NCBI GenBank assembly: GCA_021736445.1
Contig: JAIPGA010000002.1
Span: 1-64,000 of the forward strand
From: Synergistales bacterium
GTDB lineage: Bacteria; Synergistota; Synergistia; Synergistales; Aminiphilaceae
Reading direction: 5' to 3'
Length of the DNA: 64,000 bases
The translations under genes were made by a program, and so were the position numbers. The notes under the pieces were generated by a model. It did no database searches, was not told the DNA's origin, and saw only the letters and a list, made by a program, of their open reading frames with translations. Position 1 is the stretch's first letter, and each line of letters starts with the position of its first letter. Positions 1 to 64,000 of the stretch are shown here, in pieces.

Positions 1-1
1 T

Positions 2-496
2 CCTCGAGATGTGGGGCCCCTGCTCCAGGGTTTTCAGGGGCTTGCGCACAGATGTCAACCCTTCTGTGAGGTCAACGGCTGTACCTTTATCGACGACTCC
101 AAGGGTACAAATGTGGCCGCTACAAAGACGGCGATCAGATCATTTGAGGAGGGTCTGATCGTGCTCCTCGGAGGCAAGGGAAAGGGTGAGGACTACACCG
201 AGTTGGCCGAAACCGTTGCGGAGCGGGTGCGGTTCGCTGTCCTGCTGGGGGAAGAGCGGTACCGGATTGCCCGGAGTCTCGATGCCTTGGGTTACAGGTC
301 CTACGTGAGCGTAGCGAGCATGGAAGAGGCCGTCGAGGCCGCTCTGTGCAGATCGGGACCGGGCGACGTGGTTCTCCTTTCTCCGGCTTGTACCAGTTGG
401 GATATGTACCACAATTTTGGAGAACGGGGCGACCACTTCCAGGCGCTCGTATGCGAACGGGTTCGTTCCGGGCGAACCAGCGGCGGCTTTGCATAG
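2..496 (+). CDS. murD: UDP-N-acetylmuramoylalanine--D-glutamate ligase MurD (C-terminal part)
   Basis: Cytoplasmic ATP-dependent ligase that adds D-glutamate to UDP-MurNAc-L-Ala in peptidoglycan precursor synthesis. The gene is cut by the left edge, so only about 164 C-terminal residues are visible. The Mur-ligase C-terminal domain is clear: an F-x-G-L-x-H-R-like segment at 32-58, the FIDDSKGTN motif near 85-111, LLGGKGKGEDY near 163-195, and the MurD hallmark LLSPACTSWDMYHNFGERG at 375-430. It ends 16 bases before ftsW at the head of a typical division/cell-wall cluster. The ATP-binding central domain lies outside the window. Confidence 0.95.
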   Translation, partial: PRDVGPLLQGFQGLAHRCQPFCEVNGCTFIDDSKGTNVAATKTAIRSFEEGLIVLLGGKGKGEDYTELAETVAERVRFAVLLGEERYRIARSLDALGYRSYVSVASMEEAVEAALCRSGPGDVVLLSPACTSWDMYHNFGERGDHFQALVCERVRSGRTSGGFA

Positions 497-512
497 CTCA
501 TACAGCACAACA

Positions 513-1631
513 ATGAATAAGGGTTGGGGTCGGGCTGAAAACAAGGTCACTGTACAATCCATAATCTGGGTGATACCACTGCTCCTGTGCGGGCTCAGCG
601 TCCTGATGGTTGCGTCCGCGACGAGCGGTAGTTCCTTGACAATCTCCGGCGAGGCGCTGGTTTGGGGATACAAGCAGGCCTGCTGGGTCGTTGCAGGCTT
701 TGTGATGATGCTCGTTGTCTATGTTATGCCGGTGAACTTCTGGAGGCGAGGCAGCGGGTTGATGTGGGGGGGCGCGCTGATCCTTGTGGGGCTTACCCTT
801 ATTCCCGGTCTGGGTGTGCATGCTGGGGGTGCATCCCGCTGGCTTGCCCTTGGGCCCGTAACCCTGCAGACCTCCGAGGTTCTTTCCTTTGCGGTGGTCC
901 TCCATGCGGCCAGAAAGGCGAATGAAGAAGACGTGTCGACGCTTCGTCTCTTTCTTCGCTGTATGGCGATAGCCCTTTCCTCCTCGTTTCTTTTGCTGAT
1001 GCAGCCGGATTTCGGGGGAGCCGTGATTGTGTTCGTCCTGACCGTGGGGGTCTTCGCCGCCCGGCGCGGGTGGTTCTATCCTCTTTTGGGATCATTCGTT
1101 GTCCTGGTGACGGCGGTACCGCCGCTGGTGATGATGAAGAGCTACCGATTGCGCCGGATACTTGCCTGTTATGATCCATGGTCGGATCCGCTGGATGCGG
1201 GGTTTCAGGCCATCCAGGGCCTCATAGCCTTTGCCAGTGGAGGTCTCTGGGGGCAGGGGGTCGGCAAGGGGCTTCAAAAGATGGCCTATCTCCCCGCGGC
1301 GCACACGGACTTTATCTTTGCGACGCTCGGGGAGGAGGTCGGTTTGGTTGGGACACTGGGGGTGCTGGCGGCGTTCACGGTCTGGGTCATTGCCATATGG
1401 AGGGAAGAACGTCGGCTCCGGGATCCTTTCCTTGCTACGCTGTTGTGGGGAGCGACACTTTCGGTGGTGCTGCCGGTGATAGTCAACATAGGGGGAGAAC
1501 TGAAATTGCTTCCATTAACCGGTGTGGTTCTACCGTTTTTGAGCTATGGAGGCAGTGCAATGGTGATGGCGTGGATGAAGGTTGGAATCATCGTAAGACT
1601 GACAAGGTATGCGACGCTGGAGTCGCGATAA
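513..1631 (+). CDS. ftsW: Peptidoglycan glycosyltransferase FtsW (SEDS family)
   Basis: Polytopic inner-membrane SEDS protein that polymerises glycan strands at the septum. About 372 residues with some ten hydrophobic segments, the first starting near residue 15 (IIWVIPLLLCGLSVLMVAS). SEDS signatures are present: a QTSEVLSFAVVL region, LLMQPDFGG, and near the end LPLTGVVLPFLSYGGSA. I chose ATG 513 because it gives a short cytoplasmic N-terminus before the first membrane segment. The frame is open upstream to 417 but that stretch overlaps murD. No good ribosome-binding site precedes 513, so translation may be coupled to murD. The position between murD and murG fits FtsW better than RodA. Confidence 0.92.
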   Translation: MNKGWGRAENKVTVQSIIWVIPLLLCGLSVLMVASATSGSSLTISGEALVWGYKQACWVVAGFVMMLVVYVMPVNFWRRGSGLMWGGALILVGLTLIPGLGVHAGGASRWLALGPVTLQTSEVLSFAVVLHAARKANEEDVSTLRLFLRCMAIALSSSFLLLMQPDFGGAVIVFVLTVGVFAARRGWFYPLLGSFVVLVTAVPPLVMMKSYRLRRILACYDPWSDPLDAGFQAIQGLIAFASGGLWGQGVGKGLQKMAYLPAAHTDFIFATLGEEVGLVGTLGVLAAFTVWVIAIWREERRLRDPFLATLLWGATLSVVLPVIVNIGGELKLLPLTGVVLPFLSYGGSAMVMAWMKVGIIVRLTRYATLESR

Positions 1632-1634
1632 GCG

Positions 1635-2732
1635 GTGTCCACACTGTTGCTTGTCGCAGGTGGAACGGGAGGGCATCTCTGGCCTGCGATCGCATTCAAA
1701 AGATGGATTGACGCTAATACCGAGTGGACGACATGCCTTGTGACCGGTTCGAGGCCTCTGGAGTATGCGATTCTTGCCGAGGCCGGCATAGATCCGGTGC
1801 GACTCGACATTGAAGGGTCGCCGCTGGGGGTTTCGGGCATCCGGTCTCTCCGTCGGTGGAAGGCGGTCCTGCAGAGCCTTGTTCAGGCGAGACGCATTCT
1901 GCGATCCCTTCGCCCGCACCGGGTGCTCCTGTTCGGCGGCTATCTCTCCGTGCCGTTTTTGATCCACCTCTGTTTTGCGGGATCCAGGACGGTTCTGCAC
2001 GAGCAGAATGCCAGGGCCGGAAAGGCAACACGATTGGCGCGACGACTCGGCATGTCGATTGCATCAGGATGGCCCCGATGTGAACCCTTGCCTGTTGGGA
2101 CGTACCGGTACGTTGGGGTGCCGGTCCGCCGGCCGGAGAGATTGCGCAAGCAAATCGCTTGGCATACACTGGTTCCCGAGGCACCCTGTCCCGATGGGCC
2201 CATTGTTGTTGTCATGGGAGGGTCATTGGGTAGCGCATCGCTTGAAGAGCGTTTGTCGCGGCTCAGCAGGCGAAGATCTCTGCGGGGCTGGCGATTCCTC
2301 CTTGTGGGTGCCAAGGGGCGGCGGGAAGCACCGTCTGAGCAGATATACCATCTGCCGCTGCAGTGGGATATCAATCCTCTCTTGAGTGTGGCGGACATTG
2401 CTGTTGTCAGAGGGGGCGCATCAACGCTTTCCGAAATGGCGGCATGGAATATGCCTGCAGTGGTGGTGCCATGGCTCGCTGCGACCGACAGTCATCAGGA
2501 CGCAAACGCCCGGGCTTTTTTGGCGTGTGGAAAGGGAGCACTCTGGTACGAAAGCATGTCTGATGATGAGCTCGAAGAGCGGCTTCTTTTCCTGTACCGG
2601 GAGCATGCCGGATTGGAACAGCTGTGTGACGAGGGGCGCGCTGATTTTTTTGAAGAGAGCGTAAATCTAGCATTGTGTAATTATTTATTGGGTAGTGAAA
2701 GCATGAAAGGGGATGGCCCGCTTGGTCGATAA
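1635..2732 (+). CDS. murG: UDP-GlcNAc:lipid I N-acetylglucosaminyltransferase MurG
   Basis: Membrane-associated GT28 glycosyltransferase that converts lipid I to lipid II. The GTG start at 1635, three bases after the ftsW stop, places the glycine-rich VAGGTGGHLWPAIAF motif at residues 7-21, as expected for MurG. Further family marks are GGYLSVPF around residue 95, HEQNARAGKATRLA around 122, GGSLGS around 195, and VVRGGASTLSEMAAW around 258, the UDP-GlcNAc-binding region. The length of 365 residues is normal. The 3' end overlaps murC by 20 bases, consistent with translational coupling. Confidence 0.95.
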   Translation: MSTLLLVAGGTGGHLWPAIAFKRWIDANTEWTTCLVTGSRPLEYAILAEAGIDPVRLDIEGSPLGVSGIRSLRRWKAVLQSLVQARRILRSLRPHRVLLFGGYLSVPFLIHLCFAGSRTVLHEQNARAGKATRLARRLGMSIASGWPRCEPLPVGTYRYVGVPVRRPERLRKQIAWHTLVPEAPCPDGPIVVVMGGSLGSASLEERLSRLSRRRSLRGWRFLLVGAKGRREAPSEQIYHLPLQWDINPLLSVADIAVVRGGASTLSEMAAWNMPAVVVPWLAATDSHQDANARAFLACGKGALWYESMSDDELEERLLFLYREHAGLEQLCDEGRADFFEESVNLALCNYLLGSESMKGDGPLGR

Positions 2733-4152
2733 TTCCATATTTGAGAATACGCACCGTGTTCACCTGATGGGTATCGGAGGAGCTGGCATGAGCGGCCTAG
2801 CGGTCCTTCTCGATGAAATAGGGTGTGAGGTGTCGGGATGTGATGTGCTCAGCACTCCCTACCAGGAGAAGGTGAGGCAACGGGGAATCCCGGTGGCGAT
2901 TGGTCACGATGTCGGTCATTTGGAACAATTTTCCCCGGAGTTGCTCGTATACAGCAGTGCCATTGCCGCTTCGAATGAGGAGCTTCGGGCGGCCCGGGAC
3001 CGCCGTATACCCATAGCCAGCCGGGCGGAGGTCCTGAGCTGGCTCTTCAATAACAGAAAGGGTATCGGTATCGCCGGAACACACGGGAAGACCACCACAT
3101 CTTCCATGATAGCGCTGATTCTGGAGATGGCCGACTACGAGCCCACGGCTGCTATCGGTGGCGAGCTGTGCGATATCGGAGGCAATGCGAAGCTTGGTTC
3201 CGGTGAACATATGGTGGCTGAACTGGACGAAAGTGATGGTTCCTTCACGTTGTTCGAGTCCTCCATCGCGGTGGTGACCAATATCGACTGGGACCATGTC
3301 GACCAGTATCCCGACATGGCGAGTATGCACAGGGCCTTTTCCGAATTTCTGGGCAAAGCAAAACGTGACTGCTCCTACGTGATGTGCGCCGAGGATCTCG
3401 GTGCGGCGGATATGATGACGAGACTGCCTTCCCACCAGCTGGTCACCTATGGGTGGGGCAGGGGATGGCATTGGGGCGCCACGGATCTCCAGCATGTCCC
3501 CGGCGGCGGGATTGTCTTCTCGGTCTTTCAGAGGGGGAAACCGATGGGGACCCTGCGTCTGGGTATATCCGGGGAGCACAACGCGCTCAATGCTCTGGCG
3601 GCCTGTGCGGTGGCACAGATGGTGGGTGTTCCCTTTGAGACCTGCCGGAAGGCCCTGCGCCTTTTCCGTGGAGCGAAGCGGCGCCTCCAGCTGGTCGGCT
3701 CTGTCGGGGGTGTCACTATCTATGACGACTATGGACACCACCCACGGGAAATCCGCGCCACCATCGACGCTGTCAGGAACATATTTCCCGATCGGAGGCT
3801 GCTCACGATCTTTCAGCCTCATCGGTATACGAGGACCGTCGCAATGTACCGTGATTTCGCCAAGGTGCTGTCACTCTCACACAAAACGTATCTGCTTCCC
3901 ATTTTTGCAGCGGACGAGAAGGCGCGAGAGGGTGTCACGTCGGGTATGATTGTGGACGAGATGACCAACAGGGGTGAGCATAGCCAACTCCTCCGGGACA
4001 AGGACGATGCCGTCCAGGCGATCCGCCGTGCCCTGCTCCCGGGTGACCTTGTTTTGACGCTTGGAGCGGGAGATATCAACATGGTTGGTGAACGCCTCTT
4101 TGACGTCCTCCGTCGGGAGGAAGTGTCCAATGCCCTGGTTGTCAGCGCTTGA
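2713..4152 (+). CDS. murC: UDP-N-acetylmuramate--L-alanine ligase MurC
   Basis: First amino-acid ligase of peptidoglycan stem synthesis, cytoplasmic, ATP-dependent. 479 residues. The N-terminal Rossmann motif HLMGIGGAGMSGLA is at residues 16-29, the ATP P-loop GIAGTHGKTTTSSM near 117-130, ELDESDGSF near 173, NIDWDHVDQYP near 189, and the C-terminal-domain motif YDDYGHHPREI near 336. ATG 2713 lies inside the murG end, and murB starts inside the murC end, so the three genes form a tightly coupled run. No ddl or D-alanine ligase follows, unlike some other division clusters. Confidence 0.96.
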   Translation: MARLVDNSIFENTHRVHLMGIGGAGMSGLAVLLDEIGCEVSGCDVLSTPYQEKVRQRGIPVAIGHDVGHLEQFSPELLVYSSAIAASNEELRAARDRRIPIASRAEVLSWLFNNRKGIGIAGTHGKTTTSSMIALILEMADYEPTAAIGGELCDIGGNAKLGSGEHMVAELDESDGSFTLFESSIAVVTNIDWDHVDQYPDMASMHRAFSEFLGKAKRDCSYVMCAEDLGAADMMTRLPSHQLVTYGWGRGWHWGATDLQHVPGGGIVFSVFQRGKPMGTLRLGISGEHNALNALAACAVAQMVGVPFETCRKALRLFRGAKRRLQLVGSVGGVTIYDDYGHHPREIRATIDAVRNIFPDRRLLTIFQPHRYTRTVAMYRDFAKVLSLSHKTYLLPIFAADEKAREGVTSGMIVDEMTNRGEHSQLLRDKDDAVQAIRRALLPGDLVLTLGAGDINMVGERLFDVLRREEVSNALVVSA

Positions 4153-5047
4153 GGAAGAACTGACATGCCAGTGCAGGCGGCATGTTCCCCTGCATCACCA
4201 TACGACCTGGGGGACAGGAGGACCGGTGGAGGCCTTTGTCTCCCCCGCGTTGATAGAGGATATCGTTGCGCTGTACCGTCTTCGCAATCGGTATGGGTTC
4301 CCCATATGGGCCCTGGGGGGCGGAAGTAATGTGCTTGTGCCGGACAGGGGGCTGCCCGGCGTGCTCCTGCACACGGCGAATCTGCAGCAACAGTGGGTGG
4401 AAGAGAGAGGCGCGTGCGTAACACTTATCGCAGAAAGCGGTGTGCCCCTTCATCGACTCCTGGCTCGATGCAGCGCCGAAGGATGGACCGGGTTGGAATT
4501 CATGGCGGGAATCCCGGGCTCACTGGGAGGCGCGGTCTTTTGCAATTCCGGAACGAAGATGCAGAGCATCTGCCAACGACTACGATGGGTAGACGTGATT
4601 GAGAGCGACGAAGCAGTCCGTCGCTATTCCAACGAAGAGTTTGCCTGGAGCTACCGACACTGCTCCCTCAGGGGGTTTGTCTACAGGGTTGCCCTCGAGC
4701 TTGAACCGTCTGTCCCGGCTACGGTGCGCAGGAGGATCCGGGAGTGCCTGAAGGATCGGTCCCGGCAACCCCAGGGCAGGAAAACGGCAGGCTGTGTGTT
4801 TAAAAATCCTGATGGAATGAGTGCGGGAAGGTTGCTCGAGGAGTGTGGATGCAAGGGATTGCGGATCGGCGGAGCCAGGGTCTCGCCGTCACACTGCAAT
4901 TTTATCGAAAATATAGAGAATGCCGCCTCGAAGGATATCCTGGAACTCATCGGCATATGCCAACGGCGGCTTCGTGCGGAGAAGCATATTGATGTAGGCC
5001 TGGAGGTTCAACTGCTCGGGGAATGTGGTGATGGGTGTCCGGCGTAG
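4130..5047 (+). CDS. murB: UDP-N-acetylenolpyruvoylglucosamine reductase MurB
   Basis: FAD-dependent reductase that makes UDP-MurNAc from the enolpyruvyl precursor. The start was set at ATG 4130, preceded by GGGAGG at 4115-4120 with a nine-base spacer; this gives about 305 residues. Visible features are a substrate-positioning segment HHHTTWGTGGP near residue 20, the FAD-binding ALGGGSNVLVPDRG near 58-71, GLEFMAGIPGSLGGAVFCNSG near 120-140, SYRHCSLRG with the expected Tyr-Arg, and C-terminal AGCVFKNPDG and SAGRLLEECGCKG. The gene overlaps the murC end by 23 bases and the ftsQ start by 17. Confidence 0.93.
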   Translation: MPWLSALEEELTCQCRRHVPLHHHTTWGTGGPVEAFVSPALIEDIVALYRLRNRYGFPIWALGGGSNVLVPDRGLPGVLLHTANLQQQWVEERGACVTLIAESGVPLHRLLARCSAEGWTGLEFMAGIPGSLGGAVFCNSGTKMQSICQRLRWVDVIESDEAVRRYSNEEFAWSYRHCSLRGFVYRVALELEPSVPATVRRRIRECLKDRSRQPQGRKTAGCVFKNPDGMSAGRLLEECGCKGLRIGGARVSPSHCNFIENIENAASKDILELIGICQRRLRAEKHIDVGLEVQLLGECGDGCPA

Positions 5048-5810
5048 CGGCGTTCTTCTGCTTGGTGCCATCTTGTTGGGATGTCTGTATCATCTGGAGG
5101 AACACGCACAGTTCCTGCGTCTCCGTACTATCGAAATGCAGCCTTCCGAGCGGTTCCCGGCAACCGCAATCTGGGAAGGCCTCCCGCCGGAGGTTGAACG
5201 GTTCGGACTTCTGTTCGGTTTTGTTTCGCACTCTCTCGCAGAGAAGCTCTCGGCACGGTTCCCGATCCGATGCACCTTTTCCGGGAGATGGTCTCTGCAT
5301 CCGGTGTGTACCATGGAGCCGCACAGACCCATCATTGCGATACAATATAAGGAGAAGAGCTGGTATCTTGGAACGGAAGGGCACCTCTGGGCGATGGAAC
5401 ATCCATGGAATGCGCTGATAGATACGGAGGATGCCGACAGCATTCCCGTCTTGCATTGGGAAATAGAGAGACAGCTACCGATTGAGACGATCTCTCGCGA
5501 TCAGGTGTACATGTCCCGTTTTGCCGCAAAGAGGGTGAACAGGTACATGCAAACCCTGCAAGAGCTGCACTGGCTCCAGTCGATGCAATCCTGGACGTTA
5601 AGCAGGAAGACAGGCGAAGCAGTGGTGCGGATCACGCTGCCCCTTGAAGGAAATCGCGTTACTGTTATCCTCAAGGATGTGCCTCAAAGCTGGGAGCAGA
5701 CCGCGAGGGCTATCGATTCAATCGTTCGTCGGATAGAGGCAGAGGAAGGGAAATTTCTCCTTGATGCCACCTACAAAGACCGCATTGTTCTCCGCCAACT
5801 GTATGAGTGA
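5031..5810 (+). CDS. ftsQ: Cell division protein FtsQ/DivIB-like (POTRA)
   Basis: Probable bitopic division protein that links FtsA/FtsZ-stage factors to the septal synthase complex. About 259 residues: a short basic N-terminus, one membrane segment near residues 7-19 (VLLLGAILLGCLYHL), then a periplasmic part with a POTRA-like beginning (FPATAIWEGLPPEVERFGLLFG). Sequence identity to well-known FtsQ proteins looks low, so the call rests on topology, size and the position between murB and ftsA. ATG 5031 is preceded by GGGGAA; GTG 5025 and GTG 5028 in the same frame are alternatives that add one or two residues. Confidence 0.75.
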   Translation: MGVRRSGVLLLGAILLGCLYHLEEHAQFLRLRTIEMQPSERFPATAIWEGLPPEVERFGLLFGFVSHSLAEKLSARFPIRCTFSGRWSLHPVCTMEPHRPIIAIQYKEKSWYLGTEGHLWAMEHPWNALIDTEDADSIPVLHWEIERQLPIETISRDQVYMSRFAAKRVNRYMQTLQELHWLQSMQSWTLSRKTGEAVVRITLPLEGNRVTVILKDVPQSWEQTARAIDSIVRRIEAEEGKFLLDATYKDRIVLRQLYE

Positions 5811-5892
5811 GTGCAGCGGTTCCGCAGTTTACGCGCTAAGGGGTGGCTACGATGCAGAACATGCCTGGCAGAGGGAAAGGAGCGAATGAATA

Positions 5893-7215
5893 GTGGTTAC
5901 TGAACCTGAGCTCCTTGTTGGTCTGGATATTGGAGCAAGTAAGGTTGTAGTCGTTGTTGCCGAGCGTGACGAACAGAGCGGAGAGGCACTGATTATTGGT
6001 GTTGGCCAGGCCCGTTCCATGGGGATACGGAAGGGTCTGATCGTCAATCTCGAGCAAGCTGTTCGTTCCGTGGAACAAGCTCTTGATGATGCCAGGCAGA
6101 TGGTCGGCTTGCCCCTCGATGAAGCCACGGTTGCCTTCGGCGGGAGTGGGGTGAAGAGCGTCACCTCCCGGGGTATGGTGTCCCTGGGGCGCGTGCCGCG
6201 CCAGATTACCGTCGAGGACATCGAGCGCGTTATCGAGGCGGCCCAAACCGAAGTGAATGTGGCTTCCAATCTCTGTGTCCTGCACACCATTCCGGTTGAA
6301 TACTCTATTGACGGTAACAGCGGTATAGACGATCCATTGGGAATGACGGGCGTTCGGTTGGAGATAGAGCTGCAATCGCTCATCCTGTCCACAGCGGTGG
6401 TACAGAATGTCATCACCTGTATCGAACGGGCGGGCATTCAGGTCCGTGGTTTGATTATCAAACCTCTGGCCAGTGCCCTTGGGGTCCTGACCTCCGAGGA
6501 TGTCTCGGTCGGCGCAGTCATCATTGACGTTGGCGGCGGTGCGACCAGTGTGGCGGTCTATGCCGACGGAAAGCCAAAACGTCTTTCCGTGATCCCGGTG
6601 GGCGGGGATCACATTACCAATGATCTTGCAGCTGTGCTTCGCATTCCCATCGGTAAAGCCGAAGCACTCAAAAAAGAGGTTTCTCTTGATGAAGCAGAGG
6701 AGAGTCTCTCGGATATCCTTGAGTTCGAAACACGGGGAAAGCAGTGCACCTGCACGGTTCGTGAGGTTGTTGATGTCATTACCTGCAGACTTGAAGAGCT
6801 CTTCGGGACCCTTGTGAGCAAAGAACTGCAGACGGCAAAGATCCCCTTGTTGCCCGGAGGCGTTATCTTAACCGGTGGTGTCGCCCGAATGAGCGGAATC
6901 GAGCACCTGGTCTCCGAGCTTTTGGATATGCCTGCCAGGGTTGCTCCTCCTCTCGATATCCAGCGGATGCCTCCGCAGCGGAATGGGGTGGAATACAGCG
7001 CCGCTGCCGGTATCATCCGGTATATTGTCGAAAAAGAGCGCAATCCATTCAAATATATCGAACCACCCCGTGAAGATCTGGGCCGGAGCGAGTACGTCGA
7101 TGTATCGAGAACGACGAGAAAGAAACGTAAGAGTGTGAGGTCCTCTTCGGCGACGAAGGTCTCTGTGGGGAGTCTTGTGGATTCACTAAAAAAAACCCTA
7201 AAGGAGCTTTTTTAG
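5893..7215 (+). CDS. ftsA: Cell division protein FtsA
   Basis: Actin-like ATPase that tethers FtsZ to the membrane. 440 residues from GTG 5893. Actin-fold motifs are visible: [17 protein letters not shown] (phosphate 1) at residues 8-24, [14 protein letters not shown] (phosphate 2) near 211, and [15 protein letters not shown] near 318. The extreme C-terminus [12 protein letters not shown] is amphipathic and basic, as expected for the FtsA membrane-targeting sequence. An AAAGGAG ribosome-binding site precedes a tiny ATG AAT TAG cistron at 5886-5894 whose stop overlaps the GTG start, so initiation might be coupled to it. ftsZ follows after 34 bases. Confidence 0.94.
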
Positions 7216-7249
7216 CGAGGCAAACGGCTCGCACTGGAGGAGTTCGGCG

Positions 7250-8395
7250 ATGAACAGACAAGGGGACGTTTTTGAGATTGACCGCATGCACCGGCAGTAC
7301 CGGGAACGGATAAAGGTTGTCGGTGTGGGTGGTGGCGGCAACAATGCACTGAACCATATCATCAGGAGTGGGATTACAGGTGTGGAGTTTATCGCTGCCA
7401 ATACCGATATCGCTCACCTTGAACGCTCGGAGGCGGATACCAAGGTAGCCCTTGGTACGGAACTGACTCGAGGTCTGGGGGCCGGTGCGGACCCACAGAT
7501 CGGATTCAATGCTGCAAAGGAGTCCAGTGAGGACCTGAAGCAGGCGCTGCAGGGATCGGATATGGTATTTCTCACGGCAGGCATGGGTGGGGGAACAGGC
7601 ACTGGTGCGACCCCTGTCCTGGCGGAGACGGCAAAAGAATCGGGGGCGCTGGTGGTCGCTGTCGTGACGAGGCCCTTTTCCTTTGAAGGCAAGAAACGGG
7701 CGAACCAGGCCAACGAAGGCATACAGAATCTCACCGATAAGGTCGACGCCCTTATCGTGATTCCCAATGACCGATTGCTCCAGATCGCCGATAAGAACAC
7801 GCCGCTCTACGATGCCTTCAAGCTTGCCGACGAGGTGTTGCGTCAGGCCGTACAGGGCGTGACGGATCTTATCCTTCGTCCGGGGCTGGTCAACGTGGAC
7901 TTTGCCGATGTGCGGACCGTCATGAGCAATGCGGGATCCGCCATTATGGGCATTGGGGAAGGTCATGGAGAAGGTCGGGCGGCGACTGCCGCAAAGACAT
8001 CGATCAACAGTCCGCTTATGGAGTGCCCCATGAACGGGGCGAAGGGTGTGCTCTTTAACGTTACCGGCGGCCCGGATATGGGCATTATGGAAATCCAGGA
8101 AGCGGCGCAGATCATTACCGAGGCCGCTGACGAGGACGCCACGATCATCTGGGGACATACCCTCGATACCTCAATGGACGATTCGATCAAGATAACGGTG
8201 ATCGCAACCGGTTTTTCGCTGGTGCAGACAGAGTCGAGAAGTCCGAGCCGCGGTAGGCAAAGAGGCAGGATGGAGCTTGAGGAATCCGAGGTCCACACCA
8301 CTGAAGACGACCTCTTTCATATCCCCAATAATCCGGAGAGCCCATTGGATATCCCTTCCGTTGTCCGGAGACGGAACAAGGAAAACGACAAGTAG
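7250..8395 (+). CDS. ftsZ: Cell division GTPase FtsZ
   Basis: Tubulin-like GTPase that forms the Z ring. 381 residues. The nucleotide-binding segment [16 protein letters not shown] lies at residues 23-38, the tubulin signature [12 protein letters not shown] near 109-120, and the T7-loop/NADFADV-like region [11 protein letters not shown] near 213-223. After a variable linker of about 45 residues the C-terminus carries the conserved peptide [10 protein letters not shown], which binds FtsA and other partners. ATG 7250 is preceded by a strong GGAGGAG at 7237-7243. The gene is the last of the division cluster; the SPOR gene follows after about 100 bases. Confidence 0.97.
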
Positions 8396-8498
8396 TTAGT
8401 ATGGATGCCGATGTCGCGCTTTGCTTTTTGGGAACGGCCATGACCACTCGGGCAGCAGTATCCCTCAGGCATTTCGGAGTGTGAGTGGGGGTGACTAG

Positions 8499-9179
8499 AT
8501 GAACAGCCGAAGAAGTAGACGGTATAAGATGAAGCGGCCGATGTTCGCCTTTGGACAGCTTATGCTGCCGATTGTCGGCATCGTTGCAATAGGCCTGCTT
8601 ATTGTGGGTGTGAAGCTCTTTTTCCTACCCACTTCGAGTGATGGCGGGCCGGATCATAGCCCCGGAACACAACAGCAAACGACGGCCGGCAGCGGGCAGG
8701 ATGTAACGGCCACGCCGGCTGTGACGATGGAAGAGGAATCACAAGGTCCATCGCAGAGCGGCGGGGACGACGCGGGCGCCCCGGCGAACGGACAGACCGA
8801 GCACGACACCGACGGCGGAGACGACATCGTTGCGGTGCCTGTGGGCGATGAACCGGATGCTGGAGCCGGCGGCGGCACGGGAGGTTCCACCGGCGACCAG
8901 GGAGCGGCGGATGCCACCCAGGAAGACCAGGGATCGACACCGCAAAACGGCACCTGGGGTGTCCAGATCGGGGCCTTCAAGACCAACGAACAGGCGAAGA
9001 ATGTCGCTCGGGAGGCGCGTAGCGAAGGCTTCAGCACACGCATCATGAGCGCTGTGGTTAACGGAACACAGTACTATCGAGTCAGGGTCGTTGCCGGTGA
9101 TTCGAGAGAAGAATCCAGGCAGATCGAAACAAGACTGCAGGAGTTGGGATATCCGACACTGATTGTCCGGTTGCAGTGA
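8499..9179 (+). CDS. SPOR-domain membrane protein
   Basis: Probable septal peptidoglycan-binding protein. 226 residues in three parts: a basic cytoplasmic N-terminus and one membrane segment at about residues 20-42 (QLMLPIVGIVAIGLLIVGVK); a low-complexity linker of about 100 residues rich in Gly, Asp, Thr, Gln and Ala; and a C-terminal SPOR domain from about residue 148 (WGVQIGAFKTNEQAKNVAREA ... YYRVRVVAGDSREE ... GYPTLIVRL). SPOR domains bind denuded glycan strands at division sites, which fits the position just after ftsZ. Whether it corresponds to FtsN or DedD cannot be told from sequence alone. ATG 8499 overlaps a GTGACTAG segment after a GTGGGGGTGA stretch. Confidence 0.85.
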   Translation: MNSRRSRRYKMKRPMFAFGQLMLPIVGIVAIGLLIVGVKLFFLPTSSDGGPDHSPGTQQQTTAGSGQDVTATPAVTMEEESQGPSQSGGDDAGAPANGQTEHDTDGGDDIVAVPVGDEPDAGAGGGTGGSTGDQGAADATQEDQGSTPQNGTWGVQIGAFKTNEQAKNVAREARSEGFSTRIMSAVVNGTQYYRVRVVAGDSREESRQIETRLQELGYPTLIVRLQ

Positions 9180-9305
9180 GCGTGGGCAAACGAAGCATTC
9201 CCCCGAAAGCTTCAACAGTGCGGCAGCTGTGCGCTTGCAGCAGATCGGCAGCATCAGGGCAAGGTGTGGTTCAATAGAGTGCGCGACAGTCTTGAAGGGA
9301 GATCC

Positions 9306-10547
9306 ATGAACAAGAGCAAAGCACGTACGTTACTTCCCCGCAATGAGGTGCCTGCGGCCCTTTCCGCGGCACTGGGCTTTCCTTGGGAGTTCCCCTATTC
9401 CACGACCCCAGTTGAACAGGCGATCGGACGCATCATCGCTACGGATGTCGCCGCATCTTCGGAGATTCCTCCCTTTACGAGGAGTCTCCGTGACGGCTAT
9501 GCCGTCCGCAGCCGTGATGTGAGTGGTGCGTCTGCCGCCCTCCCTGCATTCCTGCATTATAACGGCAGCGTGCCTATGGGCGGACTGCCCGAGCAAAAGG
9601 GTTCCGCCTTTTGTGCACAGGAAATCCATACGGGAGGTGTCCTCCCCGATGGGTACGATGCCGTGGTCATGCTTGAGGATACGGAGAGGACCGATGAGCT
9701 GATCGAAATCCGCAAGAGTATCCAGGCTGGGGAGAATGTGATCCAGAAGGGCGAAGAGATCGACAAGGGCGACATCGTTGTCCCCAGAGGGTCGAGGATC
9801 TCCTTTACGAACAGTGGCCTACTGTCGAGCCTGGGTGTGACCAAGGTCCCCTGTTTGCGTCCGCGGATCGGCATTATCAGCACCGGGGACGAGATCGTTC
9901 CGGCCGAGACGGACCCCCTCCCGCCGGGGACCTTCCGGGATGTCAACGCCTGGATGTTGATGGCGCTGTTCACGGAGTTGGGCTGTTCCGTGTCCCGTTA
10001 TGGTATCGCCCCCGATGACCCGCAGCGGATCGAAGCGCTTTTCGCAAAGGCCTATGAGGAAAGCGATGTTGTTTTGGTGAGCGGGGGCTCCTCTGTCAGT
10101 GTCCGGGACTATACGGAGGATCTTTTTGCTCATCTCGGTCATCCCGGACTGGTGGTTCAGGGGGTCAACATGAGCCCCGGCAAACCCACCCTCCTTGGTG
10201 GGAACAAAGGGGAGCGAAGGCTGGTGGCGGGTCTTCCCGGACACCCCCTCTCCTGTGTTGCCGTAAGCCTTTTTGTGGTTGTCCCTGTTCTCTTCTCGAG
10301 CCTGGGGTGGAGCGGGGCACGGGACTATTGGAAGGTGAAACGGGGTGCGCTGGCCCGTGACCTCGCGGGGCAAACCGGAGTGGAGGAGTTTGTCCCCTGT
10401 TCCTATGGGCCCTCAGGTGATGTCGTCCCGGAGCCATCGAAATCGGGGTATATCGGCGTGCTCCAGCGATGTGGCGGTTTTATCCGTCTTGCTGAAAACG
10501 AGGAAACGAAACGGCAAGGTGAGATGGTGGAGGTTTTCGAATGGTAG
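9306..10547 (+). CDS. moeA: Molybdopterin molybdenumtransferase MoeA
   Basis: Inserts molybdate (or tungstate) into adenylylated molybdopterin. 413 residues from ATG 9306, which has AGGGAGA at 9297-9303. Family marks include PPFTRSLRDGYAVRS near residue 45, GAVVMLEDTE-like DAVVMLEDTER near 115, RIGIISTGDEIVP in the MPT-binding (MoCF) domain near 188, GGSSVSVRDYTED near 258, and PGKPTLLGG...LPGHPLSCVAV near 290-320. The C-terminal domain IV ends in ENEETKRQGEMVEVFEW. It overlaps the next moeA-type gene by 7 bases (ATGGTAG). Two paralogs in tandem may serve different metals, which is inference only. Confidence 0.93.
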   Translation: MNKSKARTLLPRNEVPAALSAALGFPWEFPYSTTPVEQAIGRIIATDVAASSEIPPFTRSLRDGYAVRSRDVSGASAALPAFLHYNGSVPMGGLPEQKGSAFCAQEIHTGGVLPDGYDAVVMLEDTERTDELIEIRKSIQAGENVIQKGEEIDKGDIVVPRGSRISFTNSGLLSSLGVTKVPCLRPRIGIISTGDEIVPAETDPLPPGTFRDVNAWMLMALFTELGCSVSRYGIAPDDPQRIEALFAKAYEESDVVLVSGGSSVSVRDYTEDLFAHLGHPGLVVQGVNMSPGKPTLLGGNKGERRLVAGLPGHPLSCVAVSLFVVVPVLFSSLGWSGARDYWKVKRGALARDLAGQTGVEEFVPCSYGPSGDVVPEPSKSGYIGVLQRCGGFIRLAENEETKRQGEMVEVFEW

Positions 10548-12460
10548 TACAAAAGAATGTGTCGCTTGCAGAATGCTGGAGGATCCTTCGCGAGAAACTG
10601 GCGGGCTCTGTGGAACGGCCCGTCAAATTTCTGCAGCCTGATCAGGCGTTGGGCGGCCACCTTGCCGGGAGCCTCTACTCCAGGCGGAATGTGCCTCATT
10701 TCAACGCGTCGGCCGTAGATGGATATGCGCTCCGGGCTCAGGATTCCCGCAAGGCTTCTGCAGCGACACCCGTAACGTTTGAACAGGGGCAGTTCCAGTG
10801 GGTTAACACCGGGAATCATGTCCCCGCGCCCTGGGACGCCGTGGTGATGGTTGAGGACACCTCTCTGGACAGAGAGACGGGCACGCTCCAGGTCTCTCGT
10901 GCTGTACAGCTGGGGCAGAATGTGCGGGCTGTAGGCGAGGATGTCATGAAAGGACAGCTTGTGGGGTGTGCCGGCGACCCGGTCTCTCCCGCCCTGGCCT
11001 CGCTCTGCGTAGCGGCGGGACTGGAACAGCTTCCCGCATATGCTCCGCCGTCTGTCCACTTTATCCCCACAGGTGATGAAATCCTCTCCCAGGAGGAGTG
11101 GTTTCGGGGCACAGGGAAGGCCGGGCAGGTTGTGGAATCCAACTCCACGCTGCTCCACGGTTTCCTGCGGCAGTGGGGATTCCCCTTTTTTAAGAGAGCG
11201 TTGGTGCCCGACGAGCCCGAAGCGTTGCGGAATGCCATACGTCAGGCGTTGCCGCATTGTGATGTGCTGCTTTTGTCGGGGGGGACAGCAAAGGGGGATC
11301 GCGACCACTCCTATGAGGTCCTCTGCGAACTGGGTGAGGTGCTGTTCCGGGGGCTTTTGATGCGTCCGGGCCGACCGGCAATGGTAGGAATCGCAGAAGG
11401 CAAACCGGTTGTTTCCCTCCCGGGCTTTCCCATGTCCACGGCTGTGGTTGCCTGGTCGGTGCTCTATCCGATCCTCTCTTTCCTTCGAGACGGCACCTTT
11501 CCCGAAAGTGGCGATCGAATGCTGGAACAGGCAGTGGGCACGGTAGACAAGCAGGAATGCCGCCTTCTCATGCCTCATGCCTCGGTACAGGGCCAGCAGG
11601 AGTGGCTTCGGGTCAAGGGGGTTGATATCGAAGGCAGGAGATATGTCTGGCCTCTCCCCTCCGGTTCGAGTGTCCTCTGGTCTCTGGCAGAGGCTGATGG
11701 GCTTGTATTGCTGCCATCCGAATTGCTGGATGCACCAAAGGACTGGAGGGTTACCGTTTGGTTCCGGCGGACCGTCGAGTGGGACCAGCGGATACTGCTC
11801 CAGGGATCGAACGATCCCGGCCTGGAACGCAGTATCCCCTATGCACGGAAGCACGGCAGCCAGCTGCTCATCAGGAATACAGGCAGCCTTGGAGGGCTTA
11901 CGGCGCTTCGGAGAGGCGAAGCGCACCTGTCTGCCAGCCATCTCCTTGACCCGGAAACCGGGATCTACAACGAATCCTACATCAGACGTCTTGCCGATTC
12001 GAAGTGGCATCGACGGATTGTCTACTACCGGCAACAGGGCCTGATTGTGAAACCTTCTATGGCGGGGAGCGTACAGGGGATAGGCACCCTCGCCGAAGAG
12101 CAGCTGCGTTTTGTCAACCGGCAGCCCGGGGCGGGGACCCGTGTCTTGCTGGACACCATGCTGGAGGAAGAGGGTATCCCGCCTGCCGGCATTCCGGGGT
12201 ATGAGAACCAGAGTTTGACCCATCTTGATGCAGCTGCCAAGGTAGCGGCGGGGACTGCCGATGTGACGCTGGGTATCAAGGCAGCCGCCGATGCCTTTGG
12301 ATTGGCGTTCATCCCGATCCGTGAAGAGCCCTATGAACTGGTGATCCCCGATCGCTATATCCAGACGGTTCCGATTCAGGCCCTCCTGGAGACCATAGAA
12401 CAGGAACAGGATTGGAGGAAGGAGATCGAAGAGATGGGAGGCTACCGATGGCCGAGCTGA
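10541..12460 (+). CDS. MoeA-type protein fused to a periplasmic-binding-protein-like domain
   Basis: 639 residues in two parts. Residues 1 to about 400 are a second MoeA: HFNASAVDGYALRAQDS near 48, DAVVMVEDTSL near 100, VHFIPTGDEILS near 170, LLSGGTAKGDRDHSYEVL near 243, and RPAMVGIA...SLPGFPMSTAVV near 278-300. From about residue 405 to the end there is a PBP-like domain with RNTGSLGGLTALRRGEAHLS, RQQGLIVKP and RFVNRQPGAGTRVLLD, as found in MoeA-LysR-substrate-type fusions. That domain may sense molybdate, tungstate or another ligand; this is not visible from sequence. It lacks a signal peptide, so it acts in the cytoplasm. It overlaps moaA by 13 bases. Confidence 0.9.
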   Translation: MVVQKNVSLAECWRILREKLAGSVERPVKFLQPDQALGGHLAGSLYSRRNVPHFNASAVDGYALRAQDSRKASAATPVTFEQGQFQWVNTGNHVPAPWDAVVMVEDTSLDRETGTLQVSRAVQLGQNVRAVGEDVMKGQLVGCAGDPVSPALASLCVAAGLEQLPAYAPPSVHFIPTGDEILSQEEWFRGTGKAGQVVESNSTLLHGFLRQWGFPFFKRALVPDEPEALRNAIRQALPHCDVLLLSGGTAKGDRDHSYEVLCELGEVLFRGLLMRPGRPAMVGIAEGKPVVSLPGFPMSTAVVAWSVLYPILSFLRDGTFPESGDRMLEQAVGTVDKQECRLLMPHASVQGQQEWLRVKGVDIEGRRYVWPLPSGSSVLWSLAEADGLVLLPSELLDAPKDWRVTVWFRRTVEWDQRILLQGSNDPGLERSIPYARKHGSQLLIRNTGSLGGLTALRRGEAHLSASHLLDPETGIYNESYIRRLADSKWHRRIVYYRQQGLIVKPSMAGSVQGIGTLAEEQLRFVNRQPGAGTRVLLDTMLEEEGIPPAGIPGYENQSLTHLDAAAKVAAGTADVTLGIKAAADAFGLAFIPIREEPYELVIPDRYIQTVPIQALLETIEQEQDWRKEIEEMGGYRWPS

Positions 12461-13428
12461 TAGATACCCATGGTAGACAGCTGAACTACATGCGGGTCTC
12501 CGTTACGGATCGTTGTAACTTCCGTTGCCGGTACTGTATGCCGGAAGAGGGCATTCCATGGATCGCCCACGATGAGATTCTCAGCTACGAGGAGCTGCTT
12601 TCTCTCTTCTCTATTTTTTGGGAAATGGGAATCAGAAAGATCCGGCTCACCGGCGGAGAGCCCCTTGTCAGGAAGGGCCTTTTCTCCTTTATCAAGACCC
12701 TCCATGATTGTCTGCCCCGGATGAAGGTGGTGCTGACAACCAACGGTTCCCTGATTGAGCCACATATCCGGGAGATCCGCCAGTCCAGCTTGGCGGGGAT
12801 CAACGTCAGCATGGACACGCTGGACCCCGAAAGGTTCCACCATATGACACGCATCGGCCGACTGGAGAATGTGAGGCGTGGCATCGACGCTCTGGCACAC
12901 CATGCCGATATCCCCCTCAAGCTCAACACAGTCCTGATCCGGGGGTTCAACGATGGTGAGGTTGAGGATCTGATTGACTTCGCTTCGGAACACCGTGCCG
13001 TTCTGCGTCTGATCGAGTTCATGCCTCTTGACGAATCCGTATGGAATCGAGAACGGTTTATTTCCAGTGATGAAATCTTTACTCGTCTTCCTCAACAGGA
13101 TCAGTGGAAACGGCTTCCCGGAAAGGACAAGACGGCGGGACCGGCGGTGTATTACCAAAACAGCCGAACTGGCCAGAGGCTCGGGATCATCGCGGCGGTG
13201 TCCCACCACTTCTGTGCCACCTGTAATCGACTCCGCCTGACGGCCACCGGGGAGCTCAGAACCTGTCTCTTTAGCGAAACCGGCGCTCCATTGCGGGAGC
13301 TGCTGCGAAAGGGAGACCATCAGGCAGTCAGACGCCGTATCGAAAGCGCAGTCAAGGAGAAACCGATTGATTGGCGGGAATCCGCCGGAGAGCGGAACAA
13401 CAGCCATATGTCACGAATTGGGGGATAG
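12448..13428 (+). CDS. moaA: GTP 3',8-cyclase MoaA
   Basis: Radical SAM enzyme of the first step of molybdopterin synthesis. 326 residues from ATG 12448, which has GGGAGG at 12436-12441 and lies inside the end of the preceding gene. The radical SAM cluster motif CNFRCRYCMP is at about residues 21-30, the SAM-binding RLTGGEPLVRK near 67-77, and the C-terminal second iron-sulfur cluster ligands appear in HHFCATCNRLRLTATGELRTCLF near 249-271. The usual C-terminal Gly-Gly activating tail is represented by MSRIGG, the very last residues, as expected for MoaA. Confidence 0.95.
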   Translation: MAELIDTHGRQLNYMRVSVTDRCNFRCRYCMPEEGIPWIAHDEILSYEELLSLFSIFWEMGIRKIRLTGGEPLVRKGLFSFIKTLHDCLPRMKVVLTTNGSLIEPHIREIRQSSLAGINVSMDTLDPERFHHMTRIGRLENVRRGIDALAHHADIPLKLNTVLIRGFNDGEVEDLIDFASEHRAVLRLIEFMPLDESVWNRERFISSDEIFTRLPQQDQWKRLPGKDKTAGPAVYYQNSRTGQRLGIIAAVSHHFCATCNRLRLTATGELRTCLFSETGAPLRELLRKGDHQAVRRRIESAVKEKPIDWRESAGERNNSHMSRIGG

Positions 13429-13433
13429 ACATT

Positions 13434-13928
13434 TTGTCGTTAACTCATATTGATACGGAAGGTAGCCCTCAAATGGTCGATGTGGGCGGGAAATCGACCA
13501 CAGACCGGACCGCGGAGGCGGAAGGGTATGTCTCGCTCACCGAAGCCATCATGCAGGCCTTGCTGGACAGGACCGCGGAAAAAGGCGATGTGCTGACGAT
13601 TGCAGAGACGGCCGGAATCATGGGGGCAAAGAGGACGCCCGAGCTCGTTCCGCTCTGTCATAACATCAATTTGAACTCGGTGCAGCTTCACTGCACGCTT
13701 GATCGGGACAGACGAGTTGTTCATATCTCCTGTACCGTTGCCGCCAGAGAGGTCACGGGGGTTGAAATGGAAGCGTTGACCGGCGTATCCGTGGCTGCCT
13801 TGACGATATACGATATGTGCAAAGGCATCGACAAAGGGATGACAATTGGTCCGATACGACTGGTTCGTAAATCGGGGGGTAAGAGCGGTTCCTACCTGAT
13901 GGAGGAGAGACCGGAAGGAGCTGTGTAG
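13434..13928 (+). CDS. moaC: Cyclic pyranopterin monophosphate synthase MoaC
   Basis: Converts the MoaA product to cyclic pyranopterin monophosphate. Start set at TTG 13434, five bases after the moaA stop, because GGGGGAT at 13420-13426 gives normal spacing and the resulting N-terminus MSLTHIDTEGSPQMVDVG matches the usual MoaC start. The frame is open further upstream to 13371 but only within moaA. 164 residues; motifs include MVDVGGKSTTDRTAEAEG, LVPLCHNINLNSVQL near residue 70, and GVEMEALTGVSVAALTIYDM with KGIDKGM, the active-site helix. Confidence 0.93.
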   Translation: MSLTHIDTEGSPQMVDVGGKSTTDRTAEAEGYVSLTEAIMQALLDRTAEKGDVLTIAETAGIMGAKRTPELVPLCHNINLNSVQLHCTLDRDRRVVHISCTVAAREVTGVEMEALTGVSVAALTIYDMCKGIDKGMTIGPIRLVRKSGGKSGSYLMEERPEGAV

Positions 13929-13930
13929 CC

Positions 13931-14758
13931 ATGGCACGCATACTTCGTTTGCTTCACTACCCTGATATATGTGATGCCTTCGTCATGTTTGTTCACAGTA
14001 ATGAAGATGGGTCCCCAATGGTGAATGGCATCCCCAAGACGATATGGGCCGTTCCCCCGGGCCGCGACATACAGGCGGTGGGGGATGCGGAACAGGACGC
14101 TCTTCTCGTCACTGTCGAGGATTTCGAGCAATTACAACCGGGACGGTTTCTCGCGACCGAAGATGATGGGTGCGTTCTTTCCGTGGGCTCACCTGTGAAC
14201 GGGGCGGTCCCTCTTGAAGTAGTGCAACAGGCCTTCCTCACGCTATCACAGAGGGTTTCCGCTGTCGCTCCATTGCGGACTGGGATCCTTACCGTCAGTG
14301 ACAGGGGAAGCAGAGGTGAACGGCAGGACACCTCGGGGCCGGCGCTTGCGCAGCGAGCGAGAACAATAGGCTGTTCTGTGGAAGCCCAGAGGATTGTCCC
14401 CGATGAGAAAAACGCGATCACCGATGCACTGCGGGGGTGGACCGAGAAGGATGCCCTCCATTTGATACTGATAACGGGGGGTACCGGCCTTTCCGACAGG
14501 GACATTACCCCTGATGTTCTCTCCCAGATGGGGGAGAGGGTTATTCCCGGAATAGGTGAATACATGCGCTGGAAAGGGACGTTTTCAACAATGCATTCCA
14601 TCCTCTCCCGCGGTGTCGCCGTCACCGTGGGGCCAACGCTTGTGGTTTCCCTTCCGGGCAGCAAACGAGGAGCCCTGGAGTGTTTCGATGCCGTAGCTCC
14701 TGCGTTGCGCCACGGGATCGAGACAATAGGGGGCTGGACAGAGGACTGCGGACATTGA
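13931..14758 (+). CDS. MogA/MoaB-type molybdopterin adenylyltransferase with an extra N-terminal domain
   Basis: 275 residues. Residues from about 117 to the end form a MoCF_biosynth domain: LRTGILTVSDRGSRGERQD, LILITGGTGLSDRDITPD, a Glu-rich GIGEYMRW, MHSILSRGVAVTVGPTLVVSLPGS. These match MogA/MoaB, which adenylylates molybdopterin before metal insertion. The first 110 residues are not a standard part of MogA. Their end (DALLVTVEDFEQLQPGRFL) faintly resembles the end of a MOSC domain, but I would not assign it. The gene begins two bases after moaC and is the last of the cofactor cluster; moaD, moaE and mobA are not in the window. Confidence 0.85.
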   Translation: MARILRLLHYPDICDAFVMFVHSNEDGSPMVNGIPKTIWAVPPGRDIQAVGDAEQDALLVTVEDFEQLQPGRFLATEDDGCVLSVGSPVNGAVPLEVVQQAFLTLSQRVSAVAPLRTGILTVSDRGSRGERQDTSGPALAQRARTIGCSVEAQRIVPDEKNAITDALRGWTEKDALHLILITGGTGLSDRDITPDVLSQMGERVIPGIGEYMRWKGTFSTMHSILSRGVAVTVGPTLVVSLPGSKRGALECFDAVAPALRHGIETIGGWTEDCGH

Positions 14759-14820
14759 GGGAAGCATCGGCAGGCATCACAGGTACATAAGGGGTCTTCA
14801 TATAAAGGGGATTACGAGAT

Positions 14821-15933
14821 ATGCCTTCTTGGGAGGATTTTGTCCTCGGTGTGATCACCGGAGGAACCCTTCTGTCGTTGGCGACGCTGCTCGGACACCG
14901 TATCAGGGAAAGGCGGACGCCGACCCGAGGGGAAACCATCCACAATGCCGTGAGTATACGCCTTGCGATGGGGCCGAAGATCGTGGCCTTCGGAGGGGGG
15001 ACCGGTCTCTCAACCCTTCTTAAGGGATTGAAGGGGTTTACCAAAAACATCTCCGCTGTGGTGACCGTCACCGACGAAGGAGGCAGTTCGGGAAGGCTGC
15101 GGAAGGAATGGGGTGTTCTCCCTCCAGGTGATGTGCGGAACTGTATCGTCGCCCTTGCCGAGGATGACAGCGCACTCAATCGGCTGCTGAATTTCCGTTT
15201 TGATAAAGGGGATCTGTCAGGGCACAGCCTCGGGAATCTCCTTCTGCTGGCGGCGACGGAGCTGACAGGTGATTTCCGTCTGGCTGTAGAGGAGATGAAT
15301 TCGCTCCTTGCGATACGGGGGCAGGTCCTCCCGCTGACGACGGAATCCGTGGTCCTCCACGGGAGAACCACGGAAGGACGGCTGGTTCGTGGGGAGCTGG
15401 AGGTTTCCCGGCACGGGAGGGAGCTCCAGGATATATGGCTTGAGCCGAGGGGCGCAGCCCCGGTAAAGGATGTCCTTGATGCCGTCAAGGACGCCGAGAT
15501 GCTCGTGTTGGGGCCGGGAAGTCTGTTCACGAGTGTCCTTCCGAACCTGTTGATCTCCGAAGTAGCCGCTATGCTGCATATCACCAGGGTGCCGATTGTC
15601 TATGTGGCCAACCTCATGACCCAACCGGGAGAGACGGAAGGATTTTCGCTCATTGACCACCTGGACTGGGTGGAACACGTTTTGGGGCAGCCTCCCACGC
15701 ACATGGTGCTCAATGAAACCGCTGTTCCGCCGGAGATACGGGATCATTACGAAGAAGCCGGTGCTACGCCGCTTCGGATCGACGAAAGAGAACGGGACTA
15801 TCTGACCAGCGAACGACATGTCCAGGTCATATCCGGCGACTTTCTGCAGATGGCCGATGAGCTTGTTGTTCGCCATCATGGATACAGATTGGCGGAAACG
15901 CTGATCCGCATCGCCCGTGAAGCGCAGGAGTAG
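14821..15933 (+). CDS. yvcK: Gluconeogenesis factor YvcK/GlmR
   Basis: UDP-GlcNAc-binding CofD-like protein that in Firmicutes adjusts precursor supply for cell-wall synthesis. 370 residues. After an N-terminal extension of about 55 residues that includes a likely membrane segment (FVLGVITGGTLLSLATLLG, residues 7-25), the family core starts with KIVAFGGGTGLSTLLKGLK near 57. It continues with VTDEGGSSGRLRKE near 83, LPPGDVRNCIVALAED near 100, DLSGHSLGNLLLLA near 137, LGPGSLFTSVLPNLL near 230 and YVANLMTQPGETEGFS near 259. The membrane extension is a little unusual. It is followed by whiA after six bases, the order known from Gram-positive genomes, though without rapZ upstream. Confidence 0.9.
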   Translation: MPSWEDFVLGVITGGTLLSLATLLGHRIRERRTPTRGETIHNAVSIRLAMGPKIVAFGGGTGLSTLLKGLKGFTKNISAVVTVTDEGGSSGRLRKEWGVLPPGDVRNCIVALAEDDSALNRLLNFRFDKGDLSGHSLGNLLLLAATELTGDFRLAVEEMNSLLAIRGQVLPLTTESVVLHGRTTEGRLVRGELEVSRHGRELQDIWLEPRGAAPVKDVLDAVKDAEMLVLGPGSLFTSVLPNLLISEVAAMLHITRVPIVYVANLMTQPGETEGFSLIDHLDWVEHVLGQPPTHMVLNETAVPPEIRDHYEEAGATPLRIDERERDYLTSERHVQVISGDFLQMADELVVRHHGYRLAETLIRIAREAQE

Positions 15934-15939
15934 GTAGGC

Positions 15940-16896
15940 ATGGAAAGATTGGTCGACACCCTCTGGGAGGAGTGGCTTTCGGGGCCGACACCCGGCGGCA
16001 GTGCCTGTGTGAACGAGGAGATCCGGGGAATCCTGTGGGGGTTCGCCGCGCCACGGATGGAGGAGGAGACATTCCTGTTGTCCGGAGGGCGGTTGCGCAT
16101 TTTTCGGCGTCTTCGCAAACTATGGCCGAATTCCCAGTTTGCCGGGCAGTACGAGCTTGGTTCGCTGCTGGTGATTCCCCAGAAACGGCGGGGGAAGGTG
16201 GGGCTCCGCGTCCCGGGAGAGCTGTTTTCGCAGCTCCGTGCTCCGCCACAGAGGAGCGCTTCCGGCAGCTGGGCCTGGATACGGGGTGTATGGGGAACCA
16301 CAGGAGCGTTCTATATTCCCAAATCGGGGTACTATCTCCTCTTCCGTGTCGAAAAGCAGAAGAACGAGGAACAGATACTGGCGAGAGTGCTGCAGAGGCT
16401 CGGTGTGACCGTGGGGTTCCGAAGACGGGGGACCGTCACCGAATACCTCTTGCGTAACAAGAAAACCATTGTTATGTTTTTGGAGAGTATGCATCTTCCA
16501 TACACAGCACAGGCCTTACAGGAAAAGGGGAGAATGCGTGCACTCCGTGACCATGCCAACAAACAGGTGAACTGCGACGCTGCGAATATCAGGAAGTCAC
16601 TGGAGACCGCGTACAGACAGATCGCTCTGATCAATGCGCTGGAAGAGCGGGTGGGGCTTGGAGAACTTGCGCCGAAATTGCGGGAGCTGGTGGAACTCAG
16701 GAGACAGTACCCGAGCATTTCCCTCAAGGAGCTGGGGCAGCAGTTGTCACAACCTGTCAGTAAGAGCACCGTGGAATACCGATGGAACAAGATACGTCAA
16801 TATGCAGAGCTCATGTTGGGGGACACCTTTGAAGATCCTGCGCCGGAGGCCGGCGCAGAGGGTGCCCCAAAAACGAATCAGTATCGCAAGGAGTAA
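15940..16896 (+). CDS. whiA: WhiA-family DNA-binding protein
   Basis: 318 residues of the WhiA family, which couples a degenerate LAGLIDADG homing-endonuclease-like fold to a C-terminal helix-turn-helix and acts in division or chromosome segregation in Gram-positive bacteria. The N-terminal part has GSACVNEEIRGILWGFAAPR near residue 20 and AFYIPKSGYYLLFRVEK near 125. The middle has RDHANKQVNCDAANIRKS near 204. The C-terminal HTH is in YPSISLKELGQQLSQPVSKS with TVEYRWNKIRQYAE near 265-290. It lies between yvcK and the glycolytic genes, the conserved order. Confidence 0.9.
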   Translation: MERLVDTLWEEWLSGPTPGGSACVNEEIRGILWGFAAPRMEEETFLLSGGRLRIFRRLRKLWPNSQFAGQYELGSLLVIPQKRRGKVGLRVPGELFSQLRAPPQRSASGSWAWIRGVWGTTGAFYIPKSGYYLLFRVEKQKNEEQILARVLQRLGVTVGFRRRGTVTEYLLRNKKTIVMFLESMHLPYTAQALQEKGRMRALRDHANKQVNCDAANIRKSLETAYRQIALINALEERVGLGELAPKLRELVELRRQYPSISLKELGQQLSQPVSKSTVEYRWNKIRQYAELMLGDTFEDPAPEAGAEGAPKTNQYRKE

Positions 16897-16937
16897 CGCT
16901 AATCGCGAGTTGCGTATTTTGAAAGGGGGAAGGAAAC

Positions 16938-17960
16938 ATGGAAAAGACAAGGGTCGCCATTAATGGATTTGGGAGAATAGGACGTCTGACGCTGCGTTCG
17001 TTTTTCGAGGAAGGTTCGCCGGAAGGGAGAAATTTCGAGGTTGTCGCCATCAACGACTTGACCTCACCGGACAATCTGACCTACCTGTTCAAATACGACT
17101 CCGTGCATCGCCGTTTTGGCGGAAGCGTAGAGAGTAGCGGCGACGAGATGGTCATCAACGGGAAGCGCGTCAAGGTGCTGGCCGAACCCGATCCCTCCAA
17201 GCTTCCGTGGAAGGAGATGGGGGTTGACATCGTTGTGGAGTCCACAGGCCGTTTTGTGGAGGCCGACAAAGCGAAGGCACATCTCGATGCCGGCGCGAAG
17301 AAGGTCCTTATTTCGGCTCCGGCCAAACAGGAGGATCTGACCGTCGTGCTCGGCGTCAACGAGGAGCACTACGATCCGAGTCAGCACAGGATTGTCTCCA
17401 ATGCTTCCTGCACAACGAACTGCCTCGCCCCGTTAGTCAAGGTTCTGCACGACAGCTTCGGGGTGGAGAAGGGAGTCATGACGACAGCCCACTCCTACAC
17501 CAATGACCAGAAGATTCTGGATTTCCCCCATTCCAAATACACCCGTGGCAGAGCGGCGGCCCTTTCCATTATCCCCACTACAACAGGGGCGGCCAAGGCG
17601 ATCGGGAAGGTCATGCCGGAGATGCAGGGGAAGATGACCGGAATGGCGATGCGGGTACCGACGCCGGATGTCTCCATTGTCGACCTTTCCGTCGAGGTGA
17701 GCCGTGATACCGACAGAGACGCCGTCAACGCCGCGATGAAAGCAGCGGCCGAAGGACCCTTGCGGGGTATCCTCGCCTATGAAGAGGAGGATCTTGTGTC
17801 GGCTGATTTTGTGGGGGACAGCCATTCGGCCATCTTTATCCCCCAGCACACCATGGTGATCGGCAATCTCGTCAAGGTCCTCGGCTGGTATGACAACGAA
17901 TGGGGGTACAGCTGCCGGATCAATGATTTTGTCGATTACATGGTTTCAAAGGGGGTTTGA
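16938..17960 (+). CDS. gap: Glyceraldehyde-3-phosphate dehydrogenase
   Basis: NAD-dependent glycolytic enzyme, cytoplasmic. 340 residues. The Rossmann motif VAINGFGRIGRLTLRS lies at residues 6-21, the catalytic cysteine in SNASCTTNCLAPLVKVL near 154-170, and the catalytic histidine in TTAHSYTNDQ near 181. HSKYTRGRAAALSIIPT-type substrate-binding residues and WYDNEWGYSCR at the end are also clear. An AAGGGGGAAGGAAAC sequence precedes ATG 16938. It heads gap-pgk-tpiA, with pgk three bases downstream; transcription may start in or before whiA, since no convincing promoter is visible in the 41-base gap. Confidence 0.97.
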   Translation: MEKTRVAINGFGRIGRLTLRSFFEEGSPEGRNFEVVAINDLTSPDNLTYLFKYDSVHRRFGGSVESSGDEMVINGKRVKVLAEPDPSKLPWKEMGVDIVVESTGRFVEADKAKAHLDAGAKKVLISAPAKQEDLTVVLGVNEEHYDPSQHRIVSNASCTTNCLAPLVKVLHDSFGVEKGVMTTAHSYTNDQKILDFPHSKYTRGRAAALSIIPTTTGAAKAIGKVMPEMQGKMTGMAMRVPTPDVSIVDLSVEVSRDTDRDAVNAAMKAAAEGPLRGILAYEEEDLVSADFVGDSHSAIFIPQHTMVIGNLVKVLGWYDNEWGYSCRINDFVDYMVSKGV

Positions 17961-17963
17961 CCG

Positions 17964-19163
17964 ATGATGTTCCTCCGCACAATGCCCGCAGAGGACATAA
18001 AGGGAAAACCAATACTGGTGCGGGTTGATTTCAATGTTCCCCTTGACGATAAAGGACAGGTTGCGGATGATACCCGGATTCGGGCGCATCGTCAGACAAT
18101 CGGCGAGCTGCTGGAAAAGGGAGCAAAGGTCGCCCTGGTGTCCCATCTTGGACGGCCAAAGGGGAAGCGGCGTCAGGACCTGTCCCTGGAGCCGGTAGCG
18201 GACTATCTTCGTGAGAAGATGGGGTGGAAGGTGACGTTTTGCCCTGCCACATCGGGAACGGAGGTAGAGACTGCGCTCAAGGAACTGGAACCTGGGACGC
18301 TGCTTCTGCTTGAGAACGTGCGTTTTTCCCCTGGAGAAGAAGCCAACGATCCTTCCTTTGCGCGGGAACTCGCGGCTCCCTTTGACCTGTGCGTGATGGA
18401 CGCCTTCAGTGCCGCGCACAGAGCGCATGCATCCACAGAGGGTGTTACCAGGTACCTCCCCGCTTATGCAGGCCGGCTGATGGAGCGTGAGATATCCTAC
18501 CTGGGGAAGGTGCGCGACAACCCCGCCTCTCCCTATACGCTCATCCTCGGTGGCGCCAAGGTATCCGACAAGATCGGCGTTATCGAGAACATGCTCGGCA
18601 AGGTGGATTCCATCCTTGTGGGGGGCGGTATGATGTTTACCTTCTTCAAGGCCCAGGGGTACGGGATAGGCCAATCCCTCTGCGAGGAGGACTACGTGGA
18701 GCTCGCCAGGGACCTTCTGGACCGGGCAGCGCAGCAGAATGTGCGGCTCCACCTGCCGTCGGATGTTGTCTGCACCCGCGAGATCAAGGAAACGAGCAAC
18801 GTTACTACCGTTCGCCCGGATGCTATTCCTGATGACATGATGGGTGTCGATATCGGTCCGGAGACAAGTCGGGCGTTTTCGGAGGTGATCGCTGCTTCCA
18901 AAACGGTGCTGTGGAACGGGCCAATGGGCGTGTTTGAGCTTCCTCCTTTTGCGGAGGGAACGAGATCGGTGGCCGCGTCACTGGCCGGAGCGACAGAACA
19001 AGGTGCGATGACTGTGGTTGGAGGAGGAGACAGCGCAGCGGCGGTGGCACAGTTCGGATATGCCGCCGAGGTCTCTCATGTTTCCACAGGCGGAGGGGCG
19101 AGCCTGGAGTTCTTTGAAGGCAGGATGCTCCCCGGTGTGGCTCCCCTCCTCAAAGAAGAGTAG
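17964..19163 (+). CDS. pgk: Phosphoglycerate kinase
   Basis: Transfers phosphate from 1,3-bisphosphoglycerate to ADP. About 399 residues. The signature LVRVDFNVPLDDKGQVADDTR is near residues 17-36, followed by LVSHLGRPKGKR near 57, LLLENVRFSPGEE near 113, DAFSAAHRAHAS near 146, ILGGAKVSDKIGVIENML near 196, and at the C-terminus WNGPMGVFELPPFAEGT and VVGGGDSAAAVAQFG. Two adjacent ATGs (17964, 17967) are equally plausible starts. A hairpin and the tpiA gene follow. Confidence 0.97.
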   Translation: MMFLRTMPAEDIKGKPILVRVDFNVPLDDKGQVADDTRIRAHRQTIGELLEKGAKVALVSHLGRPKGKRRQDLSLEPVADYLREKMGWKVTFCPATSGTEVETALKELEPGTLLLLENVRFSPGEEANDPSFARELAAPFDLCVMDAFSAAHRAHASTEGVTRYLPAYAGRLMEREISYLGKVRDNPASPYTLILGGAKVSDKIGVIENMLGKVDSILVGGGMMFTFFKAQGYGIGQSLCEEDYVELARDLLDRAAQQNVRLHLPSDVVCTREIKETSNVTTVRPDAIPDDMMGVDIGPETSRAFSEVIAASKTVLWNGPMGVFELPPFAEGTRSVAASLAGATEQGAMTVVGGGDSAAAVAQFGYAAEVSHVSTGGGASLEFFEGRMLPGVAPLLKEE

Positions 19164-19248
19164 TTCAGGCTGTGCCCGGTACAGCTGTATGGATGTCGGC
19201 GAGCCGGGCCGAAGAACCGAAGACAGTGAATAGGAAGCAACAATGTAG

Positions 19249-19266
19249 GGGCGCTTTTTAGCGCCC
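19249..19266 (+). terminator. Hairpin between pgk and tpiA
   Basis: GGGCGCT and AGCGCCC (19249-19255 and 19260-19266) form a perfect 7-bp stem with a four-T loop. No clear T-run follows, so it may only attenuate or protect the mRNA end rather than stop transcription fully. Confidence 0.4.
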
Positions 19267-19390
19267 TTGCATCTATTTGGAAGTGGCGTCGGGCCGCAGA
19301 AGCGTCCGAGAAGAGCAACCAGACCTCCGGCGCGCGACAGCTGAAAGCAATACAATGAAAAAATGAAAATAAAAAAGAGGAGGGCTTTTT

Positions 19391-20191
19391 GTGGAACCAA
19401 GAAGGATGCATATCTCCGGGAACTGGAAGATGAACCTCGGGCCTCGGCAGTCAAAGGGGTATCTGGATGAACTGAAAGGGCAATTTGCGGCACTATCCTT
19501 CGATCAAGAATCCTTTGAGAGCCGAGGGGTAGATGTCTCGCTGTTCCCTCCATTCACCTCTTTGCACGTCTTTTCCGAGAGCGCTCGGGATATGCCTGTT
19601 GTCTATGGAGCACAGAATGCCTACTGCGAAGCAAGTGGGGCGTATACCGGGGAGATTTCCGCTGATATGGTCAAAGAGCTCGGTGCGCGACAGGTTCTCG
19701 TTGGCCATAGCGAGCGGAGGCATATCTTTGCCGAATCGACGGATCTTATTGCCCGGAAGGTCTCCCGTGTGCTGAGCGCGGATCTCCAGGTCATGCTCTG
19801 CGTCGGCGAGACCCTTGAAGAGCGGCAGAAGGGCGACACCTTTGATGTCCTGGAGAAGCAGGTGCTTACCGCTATAGCCCACCAGACACCAGAAGAGGTG
19901 GCCTCATGGATACAGATCGCCTACGAGCCTGTCTGGGCTATTGGAACCGGGCGGAATGCATCGCCTGAGGACGCACAGGAGGCGTGTCAGTTTATCCGCC
20001 GGCTGATTGCAGAGCGTTTTGGGCACAGGGTCGCCCCCAAAACCCGCATCCTCTATGGCGGCAGCGTCAAACCCGGGAATGCCCAGGCGATCCTGGAACG
20101 CCCCGATGTGGACGGCGCACTGATCGGGGGGGCCTCCCTGAAAGCCGACACCTTTGCCGAGGTGATCCGTATAGCCATGGAGATCGCCTAG
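19391..20191 (+). CDS. tpiA: Triosephosphate isomerase
   Basis: Interconverts dihydroxyacetone phosphate and glyceraldehyde 3-phosphate. 266 residues from GTG 19391, chosen for the strong GAGGAGGG at 19378-19385; ATG 19406 would remove five residues. Catalytic elements: ISGNWKMN (Lys) near residue 8, VLVGHSERRHIF (His) near 98-109, and IAYEPVWAIGTGRNA (Glu) near 175-190. The phosphate loop is ILYGGSVKPGN near 218 and ALIGGASLKAD near 240. A 227-base gap separates it from pgk, so it may have its own promoter, but I could not name one with confidence. Confidence 0.96.
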   Translation: MEPRRMHISGNWKMNLGPRQSKGYLDELKGQFAALSFDQESFESRGVDVSLFPPFTSLHVFSESARDMPVVYGAQNAYCEASGAYTGEISADMVKELGARQVLVGHSERRHIFAESTDLIARKVSRVLSADLQVMLCVGETLEERQKGDTFDVLEKQVLTAIAHQTPEEVASWIQIAYEPVWAIGTGRNASPEDAQEACQFIRRLIAERFGHRVAPKTRILYGGSVKPGNAQAILERPDVDGALIGGASLKADTFAEVIRIAMEIA

Positions 20192-20489
20192 ATCTTTGGA
20201 TCCTTTGTTTGCTATGCGTATTGGTGTGTGTCCTGACCCGGTATTCCCGGGCATATCGTTACTAATTTCACATATCACATAATATAAATCAAGAATCGAA
20301 AATCGGTTGGCATGGCATTCTGTCGGTGCCCCGTACCTAACATAAGATATATTATAGGACACAAAAAGAAGCGCTCCGCTCTCCTCGTTCTGCTTCTTTG
20401 GTGTGTGCTTGCGCTTACCTGCTGCTGTGTTCCGAAGGTGGACACAGGGAGCTCCTTTGAGGCCGCCCTATACTGCATAGCAAGCCAAC
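20192..20489. other. Intergenic region between convergent tpiA and rsfS
   Basis: AT-richer spacer with no supported gene. It contains only a weak 5-bp hairpin (CCCGG/CCGGG around 20240) and the left flank of the terminator at 20490-20528. A plus-strand open frame from 20312 runs through the terminator and was rejected. Confidence 0.5.
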
Positions 20490-20528
20490 AAAAAACGGAC
20501 ATCCCTCTGCCTGAAGGGATGTCCGTTT
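20490..20528 (-). terminator. Strong intrinsic terminator of the rsfS transcript
   Basis: A perfect 14-bp stem (20493-20506 with 20515-20528, an 8-base loop) is followed on the minus strand by six T residues at 20495-20490. This is a textbook Rho-independent terminator for the obgE-nadD-lytR-rsfS direction, about 100 bases after the rsfS stop. On the plus strand it ends in only three T residues, so it could act more weakly for tpiA. Confidence 0.9.
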
Positions 20529-20628
20529 CCGGACATGCATGCATGATCGCTCGGTTCTTATGGGAACAGCATGGTACGGTAGCCGTTCTGGTACACAGTA
20601 ATCAAAACCGGCAAACCAGACAGGAAAT

Positions 20629-21060
20629 CTACTCGTTGCGGGAAAAACCTGCCTGACGAAGCTGCTCAAACTGCTGGTTCTGCCGCGCCTGTGCCGGCTG
20701 TTCGGGCATATTTTGGGAATAGAGAGATGTCGGTACATCTCCCCAGATGCGTTCCAGACTGTAGAATGAACGGCCTTCACGGCTGAAGATGTGCACCACC
20801 ACCGAGATGCCGTCGACAAGGCGCCACCGGTCGCTTTCTCGCCCTTCCAGATGGCACTCTATCCCCGCCTGTTCCAGCGACTCCTCTGCCGTTTCCTGAA
20901 GGGTCTTCATGTGGGTCTTCGAATTTGCTGTTACGATAATGAAGAAATCAGCTATAGCTGTCGATTCGCGTAGATCAAGTATTGCAATATCCTCGGCATG
21001 CTTTTGGTCTAACCGGTAAAGCGTTTCTTCGAAACCGTAAAATTTTTCATTTTCTCTCAA
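20629..21060 (-). CDS. rsfS: Ribosomal silencing factor RsfS
   Basis: RsfS/Iojap protein that binds ribosomal protein L14 and blocks subunit joining in starvation. 143 residues. Core motifs: DIAILDLRESTAIADFFIIVTANS near residues 24-47, TAEESLEQAGIECHLEGRES near 57, and WRLVDGISVVVHIFSREGRSFYSLERIWGD near 80-108. A C-terminal tail of about 33 residues rich in Gln and Pro goes beyond the usual end. It is the last gene of the obgE-nadD-lytR group, as in many Gram-positive genomes, and is followed by a strong terminator. Confidence 0.93.
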   Translation of the reverse strand: MRENEKFYGFEETLYRLDQKHAEDIAILDLRESTAIADFFIIVTANSKTHMKTLQETAEESLEQAGIECHLEGRESDRWRLVDGISVVVHIFSREGRSFYSLERIWGDVPTSLYSQNMPEQPAQARQNQQFEQLRQAGFSRNE

Positions 21061-21110
21061 AATTCCACCTCCACTGCTCTTTTTTGCAGATTTTTATTAA
21101 AAAATATCCC

Positions 21111-22412
21111 TTAGTCGTTGTCGATATGTATTCCCCCGAGACGGGACAGAATGCGTTCGTAGTCGTGGCCCACGATGAGCTGAACATACGCCGCCTGATC
21201 CCCTGAACGCACCAGGCCTTTTTCTATCCCGCACAGGTTGCCAAGGGAGTTGGCTGTGCCTTTGATGGCCTGCTGCTCCTCTGGCGGAAAATAGATATTA
21301 CTGAAGTGATAATCGTAGTGCTTGGCATTCCCTATGTGGGCGACATCGATGCCGAGCTTCTGCAGTGCTGTCGCTGTTTTTCTTCCCAATCCCTTGGTCC
21401 CGTCTCCATTCAGCACAGCTATGGGTGAACGGATCTCCTGCAGCAGCCGTTCGGCTTGCTCCTCAGGTATGGTAGGTTCATCCGTTCTGGATGCGTAGGA
21501 TTCTTCTGCCTCGGGGTCCTCGTCGCCTGGTATGTCGCTATCTCCACTGGCGGTCAGAAACTTCGAGGCAGCGTTGAGATCCCCCAGCCAGTAGCTGACA
21601 CCGGAGATGTACGCGGGGTTGCCCGGAAGCGTGGCGAAGTTGATCTCGTTCAGGGAGAGGTCTTTGAGATAACTGGCGAGCTGCACCGCCTGTGTTACCG
21701 TAAGATCCGTGTCAAGCATATCGATGGTTTTTTTGGCGATGGTGGGAAGCTTCGGAAGCATGCCGGGGCGTTTGAGTTTTGCCAGCAACGCCATCACGAG
21801 TTTCTGCTGCCGCTCTACCCTGCCGATATCCCCCATGGCGTCGTTGCGAAACCGCACATACTCCAGGGCGGTTTCCCCATCCAGATGCTGTTTTCCTTCC
21901 GGGATATCGATGTACAAATCCCCTGCTCTATCTACATAGTGCAAGCGTTTTTTAACGGTAATGTCGACACCGCCCACCATATCGACAAGCTCGGGGAAGG
22001 TCGTATAGTTCAAAACGATGTACCGCTCAATGGGGATTCCGAGGTAGTTGACCACCGTTTCTTCGAGAAGCTCTACCCCACCGTAGGCGTAGGCATGGTT
22101 GATCTTCTGCCATCCGTGTTCGGGGACACGGACCCTTGTATCCCGCGGCAGAGAGAGCAGCTTGACCATCTTCCGGTCGATGTCGATCTTCGCCACGGCG
22201 ATCGTGTCGGCCCGATGGCTTCCTTCGGTTTCATCCACACCCACCAGCAGCACGTGGAGCGTGTCTATTGTTGTGGATTCACCATTGCCGGCAAAGCTTG
22301 TTTTAATGTCCTCCGCTTCGGGTGTCACCACACCGTGGAGACGATAGGCGACCCCAACCGTTGCCGAAAGCAGGGCCAGCAGGAGCGCCAGAAGAAGTTT
22401 CGATTTGTGCAC
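21111..22412 (-). CDS. LytR-CpsA-Psr (LCP) family protein
   Basis: Membrane-anchored protein with an external LCP domain, a family that attaches lipid-linked glycopolymers to the envelope. 433 residues: an N-terminal membrane segment at residues 5-22 (KLLLALLLALLSATVGVA); an LCP domain from about 48 (IDTLHVLLVGVDETEGSHRADTI, VKLLSLPRDTRV, INHAYAYGG, LDGETALEYVRFRND, GDIGRVERQQKLVMALL); an acidic linker; and a C-terminal LytR_C domain (IRSPIAVLNGDGTKGLGRKTA). The Asp and Arg residues known to bind polyprenyl phosphate in the family are present. Its substrate in this diderm is unknown. Confidence 0.9.
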   Translation of the reverse strand: MHKSKLLLALLLALLSATVGVAYRLHGVVTPEAEDIKTSFAGNGESTTIDTLHVLLVGVDETEGSHRADTIAVAKIDIDRKMVKLLSLPRDTRVRVPEHGWQKINHAYAYGGVELLEETVVNYLGIPIERYIVLNYTTFPELVDMVGGVDITVKKRLHYVDRAGDLYIDIPEGKQHLDGETALEYVRFRNDAMGDIGRVERQQKLVMALLAKLKRPGMLPKLPTIAKKTIDMLDTDLTVTQAVQLASYLKDLSLNEINFATLPGNPAYISGVSYWLGDLNAASKFLTASGDSDIPGDEDPEAEESYASRTDEPTIPEEQAERLLQEIRSPIAVLNGDGTKGLGRKTATALQKLGIDVAHIGNAKHYDYHFSNIYFPPEEQQAIKGTANSLGNLCGIEKGLVRSGDQAAYVQLIVGHDYERILSRLGGIHIDND

Positions 22413-22418
22413 GAGTTT

Positions 22419-23054
22419 TCACCGCCCACTGCGAAAATAGAGGCCTTTTTTGTAGATATAATGTTCCACCGACCAAGGCACAAGATACCGGATACTTCGC
22501 CCCGACTCAACCCGTCGTCGTATCTCCGTGCTTGAAATAGCGAGGAGGGGGATTTCCAGAGGGAATATAGATTGCCGGATACGCTCCGGGAGCTTGTCGA
22601 GCTCGGCTCTATTGTATCCCGGTCGTCCCGCGGCGACCAACGTACAGAGTTCCGTCAAGGCATAGGGCTCTTTCCAGGTCTGGATATCCAGGACGGCGTC
22701 CATCCCGGTGATAAAGAAAAAGGTGACGCTGTCGGGCGGGAACCAGTGACGCATTTCCCTGAGCGTGGTGACAGTGTGGCTTGCGGCCTCGCGGTCGATT
22801 TCGACGCGGGAGAGCACGAAATGCGGGTTGTCCAATGTCGCCAGAAGCGTCATGGTGTGGCGATCCTCTGCAGGGGAGATATCCATCTCCCGCTTGTGCG
22901 GAGGCAACCCCGTAGGGACAAAGATGACCTCCGAAAGCCGGAGCGAAAAGTAGGCCTCTTCAGCTACCACGAGATGTCCGTAATGGATAGGGTCAAAGGT
23001 ACCACCCATGATGCCGATCCGCTGACGCCGCATTGTATGCTTGCTTGAAGGCAC
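22419..23054 (-). CDS. nadD: Nicotinate-nucleotide adenylyltransferase NadD
   Basis: Makes deamido-NAD from nicotinate mononucleotide and ATP. 211 residues. The nucleotidyltransferase motif IGIMGGTFDPIHYGHLVVAEEA begins near residue 13, with FVPTGLPPHK near 46 and the C-terminal ISSTEIRRRVESGRSIRYLVP near 172-192. GTG 23054 was chosen because GGGGGAG lies seven bases upstream; ATG 23033 has no such site. The stop is six bases before the LCP start. Together with obgE and rsfS it forms a common bacterial gene group. Confidence 0.92.
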   Translation of the reverse strand: MPSSKHTMRRQRIGIMGGTFDPIHYGHLVVAEEAYFSLRLSEVIFVPTGLPPHKREMDISPAEDRHTMTLLATLDNPHFVLSRVEIDREAASHTVTTLREMRHWFPPDSVTFFFITGMDAVLDIQTWKEPYALTELCTLVAAGRPGYNRAELDKLPERIRQSIFPLEIPLLAISSTEIRRRVESGRSIRYLVPWSVEHYIYKKGLYFRSGR

Positions 23055-23135
23055 GGTACTCCCCCTGTTCCGGCGTTCGCTATTTCCCGTTGGATATGCC
23101 TATCGGGTGTCTCCCGTGCTTCCTGGGAACATTAC

Positions 23136-24464
23136 CTACCCCTTTGCATCTGGGGTATAGCTTCCTTCCGGTTGGAATGCAAAGGAAACGTCTCCGATCA
23201 TGATCGTCTCGCCAGGCACAGCGCCGTTTTCCCGCAGTTTTTCTTCGACCTTATGTTTTTTTAGCAGCTTATTGAAGCGGAAAACCGCTTCATCCTGTTC
23301 AAAATCGTAGCGCTGCACTATTCGCTCCAGGTAATGATGGCGTACGCGGTATCCCTCCGGGCAGGGCTCAATGGAGACCGCCTCTGCCTCATGGGCATGG
23401 TGCCGGAGGGTCCCGGCCCCGGCTTTGGTTGCGTCAGGGCGATGTCCTGGAGACGCCGGTGTCTGTGTGTACTGGGCCGCCAGGCTGACGAGGGCTTCCG
23501 AGAGATCGGCCAGGCCGTATCCTGTCCAGGCGCTTACGGTGAGTGCCGGCTGCTCGAGTCCGTCAAAGGCGTCCAGGACCTTCTGTACGTGTGTGGCGCT
23601 TGGGGCCGCATCGAATTTGTTGGCCACGACAACACTCGGTCTGTTGCCCAGAGCGGAATCGTAGGTGTGGCACTCCTGCTGTACGGTGCGCCACTGCTCC
23701 ACCACCTCTTCCGGGGTGGGGAGACTGATGTCGACAACATACAGGAGGATCTTTGTGCGGCTGATATGCCTGAGAAAACGGAGCCCCAGTCCGACATCGT
23801 CGTGCGCCTTTTCCACAAGTCCGGGGAGATCGGCAACGGTGACCCTTCGTTCCTCCGTTTCCAGGACCCCCAGATTTGGCGTCAGCGTGGTAAAGGGATA
23901 GGAACCGATCTTTGGGTGTGCATTGGATATGGCAGCGAGTAGGCTGGATTTTCCTACATTCGGTACGCCGAGAAGGCCGATGTCTGCGATGAGGTGCAAT
24001 TCCAGCTGCAGCCCCCGTTCCTGGCCTGGTTCCCCCTTCTCTGAGAAGCGTGGCGTTTTGCGGATCGAGTTGGCGAAATGTGCATTCCCCCGCCCTCCCC
24101 GACCTCCCAGGGCGACACAGACTTGCTCGTGATGTTCTACAATGTCGGCGAGCAAGGAACCCGATTCCTTATCGTAGACAGATGTGCCGCAGGGGACCTC
24201 AATCACCGCATCCTCGCCCTGTTTCCCGTGCTGTTTCTTGCCCCTTCCGTTCCCCCCATGTTCAGCCGAAAAGAGTGTGGCATGGGAAAAATCGGCCAGG
24301 GTCAGCAATCCGCGGTTTCCCTGCAGTATGACGCTGCCGCCGTGGCCACCGTTTCCGCCGTCCGGTCCACCTTTAGGCACGTACTTTTCCCGGCGGAAAC
24401 TGAGGCAGCCGTTCCCTCCTCGTCCTGCTTTGACTTTAATGGTTGCTTGATCCAGAAATCGCAT
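23136..24464 (-). CDS. obgE: GTPase Obg
   Basis: Ribosome-associated GTPase involved in late 50S assembly. 442 residues. Domains in order: glycine-rich Obg fold, residues 1-158 (VKAGRGGNGCLSFRREKYV, PDGGNGGHGGSVI, GGNGRGKKQHGKQGEDA, GGRGGRGNAHFA); G domain from about 160 (GVPNVGKSSLLAAISNA, G2/G3 YPFTTLTPNLG and VADLPGLVEKAHD, NKFD, SAWTGYG); and a C-terminal OCT domain (VFRFNKLLKKHKVEEKL, PGETIMIGDVSFAFQP). The gene lies downstream of a hairpin that follows rpmA. Confidence 0.96.
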   Translation of the reverse strand: MRFLDQATIKVKAGRGGNGCLSFRREKYVPKGGPDGGNGGHGGSVILQGNRGLLTLADFSHATLFSAEHGGNGRGKKQHGKQGEDAVIEVPCGTSVYDKESGSLLADIVEHHEQVCVALGGRGGRGNAHFANSIRKTPRFSEKGEPGQERGLQLELHLIADIGLLGVPNVGKSSLLAAISNAHPKIGSYPFTTLTPNLGVLETEERRVTVADLPGLVEKAHDDVGLGLRFLRHISRTKILLYVVDISLPTPEEVVEQWRTVQQECHTYDSALGNRPSVVVANKFDAAPSATHVQKVLDAFDGLEQPALTVSAWTGYGLADLSEALVSLAAQYTQTPASPGHRPDATKAGAGTLRHHAHEAEAVSIEPCPEGYRVRHHYLERIVQRYDFEQDEAVFRFNKLLKKHKVEEKLRENGAVPGETIMIGDVSFAFQPEGSYTPDAKG

Positions 24465-24484
24465 CGATGGTTCTCCTCACGGCA

Positions 24485-24514
24485 AAAGCGGGGCCACACC
24501 TACCTGTGGCCCCG
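24485..24514 (-). terminator. Probable terminator after rpmA
   Basis: A 10-bp stem, CGGGGCCACA (24489-24498) with TGTGGCCCCG (24505-24514), is followed on the minus strand by CTTTTG. It lies between the rpmA stop (24551) and the obgE start (24464). The short T-run suggests partial termination, which would set ribosomal protein gene expression apart from obgE. Confidence 0.55.
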
Positions 24515-24550
24515 TCGTCTCGGCAACAAACAATGCCTCTCCACGTTCTG

Positions 24551-24829
24551 CTATATTGTGGACTCAATGGAAACGTATTTGCGACCTGCCTTTGTCTGGT
24601 AATGCACAAGTCCTTCCTTGAGCGCAAACAGTGTATCGTCCTTGCCGATGCCGACATTACGGCTCGGGTGTATCTTTGTGCCCCGCTGCCGGACGAGAAT
24701 ATTCCCTGCTTTTACGTTTTGCCCGTCGTGTTTTTTCACTCCAAGCCTCTTGCTGATCGAATCCCGACCGTTCGCACTGCTTCCCTGCCCCTTTTTATGT
24801 GCAAAAAACTGCAGATCAAAGCCTCTCAT
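24551..24829 (-). CDS. rpmA: Ribosomal protein L27 (precursor with cleavable N-terminus)
   Basis: Large-subunit protein whose N-terminal tail reaches the peptidyl-transferase centre. 92 residues with a normal L27 body ([58 protein letters not shown]). Ahead of the usual AHKKG start lies the extension MRGFDLQFF, which matches the L-Q-F-F cleavage motif described in Firmicutes and relatives, where Prp removes it. The gene encoding Prp is immediately upstream and overlaps by four bases (ATGA). Uncleaved L27 would clash in the peptidyl-transferase centre. Confidence 0.96.
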
Positions 24830-25146
24830 TGCTGTACCTCCTTGATGGAAATGTATTCCCCGTATGTTAGTGCAATATTTTTAAGACTCAGTCCTATACT
24901 CTCCGTGAGCAATCCCACTGCTTCCTCTCCGGGGTTCCAGGATATGTCCATCGTTTCCTTTTCCCGGTTCCAGATGACGCTGGGGGACACGCCGGCGACG
25001 TCGTCCAATCCCACCAGGAGACACTGCATCAAGGCGGAGACGGCTGAACAGACGATATCCGTTCCGTGGGTGCCGTAGCCTGCATGTCCGGAAGCAACGA
25101 TCCTTTGCAGATGCCCGCCGTGTCTGTACAGGGTGATGCTGGTCAT
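24826..25146 (-). CDS. prp: Ribosomal-processing cysteine protease Prp
   Basis: Small cysteine protease (YsxB/DUF464 family) that trims the N-terminus of L27. About 106 residues. The catalytic pair is visible: His in [13 protein letters not shown] near residue 20 and Cys in [14 protein letters not shown] near 32. ATG 25146 was preferred to the in-frame TTG 25152; neither has a strong ribosome-binding site. It sits between rplU and rpmA, the conserved arrangement, and its substrate motif is present in the adjacent L27. Confidence 0.92.
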
Positions 25147-25173
25147 TGCCAACCGAGCTCTACTTCGGGTAGC

Positions 25174-25485
25174 CTAAGCGTTTATCTCATCTATGCGAAG
25201 CTCTGTAAAGGGTTGGCGATGTCCGCGCATTCTCCGGTATTTCTTTTTGCTTTTATATTTAAAGACATTAACCTTCTTGTTTCTCCCCTGCTGGAGGACG
25301 GTTGCGGAAACCGAGGCCCCTTCTACCAGGGGATTCCCGACCTGCACACCGCCATCATTTGAGAGAAGGTGCACCTTGGAAAGGGTAATGGACTGTCCCT
25401 CTTCCTCCGGGAGTCGTTCCACCTTGATGACATCTCCCGGGGCGACTCTGTACTGTTTTCCGCCTGTTTCAACAACTGCAAACAT
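25174..25485 (-). CDS. rplU: Ribosomal protein L21
   Basis: Large-subunit protein. 103 residues of the L21 family: MFAVVETGGKQYRVAPGDVI at the start, VKVERLPEEEG, and the basic C-terminal NVFKYKSKKKYRRMRGHRQP stretch. A GGAAGGAG ribosome-binding site lies at about 25494-25501. The gene begins the rplU-prp-rpmA unit, with its own promoter at 25569-25597, separate from the his genes upstream. Confidence 0.97.
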   Translation of the reverse strand: MFAVVETGGKQYRVAPGDVIKVERLPEEEGQSITLSKVHLLSNDGGVQVGNPLVEGASVSATVLQQGRNKKVNVFKYKSKKKYRRMRGHRQPFTELRIDEINA

Positions 25486-25513
25486 TGCCTGACACTCCTT
25501 CCGCTGGTTATGC

Positions 25514-25540
25514 GGGCATCCCTCAGGGATTTGGCAGCCC
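25514..25540 (-). promoter_or_regulatory. Hairpin in the rplU leader (possible L21 autoregulatory leader)
   Basis: In the roughly 77-base untranslated leader, GGGC/GCCC (25514-25517 with 25537-25540) encloses an ATCCC/GGGAT hairpin (25518-25522 with 25526-25530), just upstream of the rplU ribosome-binding site. Such leaders in Gram-positive genomes can bind L21. Here only the fold is seen; the function is inference. Confidence 0.4.
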
Positions 25541-25568
25541 GAACCAAGCGCATATTGATATCTAAGGT

Positions 25569-25597
25569 AGTGTACGCGTCTGGAACGGGGGCGTCAA
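25569..25597 (-). promoter_or_regulatory. Sigma-70-type promoter for rplU-prp-rpmA
   Basis: On the minus strand, TTGACG (25597-25592), a 17-base spacer and TACACT (25574-25569). The predicted start of transcription is near 25562. It lies between the hisIE stop and rplU and so separates ribosomal genes from histidine genes. Confidence 0.75.
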
Positions 25598-25667
25598 GTT
25601 GTCAATATGAGATCATTGTCGTGACTATGCGTACTAAAAGAGAATGCACGGGTGCCGGTGCAGGTTG

Positions 25668-26300
25668 TCAAGGCTTACGATGCCGCAGCTCTAACGTGGA
25701 CCAGATATCCTGCAGAGGTAATCCGATCTGCTCCCAACCAACCAGTAGATGGTACAGAAGGTCTGCGCTCTCCTCGGTGAGGTTGGGGCGGTCTCCGCTT
25801 GCCAGGGCCAAGGCTACCTCGACCCCCTCCTCGCCGATCTTCTGGGCGATCCTTCTTGGGGTTCCGGTGAGTAGCCTGTGGGTGTAGCTTCCTTCCGGAC
25901 CTTCTGTTTTCCGTTTGCCGATGACCTCCTGCAGTTCGGAGAGAAAGGTGATGTCTCCTTCGCCGGCATCCGAATAGAGGCGGTAGAAACAGCTTCGGTG
26001 CCCCGTATGGCATGCGGGGCCACTCGGTTCCACCAGTACCAGGAGGCTGTCTTCATCGCAGTCGATGCGGATATCCCGTACGTACATGATGTTGCCGCTG
26101 GTTTCGCCCTTTTTCCAGAGCTGCCGGCGGCTGCGGCTGAAGAGATGCAATTCACCGGTAGCAATGGTTTTGTCCAGGGCCTGCCGGTTGGCGTAGGCCA
26201 GCATGAGCACCTCGCCGTTGGCCGCGTTTTGCGCGATGACCGGAACGAGCCCCTTTTCATCAAAGCGAACTTCAGGTAATGCTGTGCTGATGTCACTCAT
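25668..26300 (-). CDS. hisI: Bifunctional phosphoribosyl-AMP cyclohydrolase / phosphoribosyl-ATP pyrophosphohydrolase HisIE
   Basis: Carries steps 2 and 3 of histidine synthesis. 210 residues from ATG 26300, which overlaps the hisF stop (ATGAGTGA); the open frame extends further but into hisF. The HisI domain (about residues 1-115) has [38 protein letters not shown], the metal-binding [12 protein letters not shown] and [15 protein letters not shown]. The HisE domain (about 125-210) has [32 protein letters not shown] and [12 protein letters not shown]. It is the last gene of the his operon; rplU with its own promoter follows. Confidence 0.95.
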
Positions 26301-27069
26301 CCTGTTCTCCCTTCTTGAGTGTGCGTACGGGGATACCCTGTGCGGTGAGGTGCTCTTTGACCCGATCCACCGTTGTTTCGGCAAAGTGGAAGATCGAAGC
26401 GGCGAGAGCCGCATCGGCGCCTGCGGCCAAGGCGTCGGCAATGGATTGTGCAGTGCCGGCGCCGCCTGATGCGATCAGCGGGACCCGCACGCGGTCGGCT
26501 ACGGATCGCAGGAGCGCCAGATCGTACCCCATATTTGTCCCGTCTCTGTCCATGGAGGTAAGGAGGATCTCACCGGCTCCAAGCCGGGTGGCCTGCTCCA
26601 CCCAGTCCTGCACGTCGATTCCTGTCTCTTCGGTTCCCCCTTTCACCACAACCTCCCAGGAGTCCTGGGTTCGTCGGGCGTCGACAGCGACGACAACGGC
26701 TTGCGAACCAAGGATGCGGGCGCATTCCTGGATCAGCGCAGGCCTACGGACAGCCGCCGTGTTGAGGGAGATCTTGTCGGCGCCGAGCGTGACGAGAGCG
26801 ACGGCTTCGTCGAGGTTGGTGATGCCCCCGCCCACGGTAAAGGGGATAAACAGGTTCCCGGCCACGGTGTTGACCCAGGATGCCTCGGTCTTTCTCTGTT
26901 GGCCTGAAGCGCTGATGTCGAGGAAAACGATTTCATCTGCTCCCTGAGCCATGTACAGAGCGGCCAGCTCTGCCGGGTCACCGGCATCGCGGAGTCCAAC
27001 AAACTGTCTGCCCTTGACGACACGTCCTTCTTTAACGTCAAGGCAGGGGATAATTCGTTTAGTCAGCAT
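26293..27069 (-). CDS. hisF: Imidazole glycerol phosphate synthase subunit HisF
   Basis: Cyclase subunit of the HisF-HisH synthase; a TIM barrel that uses ammonia from HisH. 258 residues from ATG 27069, overlapping the hisA end by 11 bases. Motifs: [20 protein letters not shown] at the start (catalytic Asp), [11 protein letters not shown] near 45, FTVGGGI near 79, [13 protein letters not shown] near 98, AVDARR near 128, [17 protein letters not shown] (second catalytic Asp) near 171 and [16 protein letters not shown] near 200. Confidence 0.96.
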
Positions 27070-27781
27070 TAAACATTCTCCGTATTGTTTTGAATGAGGT
27101 GATGGTTCCTTCAAAGAGGGCTGTGCCCGCTACGGCCCCCAAAACCCCGGTTTCCCTGAGGCGGGCGAGATCGCTGTCTGTATGAATGCCTCCAGCTGCA
27201 ACAATATTGATGTTGCTGTATTGCTCCAGAGTTCTTTTGTAGAGTTCGACATTCGGTCCGGAACGCATGCCGTCGTGGAGGATCGAGGTGATCAGGAAGG
27301 AGGAGGTGCCGAGGTCCAGGAATTCGGGGATTACCTCGGTAAGCCTCGTTTTCGTATCCTTGCGCCACCCTTCTGTTGCGATCAGCTCTCCCTTCACGTC
27401 CAGTGACGGGAGGATGCGCTCCCCAAAGCGAGCGACGATTTGGCGGCATCGGTTGTTTCCAGACAGAAGAACGCTTCCCAGCATGACCCGCCAGGCCCCT
27501 GCGTCGACGGCATTCTGTATGGCCTCTGTGGTTCTGAGGCCGCCGCCGTACTGGACATGCAATCCCAGAGCTGCGATGCGGTTCAGCAGAGCGAGGTGCC
27601 TGGGTGTTCCTTCCCTGGCTCCCTGGAGATCTACAACGTGCAGGTGGGTGAATCCTGTGTCTCGAATGATTTCGGCCAGGGCAAAGGGGTCCTTGCCGTA
27701 GACCTGCCGTTGGGCGAAGTCGCCCTGGCGGAGGCGGACAATCTGTTGGTCGTACAGGTCGATAGCAGGAAAGAGCAGCAC
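27059..27781 (-). CDS. hisA: Phosphoribosylformimino-AICAR-phosphate isomerase HisA
   Basis: Amadori isomerase of histidine synthesis, a TIM barrel related to HisF. 240 residues from GTG 27781, set by a GGTGGGGG sequence just upstream and by the family N-terminus LLFPAIDLYDQQIVRLRQGD. Other motifs: THLHVVDLQGAREG near residue 42, QYGGGLRTTEAI near 74, VMLGSVLLSG near 92, FLITSILHDGMRSGPNVELY near 163 and VAAGGIHTDSDLARL near 190. It starts four bases after the hisH stop. Confidence 0.95.
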   Translation of the reverse strand: MLLFPAIDLYDQQIVRLRQGDFAQRQVYGKDPFALAEIIRDTGFTHLHVVDLQGAREGTPRHLALLNRIAALGLHVQYGGGLRTTEAIQNAVDAGAWRVMLGSVLLSGNNRCRQIVARFGERILPSLDVKGELIATEGWRKDTKTRLTEVIPEFLDLGTSSFLITSILHDGMRSGPNVELYKRTLEQYSNINIVAAGGIHTDSDLARLRETGVLGAVAGTALFEGTITSFKTIRRMFNAD

Positions 27782-27785
27782 GATT

Positions 27786-28418
27786 CTACACCCCCACCGA
27801 GGTTGGTTTGCCAAGCATCTGAATGACGTGGCGGAGGAAGGAAAGGCCTTCCGCACCGCTCCGTTCGGGGTGGAACTGGAAGGCCCAGATATTGTCCAGC
27901 TGTACGGCGGAGACGAAGCGTGTCCCCTCTACGGTTGTTGAGGCGACGGCGGCGCTGGAGTCATCCAGAGCATAGCTGTGGACGAAATAGAAGTAGCTGC
28001 TGTTGAATTGCCGCAGTTCCTGGGCCTGCACAGGGAGTCTGGAGAAGCTCACGGTGTTCCACCCCATATGGGGCAGCCGGCTGAGCTGCCGAAGGGGGGA
28101 CACGCTGCCCTCGATAAGCCCCAGGCCTGCGGTGGTTTGATCGCCTTCGTGGCTGCATTCACAGAGCAGCTGCATGCCGAGGCAGATGCCCACCAGGGGG
28201 TTCCCGCTGTGAGCCCATTGGGTAAGGAAACCGGACCACTTCGCCCTCTGCAATCGCTCCATTGCCGGCGGGAAGGCGCCGACACCGGGCAGAATGAGGA
28301 GATCGCATGCTTTTGCCTCCCATGGGGTGTGGAGGAACCTTGCCTCTGCGCCGATCCGTTGGCATGCACGCAGCACATTGCCGATGTTGCCTGCTCCATA
28401 ATCTATAACGCCAATCAT
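27786..28418 (-). CDS. hisH: Imidazole glycerol phosphate synthase subunit HisH
   Basis: Glutamine amidotransferase subunit that feeds ammonia to HisF. 210 residues. Class I amidotransferase features are complete: VIDYGAGNIGNVLRAC at the start, LILPGVGAFPPAM near residue 42, nucleophile Cys in LVGICLGMQLLCE near 75-87, and the His/Glu pair in AFQFHPERSGAEGL near 179-192. The ATG overlaps the hisB stop as ATGA. Confidence 0.96.
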   Translation of the reverse strand: MIGVIDYGAGNIGNVLRACQRIGAEARFLHTPWEAKACDLLILPGVGAFPPAMERLQRAKWSGFLTQWAHSGNPLVGICLGMQLLCECSHEGDQTTAGLGLIEGSVSPLRQLSRLPHMGWNTVSFSRLPVQAQELRQFNSSYFYFVHSYALDDSSAAVASTTVEGTRFVSAVQLDNIWAFQFHPERSGAEGLSFLRHVIQMLGKPTSVGV

Positions 28419-28999
28419 AGTAACACTCCTTTTGTTGACGGGGGCGCCTGTGTTGCGGTGCAGGCATCTTTCAAGGCGCGTCCCACACCTTTAAAGGTGG
28501 CTTCGGCGAGATGATGGCTGTTATCCACTGCCAACGTGCGAAGATGGAGGGTGATGCCTCCCTCGCGTGCCAGAGCCTTCCAGAATTCGGCGACCAGTTC
28601 CGTGTCGAAGGAACCGCACTTCTGGGTGGGAAACGGGAGATCCAGGTACGCCCCTCCCCTGCCGCTCACATCTACGGAGACAAGGACCAGACTGCCGTCC
28701 ATCGGCAGCGTGAGGGATGCGTACCGGCCTATTGTTCCGATTGCAGCGGCAGCTTCACGGAGAGCCTTCCCCAGCAGGATGCCCACGTCTTCAACCAGAT
28801 GGTGGTCATCCACCGCGCTGTCGCCCTGCGCAGACACCTTGAGAACCCATTGGGCATGGTGGCCCAGCAGTGTGAGCATATGGTCGAGGAATCCTACGGA
28901 GGTGGAGATCAGGCATTCCGGTTTTCCGGAGTGCAGATCAAGGGCAAGCCGCACCTCTGTTTCTGCAGTGTTACGTTCAATCTGCAGCACCAGTTTCAT
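28415..28999 (-). CDS. hisB: Imidazoleglycerol-phosphate dehydratase HisB (monofunctional)
   Basis: Mn-dependent dehydratase of histidine synthesis. 194 residues, so it lacks the N-terminal histidinol-phosphatase domain of the bifunctional enterobacterial HisB. Metal-binding motifs: STSVGFLDHMLTLLGHH near 33-49, DDHHLVEDVGILLG near 65-78, SVDVSGRGGAYLDL near 108, and VDNSHHLAEATFKGVGRAL near 163. A separate phosphatase is therefore needed; the HAD gene at 31.2 kb is a candidate. The start overlaps hisG by 23 bases. Confidence 0.96.
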   Translation of the reverse strand: MKLVLQIERNTAETEVRLALDLHSGKPECLISTSVGFLDHMLTLLGHHAQWVLKVSAQGDSAVDDHHLVEDVGILLGKALREAAAAIGTIGRYASLTLPMDGSLVLVSVDVSGRGGAYLDLPFPTQKCGSFDTELVAEFWKALAREGGITLHLRTLAVDNSHHLAEATFKGVGRALKDACTATQAPPSTKGVLL

Positions 29000-29624
29000 G
29001 TCCCCTTTCTATCGCTTCGATTATGCGGTGCAACTGGGGCCAGAGGAGGCGTGCCGCCTTCTTGCTCGCCACAAGCCTGGCGGATACCTGAGCGACCTCT
29101 TCCAGCACAATGAGTCCATTGGCTGTTAATGTTTCGCCTGACTGGACGATGTCGAGGATACAGTCGGCAAGCCCCAGGCGTGGTGCAAGCTCTATCGAAC
29201 CTTGCAAGGCGAGGATCTCGACCTGCACTCCCCGTTTTGCAAAGTGGTCCTCCGCAACCCTGGGATACTTGGTGGCCACACGCAGTCCCATGATAGAGCT
29301 CTCATGACTGAGAAACCGCTGCCGCAAACGTGGGTGGCCGGCGATGGCGAGCCGGCATCGTCCTATCCCCGTGTTCTGAAGCTCCATGACAGAGGTGTTC
29401 CGTTCCCAGAGCACATCGCTGCCGGCTAACCCCAGCTGCGCTACGCCGTAGTGCACATACAACGGTACGTCCATCGGTTTGGCGAGAATGTATTGGATGT
29501 CACGATCCTCCACCACAAGGTTTCGCCCTTTCCTTTGGAGTGCTTCCACGGGCAGTCCCGCCTTGTGGAGAATGGTGATCGCCTCATCGAGAATCCTTCC
29601 TGTGGGAAGAGCAAAGGTCAGCAT
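28977..29624 (-). CDS. hisG: ATP phosphoribosyltransferase catalytic subunit HisG (short form)
   Basis: First committed enzyme of histidine synthesis. 215 residues from ATG 29624, the HisZ-dependent short form without the C-terminal regulatory domain. Motifs: MLTFALPTGRILDEAITIL at the start, YVHYGVAQLGLAGSDVL near 57-73, LRVATKYPRVAEDHF near 113, LQGSIELAPRLGLADCILDIV near 136-156 and GETLTANGLIVLEEV near 159. The family's Asp-rich GLADxIVDxV PRPP-binding motif is intact as GLADCILDIV. Feedback regulation would need HisZ, encoded directly upstream with a 7-base overlap. Confidence 0.95.
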   Translation of the reverse strand: MLTFALPTGRILDEAITILHKAGLPVEALQRKGRNLVVEDRDIQYILAKPMDVPLYVHYGVAQLGLAGSDVLWERNTSVMELQNTGIGRCRLAIAGHPRLRQRFLSHESSIMGLRVATKYPRVAEDHFAKRGVQVEILALQGSIELAPRLGLADCILDIVQSGETLTANGLIVLEEVAQVSARLVASKKAARLLWPQLHRIIEAIERGHETGAAD

Positions 29625-30826
29625 TCCCCGTACCGCTCCTTCCAGTCTCTGATGTCCATGTCGTCTTGCGTTTCCAGATCGAGGATCCTGTTTTCCCCCG
29701 CCCGGGCCCACCAGCGGTAGCGGCGGAGAGCGCCGAGATGCTGCGAGGTGCGGCGGTCGTGTTCCCAGCTGAACTCCACGACGGCTCCTGCTGCTGTGAG
29801 GGTGTTGGCGTACCTGATGCTTTCCTGCGGTGCGAGCCCGCCGGACCACAGGAGAACGGCCGGTTTCCCCGGTAGCGACTGGCGGCATTCGCGGGCAAGC
29901 TGCTCCATGTCGAGGCCGAATCCCAAAGCTTGCCCCAACAGGTTGTATTTGGCCAGCAGACCGTCGTACCGGCCTCCCCCACCTATCGACATGCCCGATG
30001 TCGGGGTGTATACCTCGAAGATGGGGCCGTTATAATAATCCAGTTCGCGAACGAGAGAGAGGTCGACAAAGAGGGAATCGCCGAATCCCAGTGCTTCAAG
30101 AGCATCGAGAATCTCCCGGAGTTCCTGCAGCACCGTTGAATCACCGAGGACACACCGGGCCTTCTGGAGGACCTCCGGGTGGCCCTTGAGGTGCGGCAGG
30201 GCTCGTAACATCCGCTTGGTTTCCGGATCCAGCGGCGCCCTTTCGATGACATCCAGGTAACGTGGCAGGGAGTCAGCCAGGAGGGCGTCGTGGAATTGCC
30301 GCAGATATCGCGGTTCAGTGCCGGTCAGGAGGCCTTCCAGGATGCGGATATCCCCCAGTACAAGCATGCAGTGCCCCGCCCCGGCCTCTTGAAGAGCCGA
30401 AAGAAGAAGCCAGAGAAGCTCTACATCGGCGCCTTTTCCGTCCCATCCAAGAAGTTCCGCGCCGACCTGCAGGCGCTCCATCTCCGTGACAGGACCTTCC
30501 GGAGCCCTGTACACCCGTTCTGCGTAACAGAGTCGCAAGGGGCGTTCTTCCGGTGCATGGTGCCCGGCGAGATAGGAGATCGCCGAGAGGGTCAGGTCAC
30601 CGCGCAGGCAGCACAGCTCACCATAGGGGGTGGTGATGGCGACAAGTCGGTTGTGGAATTCCTCGGGGAGCCGTCTCCAGGCGGTTTCCATTGTCTGCAG
30701 TCCCGAGGGCCAGAACTGCTGGTATCCAAAGCGTTTGAACCGGGAGAGGAATGTGTTCTGGAGGTGCAGGAGGGCGGCGGCCGCTTCTCCACCCCAATAG
30801 CTGCACCCTCGGGGTGACCCAGTCAT
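29618..30826 (-). CDS. hisZ: ATP phosphoribosyltransferase regulatory subunit HisZ
   Basis: Class II aminoacyl-tRNA-synthetase-like protein, related to HisRS, that activates short HisG and confers histidine feedback inhibition. 402 residues. N-terminal region TFLSRFKRFGYQQFWPSGLQ, motif-2-like LRLCYAERVYR near residue 98, YYNGPIFEVYTPTSGMSIGG near 261 and GGRYDGLLAKYNLLGQALGFGLD near 282. It lacks the C-terminal anticodon-binding domain of true HisRS. It is the first gene of hisZ-G-B-H-A-F-IE; ATG 30826 follows GAGGGTGG. The gene order lacks hisD and hisC. Confidence 0.9.
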   Translation of the reverse strand: MTGSPRGCSYWGGEAAAALLHLQNTFLSRFKRFGYQQFWPSGLQTMETAWRRLPEEFHNRLVAITTPYGELCCLRGDLTLSAISYLAGHHAPEERPLRLCYAERVYRAPEGPVTEMERLQVGAELLGWDGKGADVELLWLLLSALQEAGAGHCMLVLGDIRILEGLLTGTEPRYLRQFHDALLADSLPRYLDVIERAPLDPETKRMLRALPHLKGHPEVLQKARCVLGDSTVLQELREILDALEALGFGDSLFVDLSLVRELDYYNGPIFEVYTPTSGMSIGGGGRYDGLLAKYNLLGQALGFGLDMEQLARECRQSLPGKPAVLLWSGGLAPQESIRYANTLTAAGAVVEFSWEHDRRTSQHLGALRRYRWWARAGENRILDLETQDDMDIRDWKERYGEC

Positions 30827-31128
30827 AGAGTGCCACCCTCAGCGCAAACGCCGCAATCCGTACTGTAGATACGGTGGTGCTGTGGACCGTTCTGTTCCAA
30901 TCCGGGATGTCTCCTGCGAGCGGCGGGAGGATGCATGGTTACCCTTGCCTGTGGTGGACAGGTTGCCTGATGAACAGGTCGTTTGGGGTGCTCTGCCGCG
31001 CTGCTTCCCACAGTGGGGGCTTTCCGGAAAGGAAAGGTGCTCCAGAGAGCCCTGTTGCCGACATAGTGCATGAACACACCTCTTTCCTGATTTAATCCAA
31101 TGATGCGTTAGGTGTCGATGACTGAGGC
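30827..31128 (-). other. Long untranslated leader upstream of hisZ
   Basis: About 300 bases between the candidate hisZ promoter and the hisZ start. It contains an imperfect stem: minus-strand AGGAAAGAGGTG (about 31088-31077) can pair with CACCTTTCCT (about 31039-31030). A minus-strand frame here encodes four His in seven codons (31120-31100), yet that frame lacks a start downstream of the predicted promoter. No U-tract terminator is visible. I see no gene on either strand. Confidence 0.4.
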
Positions 31129-31157
31129 ATGATATCATCTTCCCTGTGCCGCGTAAA
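31129..31157 (-). promoter_or_regulatory. Candidate hisZ promoter overlapping a TGATATCA palindrome
   Basis: Minus strand: TTTACG (31157-31152), 17-base spacer, TATCAT (31134-31129). The -10 element sits in the perfect palindrome ATGATATCAT (31129-31138), which shares its TGATATCA core with the longer palindrome at 32178-32195 in the hisC leader. A repressor bound there would cover the promoter, and possibly that of the divergent HAD gene. Promoter strength is modest by inspection. Confidence 0.5.
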
Positions 31158-31220
31158 GGCAGAGCAGGAAGAACGGTCAAACCAACTGGATTGTATATGT
31201 GAAGGAGGCTGACGAGGGAG

Positions 31221-32042
31221 ATGTACGGTTCGATTGAAGCAATTGTGTTTGATGTTGACGGCGTGCTTGTTGATGTGCAGAACTCTTACCCCAAGGTTGT
31301 TGCGGAAGCAGTCAGGATAGGATGGCCTGCTGCGACAGGGCGTCCCCTGGGAACGCACAGCTTTGATGTGTCCTATTTCAATGCATGCAAAGGGCATGGG
31401 GCCTGCAACGATGACTACGATATCGCCTGGCTTGCCCTGTGTGCAGCGGCGAAGGGTATCTTCAGAGGAGAATTCCCCTCACTCGAGGAGTGGCGGGAGG
31501 TACTGGCCTCGATACCTCAGGACATCTCCCTTGAGCGCTGGATTCCCGAGGCCTTTGGCTCCAGGGTAGAACGGCGATATGTACGTCGTATCTGTGAGGA
31601 GCTGTATATGGGAGAACAGTTCCGGCGGTTACGCGGCCTCTCCCCCCAATATAGTAATGGAAAAGGCTACTATCGCCTGGAGCGTCCTCAGATATTCCGA
31701 CATTGGCGTTCTTTCAGGCTTCCCGTAGGGATCTACACCGGTCGCCCCAGGGAGGAACTGGAGCTGGCGCTGCAACAGATCGGCTGGGAAGATTTCCCGT
31801 TTTCCCATGCCGTCACCCCTGACTCTGGCCCGGCAAAACCCTCACCGGAGGGGCTATCCCTCTTGAGCAAACGCTTTGAAACCACCCGCCTGCTCTTCAT
31901 CGGTGATGCAACGAGTGATCTCATGGCCTGGCGGGGATTCGCTTCAGGGGCCTTTATCGGTGTGGGTGCCCCTTTGCGGCAGGTCTATCGTCCAACCATG
32001 CCCAGTCTCCAGGCGGCACTGGTGGCGGCCGGGCTGCAATAG
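31221..32042 (+). CDS. HAD-superfamily (subfamily IA) hydrolase, candidate histidinol-phosphate phosphatase
   Basis: 273 residues with a complete set of HAD motifs: I, IVFDVDGVLVDV near residues 9-20 (nucleophile Asp); II, GIYTGRPREELELAL near 174-188; III, KPSPEG near 208; and IV, LLFIGDATSDLMAW near 225-238. The helical cap lies between motifs I and II. It is divergent from hisZ and precedes hisC, while HisB here is monofunctional and no PHP-type HisK or other histidinol phosphatase is in the window. That context suggests it hydrolyses histidinol phosphate; the sequence alone shows only a phosphatase fold. GAGGGAG precedes ATG 31221 and a second AGGAGG is at 31204-31209. Confidence 0.8.
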   Translation: MYGSIEAIVFDVDGVLVDVQNSYPKVVAEAVRIGWPAATGRPLGTHSFDVSYFNACKGHGACNDDYDIAWLALCAAAKGIFRGEFPSLEEWREVLASIPQDISLERWIPEAFGSRVERRYVRRICEELYMGEQFRRLRGLSPQYSNGKGYYRLERPQIFRHWRSFRLPVGIYTGRPREELELALQQIGWEDFPFSHAVTPDSGPAKPSPEGLSLLSKRFETTRLLFIGDATSDLMAWRGFASGAFIGVGAPLRQVYRPTMPSLQAALVAAGLQ

Positions 32043-32125
32043 GGCCACACACGGTACAGCCTCCGGAGGAATGTTGGTAATTCCGTACTTATATTCTAAA
32101 TCTAGTTCAAAAAACAAATCCGGCA

Positions 32126-32154
32126 TTGACCCGTCTCTACTAGCATGGTAAACT
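32126..32154 (+). promoter_or_regulatory. Promoter of hisC
   Basis: TTGACC (32126-32131), 17-base spacer, TAAACT (32149-32154), close to the sigma-70 consensus. Transcription should begin near 32161. An 18-base palindrome follows at about +18. Confidence 0.75.
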
Positions 32155-32177
32155 GTCCCCGTTGTGTCTGAATTTTT

Positions 32178-32195
32178 TAGTGTGATATCACACTA
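32178..32195 (+). promoter_or_regulatory. 18-bp perfect palindrome in the hisC leader (candidate operator)
   Basis: TAGTGTGATATCACACTA reads the same on both strands and lies between the hisC promoter and its ATG, a usual place for a repressor site. Its centre TGATATCA recurs at 31130-31137, inside the hisZ/HAD intergenic palindrome. The adjacent yerC-type gene encodes a TrpR-family candidate for the binding protein. Binding is inferred, not shown. Confidence 0.55.
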
Positions 32196-32214
32196 TTTGG
32201 GAGGATATGCAGAG

Positions 32215-33318
32215 ATGGGTAAATTTGGAGCTCGAGCATCCATGAACTGGAACGAAGATGGGACCACGGCCTGGCTGGACAAGAATGAAAGCCCCTATTC
32301 ATTGCCGCCCGCTCCCCGAGAGGAACTCCGCGAGCTGTTGTGCAGTCTGGATTTCAACAGGTACCCCGATCCGGATTGCAGGGCCGTCAAAAGGATGCTT
32401 TCCGAACGAACAGGGGTTCCGGAACAGTGCATCTTTGTCGGTAACGGGAGTGACGAGATCCTCCAGTACCTCTTTCTCAGCTATCTGAACAGGGGATCTC
32501 GGAGGCTTGTTCGGCTCTATCCGAGCTTCACGGAGTATCAACGTCTCGCACGGGTTTTCTCTGCAGACGAACGGAAGGTGCCCCTCACCCTGGAAGCGGA
32601 TCGGTTCCACGTAGACTACGCGGCGCTGCTTGACGTCATAGCGGGGAATTCGCCGGATCTGGTCCTGATCGACAATCCCAACAACCCGACAGGTCTCTCC
32701 ATCGACTGCGGACAACTCGAGGAGCTTGCCGATCTCTCTCCCTGTCCTGTTGTGGTCGACGAGGCCTATGCGGAGTTTGCGTCATCATCAATGCTGGATC
32801 GGTTTTCACTGCAGCAAAAGAATATGCTCATTCTGCGTACACTTTCTAAAGCCTGGGGGATGGCGGGATTGCGTTTGGGGTACGCTGTCGGTCCGCCCGA
32901 TCTGATTGCAGATCTTGAAGCAGTGCGGAGCCCCTACAATGTCGGCGGTCTAACGCAGTCTGTGGCGGGGATCGCCCTCTCCTATCAGGAATGGATGGAA
33001 AGCAGGGTGTACAGTGTGCGGTATCTCAGGAAGCAGTTCATCGATACCGTCAATCGCATTTCCGGTTTCCGGGCCTTTCCCAGTGAGGCCAACTTTACGC
33101 TGGTTCGCTCCTCCGTGCCGGAACAGGTATTGGACGAGGCCTGCTCCAGTGCATCTGTAGCCCTGCGGAGGGTTGATGACCTCCCCTGGGAAGGAACCTG
33201 GAGACGCGTTGCTGTAGGCAGGGAAGAGGAAATGCGACGTGTGTTGGATGTCTTTCAGGGATTGTCTGAACAGAGCGAACGGCGGCAGACACAGGAGCGG
33301 TTGGAGATCTCTGCATAG
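32215..33318 (+). CDS. hisC: Histidinol-phosphate aminotransferase HisC
   Basis: PLP-dependent fold-type I aminotransferase of histidine synthesis. About 367 residues from ATG 32215, preceded by GGGAGGA at 32199-32205; a GTG at 32164 in frame would place the palindrome inside the gene and lies near the predicted transcription start. Motifs: LDKNESPYSLP near residue 18, NRYPDPDCRAVKRML near 45, IFVGNGSDEILQYLF near 70, IDNPNNPTGLSI near 150, VVDEAYAEFAS near 179 and the PLP lysine in LRTLSKAWGMAGLRLGYAVG near 203-222. It is separate from the hisZ operon, and followed by the regulator gene. Confidence 0.92.
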   Translation: MGKFGARASMNWNEDGTTAWLDKNESPYSLPPAPREELRELLCSLDFNRYPDPDCRAVKRMLSERTGVPEQCIFVGNGSDEILQYLFLSYLNRGSRRLVRLYPSFTEYQRLARVFSADERKVPLTLEADRFHVDYAALLDVIAGNSPDLVLIDNPNNPTGLSIDCGQLEELADLSPCPVVVDEAYAEFASSSMLDRFSLQQKNMLILRTLSKAWGMAGLRLGYAVGPPDLIADLEAVRSPYNVGGLTQSVAGIALSYQEWMESRVYSVRYLRKQFIDTVNRISGFRAFPSEANFTLVRSSVPEQVLDEACSSASVALRRVDDLPWEGTWRRVAVGREEEMRRVLDVFQGLSEQSERRQTQERLEISA

Positions 33319-33374
33319 CCATAGGACAGGAAGGGGCGGGCTCATCACGGATGATGACTTCATTCCTGTAAAGC

Positions 33375-33403
33375 TTGAGGCCTCCGAAAATCTATGGTAT
33401 ACT
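33375..33403 (+). promoter_or_regulatory. Promoter of the yerC-type gene
   Basis: TTGAGG (33375-33380), 17-base spacer, TATACT (33398-33403). The sequence ATGGTATACT around the -10 box resembles ATGGTAAACT around the hisC -10 box, which may be chance or a shared site. Confidence 0.65.
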
Positions 33404-33461
33404 CTCTCTGAACAATGCATCGCATAACAACGTTAAATATGTTCCATGGGGGGATGAAACT

Positions 33462-33761
33462 ATGGCTGAAAAGTGGAAGGATCGCCTTACTGACCAGTTG
33501 TGTAAAGCTATCATAGCGCTGGAAACGGAAGAGGAGGTCTACAATTTTCTGGAAGATGTCGCGACAATCGGCGAGATACGAGCGCTCGCCCAGAGGCTGG
33601 AGGTCGCCCGACTCCTGCGGGAGGGGTACACCTATCCTCAGATTGCGCAACAGACAGGCGCAAGTACTGCGACGATCAGCAGGGTCAAGAAATTTCTCGA
33701 ATACGGGGCGGATGGCTACAAGGTGGTCTTGGAGAAGATTGCCGCCCAGGAATCCGAGTAG
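33462..33761 (+). CDS. yerC: TrpR-superfamily DNA-binding protein, YerC/HisR type
   Basis: 99-residue regulator. The helix-turn-helix is in IGEIRALAQRLEVARLLREG and YTYPQIAQQTGASTATISRVKKFLEYG, residues about 37-84, typical of the YerC/YecD family of TrpR-like proteins. ATG 33462 was chosen for GGGGGG at 33448-33453 and because it gives the standard length. In Gram-positive bacteria, TrpR-family proteins of this kind (HisR, YerC) have been proposed to repress histidine genes. The location directly after hisC and the palindromes at two his promoters fit that role. The effector is not visible; histidine is a guess. Confidence 0.85.
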   Translation: MAEKWKDRLTDQLCKAIIALETEEEVYNFLEDVATIGEIRALAQRLEVARLLREGYTYPQIAQQTGASTATISRVKKFLEYGADGYKVVLEKIAAQESE

Positions 33762-33797
33762 CAAGGCATTCTGATACGAAGAGATGCGCAGCGCATA

Positions 33798-33834
33798 AGG
33801 GGAGAGGGGCTTTGTGGCAAAGCCCCTCTCCCCT
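33798..33834. terminator. Hairpin terminator between convergent yerC and the Lon-like gene
   Basis: A perfect 16-bp inverted repeat (33798-33813 with 33819-33834) with a five-base loop. No long T-run follows on either strand. Its position between two converging stops supports a shared terminator. Confidence 0.7.
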
Positions 33835-33862
33835 CTTCGCATGTCGGATCTGATCCTGTCCC

Positions 33863-36304
33863 TTACTTGTCCTTCGGTTCAGGCGTTGCCTCGTTGTTCT
33901 GTTCGCCGTTACCCTCGAACTGTTTCTTGATCTCTGCGTTGCGTTTCACCCAGTACCACAGCTTTGCGGCCACAAGTCCCCGGATACTCTCCTCTCCTTC
34001 CTCGGCCGATACAGCCGGGATCCCGGTAAGGAGTGCTATCCCCTCTTCAATCGTATCGATCGCCCAGATATGGAAGGTCCCTTCGCGGACGGCGTCCAGG
34101 ACCTCGTGGTGCAGCATGAGATTGACCATATTCGCCGAGGGCACCAGAACACCCTGATCGCCGGTGAGGCCGGCGAGCTTGCAGTATTTGAAGTACCCTT
34201 CGATCTTCTCGTTCACGCCCCCGATGGGCTGGATATTGCCGAATTGATCGACGGAACCCGTGACGGCGATATCCTGTCGGAGAGGGCGTTCCGCCAGAGC
34301 CGAAAGAAGACAGTAGAGCTCGGTGGAAGAGGCGCTGTCTCCTTCAATCTCTTCGTAGGTTTGCTCGAAGGCGATCTTGGCGGAAAGCGAAAGCGGGAGA
34401 TCCTTGGCGTAGGTTCGGCCCAGGTAGCTTTCCAGGGTGAGGAGGCCTTTATTGTGGATCGGACCTGTCATCTTCACCTCCCGCTCGAGATTGACCACCC
34501 CTTCCCGACCCATGAATACATTGGCGGTGATCCGTACCGGTTTGCCGAAGACGTGATCCCTGGTATCCAGCACAGTCAAGCCATTCACCTGGCCAATCTC
34601 CCGGCCTCTGGTGGCGATGTGCAGTGTCCCCTCGGCAAAGAGGTCCTGGATGCGTTCTTCGATCAGGTTTGTGCGGTACTGTTTCTCGTCGATAGCCTTG
34701 CGGATGCTTTCTCTCGAAACCGTCTGGAGATCGTCCATCCGTGCCCAGGAGGAGGCTTCTACCAGAATCTCCGAGATCTTGTTGAATTGTGTCGACATCT
34801 TGTTTCTGTTACCGGAGAGTCGGGAGGACCATTCGATGATTTCCGCCACCGCTCCGCTGGAGAAGGGCAGGAGGCTTTCTTTCTGTGTGAAACCGGCGAC
34901 GAACTTGCCAAGATCCCGCTCGGAATCTGCGTCGCGTCGCATATCCACGTCGAAGTCGGCCTTGATCTTGAAGAACTTGGGGAATTCGTGGTCGTACATA
35001 TGGAGAAGATAGTAGATCCAGCGTGTGCCGATGATCACCACTTTGAGCTTAATGGGAACCGGTTCCGGGCGCAGTGAGGAGACGGGGACCAACCCCAGTT
35101 GCTCACCCAGGTTTTCAATGGCTATCTCGCCTGTTTTCAGCACTCTTTTGATCGCTTCCCAGGACATGAATTGCCTGAACAGATCCTCGGCCTGTAAGAG
35201 CAGGTATCCGCCGTTGGCTTTGTGCATCGCGCCGGCCTGGATCTTCTGGAAATCCGTAGAGAGATAGCCCTGTTTGCTTTCGTACTCCACTTTCCCCACT
35301 GTGTTGTAATAGTTGGGGTTGGTTTCAAAGATGACCGGAGCCCCATCTTCCGGGTCGTTACTGACAAATATATTGACGTTATAGCGGGAAAAGTCGATTT
35401 CGGCGTTTTCGTCCCTGGCGGCGGCGACGAACATGTTGGCGTTGGCGATGATGTCCTCTGTCAACGAGTTGATCCATTCACTGAGCTTGTCTCCTTCGCC
35501 AAAGCTGCCGCGCAGCTCATCCAGGGCAGGGGTGATGGCGTTACGGCTGATTTCGGCCTCCAGCTCCTTGATTTGGTCCTTCAGCTCTTTTTCCAGCGAA
35601 CGGATTTTGCGCAGTACAGCCAATGTTTGCTGGGAAATCTGTTCCGACCGGTCTTTCATCTGCTTCTGCTGCTCTTCATCCAGTTGCTCGAATTCCTCCT
35701 GCTGCATCTCCCGCTTTTCGATTTCCCCCTCTTCGTTTTCCTCTTCTTTCATGGGGATGTTGACAAAACCCTGGGGAGTGCGTTTGACTGCGAATCCCTT
35801 TTCCGCGGCTTCCGCCCTGATCTGTTCCATCAATTCGTTGACCTTTTCCTGAAATTCCTTCACCATTTGCGCTTTCTGATCCTCGTAATTGCTGTCCTCA
35901 AAGGCTTTATTCAGGATGATCTTCAGGTCCTCTACCAACTCGGCGAGTTTTTCGGAGAGTTTTTCCCCGTTGCCGGCCGGGAGATTGATAGCCAGTGGGC
36001 GGCTTGGGTCGTTAAAATTGTAGACATAGATCCAGTCATCCGGGGCTTCTTGCTGTTCCGCTTCCCTGTGCAGCTGCTGGAGGGTGTAGGTGGTGCGCCC
36101 GCTACCCGGGTTGCCGACGACAAAGATGTTGTATCCGCGGCTCCGTACACCGAGACCGAATTTCATGGAACGGTTGGCTCGTTCCTGTCCGATCAGTCCT
36201 TCGAGAGCGCAGCATTCCTCTGTCGTTTCAAAACCGAGTATGGATGGCTCCGTTATCCGTCGGAGCTGCTCAATCTGGAGTTCCTTCGTATTCTGTGCTG
36301 TCAT
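33863..36304 (-). CDS. Lon-related AAA+ ATP-dependent protease
   Basis: About 813 residues from ATG 36304 of the Lon-related family with an AAA_32-type ATPase part (related to E. coli YcbZ/LonH), not housekeeping Lon. Walker A appears as VVGNPGSGRTTYTLQQL near residue 62. A long Glu/Gln-rich helical insertion (about 145-270) is probably coiled coil. ATPase elements KANGGYLLLQAEDL and KVVIIGTRWIYYLL are near 365-440. The C-terminal protease domain has catalytic Ser in EIEGDSASSTELYCLLSAL near 670 and Lys in IGGVNEKIEGYFKY near 713. No Lon N-terminal substrate domain. It overlaps the mnmA end by 35 bases. Confidence 0.88.
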   Translation of the reverse strand: MTAQNTKELQIEQLRRITEPSILGFETTEECCALEGLIGQERANRSMKFGLGVRSRGYNIFVVGNPGSGRTTYTLQQLHREAEQQEAPDDWIYVYNFNDPSRPLAINLPAGNGEKLSEKLAELVEDLKIILNKAFEDSNYEDQKAQMVKEFQEKVNELMEQIRAEAAEKGFAVKRTPQGFVNIPMKEEENEEGEIEKREMQQEEFEQLDEEQQKQMKDRSEQISQQTLAVLRKIRSLEKELKDQIKELEAEISRNAITPALDELRGSFGEGDKLSEWINSLTEDIIANANMFVAAARDENAEIDFSRYNVNIFVSNDPEDGAPVIFETNPNYYNTVGKVEYESKQGYLSTDFQKIQAGAMHKANGGYLLLQAEDLFRQFMSWEAIKRVLKTGEIAIENLGEQLGLVPVSSLRPEPVPIKLKVVIIGTRWIYYLLHMYDHEFPKFFKIKADFDVDMRRDADSERDLGKFVAGFTQKESLLPFSSGAVAEIIEWSSRLSGNRNKMSTQFNKISEILVEASSWARMDDLQTVSRESIRKAIDEKQYRTNLIEERIQDLFAEGTLHIATRGREIGQVNGLTVLDTRDHVFGKPVRITANVFMGREGVVNLEREVKMTGPIHNKGLLTLESYLGRTYAKDLPLSLSAKIAFEQTYEEIEGDSASSTELYCLLSALAERPLRQDIAVTGSVDQFGNIQPIGGVNEKIEGYFKYCKLAGLTGDQGVLVPSANMVNLMLHHEVLDAVREGTFHIWAIDTIEEGIALLTGIPAVSAEEGEESIRGLVAAKLWYWVKRNAEIKKQFEGNGEQNNEATPEPKDK

Positions 36305-37340
36305 CAGCAGACATTCTCCTCTCTGTGTTTGCGATGATCCCACCGCCGACAACCATTGTACCATCGTACAGAACAAGCGACTGTCCCGGTGTGGGCGCCG
36401 TAAAGGGCTCATCGGCATGGACGGTAAAACGGCGGTCCTCCCGGTGGAGCTCTTCTATCCGTACGGTTACGGGCCGTGCCCTGTACCGGATCAGCGCCGA
36501 GAGCTCGGCTCCCTCAAGGTGGTTTGTGCCGTACACCACGGCATCCCTGCACAGGATGCGATGTGCCGAGACCTCCTCCCGTGATCCGACTACCACCGTA
36601 TTTGTGGCGGGATGGATGTCGGTGACGTACCACGGACCGTCTGGAAGCCCCAGGCCTTTCCGTTGGCCTATGGTAAACTGAAAAAACCCGCCGTGTCTAC
36701 CGAGCAACCTCCCTTGCTTGTCGCGAAAGTCTCCACTGCCGGCAGTGCCATGGATGTGCCGGGAGAAACAGAGGTCCTGCGAGGAGGGTATCCCCTCGAA
36801 GAGGCCGGGGAAGGATTCCTTCCCCAGCTGTTCCACCTCCTCTTTCGTGTACCGGCAGAGGGGGAGGATGGCACGTGTCAGAACGAAGGGGCCGAGACGG
36901 TAGAGAACATAGCTTTGGTCTTTTCTTCTGTCGGCTGCCTTCCACAGCCCTGCCCTGCCCTGCTGTCGGCCGGTGCACGCGTAGTGCCCGGTAGCTATTG
37001 TGCCGATGCCGCGGTACCTTGCGAACGACAGAAGCCTTCGGAATTTGATTGTTTCGTTACAGCGAATGCAGGGGTTTGGCGTGCGTCCCATGAGAAGTTC
37101 CTGTTGACTGTACTGTTTTATCCTGGTGTGAAATTTGTCTCGAATATCATGATACCAGAGAGGGATGCCGAGCTGCGTACATACCGACCGGGCCCTGTGG
37201 TAGCTCTCTTTCTCCTTCTTGCCGCCATGCATCGCAAGCATCAGCGCCGTGACGGCAAAGCCCCGTCGCTGCAGGAGAAGAGCCGAGACCGCGCTGTCCA
37301 GGCCTCCGCTGATACCAATAAGGATGGTCGGTTGCGGCAT
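36270..37340 (-). CDS. mnmA: tRNA 2-thiouridylase MnmA
   Basis: Adenylates and thiolates U34 of Lys, Glu and Gln tRNAs. 356 residues. ATP-binding P-loop motif ILIGISGGLDSAVSALLL is near residues 6-23, the first catalytic Cys in GRTPNPCIRCNETIKF near 85-100, ATGHYAC near 116 and the second Cys in SSQDLCFSRH near 188. GQRKGLGLPDGPWYVTDIHP near 226 completes the family pattern. Its start overlaps the cobO stop (TGATG), and its end overlaps the protease gene, so cobO-mnmA-lon appear to form one transcript. Confidence 0.95.
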   Translation of the reverse strand: MPQPTILIGISGGLDSAVSALLLQRRGFAVTALMLAMHGGKKEKESYHRARSVCTQLGIPLWYHDIRDKFHTRIKQYSQQELLMGRTPNPCIRCNETIKFRRLLSFARYRGIGTIATGHYACTGRQQGRAGLWKAADRRKDQSYVLYRLGPFVLTRAILPLCRYTKEEVEQLGKESFPGLFEGIPSSQDLCFSRHIHGTAGSGDFRDKQGRLLGRHGGFFQFTIGQRKGLGLPDGPWYVTDIHPATNTVVVGSREEVSAHRILCRDAVVYGTNHLEGAELSALIRYRARPVTVRIEELHREDRRFTVHADEPFTAPTPGQSLVLYDGTMVVGGGIIANTERRMSADDSTEYEGTPD

Positions 37341-37870
37341 CAGTACTCCCGACCCCGTTGCGGCTGGAATCCTTGCTGGAAGGGGTGTCGTATCTCCCGG
37401 AATTCCGTCACCAGGTCGGCGAAGGAGATCACGGCTTCGGGGGCGTTGCGTCCCGTCATGACCACCTCAATGTAAGGGGGGCGGTTCTGGAGCAGCTGCT
37501 TGACGTCATTCCAGGCAAGCAGACCGAAGGCAATGGCGATGTTGATCTCGTCGAGCACCAGCAGGTCGATCTCGCCGTCATTGAGGATGCTGCGGGCGCT
37601 TTGGAGTCCTCGTTGTGCTTCCTCGAAATCAATGGGATAGGGCTGTCGGGGATCGACGAAATCGGGGGTCCCGGTTTGCAGGAAGGTCACCTGTGGAAGG
37701 GAGGAAACCGTCTTGATCTCGCCATAGTGTTCCCAGCCTTTGCAGAATTGGATGACTGCAGAGCTGCCGCCGTGTCCCGCGGTTCGGAGGACCATTCCAA
37801 GCGCCGCCGTCGTTTTTCCCTTGCCATTTCCCGTATAGACATGTACGATACCCTGTTCGTGCAGATGCAT
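37340..37870 (-). CDS. cobO: Corrinoid adenosyltransferase, CobO/BtuR type
   Basis: Attaches the adenosyl group to cob(I)alamin or its precursors. 176 residues. P-loop VHVYTGNGKGKTTAALGM near residues 9-26, AVIQFCKGWEHYGE near 38-51, and LLVLDEINIAIAFGLL near 103-118 with the Walker B Asp-Glu. Other cobalamin genes are absent here, so it may serve salvage. It diverges from hypF with about 64 bases between the starts; GAGGAGGAAA precedes the ATG. Confidence 0.93.
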   Translation of the reverse strand: MHLHEQGIVHVYTGNGKGKTTAALGMVLRTAGHGGSSAVIQFCKGWEHYGEIKTVSSLPQVTFLQTGTPDFVDPRQPYPIDFEEAQRGLQSARSILNDGEIDLLVLDEINIAIAFGLLAWNDVKQLLQNRPPYIEVVMTGRNAPEAVISFADLVTEFREIRHPFQQGFQPQRGREY

Positions 37871-37934
37871 CTCTTTTCCTCCTCGCCGAATCGGTGTCTA
37901 CTATTCCGCCCCCCAAGGGCCATGGGAGGTCTCT

Positions 37935-40226
37935 ATGGTTTCACAATTCAAGCTTCTTGTCACCGGTATCGTTCAGGGCGTAGGATTTCGCCCCTTCTGT
38001 GCCCGGCTTGCCAAACGACTCGATCTGAGCGGTTCTGTACAGAATACCTCCGAAGGAGTGCGCATCACGCTGGAGGGGCCTGCTCACCTTATCGAATCCT
38101 ATATGGAGCTTCTCTCCAGGGAACATCCCCCACTTGCTGTGGTGAGTGATATCCAGGTGGAGTCTGTGGGGCAGGTCAGGGCTCCCTCCGGCTCGTTTAC
38201 GATAGAAAAAAGCCTCACGCAGCGTAGACAGCGTGTGCTGATCCCCCCTGATGTGGCGACCTGTCCGGAGTGCCTCGAAGAGGTGCGAACCCCCGGGGAA
38301 CGACGCTACCGCTATCCCTTCACCAATTGTACAAACTGTGGTCCAAGATACTCCATTATCGAGCGGCTGCCCTACGATCGTCCCTTCACGACGATGCATT
38401 CCTTTGCGATGTGTGACGCTTGTCAAAAGGAATATGAAGATCCCTTTGACAGACGGTACCACGCACAGCCCATTGCCTGTCCCCTGTGCGGTCCACAATT
38501 GGAATTCATTACGGCACGGGAGAGCGCTGATGCCTCCTGGTACGGCGAGGAGGCCCTTCAGAAAGCGGTGGAATCCCTGCAGGGAGGAGAGATCGTGGCC
38601 ATCAAAGGGCTCGGGGGATATCATCTGGCCTGTGATGCCTTCAACGAAACGTCTGTTTCGCGTCTGCGGGAACGCAAGATGAGGCCCATGAAGCCCTTTG
38701 CTGTAATGGTGGCAGACCGGGAGCAGGCGGAGCGGCTGCTCGTTCTTTCGGAGGAATCCATGGATTTTCTCCAATCACCCCGAGCACCTATCTGTATCGG
38801 CAAGACCAGGAGACCCTGTCTTGCCCCCTCGGTAGCCCCCGGTCAGAACAGCATCGGTGTCATGCTGCCCTATACCCCGCTGCACTGGCTTTTGATGGAA
38901 CACTTCGAGGTCCTGGTCATGACCAGCGCCAACCTGAGCGACGAACCCCTGATTGCAGATGATCGGGAGGCACTGGAGAAGCTTGGAGGGATCGCCGATG
39001 CCTTCCTTCGGCATAACCGGCCGATCTTTCGCCGCATTGACGACTCGGTTGCGATCGACGCTTCGGAAGGGCCGATCATGGTGCGCCGCGCCCGCGGGTT
39101 TGTTCCGTCTCCTCTCTTTGTACCGCAGGAGCTGCCGGAGCTGCTGGCTGCCGGTGCCGAGATGAAATCAACCTTTGCGCTGACCCAGGGGCGGTGTATC
39201 TTCCCCAGCCAGTATCTCGGTGACCTCAAGGATATCGCGACGGTGGGGCTGTACAAGGAGGCGCTTCGGCACTACCGGTTCCTGTTTCGTATCGATCCCG
39301 CCTTTCTGGTGTGCGATATGCACCCCCAGTTTCTTTCCACGGCCACAGCCAGGGAGGAGACAGAAGGCCGGCTGGAGGAACTGGCGGTTCAGCACCATCA
39401 CGCCCACCTTGCCGCCTGTCTTGCCGAACACGAGAAGGATGGGCCGGCGATCGGACTGATCCTGGATGGGACAGGTTACGGCGCGGACGGCACCATTTGG
39501 GGGGGCGAATTGCTGGTAGGAGATGTCGATGGCTACAGGCGGGAGGGGCATCTCGCGCCCTTTCGCCTTGTGGGCGGCGACAGAGCCGTTGCGGAACCCT
39601 GGAGATCGGCGCTTTCCCTGCTCGTTGAAGCCCTGGGGTGGGATGGAGCCCGCAGCATAGCGAAGGAATTGTGGCCCCAGAGGACCGAGACCGTCGAACA
39701 GCTGTTTGACGCCTACCATCTGTTTCCGGTCACCACCTCCTGTGGGAGACTCTTTGACGGTGTGGCGGCGCTTCTTGGATGCTGCGCAACGGTCAGTTTC
39801 GACGGGGAGGCCCCGATGCTCCTTGAAGGGGCTGTTGATGAATCCTGTGATGCCATCATGCCATTTCTGGTATACCACGACAGCGAAGGACTGATTTCCC
39901 TGGACTGGAAACCAGCTGTCCGTTGGCTTGTGAGCCATAGGAACGACACCCTTTCCCGCAGTGCAGCGGCGTTCCACCGGGGTCTGGCGGCGGCTCTGGT
40001 CCAGGCGGTTGCACTGCTCCACTGTCGTTGCGGCCTGTCGACGGTGGTGCTTTCAGGGGGGGTATGGCAGAATCGTCTGCTTTCGGACGAGGTAGCGGAG
40101 GGCATACGCGAGAAGGGATGGACTCCGCTCCTCCACAAGCGATTGCCTCCGAACGACGAATGTGTCGCTGTCGGGCAGGCGGTCATCGGCGCAAGGTATC
40201 TGGAAAAGAAGGGGGCCTACGCGTAA
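37935..40226 (+). CDS. hypF: Carbamoyltransferase HypF
   Basis: Makes the carbamoyl precursor of the cyanide ligands of NiFe hydrogenases. 763 residues in the standard order: acylphosphatase domain, residues 1-90 (GIVQGVGFRPFCARLA); zinc-finger pair at about 108-185 (CPECLEEV, NCTNCGPRYS, CDACQKEY, CPLCGP); YrdC-like carbamoyl-AMP domain about 205-390 (IKGLGGYHLACDA, MRPMKPFAVMV, MTSANLSDEPL); and a Kae1-like domain to the end (QHHHAHLAACLAEH, LDGTGYGADGTIWGGELL, LSGGVWQNRLL). No hydrogenase or other hyp gene is in the window. A GGGAGG precedes ATG 37935. Confidence 0.96.
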   Translation: MVSQFKLLVTGIVQGVGFRPFCARLAKRLDLSGSVQNTSEGVRITLEGPAHLIESYMELLSREHPPLAVVSDIQVESVGQVRAPSGSFTIEKSLTQRRQRVLIPPDVATCPECLEEVRTPGERRYRYPFTNCTNCGPRYSIIERLPYDRPFTTMHSFAMCDACQKEYEDPFDRRYHAQPIACPLCGPQLEFITARESADASWYGEEALQKAVESLQGGEIVAIKGLGGYHLACDAFNETSVSRLRERKMRPMKPFAVMVADREQAERLLVLSEESMDFLQSPRAPICIGKTRRPCLAPSVAPGQNSIGVMLPYTPLHWLLMEHFEVLVMTSANLSDEPLIADDREALEKLGGIADAFLRHNRPIFRRIDDSVAIDASEGPIMVRRARGFVPSPLFVPQELPELLAAGAEMKSTFALTQGRCIFPSQYLGDLKDIATVGLYKEALRHYRFLFRIDPAFLVCDMHPQFLSTATAREETEGRLEELAVQHHHAHLAACLAEHEKDGPAIGLILDGTGYGADGTIWGGELLVGDVDGYRREGHLAPFRLVGGDRAVAEPWRSALSLLVEALGWDGARSIAKELWPQRTETVEQLFDAYHLFPVTTSCGRLFDGVAALLGCCATVSFDGEAPMLLEGAVDESCDAIMPFLVYHDSEGLISLDWKPAVRWLVSHRNDTLSRSAAAFHRGLAAALVQAVALLHCRCGLSTVVLSGGVWQNRLLSDEVAEGIREKGWTPLLHKRLPPNDECVAVGQAVIGARYLEKKGAYA

Positions 40227-40276
40227 CCGAGGTCCCGGGGGGGACGGCCGTCCTCCTGCTCCCCGGGCCTCGGTTA
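40224..40276. terminator. Large hairpin between convergent hypF and glpX
   Basis: TAACCGAGG (40224-40232, including the hypF stop codon) pairs with CCTCGGTTA (40268-40276), extended inward by CCCGGGG and CCCCGGG. There is no T-run, so termination strength is uncertain; it could act in either direction. Confidence 0.55.
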
Positions 40277-40300
40277 TGCGGTTTCACCTCCGTCTAAGGA

Positions 40301-41296
40301 CTATGGACGCCGGCCGTAATCGACGTTAGTGCTCAGGTTCTGGAGCTTTTTGAGGCTGTGTACCCCTTCCACGTACCGGATGGTTCCGCTCTTCGAACGC
40401 ATCACCATTGATTGCGTGGTGATCTTGTCGCCGGAATACCTGACGCCCTTGAGAAGCTCTCCATCGCTCACGCCGGTGGCGGAGAAGAAGACATTGTCCC
40501 CGCCCACCAGATCGTTGATTTCCAGCACCTGTTCCAGGTCCATGCCCTGCTCCGTACACTTGTTGCGTTCTTCGTCGTTCCGTGGCCACAGCTTGCACTG
40601 AAACCCTCCGCCGACGCATTTGAGGGCGCAGGCGGAGATCACCGCTTCAGGCGATCCTCCGATCCCCATCAGCAGGTCGATGCCGCTTTCGGCACGGCAG
40701 GTCATGAGGGCCCCACCTACGTCGCCGTCCGGTATCAGCCGGATCCGTGCGCCGGTTTGACGGATTTGGGAAACGAGATCGTCGTGGCGCGGTCTGTCGA
40801 GGACGACAACGGTCACATCATCGGTGGCCAGACCTTTAGCCTTGGCTACGCGACGGATGTTTTCCGATACAGGTGCATTGATGTCGATAAACGGGGCTGC
40901 TTCCGGGCCGCTGGCAATCTTGTTCATATAGAAGATATGGTGAGGGTTATACATGCTGTCTCGTTCTGCAACGGCAACCACGGAGATGGCGTTCAGGCGC
41001 CCCTTGGCAGTGAGTGTGGTGCCGTCGATCGGGTCGACAGCGATGTCCACCTGGGGAGGATCCCCGGACCCAAGGTGTTCTCCGTTGTACAGCATCGGGG
41101 CCTGGTCTTTCTCCCCTTCACCGATAACCACCAGACCGTCCATACAGACCGTATTGAGAAGATAGCGCATTGCGTTGACGGCGGCCCCATCGGCGCCGTT
41201 TTTGTTGCCTCTTCCCAACCAGCGTCCGCCTGCCATCGCCGCTGCCTCGGTGGAACGCACCAACTCGAGAGCCATGTTTCTGTCAGGGACATTCAT
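40301..41296 (-). CDS. glpX: Class II fructose-1,6-bisphosphatase GlpX
   Basis: Gluconeogenic phosphatase, metal-dependent. 331 residues from ATG 41296, chosen because AGGAGGT lies at 41310-41304 with seven-base spacing; an in-frame GTG overlaps that site. Motifs: [15 protein letters not shown] near 35, [14 protein letters not shown] near 56, [16 protein letters not shown] near 83-98 (metal site), [16 protein letters not shown] near 182 and [17 protein letters not shown] near 209. Its presence with gap-pgk-tpiA suits an organism that makes sugars from amino acids. Confidence 0.95.
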
Positions 41297-41367
41297 GCAC
41301 TGCACCTCCTAGGTTATTCTATGCAACGCACCTGCTGCGACACATCTCTGCCCACATCTTAACACCA

Positions 41368-42666
41368 TTACTCCTCATCGAATCGGGAGAATATTTCGTC
41401 TACAAAACGAAAATAGTAATCGGGGTGGAACAGGGACTGCAGAGTCTCTGTGGAAAGGGCCCTCTGGACCGTTTCCTCCTGCTCGAGCATCTGCTGGAAT
41501 GTCCCGTTGCCGTTCCAGCATCGCATGGCCGCACTCTGGACCGCCCTGTAGGCGTCATCGCGGGGCATACCCGCATCCTCCACAAGTGCCAGGAGCACTC
41601 TCTGGCTGTACACCAGTCCCTTTGTGAGATCGAGATTGGCGAGCATGGCATCCTCGTTGACGGTGAGGTCCGCTGTCAGGGCGTGCGTTTTTTCTATCAT
41701 GTAATGGGCAAGATGAAAGGCATCGGGCCATATGATGCGCTCCGCCGATGAGTGGCTGATATCCCGCTCGTGCCAGAGAGCGATGTTTTCTGTTGCTGTC
41801 ACCGTATAGCCGCGGAGCAGTCGGGCCATCCCACAGAGGCGTTCGGCAATGATCGGGTTTTTCTTGTGAGGCATGGCCGAAGATCCTTTCTGTTTGTTGC
41901 CGAAGGGCTCCAGGGCTTCCAGTACTTCCGTCCGCTGGAGGTGCCGTATCTCTGTGGCAATGCGCTCTATCCCCGCTCCGAAAAGAGAGAGCGCCGTTAC
42001 GAGCTGAGCATGGATATCCCTTGGGATCACCTGGGTGGAGATCCTGGCGGGACGCAGTCCCAGCAATTGGCATACCCGCTTTTCGACAGAGGGAGGGCAG
42101 TGGGCGTAGGTCCCCACGGCACCGGATATCTTGCCGATTCGACATGCCTCTTTAGCGTCTTCCAGTCGTCGTGTGTCACGATGTAGCTGGTCGTACCAGT
42201 TCAGCAGTTTCAAGCCGAAGGTCATCGGTTCGGCGTGGATGCCGTGGGTTCTTCCTACGCAGGGGGTATAACGGTATCTTTGCGCCTGGTGCAGAAGGCT
42301 TTTTTTCAGCGCAGCCAGGGAGCCGAGGAGGATCTCCATCGACGTATTGATACGCAGGGAGCTGGCGGTATCCAGAATGTCGCTGCTGGTCAGCCCCAGG
42401 TGGATATAGCGGCCTTCGGGACCGATTGTCTCGGCAACACAGGAAACGAAGGCGATCACATCGTGATGGGTGTTCTCTTCGATTTCCCTGATCCGTTCAA
42501 CGGTAAACCCCGCCCGTTCCTTGATCACCGAAAGGGTCTCATCGGGGAGGACCCCTTCCTCATTCCATGCTTCACAGGCTGCCAGCTCTACGTCGAGCCA
42601 GGACATGTATTTCTGCGTTTCGGACCATATTGCCGCCATCGCTTCTGTCTCGTAACGTTCTATCAC
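41368..42666 (-). CDS. purB: Adenylosuccinate lyase
   Basis: Acts twice in purine synthesis, releasing fumarate from SAICAR and adenylosuccinate. 432 residues from GTG 42666, preceded by GGAGG with nine-base spacing and overlapping the stop of the DUF4416 gene (GTGATAG). Motifs: IERYETEAMAAIWSE at the start, THHDVIAFVSCVAE near 67, IHLGLTSSDILDTASSLR near 84-101, CVGRTHGIHAEPMTFGLKLL near 138-157 and the superfamily signature GSSAMPHKKNPIIAERLCG near 263-281. Confidence 0.95.
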   Translation of the reverse strand: MIERYETEAMAAIWSETQKYMSWLDVELAACEAWNEEGVLPDETLSVIKERAGFTVERIREIEENTHHDVIAFVSCVAETIGPEGRYIHLGLTSSDILDTASSLRINTSMEILLGSLAALKKSLLHQAQRYRYTPCVGRTHGIHAEPMTFGLKLLNWYDQLHRDTRRLEDAKEACRIGKISGAVGTYAHCPPSVEKRVCQLLGLRPARISTQVIPRDIHAQLVTALSLFGAGIERIATEIRHLQRTEVLEALEPFGNKQKGSSAMPHKKNPIIAERLCGMARLLRGYTVTATENIALWHERDISHSSAERIIWPDAFHLAHYMIEKTHALTADLTVNEDAMLANLDLTKGLVYSQRVLLALVEDAGMPRDDAYRAVQSAAMRCWNGNGTFQQMLEQEETVQRALSTETLQSLFHPDYYFRFVDEIFSRFDEE

Positions 42667-43181
42667 GGTGCATGACCTCCGTTTTGCCGGTGTTTGCGTA
42701 CCCACCTTGCGCGTATCTCGGAAAGAAAGGGTGCGTAGATCCCGGAGGCGAAATCCGGGAAGGTGTAGTCAAAGGGCGCCCACTTCCCCGAGCGGTACCG
42801 CAGCGTCACCTCTGCAAACAGCCCGTTACCTATCGGAATACGTTGCGCTCTGTCCTTTGTGGAGGCAAGTATAAGGCGGGCTCCATCGATAAAACCGGGG
42901 TCGATGTTGACCCTCCGCTGTGTTGCGCCGCTTTCCTCCTCGATGGCGACGGCGGTGGTTTTCCATTGGGCAAGCTGTTCACCGTCCCAGAGGCCCTGGA
43001 AAGAAAGAAGGCGCCTGGTCAGTTCGGTACCGATAGCGTCGTAGTAGCGGGTCCACTGGAACGAATAGGCCTCGCTGATCTGTTCCGGTGGCCCCCAGCG
43101 TTCGCGCATTCTCTCCAAAGCCCACTGCCACCAGGGTTCGCTTGGGGTGAGTGTGGCCACGAAGAGTTTAACAGGGATCAT
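42663..43181 (-). CDS. DUF4416 family protein
   Basis: 172 residues, no signal peptide or membrane segment. It matches the pattern of the DUF4416 family: FVATLTPSEPWWQWALERM near residue 7, FQWTRYYDAIGTELTRRLL near 41-59, VNIDPGFIDGARLILASTKDR near 91-111, GLFAEVTLRY near 123 and the Trp/Phe-Pro-Asp-rich WAPFDYTFPDFASG near 138-151. The function of the family is unknown to me. Its stop overlaps the purB start and its start lies inside the end of the next upstream gene, so it is co-transcribed with purB. Confidence 0.8.
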   Translation of the reverse strand: MIPVKLFVATLTPSEPWWQWALERMRERWGPPEQISEAYSFQWTRYYDAIGTELTRRLLSFQGLWDGEQLAQWKTTAVAIEEESGATQRRVNIDPGFIDGARLILASTKDRAQRIPIGNGLFAEVTLRYRSGKWAPFDYTFPDFASGIYAPFLSEIRARWVRKHRQNGGHAP

Positions 43182-43959
43182 CGCTGTCCTGTTCTGTTTC
43201 CCACGATTCGGGATAGTTCAAGGTGATCCTGCCCACCGGCGTCTCCTCCCAGCAGCAGACAAGAGTTGTGTCTCCCCGTTCCGGCTGAGATGCTGCGGCA
43301 TGATCCCCCTCTGCGGTAAAGGAAAGCTCAAAGCCGTGGTCGAGGAGGAATTTCCGCAGTCCTTTGCCGATTGCCGCCCATGCGAGCACATCTTCGGCAA
43401 CGGTAGCCTCCTGACTGACATCTTCAAGGAGATAGATATCCCGCTCCAGTTCCGTGAGCAGAAACATCTGAGGATGCTTGCCTGTGGCGAGTGTGAGGCA
43501 GCCATTGTGTGTTTTCAGGGCATTCCGAATCTGCCGGACGGTCATCGATATCTCTCCGGTGATGCGGGCGGCTTCCCGATTCAGCGACACCGATTCTCCG
43601 CGGAGGCTGAGCAGGGGGAGCGGGACCTGCCACCAGGGGGGTGGTTCGACGGCTTCCCGGAGGCTTTTTTCACCCGTTCCGATGGTGCTTCCGTATTCAT
43701 GGAGGCTGATGACGGTTCCGGAGGGAGGGGCGACGGCGCCGTTGCCGATGTCATAGAGGGAACGGTACTGTCGCGGCAGATTGCGCAGTGTCAGGGAGCC
43801 CCATCCCTTTTCAAGCATGGCGATCAGGTGTTCTTTGCAGACAAAGAGACCTTCTGAATGAAAGAAAACAGCTTCCGCTTTATGTAGAAACATCTGCCGG
43901 AGTGCTTCCTGCAAAGACGAATCGAGGTTCAGGGTACTAGTTCTCTGCTGTTTCTCCAT
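43168..43959 (-). CDS. Protein of unknown function between ftsY and the DUF4416 gene
   Basis: 263 residues, soluble, no motif I recognise. The sequence is mixed alpha/beta, with a Trp-rich middle (EPPPWWQVPLPLL, residues 127-139) and an acidic Cys-containing C-terminus (DTTLVCCWEETPVGRITL). The arrangement could fit small sensor-type domains, but no catalytic or ligand-binding residues stand out. It overlaps ftsY by 23 bases and the DUF4416 gene by 14, so it is certainly part of the operon. Codon use resembles its neighbours. Confidence 0.65.
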   Translation of the reverse strand: MEKQQRTSTLNLDSSLQEALRQMFLHKAEAVFFHSEGLFVCKEHLIAMLEKGWGSLTLRNLPRQYRSLYDIGNGAVAPPSGTVISLHEYGSTIGTGEKSLREAVEPPPWWQVPLPLLSLRGESVSLNREAARITGEISMTVRQIRNALKTHNGCLTLATGKHPQMFLLTELERDIYLLEDVSQEATVAEDVLAWAAIGKGLRKFLLDHGFELSFTAEGDHAAASQPERGDTTLVCCWEETPVGRITLNYPESWETEQDSDDPC

Positions 43960-44884
43960 GCGCTGTTTCCCTCCCGAGTAATGCTTCTACAAAGGGCCTC
44001 GCCACAAAGGGCTGCAGGTCGTCGACCTGTTCTCCGATGCCGATATACTGAACGGGGAGATGGAGCTCTTGCGCAATGGCGAGGAGGATGCCCCCCTTTG
44101 CCGTGTTGTCGTATTTTGTCAATACCAGACCGGAGATCGGGAGTGTTTCGTTGAAACGTTTTGCCTGCTGGAGCCCGTTCTGGCCCATAACGGTATCCAG
44201 AACGAGCCACACCTCCACCGCATCCTCTCCGACCTCCCTGCACGCAACACGGTACACCTTGTGGAGTTCCTGCATAAGGTTGTGTCGTGTGTGCAGTCTT
44301 CCCGCCGTATCTGCCAGGACACAATCGGTCTGCGTCGAGATTGCAGCGTGCAGCGCATCGTAGAGTACCGCAGCGGCGTCGCTTCCCGGGGCTTGCGAAA
44401 CGACCCTGACATTCGCCCGTTTGCCCCAGAGCTGCAGCTGTTCAATGGCTGCAGCCCGGTAGGTGTCTCCTGCAGCAAGCAGTGCGCTCTTGCCGTTATT
44501 CTGCATCCTTTGCGCAAGCTTCCCTGCGGTGGTGGTCTTCCCGCTGCCGTTGACGCCCACGAGAAGGACCGCTGAAGGTGGATCGGCTGTGATTCTTTGT
44601 TCTGGAGGCACCTCAAGGGCTGTCAGCATGTCTACAAGCATCTCGGAAAATACCTGATAGAGCTCTTCTCTGGTCTTGATCCTTTTTCGGTTTGCTGTTT
44701 CGTTCAGCCTTTCCAGAAGCTCCTCGCTGAGGTCAACACCCACATCGCCGGAGATCAGCTGCTCCTCCAGCTCCTCCCAAAACGTGTCATCCAGGGGGCC
44801 GCCGCTGAAGATTCGGGTGATGCCACCGCTCCAGCTTCTTGTCACACCTTTGAGTTTCTCCTGCAGGGAGCGAACCAGCGACAT
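43937..44884 (-). CDS. ftsY: Signal recognition particle receptor FtsY
   Basis: SRP receptor GTPase that docks ribosome-SRP complexes at the membrane. 315 residues, with a short N domain and no long acidic A domain. G-domain motifs: VLLVGVNGSGKTTTAGKLA near residues 107-125, LLAAGDTYRAAAIEQL near 137-152, VLADTAGRLHTRHNLMQEL near 190-208, LVLTKYDNTAKGG near 250-262 (Tyr replaces the more usual Leu of TKLD) and YIGIGEQVDDLQPF near 279. It lies just downstream of the PSP1 gene. Confidence 0.95.
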   Translation of the reverse strand: MSLVRSLQEKLKGVTRSWSGGITRIFSGGPLDDTFWEELEEQLISGDVGVDLSEELLERLNETANRKRIKTREELYQVFSEMLVDMLTALEVPPEQRITADPPSAVLLVGVNGSGKTTTAGKLAQRMQNNGKSALLAAGDTYRAAAIEQLQLWGKRANVRVVSQAPGSDAAAVLYDALHAAISTQTDCVLADTAGRLHTRHNLMQELHKVYRVACREVGEDAVEVWLVLDTVMGQNGLQQAKRFNETLPISGLVLTKYDNTAKGGILLAIAQELHLPVQYIGIGEQVDDLQPFVARPFVEALLGRETAHGETAEN

Positions 44885-44890
44885 GTGCGT

Positions 44891-46294
44891 TCATTCCTTT
44901 CCGTGGCTTGCTGAAGAGGATGTCTTATCAGCAGTGTTTTGCCGGGGTGCCTGATTGGTCCTGCCCCCCCGGGAAGAACCGCTGCCACGCCGTTTTTTTC
45001 GTTTCGATGGGGCATTGCTTTGGTTTTTCGCGGAGCCTTTCTGCTGGGATTGATCCTTCTTCTCTTTATTGTCCTTGTTGGAGCTGCCCTGTTTTGCCTT
45101 CTCTTGTGTGTTGGCGGCGCCACCGGTTGTCTCGCTCCCCTGCTTCTTTTTCGGGCGCCGACGGCGTCGTTTTTTGGATTTCTTTTTTGTGCTTGTCTGG
45201 TTCCGCTGTTCCTCCTGGCTCTTCGATTCTTTTGAGGAGGCGCCTGTATCCTTTGCACTCCTGGAATCGCGCTGATTCCGTTTCGAATCTTTTCTCCCGC
45301 CCTGTTCCTTCTGTTGTGCTGTTCCTCTCGGGGGCGAAGGCGATGGATGCATCGCCTGCTCCACGTTCCGTTCCGATGACGAAGGGAGGGAGGCGGGGGC
45401 CAGTCGGTCCAGAAAGGCATCGTCGGTACCGTTTTTCACGGCCTCCCTGAACTCCTCGAAGGAGGTGATGGGGAGCTCGAGGTGTTTCCCTTCGTTGCTG
45501 ACGATCCGGACGGTGTGTGTATGGATGTCCACACCGGCGAGTACATAGGTTTTCTGCGGTCCCCGTACTTTCGATCCCGGGTTGGGAAGCTGCTCCCAGA
45601 GACGATGGTACATGTCGTGTTCGAATCCCATACAGCACATAAGCCGACCGCATATGCCCGAAATCTTTGTGGGATTTAAGGCAAGATTCTGTTCTTTCAC
45701 CATTCGGATACAAATGGGTGAGAAGCGATTGAGCCAATAGCTGCAGCAGCAGGGCATTCCGCAGGGGCCGAGACCGCCGCCGACCTTCGCCTCGTCCCGT
45801 ACGCCAATCTGGCGCAATTCGATACGTGTCCGGAATTCCCTTGCGAGATCGCGTACGTAGGAACGGAAATCCACCCGTTGTTCGGAGGTGAAGTAAAGAA
45901 ACATCTTTTTCTTGTGAAAGAGGAACTCTACGTCCACCAGTTTCATGTCCAGGTTGTGAGAACGGAGAATCTCCCGGGCCTTCAACAGGGCTTCGTCTTC
46001 CTCGGCGGCGGTAGAGCTGCGGATGTCCAAGTCATGCTCGTCGGCCAGGCGTACAAACTCTACATCTTGCAATTGAGGATCGTTGCCGCGGGATGATCCG
46101 TTTTTTTGTTCTTCTTTGTTCTTTTTTTTGTATTTTTCTATCTGTTCATTGTTGAGAGGACCGGCCACAAGGGCCAGTTCTTCGCCGCGTGAGGTCTTGG
46201 CAAGTATCCATATGCCCCGCTGGAATGTGGTTTCCTCTGTTTCGAGTACCCCCATATAGCGGGGTTTACCAAAAATTGTCAAATACGTGTTCAA
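44891..46294 (-). CDS. PSP1-domain protein with a long basic C-terminal tail
   Basis: 467 residues from TTG 46294, set by AGGAGG at 46309-46304 with nine-base spacing; the frame continues upstream only inside holB. The PSP1 (RicT/YaaT-type) domain covers about residues 60-270: FLFHKKKMFLYFTSEQRVDFR, LARELRTRIELRQIGVRDEAKV-type region, and the Cys pattern CGMPCCCSYWL and CGRLMCCMGFEHDMY, which in RicT binds an iron-sulfur cluster. From about residue 310 the protein is low-complexity, rich in Ser, Gln, Lys and Arg, with runs such as KKKSKKRRRRRPKKK, perhaps RNA-binding. RicT homologs act in RNA processing and competence; the role here is not known. Confidence 0.85.
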   Translation of the reverse strand: MNTYLTIFGKPRYMGVLETEETTFQRGIWILAKTSRGEELALVAGPLNNEQIEKYKKKNKEEQKNGSSRGNDPQLQDVEFVRLADEHDLDIRSSTAAEEDEALLKAREILRSHNLDMKLVDVEFLFHKKKMFLYFTSEQRVDFRSYVRDLAREFRTRIELRQIGVRDEAKVGGGLGPCGMPCCCSYWLNRFSPICIRMVKEQNLALNPTKISGICGRLMCCMGFEHDMYHRLWEQLPNPGSKVRGPQKTYVLAGVDIHTHTVRIVSNEGKHLELPITSFEEFREAVKNGTDDAFLDRLAPASLPSSSERNVEQAMHPSPSPPRGTAQQKEQGGRKDSKRNQRDSRSAKDTGASSKESKSQEEQRNQTSTKKKSKKRRRRRPKKKQGSETTGGAANTQEKAKQGSSNKDNKEKKDQSQQKGSAKNQSNAPSKRKKRRGSGSSRGGRTNQAPRQNTADKTSSSASHGKE

Positions 46295-47024
46295 TAGGGT
46301 ATTCCTCCTTGACAGCAAGACAGGCCAGATCCATAAGCATGGATTGCGAAAGCCTGCCGTTCTCCGCGAGGCGCCGCAGCGTCTCGAGGCGCCGTGCGGT
46401 CTCATAGCGTCGGCAGGCGATGGAGGCCGTCACAAGGCCGTCCAGTTCAGTAGAAAGCCTTGCATCCTCTTTGGTGCTCTGCGCCATTCCCCGAAACCAC
46501 TCAACCCACTCATGATCGTTTTGAGGAAGCGATGAACGGTTTCGGTGTATCTCCGGCTTGATGCGCAGAGTCCACAGGCGACTGATGATCGTCGGTAGCG
46601 TTGCTTCTGTCTCCATGAAAAGAAGCAGACGGGCCTTGGGAGGGGGTTCTTCAAGCAGCTTGAGAAGGCTGTTGGCCGCAGCCGGAGAAAGCCGGTCGGC
46701 GTGGAAGATAACACCTACCCTGCAGGAGGTGGCAACGGGCTGGAGGGTGAGCTCGGCCGCCAGTTGACGGCACTGGCGGATGCCTGGTGGCTTCCCGGGT
46801 TCGGCGGCGAACAGGAGGTCTGGATGGTTCGCTTCGCTGTCCTCTTGTGTGGCGGCATCCTGTCGTCCGGACAGGTAGATCTGCCCGAATCGTTCGGCCA
46901 GGGGGACGAAGCAGCTTTCCACAGTAAGCACTCCCAGGGATTGCGGAAGCCTCCCCTGTGCCGCCATGGTGCGCATCTCTTTCCAGCTGTTGTGCTCCTC
47001 TAAAGAAAAAGGGAGATCACGCAT
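46266..47024 (-). CDS. holB: DNA polymerase III delta-prime-like subunit (degenerate ATPase)
   Basis: 252 residues resembling the clamp-loader delta-prime subunit. The sensor-like region VGVIFHADRLSPAAANSLLKLLEEPPP near residues 103-129 and LPTIISRLWTLRI near 142 are characteristic. The N-terminal Walker A is absent: where GPxGxGK would stand, the sequence reads LPQSLGVLTVESCFVPLAERF. Delta-prime of several bacteria is also non-catalytic, so this is compatible with function. It lies between yaaR and the PSP1 gene, an order known in Gram-positive bacteria. Confidence 0.8.
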   Translation of the reverse strand: MRDLPFSLEEHNSWKEMRTMAAQGRLPQSLGVLTVESCFVPLAERFGQIYLSGRQDAATQEDSEANHPDLLFAAEPGKPPGIRQCRQLAAELTLQPVATSCRVGVIFHADRLSPAAANSLLKLLEEPPPKARLLLFMETEATLPTIISRLWTLRIKPEIHRNRSSLPQNDHEWVEWFRGMAQSTKEDARLSTELDGLVTASIACRRYETARRLETLRRLAENGRLSQSMLMDLACLAVKEEYPIEHVFDNFW

Positions 47025-47431
47025 CCTTTGATTTCCTCCAGAACCTCGTACAGCCGTGTCCGTTCTCCTTCGCGAGTCAGGATGACCTCGAGCTCGTCGA
47101 GAAGGGACTCTGTTTTTTCTATGGTAACCATAACGGTGTTCCCGCCGCGCTTCCAGTTGAACTTTCTGTTGATATGGTATTTCTGCTCTGCCAGGTACAT
47201 GATCTTGCCGGTGAGAAGCCGGTAGTGCTGTAGAAGCTTCCGCGAGGGGAAACGGAAGAGCTGTTCGGCGATCTCATCCATCTCGCTCAGCAGAAGCTGT
47301 ACCTCTTGTCCTTCCAAAGAGGCCTCAAAACCAGGTTGCTTCTGCGGTGCCGCCTTACCGCTTGTTTTATGCCCCGAAAAAATGCTCTGTTTTCGTGCGG
47401 CTTGTTCACTCTGTTTTTTCGTGACTCTCAT
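47000..47431 (-). CDS. YaaR family protein (DUF327)
   Basis: 143 residues, basic N-terminus (KKQSEQAARKQSIFSG) and a predicted helical core (LLLSEMDEIAEQLFRFPSRKLLQHYRLLTG, given here in positions 47-76 of the protein as broken helices). A conserved IMYLAEQKYHINRKF segment follows near 78-92. Family members are found between tmk and holB in Gram-positive genomes, as here. Function is not established. It overlaps tmk by four bases and holB by 25. Confidence 0.8.
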   Translation of the reverse strand: MRVTKKQSEQAARKQSIFSGHKTSGKAAPQKQPGFEASLEGQEVQLLLSEMDEIAEQLFRFPSRKLLQHYRLLTGKIMYLAEQKYHINRKFNWKRGGNTVMVTIEKTESLLDELEVILTREGERTRLYEVLEEIKGCVISLFL

Positions 47432-48075
47432 GGCAATCCTTTCGCGTCCTCTGCAGTGAGCGAAACGAGCCTCTCTTCGACGACACCGACTGTCGTTGGT
47501 GTCGGCTGGGTTCCATCAAGAACGACAATCCGCTCCGGGTACTCCCTGGCTAGGCTTTGATATCCCTGCCGGACACGGTCAAGGAACGCTCTTTCCTGTT
47601 CCATCCGGTCAGGGCTCCCCCGTTTGCGTATCCGTTCGATTGCACACTCCAGCGGGATATCAAGCAAAAAGGTGACATCCGGTATGGGAAAGGCTGCGGT
47701 GTCGTAGGCCTGCTCCAGGAAGGACCGGGGGCAGCCGCGTCCCCAGATCTGATAGGCCCTTGTGGAGTCGCTGTATCGTTCACACAGGACCAGGGCCTTC
47801 CTCTTCAGAGCCGGTTTGATGACACGATGGACATGTTCGGTCCTGTCCGCCAGAAACAGGAAGAGCTCTGTAGCGCTCTGCAGAGGGTCATGCTGCAGAA
47901 GCAGCCTTCGAACCATGGCCCCGCCATTGTCCCATCCTCCTGGTTCTCGTGTGCGGAGAACCTCCAGTTCCGGAAAGACGGTACGCATCCGCTCCTGTGT
48001 CGCACGTGCCACGGTGGTTTTCCCGGAGCCGTCGATACCTTCAAAGGTTATCAGCAATGGTCTGATCCGTCCCAT
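47428..48075 (-). CDS. tmk: Thymidylate kinase
   Basis: Phosphorylates dTMP to dTDP. 215 residues from ATG 48075; a longer reading into mlaD is unlikely. P-loop ITFEGIDGSGKTTVARATQ near residues 8-26, LRTREPGGWDNGGAMVR near 39 (TMP-binding Arg-Glu-Pro-Gly), FLFLADRTEHVHRVIKPAL near 69, VLCERYSDSTRAYQIWGRG near 92-110 (DRY-like motif as ERYSDS) and the lid region RKRGSPDRMEQERAFLDRV near 150. It precedes yaaR and holB in the same transcript. Confidence 0.94.
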   Translation of the reverse strand: MGRIRPLLITFEGIDGSGKTTVARATQERMRTVFPELEVLRTREPGGWDNGGAMVRRLLLQHDPLQSATELFLFLADRTEHVHRVIKPALKRKALVLCERYSDSTRAYQIWGRGCPRSFLEQAYDTAAFPIPDVTFLLDIPLECAIERIRKRGSPDRMEQERAFLDRVRQGYQSLAREYPERIVVLDGTQPTPTTVGVVEERLVSLTAEDAKGLP

Positions 48076-48083
48076 CCCAGCTA

Positions 48084-49433
48084 TCAAAAGGTGTAACTCA
48101 ATCCGACGGAACGCTGAGGTGTAGCGCCGGTTTCGCCGTATCGAAAGAAGAGGCCCATCCGCTTGTTCAAGGCGATGTTCCCCTGTGTGTACCAGGCTCC
48201 GCCCTGCTCGTCCCACCAGGATGTGGTGAGCCGGAAGGGATTGTTCGCTTTCCCCAGTTGCACACCTATCCCCGTACGGCCCATGACGATTCCTCCCCAT
48301 ACGCGGCCCCAGGCTGTCGAGATGCCGGGTGCCAGGGTAACACGATTTGCAGTGGGGACCCCTCGGAAGGCAAGCCGTACCCCCTTCCGCCCTCCGGAAG
48401 GCGTTATCCAGAACGAGCTGTCCAGCAGCAGCTCCTTGTCGGACCTGTCAGCCAAGGGGGCTGTGGCGTTCAGTTCTCCTTCAATCTTTATATCCGATAC
48501 CTGACGGTAGACCGCGTCGGCCCGTTCTGTCAACGTCTGGATTTTCCGGACCGTTGCCGGCAGACCATTGTCGCCGCTCTGGAAGAGTTCCTGGTCTGCG
48601 GTGGCCGTGAGTCGCTTGATCTCCTCAGCCGCCTGCCCGATTTCCACTACGGTGCTCCGCAGATCCTCTCCGGCCAGCTGATCTTCGTCAAAGGCTGCGA
48701 GGAAGGTGTCGATGCGGTTCAAGATATCGTTGAGCGTCTGCATGGACTCCTGCACTCTATCGCGATTCTCCCTGAGAATGGCATCGCCTGTTTCCAGGGT
48801 GCGTTCCATCCGTTCGGAGACACCGGTAATCCGCTCTTTGCCTTGAGCCACAAGCTCCCGCAGCTCCTGGGCCGTCATCTCTATCTCCTCTATGGTGTCT
48901 TCCCCCTTACGGAAAAGCTGGGGGATACGCTCCAGAGCCATGCCAAGTTCTTCCCTGCGTTCCGGTGGTCCAAGGATGTCGTTGACGTAGCCGAATGTTC
49001 GATGGATCTGATCGAGGTTGCTGCGCAGCTCCGCAATCACAGTATCCAGTGAAGGGACGATCTCTCCGGAAACCTGCTCGCCACTGTTGAGCATCCGTTC
49101 GCTTTTCCCGCGTATAACACGGATAATCGGTTCCCCCAGCAGCCCCTCGGAACCAATCACGAAACGGCTGTCCACAGGGATACGGATGTGGGATTGCAGA
49201 CGAATCAGGAGATGCACCGAATCCGGAGTCAGCTCGATCTGCTCGACGATCCCGCTGGTGACGCCTGAGACATACACGCGGGCGCCCTTGGTGAGCCCCC
49301 GGATCTCCGGGAAGCTTGCGGTGATTCGGTATCCCTTCCAGGGGAAGATATCGCTGGACACAAAGAGAAGGGTCCCCCCCAATACACAGAGAGCGGCGAG
49401 GATGACAAAGCCGACGCGGAGTTCACGACTCAA
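48084..49433 (-). CDS. mlaD: MlaD-like MCE protein with C-terminal beta-barrel-like region
   Basis: Lipid-transport protein that works with MlaE and MlaF encoded upstream. 449 residues from TTG 49433, preceded by GGTGGGAGG; ATG alternatives upstream overlap mlaF. Parts in order: membrane segment at residues 7-27; MCE domain about 33-115 (ITASFPEIRGLTKGARVYVS, SEGLLGEPIIRVI); long helical region about 125-310 with heptad-like leucines; and about 135 final residues with alternating polar/hydrophobic strands (VRLAFRG, IVMGRTGIGVQLG, RLTTSWW, MGLFFRYGET) that end in SVGLSYTF, with the terminal Phe typical of outer-membrane barrels. It may bridge both membranes. Confidence 0.85.
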   Translation of the reverse strand: MSRELRVGFVILAALCVLGGTLLFVSSDIFPWKGYRITASFPEIRGLTKGARVYVSGVTSGIVEQIELTPDSVHLLIRLQSHIRIPVDSRFVIGSEGLLGEPIIRVIRGKSERMLNSGEQVSGEIVPSLDTVIAELRSNLDQIHRTFGYVNDILGPPERREELGMALERIPQLFRKGEDTIEEIEMTAQELRELVAQGKERITGVSERMERTLETGDAILRENRDRVQESMQTLNDILNRIDTFLAAFDEDQLAGEDLRSTVVEIGQAAEEIKRLTATADQELFQSGDNGLPATVRKIQTLTERADAVYRQVSDIKIEGELNATAPLADRSDKELLLDSSFWITPSGGRKGVRLAFRGVPTANRVTLAPGISTAWGRVWGGIVMGRTGIGVQLGKANNPFRLTTSWWDEQGGAWYTQGNIALNKRMGLFFRYGETGATPQRSVGLSYTF

Positions 49434-50199
49434 GGGGATCGCCTCCCACCACAGGCTCCACGCCCCTTTTGAATGAACGTACATGCCTGTTCGACGAAAG
49501 CTCCCATTCCTCACCCGTTCCTTCCCAGAGCATACGTCCTTCTGCCATGAGAAGCATCCGGTCGGAGATGCCGAGAGCGGAGACCACATCATGGGTTACA
49601 GAGAGGACGGTGGTTCCGTAGGTCTCAGCCAGTTTCACAATGAGCGCATCCACCTGGCGTGCGGTTACGGGATCCAGGCCCGTTGTGGGTTCATCGAGCA
49701 GGAGAAAGTCGGGACGATGGACAAGAGATCGTGCCAGAGCCACCCTCTTGCGCATACCGCCTGAAAGCTCCTCCGGGAGCCGCTCCCCTGTGCCGGCCAG
49801 GCCGACCTGTTCCAGCATGATACGCACTCGTTCTGCGATCTCCTGCTCCTTCCAGTGCTGGTGGAAACAGTGCCGCAGTGGGAAGGCCACATTCTGCTCC
49901 ACCGAAAGGGAGTCGAAGAGTGCCCCTCCCTGGAATACGATCCCGATCCTGTTTCTGATATCCCTGGTGTAGTGGAGGGTGGTGTTCCGGAACACGGTTT
50001 GCCCGAAAAGCCGTCCTTCGCCTTCCTTTGCCTCCGCAAGGCCGGCCACCACTCGGAGCAGGGTCGTTTTGCCGCACCCGGAGGGTCCCATCAGTGAAAC
50101 GATTTCCCCCCTGAAGATGCAGAGGCTGACCTTGCGCAGTATCAGGTTGTGCCCAAAGGTGAGACTCGTGTTGTTGAGAAAAAGCGCCTCCTCAGACAT
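49423..50199 (-). CDS. mlaF: MlaF-type lipid ABC transporter ATPase
   Basis: ATPase of the MlaFEDB-type lipid transporter. 258 residues from ATG 50199, which overlaps the mlaE stop as TGATG; the open frame continues much further upstream but only as an antiparallel-like reading inside mlaE. Walker A SLMGPSGCGKTTLLRVVAGL near residues 36-55, Q-loop GIVFQGGALFDSL near 85, signature EELSGGMRKRVALARSLV near 138-155, Walker B DFLLLDEPTTGLDPV near 158-172, H-loop SVTHDV near 193. The SGGM signature is typical of MlaF/MCE ATPases. Confidence 0.93.
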   Translation of the reverse strand: MSEEALFLNNTSLTFGHNLILRKVSLCIFRGEIVSLMGPSGCGKTTLLRVVAGLAEAKEGEGRLFGQTVFRNTTLHYTRDIRNRIGIVFQGGALFDSLSVEQNVAFPLRHCFHQHWKEQEIAERVRIMLEQVGLAGTGERLPEELSGGMRKRVALARSLVHRPDFLLLDEPTTGLDPVTARQVDALIVKLAETYGTTVLSVTHDVVSALGISDRMLLMAEGRMLWEGTGEEWELSSNRHVRSFKRGVEPVVGGDPLES

Positions 50200-50987
50200 C
50201 ACATATTCCCTCGCTGGAGCCCTCCAAAAAATATAAAAGAAAGAAAGAAGTTTGTTATCAGTATAAGCATATTGCTCCAGATGACGGCGCTGGTGGTCGC
50301 TCTGCCCACACCCTTGGCCCCCTGTTTTGCGTTGAATCCCTCGGAACAGGAGACCACGGCCATGATCATGCCGAAGGTCAGCCCCTTGGTCAGTCCGCCC
50401 AGCAGATCCTTGACCGTCACCAGTTCGATGACGGAGCGTTTGAACAGCTGCATCGGCACACCCTGGCTCGCCACGTAGACAAACCCTCCGAGGATGCTGA
50501 TCGCAATGGAAAAAATGATCAATACCGGCAGCATCACCGTGCATGCCAGCAACCGGGGGCCGCCTACGAATCCTACCTCGCTGATCCCGAAAGCCCGGAG
50601 GGCCTCCAGCTGCTCTGATACCTTCATGGTGCCGATTTCGGCGGCCATCGCCGACCCCACTCTCCCCGTAACGACGAGTCCCGTCAAGACCGGTGAAAGC
50701 TCCCGCGTCATGGTAAGCGCTATGACACCACCAATATAGCCTGTTGCACCGAATCGGACAAACTGGTCGAAGGTCTGTACCGCCATCACCATGCCGGCAA
50801 AGACGCTGGTGATGAGGACCATAAAGAGCGATCCCGTACCGATTTTCTCCATCTGTTCGAAGAGGTTGGCCCGGCACCATGCGCCCGAAAAAACGGCACG
50901 GAACAGCTTCACCCCGAAAAGGGCGAAACGCCCCAGCCGTTCGCTGAGCGCAATGGTGATTTTCCCGAGGAACCAGACAAGGCGCAT
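50199..50987 (-). CDS. mlaE: MlaE-type permease
   Basis: Inner-membrane permease of the same lipid transporter. 262 residues with an N-terminal amphipathic region and about five membrane segments (SLFMVLITSVFAGMVMAVQT near residue 53, LLACTVMLPVLIIFSIAIS near 146, and others). Conserved MlaE elements: LSPVLTGLVVTGRVGSAMAAEIGTM in parts near 94-118, EALRAFGISEV near 126, and the C-terminal GAKGVGRATTSAVIWSNMLI near 224. It opens the mlaE-F-D run and starts 27 bases downstream of the S55 peptidase stop. Confidence 0.92.
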   Translation of the reverse strand: MRLVWFLGKITIALSERLGRFALFGVKLFRAVFSGAWCRANLFEQMEKIGTGSLFMVLITSVFAGMVMAVQTFDQFVRFGATGYIGGVIALTMTRELSPVLTGLVVTGRVGSAMAAEIGTMKVSEQLEALRAFGISEVGFVGGPRLLACTVMLPVLIIFSIAISILGGFVYVASQGVPMQLFKRSVIELVTVKDLLGGLTKGLTFGMIMAVVSCSEGFNAKQGAKGVGRATTSAVIWSNMLILITNFFLSFIFFGGLQRGNM

Positions 50988-51013
50988 GGATACTCTCCTC
51001 TGTGTGCCGGGTG

Positions 51014-52795
51014 TTACTGCCTGCCGCGGACGTGCACCAGGGCCCGGAGCAACCCTTCAACATAATATCCGGTTCCGAATTCCTTGAGCATCCCGGCTTC
51101 CTTCCTTTTTTGCTTGATTTCGCTCAGCAGCTGTTCCGGGGGACCGGGTGGCCCATCCTTTTCGGGCTGCTTCCCGTTGCAGAGAAGCTCCACAATCAGC
51201 TGACTGTTGGCTTCCCGGGCGCTCAGCTCCTCTCGAAACTGCTTGAGACTCTGGATGGCCCGCCATCCCTGTTGCAGGGACTTCTGCTCCGGTTCGGCGA
51301 TCCCTCCTCCGCGCACCAGCACCTCACAGACACCCTCTGCATTCTCAGGCACCTGAAGGGTAACGTGGTGGGTCTCCGTTTCCTCACGATAGGGACGCAA
51401 TGTCACCCCGATGTCGAGCGATGTCCCGGGCGGCGCCCGGTCCGGTGATACCTCTATTCCCTCGACAAACAGCACCTGGGGTCTGCGCGTGATCCGGACG
51501 TCGATGTGGATGCCCAAAGGAAAGATGCGCTGGAATTCGTTAACGGCAAAGACCGCAGCAATGTTTTTTGTCTCTTCGAAGGCTTTCTTTACCACATCTT
51601 CGCTGGAAAAAAAGGCATTTTCCCAGGTCCATCCCTCGGGCATCCCCCCGCCTTCAATGGTGGTGGTGACAAAGGCTGTCCCCTCTCCGATACGGCCCCA
51701 CTCTCTGTCAACCAGCCCCAGCACCACACGGGGAAGGAGCTGTTCGAGCATGAACGGCGCCTGGGCGAGGTGGAACCTCCGGGTACTCGTCGTTCCCGTG
51801 TCCATGTTTTCAAAGGACAGACTGACATCGATGGCGGGGGGAAAGAAGCCGAAACGGCCTCCGATCCCCTGGGAACGGTCCTGGGTGACGCAACCGATGA
51901 CTTGCTGCGGTGTCCCTAGTTTGAAGGGGCTTTTGATGCTGGGAACAATATGATGCACCCAGGCGGATGCCGCCGGAAAGGAGACAGCCCCTCTATTCAG
52001 AAACGGATGCGCAAAGGCGAGGAAGCGTCCGTTCTCGCTGCTGCAGGTGACGGTGCCCGTTGCCCCTATGGAGACATCGCCCCAGGCGAGAAGCGAGCTG
52101 ATGGCGGCCCCGGGTTGGAGAGCCGTATCATAGCGGTAGGGCACCTCGCCGAATCCGCTTCCTCCGGTATCGACGACCTCTACGCCCAGAGCCTCCTCAA
52201 GGGCCCGGGCGGCTCTGCGGCTGACTCCCGAGACCACAATCGATTCGGTCAGGGGTTCCAGTTCGATAGAGACATCCTTTGATACAGCCTCCGTCTCCGA
52301 TGGATCGCTATCCCCGGAAACGCTATCCCCGGTAATCGTAACGGTGGGGAGGGTCCACTCTCTGTCGTGTTCCTCCCAGACATTGAACATTTCGCTGATC
52401 GGGGTCACGAGCCCGAGTTTGTGGTCGCTGAAGTTCCAGCCGTATCCAATGGCTCCGATCAGTTTTCCCCGAATATAGACCGGTGTTCCGCTCATCCCTG
52501 AGGCGATGCCTCCTGCCTTCTCGATCCGCGGACCGGAAGCACGGATCAGGATGAGGTGGTGCGGCGCCTTCTTGCGCTCCAGCACACTGAGGACTGTGAC
52601 GGGGAAGGATTCCACGGTGTTCCCCTGGAATACTGTCCTGGCGTTGCCCTCCATGCCTCGCTCTATTTTGTCAAGAGGCAGTATGTCGTGGTTGATCGGA
52701 AATGAAGAAGGGGCGGCGAATGAATAGCCCTGCCAGAGTGTACTCAGGATCATTGCAGCAAGTGCGGCCCATAGGATCTGCTTGTGTCGTGCCAT
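51014..52795 (-). CDS. Secreted SpoIVB-type (S55) serine peptidase family protein
   Basis: 593 residues from ATG 52795, set by GGAGGAGGAA just upstream. An N-terminal signal sequence (HKQILWAALAAMILSTLWQG) targets it to the envelope. The peptidase S55 domain covers about residues 60-330: GTNTVESF-type strand, and the catalytic Ser in GGIASGMSGTPVYIRGKLIG near 110-129; FLAFAHPFLNRG near 270 supplies the His-containing segment. About 260 residues follow with no assigned fold. SpoIVB itself triggers sigma-K processing in spores; relatives occur in non-spore-formers with unknown substrates. Directly upstream of mlaE-F-D, so an envelope role is plausible. Confidence 0.8.
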   Translation of the reverse strand: MARHKQILWAALAAMILSTLWQGYSFAAPSSFPINHDILPLDKIERGMEGNARTVFQGNTVESFPVTVLSVLERKKAPHHLILIRASGPRIEKAGGIASGMSGTPVYIRGKLIGAIGYGWNFSDHKLGLVTPISEMFNVWEEHDREWTLPTVTITGDSVSGDSDPSETEAVSKDVSIELEPLTESIVVSGVSRRAARALEEALGVEVVDTGGSGFGEVPYRYDTALQPGAAISSLLAWGDVSIGATGTVTCSSENGRFLAFAHPFLNRGAVSFPAASAWVHHIVPSIKSPFKLGTPQQVIGCVTQDRSQGIGGRFGFFPPAIDVSLSFENMDTGTTSTRRFHLAQAPFMLEQLLPRVVLGLVDREWGRIGEGTAFVTTTIEGGGMPEGWTWENAFFSSEDVVKKAFEETKNIAAVFAVNEFQRIFPLGIHIDVRITRRPQVLFVEGIEVSPDRAPPGTSLDIGVTLRPYREETETHHVTLQVPENAEGVCEVLVRGGGIAEPEQKSLQQGWRAIQSLKQFREELSAREANSQLIVELLCNGKQPEKDGPPGPPEQLLSEIKQKRKEAGMLKEFGTGYYVEGLLRALVHVRGRQ

Positions 52796-52855
52796 CGATT
52801 GTTCCTCCTCCATCTCCGGGGGGTTGTCCGTACCGATCACGGATACACCGACGGG

Positions 52856-53957
52856 TCAGGCAGACCCCTCTCCTCGAAGAAAGGCCATAATAAACGGCTG
52901 GATGTCTCCGTCCAGCACCGCTTGGACATTCCCCTTTTCCATGCCTGTTCTGTGGTCTTTCACAAGGGTGTACGGGTGGAGAACGTAGGAGCGGATCTGA
53001 TTGCCCCACCCGATCTCCTTCATTTCCCCTTTGAGGGTATCGATGTGTTCCTGGCGTTCTTCTCTCGCCTTTTCGAAAAGCCTGGAGCGGAGGACCTGCA
53101 TCGCCATCTGGCGGTTCATGTGTTGCGATCGCTCGTTCTGGCAGCTGACCACCATGCCTGTAGGAAGATGGGTGATGCGGACGGCGGAATCTGTCATGTT
53201 GACGTACTGCCCCCCGGCTCCGCTCGCCCGGAAGGTGTCGATCCGCAGGTCTTCCTGTTTGATGTCGACCTCTTCGTTCTCGGGGATCTCAGGGGTTACC
53301 TCCACCGAAGCGAAGCTGGTGTGTCTCCGCTTCGCTGTATCGAAAGGAGAGATGCGGACCAGACGATGGATGCCTCGCTCCGCCTTCAGATAACCGTAGG
53401 CATAGTCCCCCTGGACCAGGGTTGTGGCGCTTTTGATACCCGCTTCTTCATCCTGTGCCAATTCGAGGATGCGTGCGGTAAAGCCGCTGTTCTCCATCCA
53501 GCGGAGATAGAGACGGTGGAGCATCTCCGCCCAGTCCTGGGAATCCAGCCCCCCGGCACCTGGATGTATTGTGAGGATAGCATTATGGTTATCGTATTCA
53601 TCGTTCATGAGAAGGACGAACTGTTTTTCGTCTATCATTTTGCGTAACCGGGCCGCTCGTTCGGCGAATTCCCCTTCGAGCTCCCGGTCCTCGTTCTCCT
53701 GGAGCATTTCGATGATTGTTTCCAGCTCCTCCAGTTCGTCGCGGATTTGCTGCCAGGTCTGCCTCTTTTCGTCGATGGCGGAGAGCTGTCTGGTGAGCTC
53801 CTGCGCATCCTTGCGTGACCAGAAGTCCGGTTGCCCGGTGAGTTCTAGGAGTTCTTTCGATTTCTGTTCCAGTGCAGGCAGGTCAAAGACTGTCCTGCAG
53901 CTCGTTTGCCAGCGAGCGCAGTTCTTCCAATTCGTTCAGTTGTGCTGTAGGTTCCAT
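52856..53957 (-). CDS. prfB: Peptide chain release factor 2 with programmed +1 frameshift
   Basis: Recognises UGA and UAA stop codons. The reading starts at ATG 53957 (MEPTAQLNELEELRSLANEL), reaches an in-frame TGA at 53885-53883 as codon 25, and resumes one base later at GAC 53884, giving 366 residues in all. Motifs of RF2: tripeptide anticodon SPFDTAKRRHTSFASVEV near residue 200 and GGQ in FRASGAGGQYVNMTDSA near 245; the N-terminal helical domain is normal. The arrangement is the known autoregulatory device: low RF2 slows termination at the UGA and favours the shift. Confidence 0.94.
53882..53896 (-). promoter_or_regulatory. RF2 programmed +1 frameshift site
   Basis: On the minus strand: AGGACAGTCTTTGAC. 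The slippery CTT codon (53888-53886), the UGA stop (53885-53883) with the C that follows, and a Shine-Dalgarno-like AGGA (53896-53893) a few bases upstream match the E. coli prfB arrangement, although with a shorter purine run. The zero frame stops here, and the +1 frame continues as RF2. Confidence 0.9.
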
Positions 53958-53993
53958 TGTCCTCTCTCCTCCATAGTGCAAGATATCAGTGGG

Positions 53994-54022
53994 TTGTCTT
54001 CTGAACAAATGCATTCTATCAT
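53994..54022 (+). promoter_or_regulatory. Promoter of birA
   Basis: TTGTCT (53994-53999), 17-base spacer, TATCAT (54017-54022) in the 98-base gap between divergent prfB and birA. The start of transcription would be near 54029. No palindrome that could serve as a BirA operator is evident. Confidence 0.6.
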
Positions 54023-54055
54023 GCAAGCAGCGCTACAGAAACGGGAGGGCCGCAT

Positions 54056-55099
54056 ATGTCCCATGTGGTTGGTTCATCCTCATTAAAATGCACCGTCCTG
54101 GAGCGTCTCTCCTTGCTGGGGGCGGACCGCAGAACGGAGATCCTCCCTGTCGCTGCGGTAGGAGAGGGCCTGATGCGTGGGGTCGTTGTGCCGTCGCTTC
54201 GGCAGCTGGCTGAAGAGGGCCTCGTGCAGTTGGAGGGTGGGCGGGTTCGGATGATCCCTGTCCATGAGAAGCCTTTCGAACCGCTTGCACCAAGCTGGAT
54301 CGCCCTCCAGCTGCTCCATAAAGGGTACTCGGCCCCGGTTTTGTACTGGGATTGCCTCACGTCCACCCAGCGGATGGCAAGGAGGCTTGCCGACAGAGGG
54401 GCGCCGCACGGTACGATTGTCGTAGCTGGAGAGCAGACGGAGGGGCGTGGCCGGCGCGGGAACCGCTGGTGTTCCCCTCGGAGGGGTGGCCTCTATCTCA
54501 CGGTGGTCCTCAGACAGGGGGATTCCGGGGCCCTGATGCCACTGCTGAACCTTGCGGCCGGTCTCGCCGTACGGGAGTCGCTGCAGGAGGAAAGCGGGAT
54601 CTCCCTTGCGTTGAAGTGGCCCAACGATGTGCTCTACAACGGAAGGAAGCTCTGCGGCATCCTGAGTGAGGCCCGCACTGCAGGGTCCACCGTGCAATAT
54701 CTGCTGCTTGGTATCGGTGTGAACACGGGGCCCCTCGCGGTCTTTGAAGGAATCCCAAAACAGGGGGCCCTGCCGGCGGCCTCACTGGACGAATTGAACA
54801 CTGCCTCCCTTTGCAGGGAACGGATTGTCGTGCATCTGCTCTGTTCCCTGTTGCAATATCTGGAACGGCAGCAGCAGGAGGGAGGAAGAGAACAGCTGCT
54901 CGAGACCTTCGCCAGGCACTGCTGCTCCGTTGGGCAGCGATTGCGGGTCCGTTCGGCTTCGGAGACCTTTGAAGCCTGGGGTGCGGGTATCGGGCCCGAC
55001 GGCTCGTTGCTTGTCGACCGTAACGGCGAAACCCTTGTCCTCCGCTCCGAGGAGGTCTTTCAGATCAGGGAGGCCCCTGCAATCCAGAGCGGAACGTGA
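54056..55099 (+). CDS. birA: Biotin--[acetyl-CoA-carboxylase] ligase BirA
   Basis: Attaches biotin to carboxylase carrier domains. 347 residues. An N-terminal region of about 75 residues resembles a winged helix (VLERLSLLGADRRTEILPVA ... SLRQLAEEGLVQLEGGRVRM), so a repressor role is possible. The ligase domain has DCLTSTQRMARRLA near 99, biotin/ATP-binding GEQTEGRGRRGNRWCSP near 125-141, GGLYLTVVLRQ near 144, LKWPNDVLYNGRKLCGIL near 181-198 and GIGVNTGPL near 219. The C-terminal SH3-like cap (GQRLRVRSASETFEAWG) is present. Confidence 0.93.
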   Translation: MSHVVGSSSLKCTVLERLSLLGADRRTEILPVAAVGEGLMRGVVVPSLRQLAEEGLVQLEGGRVRMIPVHEKPFEPLAPSWIALQLLHKGYSAPVLYWDCLTSTQRMARRLADRGAPHGTIVVAGEQTEGRGRRGNRWCSPRRGGLYLTVVLRQGDSGALMPLLNLAAGLAVRESLQEESGISLALKWPNDVLYNGRKLCGILSEARTAGSTVQYLLLGIGVNTGPLAVFEGIPKQGALPAASLDELNTASLCRERIVVHLLCSLLQYLERQQQEGGREQLLETFARHCCSVGQRLRVRSASETFEAWGAGIGPDGSLLVDRNGETLVLRSEEVFQIREAPAIQSGT

Positions 55100-55102
55100 C
55101 CA

Positions 55103-56029
55103 TCATGGCTCCTCCTCAATCGTCGGCAGTTCCAGGAGTGTCGCATCGCCGTGCTTCCGGAAATTCCAGATAGAGAGATAGATGTCGTAAAAGAAGAGAA
55201 AGAGCCCCTCATCGTTCTCGATTCGGGGAGGCGGCAGCTCCATGGCATAGGGGAGGGTCTGAAGACGCTCCCGCAGGGGGGCTGGGGTGGCGACACTATA
55301 CAGGACGATCCATTCCTTTTTGCGGCAGGTCTCAAGGGCCTTGTCCAGATAGACCTGCTGTTCCCCCCGTCCCCAGGCTTCCACCAGTTTCCAGGGCGGG
55401 CCACTGTATCGCTCCGCTGCCGCCTGAAGCCAGTATCGATAGTAGCAGGTCACATCGAAAAGAGGGACCGCCCCGATCAGTCGTCGCCCCACATTGACGG
55501 TTCCCAGGATGCGGGACTGGAACTCGGCGAGACGTCGCTGGAAATAGCTGTACCTGTCGGGGATGGATGACGCAAGAGCCCCAAGAAGACGTTGACCGAC
55601 GAAGGGCATCGAGGCGGGATCGAAGTAGTAGGCAACCCCTTCTTTCCCTTTCATGTAGGGCATTTCTTCAAAGAGCACCTCGGTTCGGCCGGGTTTCCCC
55701 GCACCGAGGGATTTCTCCAACCCTTTCAGTTCCTCTCTGTCCAGCGCAAGCGCGAGATCGCAGCGTACCGTGCCGGGATCGACCTGGGGGTTCGCCACAA
55801 TGTCCCCGCTGGCGTTCACGATACGGAGCGGCAGGGTGTCGATATAGACCCCGCCGAGGAAGGAACACATCGTGGCAAGCCACGGGGAAGCAACACAGAC
55901 AGCATACTTCTCCGCAGCTGTGGCTGTGGGGCTTTGCTGCGTTGTCACGCCTCCGACCCCACAGCCACTGATCCAGAAGAAGAACGCTGCGAACAAGCCG
56001 AACAGCACCGAACGGCCTATCCTGTTCAC
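55103..56029 (-). CDS. Lipoprotein resembling a metal-binding periplasmic protein, metal ligands not conserved
   Basis: 308 residues from GTG 56029. The N-terminus RIGRSVLFGLFAAFFFWISGC is a lipoprotein signal (GC at residues 21-22). The rest has the pattern of TroA/ZnuA-type binding proteins: AVCVASPWLATMCSFLGGVY early, DPASMPFVGQRLLGALASSI in the middle, and AEFQSRILGTVNVGRRL. The His residues that bind zinc or manganese in those proteins are not evident (no HxxP after the first domain). It could be a divergent or non-metal-binding member. It is downstream of hutI in the same direction, with a hairpin between, so co-transcription is uncertain. Converges with birA, stops four bases apart. 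Confidence 0.65.
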   Translation of the reverse strand: MNRIGRSVLFGLFAAFFFWISGCGVGGVTTQQSPTATAAEKYAVCVASPWLATMCSFLGGVYIDTLPLRIVNASGDIVANPQVDPGTVRCDLALALDREELKGLEKSLGAGKPGRTEVLFEEMPYMKGKEGVAYYFDPASMPFVGQRLLGALASSIPDRYSYFQRRLAEFQSRILGTVNVGRRLIGAVPLFDVTCYYRYWLQAAAERYSGPPWKLVEAWGRGEQQVYLDKALETCRKKEWIVLYSVATPAPLRERLQTLPYAMELPPPRIENDEGLFLFFYDIYLSIWNFRKHGDATLLELPTIEEEP

Positions 56030-56080
56030 TGAGGAGCCTCGCGATCCTGTGGATGTTCTGTCATGGGAACCTCTCTTCGG

Positions 56081-56104
56081 ACCCCGGGCTGCGTAGCCCG
56101 GGGT
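56081..56104 (-). terminator. Hairpin after hutI
   Basis: ACCCCGGGCT (56081-56090) and AGCCCGGGGT (56095-56104) form a perfect 10-bp stem with a four-base loop. No T-run follows on the minus strand, so it may be incomplete as a terminator. Confidence 0.45.
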
Positions 56105-56144
56105 GAATCGTCTCAGGGGAGTCTTCTTTTCCCAGAGATGGGAC

Positions 56145-57392
56145 CTAGACGACCCTTTCGCCCAGTTTGTAGACCGCCTGCACCGAGGGGACACCGGCGT
56201 GATAGGCAAGAATCGCCGGGGTTGCTCCGTCGAGAAGCAGGAAATCGGCATTTTTCCCCGCATCGAGGCTTCCGCTTCGGCGTTCCTCTCCGATTGCATA
56301 GGCGGCATTGAGTGTCGCTGCAGTCAGTGCTTCCTCCACATCCATATCCATGTTCATTACGGCAAGCCCAAAGATAAAGGGCATGGATTCCGTGTAGCTG
56401 GATCCCGGGTTGCAGTCTGTGGCCAGGGCGACCGGGACATCCATCTCGATCATCTTCCGCACCGGGGCGTAGGGCTTCTTGAGACTGTATGCCGTAGCCG
56501 GGAGGATCACCCCGATCACACCCTTGGCGGCCATCTGTCGGAGGTTCTCTTCGCCGGCCGCCAGGAGATGCTCGGCGGAGGTCGCTTCCATCTCCGCCGC
56601 GAGCCCGGCGCCACCGAGATCATGGACCTCGTCGGCGTGGATCTTCAGTCCCAGACCGTGTTCCCGGGCCGCTGCAAGAACCCGTCGGCTCTGCTCTATG
56701 GAAAAGACCCCCTGTTCGCAGAAGACATCACAGAAACGGGCGATCCCTTGCGATGCTACCTGGGGGAGCATCTCCCGCACTACCCTGTCCACGAACCGGT
56801 CCGGATTCTCTTTGTCTTCCTGCGGGATGGCGTGGGCGCCCATGAATGTGGGAACCACAGTCAGAGGGGTGGTCTTTGCCACCTGACTGATGACCGCAAG
56901 CATCCGGAGCTCCTGATCGGCATCCAGCCCGTAGCCGCTTTTCATCTCCACTGTTGTGGTGCCATAGGAGAGCGCGGAGAGAGCATGGCTGACGGTGTTG
57001 TCGATGAGCTCCCGGTCCGTCGCCTCTTGCACCGACCGGACGGAGGAAAGGATGCCGCCGCCCTTTTCGAGGATCTCGAGGTAGGAGGCACCGCCGAGCC
57101 GCCGGGCGAACTCCTCTTCCCGGCGCCTGGCAAAACACATGTGCGTATGGGGATCGACAAAGCCGGGGATCAGACAGCGTCCCGAACAGTCGATCTCCTG
57201 ATCGATGATTGTCTCGTTCCGGACGATCTCCTTTCGGAGCTCCTCTTCGTTGCCGATCTGTGAAATGACTCCATTATGTACAAGCAGTGCACCCTTTGGG
57301 TATTGCCTGATGTTCTTCTGGGCGCTGCCTGAAGGGGCGTGCCCCGGATCCTCGGGGGTGTGGATTCGGGCATTATAGAACAGTTTTTTCAT
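56145..57392 (-). CDS. hutI: Imidazolonepropionase HutI
   Basis: Third enzyme of histidine degradation; opens imidazolonepropionate to N-formiminoglutamate. 415 residues from ATG 57392 (AAGGAGAG upstream). Metal-binding amidohydrolase motifs: CLIPGFVDPHTHMCFARRRE near residues 74-93, EEFARRLGGASYLEI near 93-107, TTTVEMKSGYGLD near 145-157, PTFMGAHAIPQ near 181-191, KIHADEVHDLGG near 248-259 and LATDCNPGSSYTESMP near 326-341. The last catabolic gene of the operon; hutU is not in the window. Confidence 0.95.
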   Translation of the reverse strand: MKKLFYNARIHTPEDPGHAPSGSAQKNIRQYPKGALLVHNGVISQIGNEEELRKEIVRNETIIDQEIDCSGRCLIPGFVDPHTHMCFARRREEEFARRLGGASYLEILEKGGGILSSVRSVQEATDRELIDNTVSHALSALSYGTTTVEMKSGYGLDADQELRMLAVISQVAKTTPLTVVPTFMGAHAIPQEDKENPDRFVDRVVREMLPQVASQGIARFCDVFCEQGVFSIEQSRRVLAAAREHGLGLKIHADEVHDLGGAGLAAEMEATSAEHLLAAGEENLRQMAAKGVIGVILPATAYSLKKPYAPVRKMIEMDVPVALATDCNPGSSYTESMPFIFGLAVMNMDMDVEEALTAATLNAAYAIGEERRSGSLDAGKNADFLLLDGATPAILAYHAGVPSVQAVYKLGERVV

Positions 57393-57489
57393 GGATCTTC
57401 TCTCCTTCGCCTGCAACTGGTGACAGTGTGGACACAATAGAAAAGAGGGATATGCCGGCGGCACACCCCTCCCGGGAGATCTGTGGGTG

Positions 57490-58635
57490 TTACGGTGTGA
57501 TCAGGGACTTCTCCTCTACCACGCCGTAGTACTGGTACCGGCCGTCCTTGGCGATCTGCACCTGTACCGGTTTCACCACTTCGCCGATTTCCGTGAATCC
57601 CTTGATGATACCGGTCAGCCCTGCGAAGTCCTCCAGATTCTCCATGGCCTGCTGGACCTCCACCGGGTCTGTTGTGCCGGCTTTGTTGATGCTTTCGGTG
57701 ATGATCAGCAGTGCATCGTAGGCGGAGGCGCCGACCATATCCGGTTCCATGTCAAAGCGGCTTCTGTATTCGCTGAGGTAGCTTTTCACGATGTCCCGCT
57801 CGGAACCGCGGTTGAAGTTGGTGACGATAATGAATCCCTCCGCCGCGTCGCCGGCGATCTCGAAGAACTTCGGGGAATCGGCGCCTTCGTCGCCGATGAA
57901 GGGGGCGTCGATACCCATGTTGCGGGCCTGCTTGATCATCGGTCCGGCCTGGAAATAGTATCCGGAGCCCACGATGACATCGGGCTCGAGCTCCTTGATC
58001 CTGGAGAGATAGGGGCTGTAGTCCTTTTCCTGGAAGGGGTAGGCCTTGTCGTAGAGGATCTCGATCCCGTGCTCCTTGGCGTAGACCCGGAACCCTTCAG
58101 CCAGGGCATGGCCGAAATCGTTGTCGGCGTGCAGCATCGCCACGGTTTTCGCTTCCAGCATCGTGTCGGTGACGTAGGCTGCGGCCTTCCCCTCCACGGT
58201 GCCGAGAAACCCGTTACGGAAGCAGAATTCTCCGGCTTTGGTGATGTCGGGGTGCACCGCATAGGCGGCCACAAAGGGTATCTGCGCGGCATTGAAGATC
58301 TGGGCCGCTGCTCTGCTGGGCATACTGTAGGACCCACCTACAGCGGCCACCACCTGATCCTGCTGGATCAGCTTCCTGGAGAGGGCTACCGCTTCCTTGG
58401 TGTCCGCTCGATCATCGTAGATGACCAGCTCGACATCCTTCCCCAGAACGCCTCCCTGTTCGTTGATCCGCTCTTTGGCAAGCTTGACCGAATTCTCGAC
58501 ACTTCTTCCGTCCGCTGCGGCGAATCCGGTGAGGGGAGCCAGAACCCCAACCTTGACCGTTTCCGCTGCGGAAACCGCGCCCGCACATACCGTGACCGCG
58601 AACATCAATGCTATTGCTATCCGTACTACCTTCAT
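57490..58635 (-). CDS. livK: Branched-chain-amino-acid-type ABC transporter substrate-binding protein
   Basis: Secreted substrate-binding protein of the Liv (HAAT) family. 381 residues from ATG 58635 (AGGAGGT with seven-base spacing). Signal peptide VVRIAIALMFAVTVCAGAVS with cleavage near AVSAAE. Family motifs: VKVGVLAPLTGFAAADGRS near 27, LAKERINEQGGVLGKDVELV near 53-72, VAAVGGSYSMPSRAA near 92, HADNDFGHALAEGFRVYAKE near 163-182 and GYYFQAGPMIKQARNMG near 219. Its location in a hut operon suggests histidine or a related amino acid as substrate; specificity cannot be read from the sequence. Confidence 0.9.
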   Translation of the reverse strand: MKVVRIAIALMFAVTVCAGAVSAAETVKVGVLAPLTGFAAADGRSVENSVKLAKERINEQGGVLGKDVELVIYDDRADTKEAVALSRKLIQQDQVVAAVGGSYSMPSRAAAQIFNAAQIPFVAAYAVHPDITKAGEFCFRNGFLGTVEGKAAAYVTDTMLEAKTVAMLHADNDFGHALAEGFRVYAKEHGIEILYDKAYPFQEKDYSPYLSRIKELEPDVIVGSGYYFQAGPMIKQARNMGIDAPFIGDEGADSPKFFEIAGDAAEGFIIVTNFNRGSERDIVKSYLSEYRSRFDMEPDMVGASAYDALLIITESINKAGTTDPVEVQQAMENLEDFAGLTGIIKGFTEIGEVVKPVQVQIAKDGRYQYYGVVEEKSLITP

Positions 58636-58701
58636 ACAACACACCTCCTCAGTGTATGGTACAGCACTATCCTAATGGCTCTGTTACGGTTCTTCAAATG
58701 C

Positions 58702-59412
58702 CTAGAGACCCAGGTAGGCGGTCCGGACACGCTGATCTTCCAGCAGTTCATCGGCGTTGCCCGAAAGCGCCATTTGTCCGGTTTCGATGACATATGCTCT
58801 GCTTGAGGCACGGAGTGAGGCCAGGGCGTTCTGTTCGACAAGAAGAATGGTCAGGCCGTAATCCCGGTTGAGCTGTTCCAGAACACGGAACACCTGATCC
58901 ACCAGTTTGGGCATCAGTCCCATTGAAATCTCGTCAACCAGCAAAAGCCTGGGCGACGAGACAAGCGCTCTCGCGATGGCTACCTGTTGCCGTTCCCCTC
59001 CGGAGAGGGTGTTGGCGAGCTGATTCGCCCGCTCTTCCAGCCGGGGGAATATGGAGTAGATCCATTGGAACTGTGTCTCCAGATTGATCTTTGAGCGCAT
59101 CTTGTAGACACCGGTGAGGATGTTTTCGTAGACGGTCATCTGAGGGAATGTGCGGGCTCCCTCCGGGACGACACGGATCCCGAGACGTGCCCGCTGATGA
59201 GGAGGGACGCCTATCAGCTCCCTGCCGTTGAACCGGATGCTTCCCTGTACTGAGGAGACCAGTCCCATCAAAGCGTTCAAAGTAGATGTCTTGCCGGCGC
59301 CGTTGGCTCCGATGATGGAAACAAACTCCCCTTCGTCAAGCTCAAAGGAGAGGCCGTGCACCGCCTCGATGTCGCCGTAGGAGACGTGGAGATCATTGAC
59401 GTCAAGAAGCAT
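58702..59412 (-). CDS. livF: Liv-type ABC transporter ATPase (LivF)
   Basis: Second ATPase of the amino-acid ABC transporter. 236 residues from ATG 59412. Walker A SIIGANGAGKTSTLNALMGL near residues 34-53, Q-loop-region RLGIRVVPEGARTFPQMTV near 80-98, signature NTLSGGERQQVAIARALVSS near 134-153, Walker B PRLLLVDEISMGLMP near 154-168, H-loop LLVEQNA near 188. The VPEGR-like VPEGAR is characteristic of LivF. It overlaps the livG end by 11 bases. Confidence 0.93.
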   Translation of the reverse strand: MLLDVNDLHVSYGDIEAVHGLSFELDEGEFVSIIGANGAGKTSTLNALMGLVSSVQGSIRFNGRELIGVPPHQRARLGIRVVPEGARTFPQMTVYENILTGVYKMRSKINLETQFQWIYSIFPRLEERANQLANTLSGGERQQVAIARALVSSPRLLLVDEISMGLMPKLVDQVFRVLEQLNRDYGLTILLVEQNALASLRASSRAYVIETGQMALSGNADELLEDQRVRTAYLGL

Positions 59413-60175
59413 AGCCGAGCCCTTCCTTTCCGAGATAGGCCTCCACCACATCTGGATTGTCGCTGACCTCTTGCGGTGCTCCCTCTGCAAGCTTGCTTCC
59501 GTGGTCCAACACAACAATGCGGTCGGAGAGCGACATGGCGACCTTCATGTTGTGCTCGATGAGGAGTACGGTGACCCCCTGGTTGCGGATCCGCTGGATG
59601 AATGTCTGTAACGCCGTGATTTCTTCGTGCCGGAGTCCGGAAAAGGACTCATCCAGAAGCAGAAGCTTTGGGTGCAGGGCAAGGGCTCTGGCGATCTCCA
59701 GACGGCGGAGGTTGCCCAGAGGCAGCAGCCCCGCTTTCTGAGAGGAGAGATCCTCTATCCCTACCGATTGGAGGATCTCCTGGGCTCGAGAGCGGATATT
59801 GGCTTTTTTCCAACTCTTCCACATCCCTGTTGATGAGGGGTAGTCCCCCAGTCCCAGGGCGACGGTCACATTCTCCAGAACAGTGAGCTCCGTGAAGGGT
59901 TTGACCACCTGAAAGGTTCTCCCGATACCACGGTACGCCATAGCATGGGGAGCCGTGGCGGTCACATCGCTGCCGTTGAAGAGGATGCTCCCCGAGGTCG
60001 GCTGGAGAAGACCGGAGATCATGTTGAAACAGGTTGTCTTCCCGGCTCCATTGGGACCGATGAGGCCGAGGATCTCTCCGGTGTTTACGGAAAAGCTCAC
60101 CTGCTCCACCGCTTTGAGACCGCCGAAGTGTTTGGAGAGCTGCCTGATTTCGAGGATTGGGATTGACTCACTCAT
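59402..60175 (-). CDS. livG: Liv-type ABC transporter ATPase (LivG)
   Basis: First ATPase of the transporter. 257 residues. Walker A GLIGPNGAGKTTCFNMISGL near residues 36-55, the LivG-specific GIGRTFQVVKPFTELTVLENV near 82-102, signature GLLPLGNLRRLEIARALALH near 155-174 (the canonical LSGGQ is replaced by LPLGNLRR, the usual LivG form), Walker B PKLLLLDESFSGLRHEE near 175-191, and VLLIEHNMKVAMSLSDRIVV near 205-224. It overlaps livM by 8 bases and livF by 11. Confidence 0.94.
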   Translation of the reverse strand: MSESIPILEIRQLSKHFGGLKAVEQVSFSVNTGEILGLIGPNGAGKTTCFNMISGLLQPTSGSILFNGSDVTATAPHAMAYRGIGRTFQVVKPFTELTVLENVTVALGLGDYPSSTGMWKSWKKANIRSRAQEILQSVGIEDLSSQKAGLLPLGNLRRLEIARALALHPKLLLLDESFSGLRHEEITALQTFIQRIRNQGVTVLLIEHNMKVAMSLSDRIVVLDHGSKLAEGAPQEVSDNPDVVEAYLGKEGLGYAS

Positions 60176-61061
60176 GGGTCCCGCCCCCTTTGCCGAAGGT
60201 TTTCCGCAGCAGACTCCGGGCCAGACTCTGCTCCCCCAGCAGGCCCCCGGGCTGGAAGCGTATCATCAACAGAAGGAGCGCTGCGTAGAGAAACATCCGG
60301 TAATCGGTCAGCGGCCGGAAGACCTCCGGAAGGATCCCCAGCACCGCAGCCCCGAGGACCGGCCCCCAGAGCGTGCCCATCCCTCCGAGAACCAGAATGG
60401 AAAGCAGCTGTACCGATACGGGAAAAGCGAAATCCGAGGGGCTGACAAAGTGCATGTAATGGGCGTACAGAGCCCCACCCAGTCCGGCCATCGCGGTTCC
60501 CACCACAAAGGCGAGCAGCTTGAAGCGCACCGGCGAGATCCCCATGCTGGAGGCGGCGGTTTCGTCTTCACGGATAGCCGCACAGGCCAGTCCCGCCCAG
60601 CATCTTGTAAACCACCAGCAGACCAGCAGCACCAGTGCAAGACCGGCGAGGCAGAGCAGGAGAAACCCGTTGCCCCGGAGTGTGGTTCCCAGAAACGAGA
60701 TGGAGGGGATTCCCCCGAGCCCCATCGCTCCACCGAGGAAGGGTACGTAGTTGAATGTGGCGACCACGATGAAGTTGATGCCGATGGTGGTGATGGCCAG
60801 GAAGTCCTCTTTCAATCTCAGGCTGGGAAGGCCGAGAAGAAGCCCCATCAATCCCGTGATCAGCAACACCACGGGAAGGGCCACCCAAAAGGACAGCCCC
60901 ACCTTGGCTGACAGAACGGCGGCCGCATAGGCACCGATACCGAAGAATGCGGCGTGACCGAGGGAGATCTGTCCTGCGAACCCGACAATGACATTGAGTC
61001 CGCAGGCGACGATTGCCTGGATGGTGAACAGTGTTGTGAGCGTCACGACATAGCTACTCAT
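60168..61061 (-). CDS. livM: Liv-type ABC transporter permease (LivM)
   Basis: Inner-membrane permease of the transporter. 297 residues with about eight membrane segments. The LivM pattern is clear: GLNVIVGFAGQISLGHAAFF near residues 21-40, LPSLRLKEDFLAITTIGINF near 74-93, LACAAIREDETAASSMGISP near 160-179 (the cytoplasmic EAA-like loop), AMAGLGGALYAHYMHFVSPS near 194-213 and LVLGGMGTLWGPVLGAAVLG near 225-244. It starts 12 bases after livH and overlaps livG. Confidence 0.93.
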   Translation of the reverse strand: MSSYVVTLTTLFTIQAIVACGLNVIVGFAGQISLGHAAFFGIGAYAAAVLSAKVGLSFWVALPVVLLITGLMGLLLGLPSLRLKEDFLAITTIGINFIVVATFNYVPFLGGAMGLGGIPSISFLGTTLRGNGFLLLCLAGLALVLLVCWWFTRCWAGLACAAIREDETAASSMGISPVRFKLLAFVVGTAMAGLGGALYAHYMHFVSPSDFAFPVSVQLLSILVLGGMGTLWGPVLGAAVLGILPEVFRPLTDYRMFLYAALLLLMIRFQPGGLLGEQSLARSLLRKTFGKGGGTHE

Positions 61062-61073
61062 ACCGATGCCCTC

Positions 61074-61937
61074 CTACTTGCGAACGAAGAGTCCCTGCGG
61101 CCGCCACAGCAGGACAAGGATCATGATGATAAAGGCCAGTGCGTTCCTTGGAAGAGGGATGCCCGCATAGCCGATCAGCAGGGTCTCCCCTACGCCTAAC
61201 AGGATGGCTGCGATGACGGCCCCCGGCACCGAACCGAGTCCCCCCACGACAATCAGGGCCAGTGTCTTGTAGGCTGGGACCGCACCCATGGTGGGATAGA
61301 CCTGGTTGTAGTGGATGCCCACCAGGATGCCTGCCACCGCGGCCACAGCCGAGCCGATCATGAAGGTGACGTCAACGATGGCATGGCTGTTGATCCCGTT
61401 GGCACTGGCGGTATCCATGTCCTGGGAGGCTGCCCGCATGGCCAGCCCCAGCTCCGTTCTGGTGGTGAGAAACCAGAGGAGGACAAGCACCACCGCCGTC
61501 ACCACGTAGACCGTGGCCAGGGAAGAGGAGATCCTGATGCCCAGCAGGGTGACCCCCGGCACCGGAAGGGGGGCGTCGAAGGATTGGATATAGGGGCCGG
61601 CCACCAGTCTGCAGAGTTCCTGAATGCCGATAAGCAGCGCGATACTGCTGATAAGAGGAACAAAGGGCGGGAAGGAGAGCAGCGGGAAATAGACAAGCCG
61701 TTCGATCAGCACCCCGAGCACCGCGCAGCCGGCCATGCTGACCAGTACCCCCAGCCAGAGATTCCCTGTGGCCGAGAATACGCCCAGACCGATGTAGGCC
61801 CCTACAGTGTAGACAGCGGCGTGGGCGATGTGAAGGATCCGCATGATTCCGTATACAAGAGCAAGCCCCAGGGTGATAAGGGCATAGGTGGATCCGACGC
61901 CGATACCATTGAGCAGTTGTTCCAGGAACAGTTGCAT
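61074..61937 (-). CDS. livH: Liv-type ABC transporter permease (LivH)
   Basis: Partner permease of LivM. 287 residues with about eight membrane segments. Motifs: LLNGIGVGSTYALITLGLAL near residues 8-27, YGIMRILHIAHAAVYTVGAY near 29-48, LAMRAASQDMDTASANGINS near 172-191 (cytoplasmic loop) and ALIVVGGLGSVPGAVIAAIL near 240-259. A GAGGTG ribosome-binding site precedes ATG 61937. It is the first transporter gene after hutH, with an 80-base gap. Confidence 0.93.
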   Translation of the reverse strand: MQLFLEQLLNGIGVGSTYALITLGLALVYGIMRILHIAHAAVYTVGAYIGLGVFSATGNLWLGVLVSMAGCAVLGVLIERLVYFPLLSFPPFVPLISSIALLIGIQELCRLVAGPYIQSFDAPLPVPGVTLLGIRISSSLATVYVVTAVVLVLLWFLTTRTELGLAMRAASQDMDTASANGINSHAIVDVTFMIGSAVAAVAGILVGIHYNQVYPTMGAVPAYKTLALIVVGGLGSVPGAVIAAILLGVGETLLIGYAGIPLPRNALAFIIMILVLLWRPQGLFVRK

Positions 61938-62017
61938 GTCTTTTCACCTCGTTGCGTTCGAAACGATTTGGTTCCGCGCTGTCGCCGGATATGTCCTGCG
62001 AAGGGGCATCCAGGGGC

Positions 62018-63544
62018 CTACTCGAGTTCGCCGATTTGTGCTTCCACCGCCTCTGTGACCGCACCCTCCCGGACGAGGCGGAGCGCCTGGTCGATCAGCG
62101 TGTACATGCATGTATCCTCCTCGATGAAGGGGATTTCCTTCCTGACCCTGCGGTGGGCGGCGTCTGCCCCCTTGCCTGGAGCGAGAGGGCGACTGAAGTC
62201 GATGCCCTGGGCTGCGCAGAGCAGCTCTATGGCGAGGGCCTTCCGGGTGTTCCCCAGAATCTCCATCGCTTTCCGTGCGGCGTGCATGCCCATGGAGACG
62301 TGATCTTCCTGATTGGCCGAGGTGGGGATGCTGTCCACCGAGGCAGGATGGGCGAGCACCTTGTTCTCCGAAACGAGGGCCGCGCTGACGTATTGGGGTA
62401 TCATGAAACCGCTGTTCAGACCACTGTTTTGGATCAAAAACGGCGGAAGCCCCGAAAGCTTATGGTCCACCAGGCGTGCCACCCGTCGTTCCGAGATGTT
62501 GGCGAACTCGGCCATGGCGATCCCCAGGTAATCCATGGAGATGGCGATAGGCTGTCCGTGGAAGTTGCCGCCGCTGATCGCCTCTTCGGAAGAGGGGAAG
62601 ATCAGCGGGTTATCGGTCACCGAGTTGATCTCGATTCCGATTTTCTGATGCACAAAATCCAGGGTGTCCCTGCTTGCTCCGTGGACCTGAGGAGCGCAGC
62701 GGAGTGAATAGGCGTCCTGGACGCGATTCCCCTTGTATTCGTCGATGATGTGGCTCCCATCGATGAGACGGCGTATATTGCCTGCCACCCGTCGCTGTCC
62801 GATGTGGGGACGCAATTCGTGGGTCCGTTCGTCAAAGGCGTAGGGGACGCCGTGGAGGGCTTCCAGCGACAGCGAGGCGGTGATATCGGCGGTCTTCGCC
62901 AATTGCAGGGCATCGTAGACAGCCAGAGCTCCTACAGCCGTCATCACTGTGGTGCCGTTGTTGAGGGCCAGTCCTTCCTTCGGCTGCAGTGAAACCGGTT
63001 CCATGCCCGTTTCCCGGAGGGCCTCGGCGGTCTGCATGCGCCTCCCCTTGTAGATCACCTCTCCCAGTCCCAGAAGGGGGATCGCAAGGTGCGACAGCGG
63101 GCAGAGATCGCCGCTGGCGCCCACGGATCCCTGGGCGGGGATAATCGGATGGATCCCCTCGTTGAGGTAGTGTGCCAGCTGCGTTAGTGTAGGGAGGCTG
63201 ATGCCTGAAAAGCCTCTGGTCAGTGTGTTGATCCGCAGCAGCATGGTGGCCCGGGTGATATCCTCAGGCAGTGGTTCTCCCACGCCGCAGGAGTGGCTTT
63301 TCAGGAGATTCTCCTGGAGTCGGGTGCTTTGGTCCTGGGGTATCATCACCGTCGCCAGGTCGCCGAACCCCGTGGTGATGCCGTAGATCACCTTTTCCTG
63401 CTCCACCCAGGAAGAGACCATCTCGGCACCCCGCTGTACAAAGGCTTCTGCGGCAGGGTCGAGTGTGATTGTGTAGCCTTCGCGCGCCACCTTCACGATC
63501 TCGTCAAGCGTCAGCGAGTGGCCGTTCAATTCGATTACAGGCAT
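62018..63544 (-). CDS. hutH: Histidine ammonia-lyase HutH
   Basis: Deaminates histidine to urocanate. 508 residues. The self-forming MIO cofactor triad Ala-Ser-Gly is in GSVGASGDLCPLSHLAI, residues 140-156. Other motifs: YGITTGFGDLATVMIP near 54, QENLLKSHSCGVGEPLP near 77, LALNNGTTVMTAVGALA near 194, SLRCAPQVHGASRDTLDFV near 279 and ISGGNFHGQPIAISMDYLGI near 321. The Tyr in YGITTGFG and Asn in GGNFHGQP are the expected active-site residues. It heads hutH-livHMGFK-hutI, a histidine-use operon. Confidence 0.96.
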   Translation of the reverse strand: MPVIELNGHSLTLDEIVKVAREGYTITLDPAAEAFVQRGAEMVSSWVEQEKVIYGITTGFGDLATVMIPQDQSTRLQENLLKSHSCGVGEPLPEDITRATMLLRINTLTRGFSGISLPTLTQLAHYLNEGIHPIIPAQGSVGASGDLCPLSHLAIPLLGLGEVIYKGRRMQTAEALRETGMEPVSLQPKEGLALNNGTTVMTAVGALAVYDALQLAKTADITASLSLEALHGVPYAFDERTHELRPHIGQRRVAGNIRRLIDGSHIIDEYKGNRVQDAYSLRCAPQVHGASRDTLDFVHQKIGIEINSVTDNPLIFPSSEEAISGGNFHGQPIAISMDYLGIAMAEFANISERRVARLVDHKLSGLPPFLIQNSGLNSGFMIPQYVSAALVSENKVLAHPASVDSIPTSANQEDHVSMGMHAARKAMEILGNTRKALAIELLCAAQGIDFSRPLAPGKGADAAHRRVRKEIPFIEEDTCMYTLIDQALRLVREGAVTEAVEAQIGELE

Positions 63545-63617
63545 CCATTCTCCCCCTTTGTTGTGCTCAATCCATGTCCCGACGCATCCTGTGCCCGATG
63601 TCGGGATCCCCCGGGGT

Positions 63618-64000
63618 TTACCCTGGGGCGGTTACAAAATTGTTTTCCCTACCACAATAGGCACACTGCCCCGATTCGTCAATGTGCAGTTCTCGGACTG
63701 CGAGATTGTCGCGTGCGACAATCTCGCGGCCGCAGCCCCGGCAGTAGGTGCTGCTCTTTCCCCGCATGTTGCCAAGATAGACATAAGCCAGGTATTCGCT
63801 TGCCAGATCGCTGTATTCGTTCATGGTTTCCACCGAAGGGGATTCGCCGTCCCAGTGATATCTGGGAAAGGATCGGCTCAAGTGAAAGGGTATCGCTGGA
63901 GATAGAGCGGCGATCCATTGGATCATGGCCGCGAATTCCGCCCTGCTGTCGTTGATCCCGGGAACGAGAAGATGGGTGACCTCCAGGTGCGTGTCGGAGT
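63618..64000 (-). CDS. AmmeMemoRadiSam-type radical SAM protein (C-terminal part)
   Basis: The gene continues past the right edge; about 127 C-terminal residues are visible. The pattern THLEVTHLLVPGINDSRAEF, then PFHLSRSFPRYHWDG, YVYLGNM, and a C-terminal zinc-ribbon-like pair CRGCGREIVARD and CAYCGREN match radical SAM proteins of the AmmeMemoRadiSam system. The radical SAM Cys cluster itself lies outside the window. The function of this system is not established in detail. A GC-rich inverted repeat (about 63578-63605) follows the stop but lacks a T-run. Confidence 0.85.
   Translation of the reverse strand, partial: SDTHLEVTHLLVPGINDSRAEFAAMIQWIAALSPAIPFHLSRSFPRYHWDGESPSVETMNEYSDLASEYLAYVYLGNMRGKSSTYCRGCGREIVARDNLAVRELHIDESGQCAYCGRENNFVTAPG

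Follow-up and report, generated by a model that had tools for sequence, protein, structure and literature searches.

Locus organization

A perfect 18 bp palindrome, TAGTGTGATATCACACTA (TA-GTGTGA-TA-TCACAC-TA), is located at 32178-32195 in the leader of a hisC gene. The window, i.e. the whole 64,000-nucleotide stretch of DNA that was analysed, contains the following genes and features around it.

29618-30826, minus strand: hisZ, which heads the divergent operon hisZ-G-B-H... (TIGR00443; tRNA-synt_His)
31221-32042, plus strand: TIGR01548-type HAD hydrolase gene preceding hisC (TIGR01548 E-value 3.8e-18, below the cut-off)
32126-32154, plus strand: hisC promoter, TTGACC-N17-TAAACT, which has a TG in front of the -10 element (promoter search; recurs in relatives)
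32178-32195, no strand assigned: 18 bp palindrome, putative tandem operator of HisR whose three TA half-sites follow an 8 bp phase (from the sequence; in the slot of the HisR sites of relatives)
32199-32204, plus strand: Shine-Dalgarno sequence GGGAGG of hisC (read from the sequence)
32215-33318, plus strand: hisC, histidinol-phosphate aminotransferase (TIGR01141 E-value 2.8e-73, 247 bits, below the curated cut-off of 277; Pfam Aminotran_1_2)
33462-33761, plus strand: hisR, YerC/YecD-type TrpR-family repressor of 99 residues (TIGR02531, 131 bits, cut-off 42; Pfam Trp_repressor)

The palindrome extends from about +17 to +34, between the promoter and the ribosome-binding site of hisC, and the hisC ATG is at 32215. 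An earlier note on this DNA had described the palindrome ahead of the hisC ATG, the near-consensus promoter before hisC and a TrpR-family protein encoded by the next gene. All three are found, the last through its TIGR02531 and Pfam matches; the identical promoter and layout recur in the leaders of relatives. The hisR gene lies 147 bp after hisC.

The TIGR01548-type hydrolase is a candidate histidinol-phosphate phosphatase and is found in the interval from hisZ to hisC, in divergent orientation to hisZ, at three further Synergistota loci as well (L269, L270 and L275). No hisD (histidinol dehydrogenase) was found in the 97.6%-complete genome, window positions 27786-30826 included, which does carry the other his genes observed. 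Likewise, no hisD was found in G019, a genome of the same family; G017 and G018 carry hisD beside the his operon. The missing gene could reflect a gap in the assembly or the replacement of this step.

The palindrome is the only perfect one of at least 16 bp in the window, and no second copy was found in the 2.45 Mb genome with up to three mismatches allowed. A perfect 18 bp palindrome is expected 0.33 times per shuffled 64 kb window and 0.0005 times per shuffled 115-nt leader, so it is the placement in the leader that is unlikely and not the presence in 64 kb. The ends of the palindrome are exactly TA steps of an 8 bp phase (32178, 32186 and 32194), and the pattern TA-N6-TA-N6-TA has its single occurrence in the 64 kb here.

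Some sequences resembling the palindrome were noted elsewhere. The sequence TGATATCA, at about 31129-31137, was considered as a second copy and rejected, as it overlaps a minus-strand -10 element. In the phylum search, the sole his-related near match was TAGTGTGATAACATGCTA, preceding a hisZ-like gene in G094 (L198). A two-mismatch form, TAGTGTTATATAACACTA, occurs as an identical 18-mer in four Synergistota genomes from two families (G093, G095, G102, twice, and G143; L197, L199 and L200). These copies are taken to be mobile-element related, since at one locus (L200) an IS256-like transposase reading frame is located some 300 bp away from the 18-mer.

HisR and its sites in relatives

The YerC/YecD-type TrpR family has been named HisR, and the HisR regulon of Synergistetes has been described as the his operon plus hisC-hisR, with the consensus cacTTTAnnnnnnTAAAgtg (Ashniev et al., 2022; PMC9413887). 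In the available part of that paper, the motif is 20 bp long and corresponds to one dimer, and phased extra half-sites are not mentioned. Histidine-dependent binding has been shown for Ruminococcus gnavus HisR only, where one 20 bp site was tested. The 99-residue protein encoded after hisC is HisR, and a histidine regulon of this kind is already known.

HisR loci were gathered from Synergistota, and for each hisC-hisR pair the leader was extracted. In roughly half of the HisR loci inspected, hisC immediately precedes hisR, and this gene arrangement is conserved across the phylum. With the window excluded, de novo palindromic EM on the hisC leaders of 34 relatives yielded cacTTTAtCatGaTAAAgtg, which is the published HisR consensus, in the same leader slot. 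In the window, the first TA follows the end of the -10 element at a distance of 23 bp; most relatives that have a downstream site show 22-29 bp. Motif slot and distance therefore indicate that the palindrome holds the HisR operator slot. The recognition helix GASTATISRVKK is identical in 10/10 aligned HisR proteins, making a change of specificity in this HisR unlikely. Both a HisR ortholog, encoded in the same operon, and a histidine-gene regulatory region, the hisC leader, are thus present at the locus.

These observations bear on the local, autoregulated histidine regulon that the earlier note had proposed for the TrpR-family protein. The conserved hisC-hisR pair, the HisR motif in the slot of relatives and the published Synergistetes regulon support it, but the letters of the palindrome are unconserved. 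The conservation before related hisC genes that the note had named as a check extends to the operator slot and not to the letters, the literal palindrome being found upstream of no other hisC in 188 genomes, a collection that contains no other member of the genus.

The genome also encodes a second HisR/YerC paralog (G000:C13:38904-39188; L033:8905-9189), which is 74% identical, has the same recognition helix and has no adjacent his genes. Two to four HisR paralogs occur in several Synergistota families, and two have already been reported for four Synergistetes. The second paralog could act at the palindrome instead of the first, or could compete with it.

Among the loci collected, a contig titled Competibacteraceae (L108; DGFE01000020.1) encodes a HisC that is 46% identical to that of the window, as in Synergistota, and is probably misbinned. 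A scan of named genomes with HisC returned mostly Bacteroidota matches and added little.

Fit to the HisR consensus

The palindrome is not classified as a canonical HisR box because the 20 bp consensus is not matched. With the Synergistota HisR matrix it scores -26 bits in its own register, and the best overlapping register, TTTA-GTGTGA-TATC, whose centre is 4 bp upstream, reaches 3.6 bits compared with mostly 11.5-21 bits in relatives. The right half of this register is TATC instead of TAAA. The strict form TTTAN6TAAA occurs three times in the genome, in no case in a his region. The earlier reading of the palindrome as a dimeric repressor site is partly supported: its position is the HisR slot in relatives, but the palindrome dyad is not the HisR dyad. 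The HisR-like registers that overlap it are as follows.

32173-32192, no strand assigned: HisR register 1, TTTTTTAGTGTGATATCACA, of the form TTTA-N6-TATC (Synergistota matrix score 3.6 bits)
32181-32200, no strand assigned: possible second HisR register, related to the first by the dyad and shifted 8 bp downstream (poor alone; rank 64 when scored by the Bacillota array matrix described below)

These registers lie 4 bp to either side of the palindrome dyad, which points to a tandem site and not to a palindrome bound by one dimer.

Phasing of half-sites

The flanks of 20 bp HisR motifs were searched for an extra TA 8 bp outside the motif, and the counts were compared with those at other distances. 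In Synergistota (27 non-redundant sites), the extra TA is present at 8 bp in 15/54 flanks, where other distances average 3.3; the next-highest count, 11 flanks, is at 16 bp, which is also in phase. An independent Bacillota set, consisting of hisZ leaders from 30 genomes of the class of one Bacillota genome, gave 22/38 flanks at 8 bp against a mean of 2.1, with the extended consensus CTTTA.c.CTTTA.catg.TAAAG.g.TAAAG. Chance matrix matches in 1.3 Mb of other contigs, used as a control, showed no enrichment (13/128 at 8 bp, mean 10). A peak at a spacing of 5 was present in the control too and was discarded as a matrix artefact. The flank counts are not fully independent, as common descent links the sites of each set; the two phyla nevertheless agree. 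If phased operators are defined by at least three TA half-sites at 8 bp intervals, the palindrome is one of them, and G019 (L039), from the same family, has three phased TAs in the same slot.

A 40 bp array matrix was trained on the Bacillota sites, with no Synergistota sequence used beyond the choice of register, and 63,961 positions of the window were ranked. Apart from the registers at the palindrome, the candidate HisR sites in the window are the following.

31088-31107, no strand assigned: candidate HisR site TGATTTAATCCAATGATGCG, between the divergent hisZ and HAD genes and immediately downstream of a promoter-like site on the minus strand at 31157-31129 (rank 3 with the Synergistota matrix)
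32136-32155, no strand assigned: weak HisR-like site TCTACTAGCATGGTAAACTG on the hisC -10 element (8.3 bits, third best in the 64 kb; confounded with the conserved -10)
33356-33375, no strand assigned: candidate HisR site GACTTCATTCCTGTAAAGCT, abutting the -35 element of a possible hisR promoter at 33375-33403 (7.6 bits)

The Bacillota-trained matrix ranks the 31088 site first, the 33356 site fourth and register 1 at 32173 fourteenth among the 63,961 positions. With column-permuted Synergistota matrices, at least three of the top 11 matches fall in his intergenic regions in 0.6% of cases.

Proposed function and alternatives

The palindrome is probably the operator through which HisR represses hisC-hisR, and thereby itself, in the form of a diverged tandem site for two overlapping dimers. 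HisR made from the gene after hisC would, together with histidine, occupy the leader just past the transcription start, and when histidine is plentiful the bound protein would block promoter escape or elongation, lowering transcription of hisC-hisR, that of hisR itself included. The two dimers would be offset by 8 bp on half-sites at TA 32178, 32186 and 32194. Their sharing of the central half-site would account for the 4 bp offset between the perfect dyad and the HisR dyad. The sequence, the slot, the promoter, the operon, the invariant recognition helix and the 8 bp phasing of extra half-sites in two phyla are observed, and from them HisR binding, its dependence on histidine, dimer stoichiometry, tandem occupancy and repression at the palindrome are inferred.

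The low consensus score of the palindrome region could also mean that an ancestral HisR leader site has decayed and that the palindrome is a product of chance drift, with HisR acting through the sites at 32136 (on the -10) and 33356. Both sites score higher, and the best HisR site is on the -10 in several relatives (L009, L029 and L048). This reading is nonetheless considered unlikely: it leaves to chance both a perfect palindrome expected 0.0005 times in such a leader and the exact match of its ends to TA steps of the 8 bp phase, and the 32136 score is inflated because that site overlaps the conserved -10. The displaced dyad might instead belong to another dimeric repressor, such as a GntR- or LacI-like protein, for which long perfect dyads are typical, replacing or joining HisR at hisC. 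The probability of this is low, given that the slot is that of HisR in relatives, that no other regulator gene was found adjoining the locus and that the 14 bp core of the palindrome has no other copy or near copy genome-wide (up to two mismatches).

An action of the palindrome as RNA is highly improbable. The transcript can fold as UAGUGUG-AUAU-CACACUA, giving a 7 bp hairpin just upstream of the Shine-Dalgarno sequence that could protect the message or modulate hisC translation, but its folding is unexceptional (z -1.3), no Rfam family is above threshold and relatives conserve a DNA motif here and not a hairpin. Rfam gave no match to a T-box or his leader RNA, only sub-threshold snoRNA matches.

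Beyond the tandem operator favoured for this locus, it is somewhat more likely than not that HisR operators in Bacillota and Synergistota are generally arrays of three or four half-sites in 8 bp phase (CTTTA-N3-CTTTA-N6-TAAAG-N3-TAAAG) occupied by overlapping tandem dimers. Repression would then be graded and cooperative according to operator length, and the palindrome would be a symmetric form with three half-sites, the shared one lying at its centre. For HisR, no test of tandem binding was found.

Comparison with known systems

HisR is a widespread repressor of histidine synthesis. Should its operators be arrays for several phased dimers, as those of TrpR are, the 20 bp motif would fall short of the full site, existing regulon predictions would overlook diverged sites like the palindrome, and the extent of repression might depend on how many phased half-sites an operator has.

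The present site resembles published HisR operators (PMC9413887) in its cognate hisR, the hisC-hisR operon, a leader site between promoter and start, partial palindromy and the presence of a TTTA half-site. It departs from the published consensus in having TATC as one half and a perfect dyad that lies 4 bp off the HisR dyad.

The palindrome was rejected as a TrpR operator, since its letters do not match the TrpR consensus TGTAcTnGTnnACnAgTACA and the protein scores 21.5 bits against a TrpR cut-off of 67. Tandem half-sites of TrpR are spaced by 8 bp. Tandem binding of E. coli TrpR is represented by structure 1TRR (Lawson & Carey, 1993, as cited in PMC9031032). HisR shares with TrpR the protein fold and, as proposed here, overlapping dimers on phased half-sites, and differs from it in the letters of the half-site and in its effector, which is histidine.
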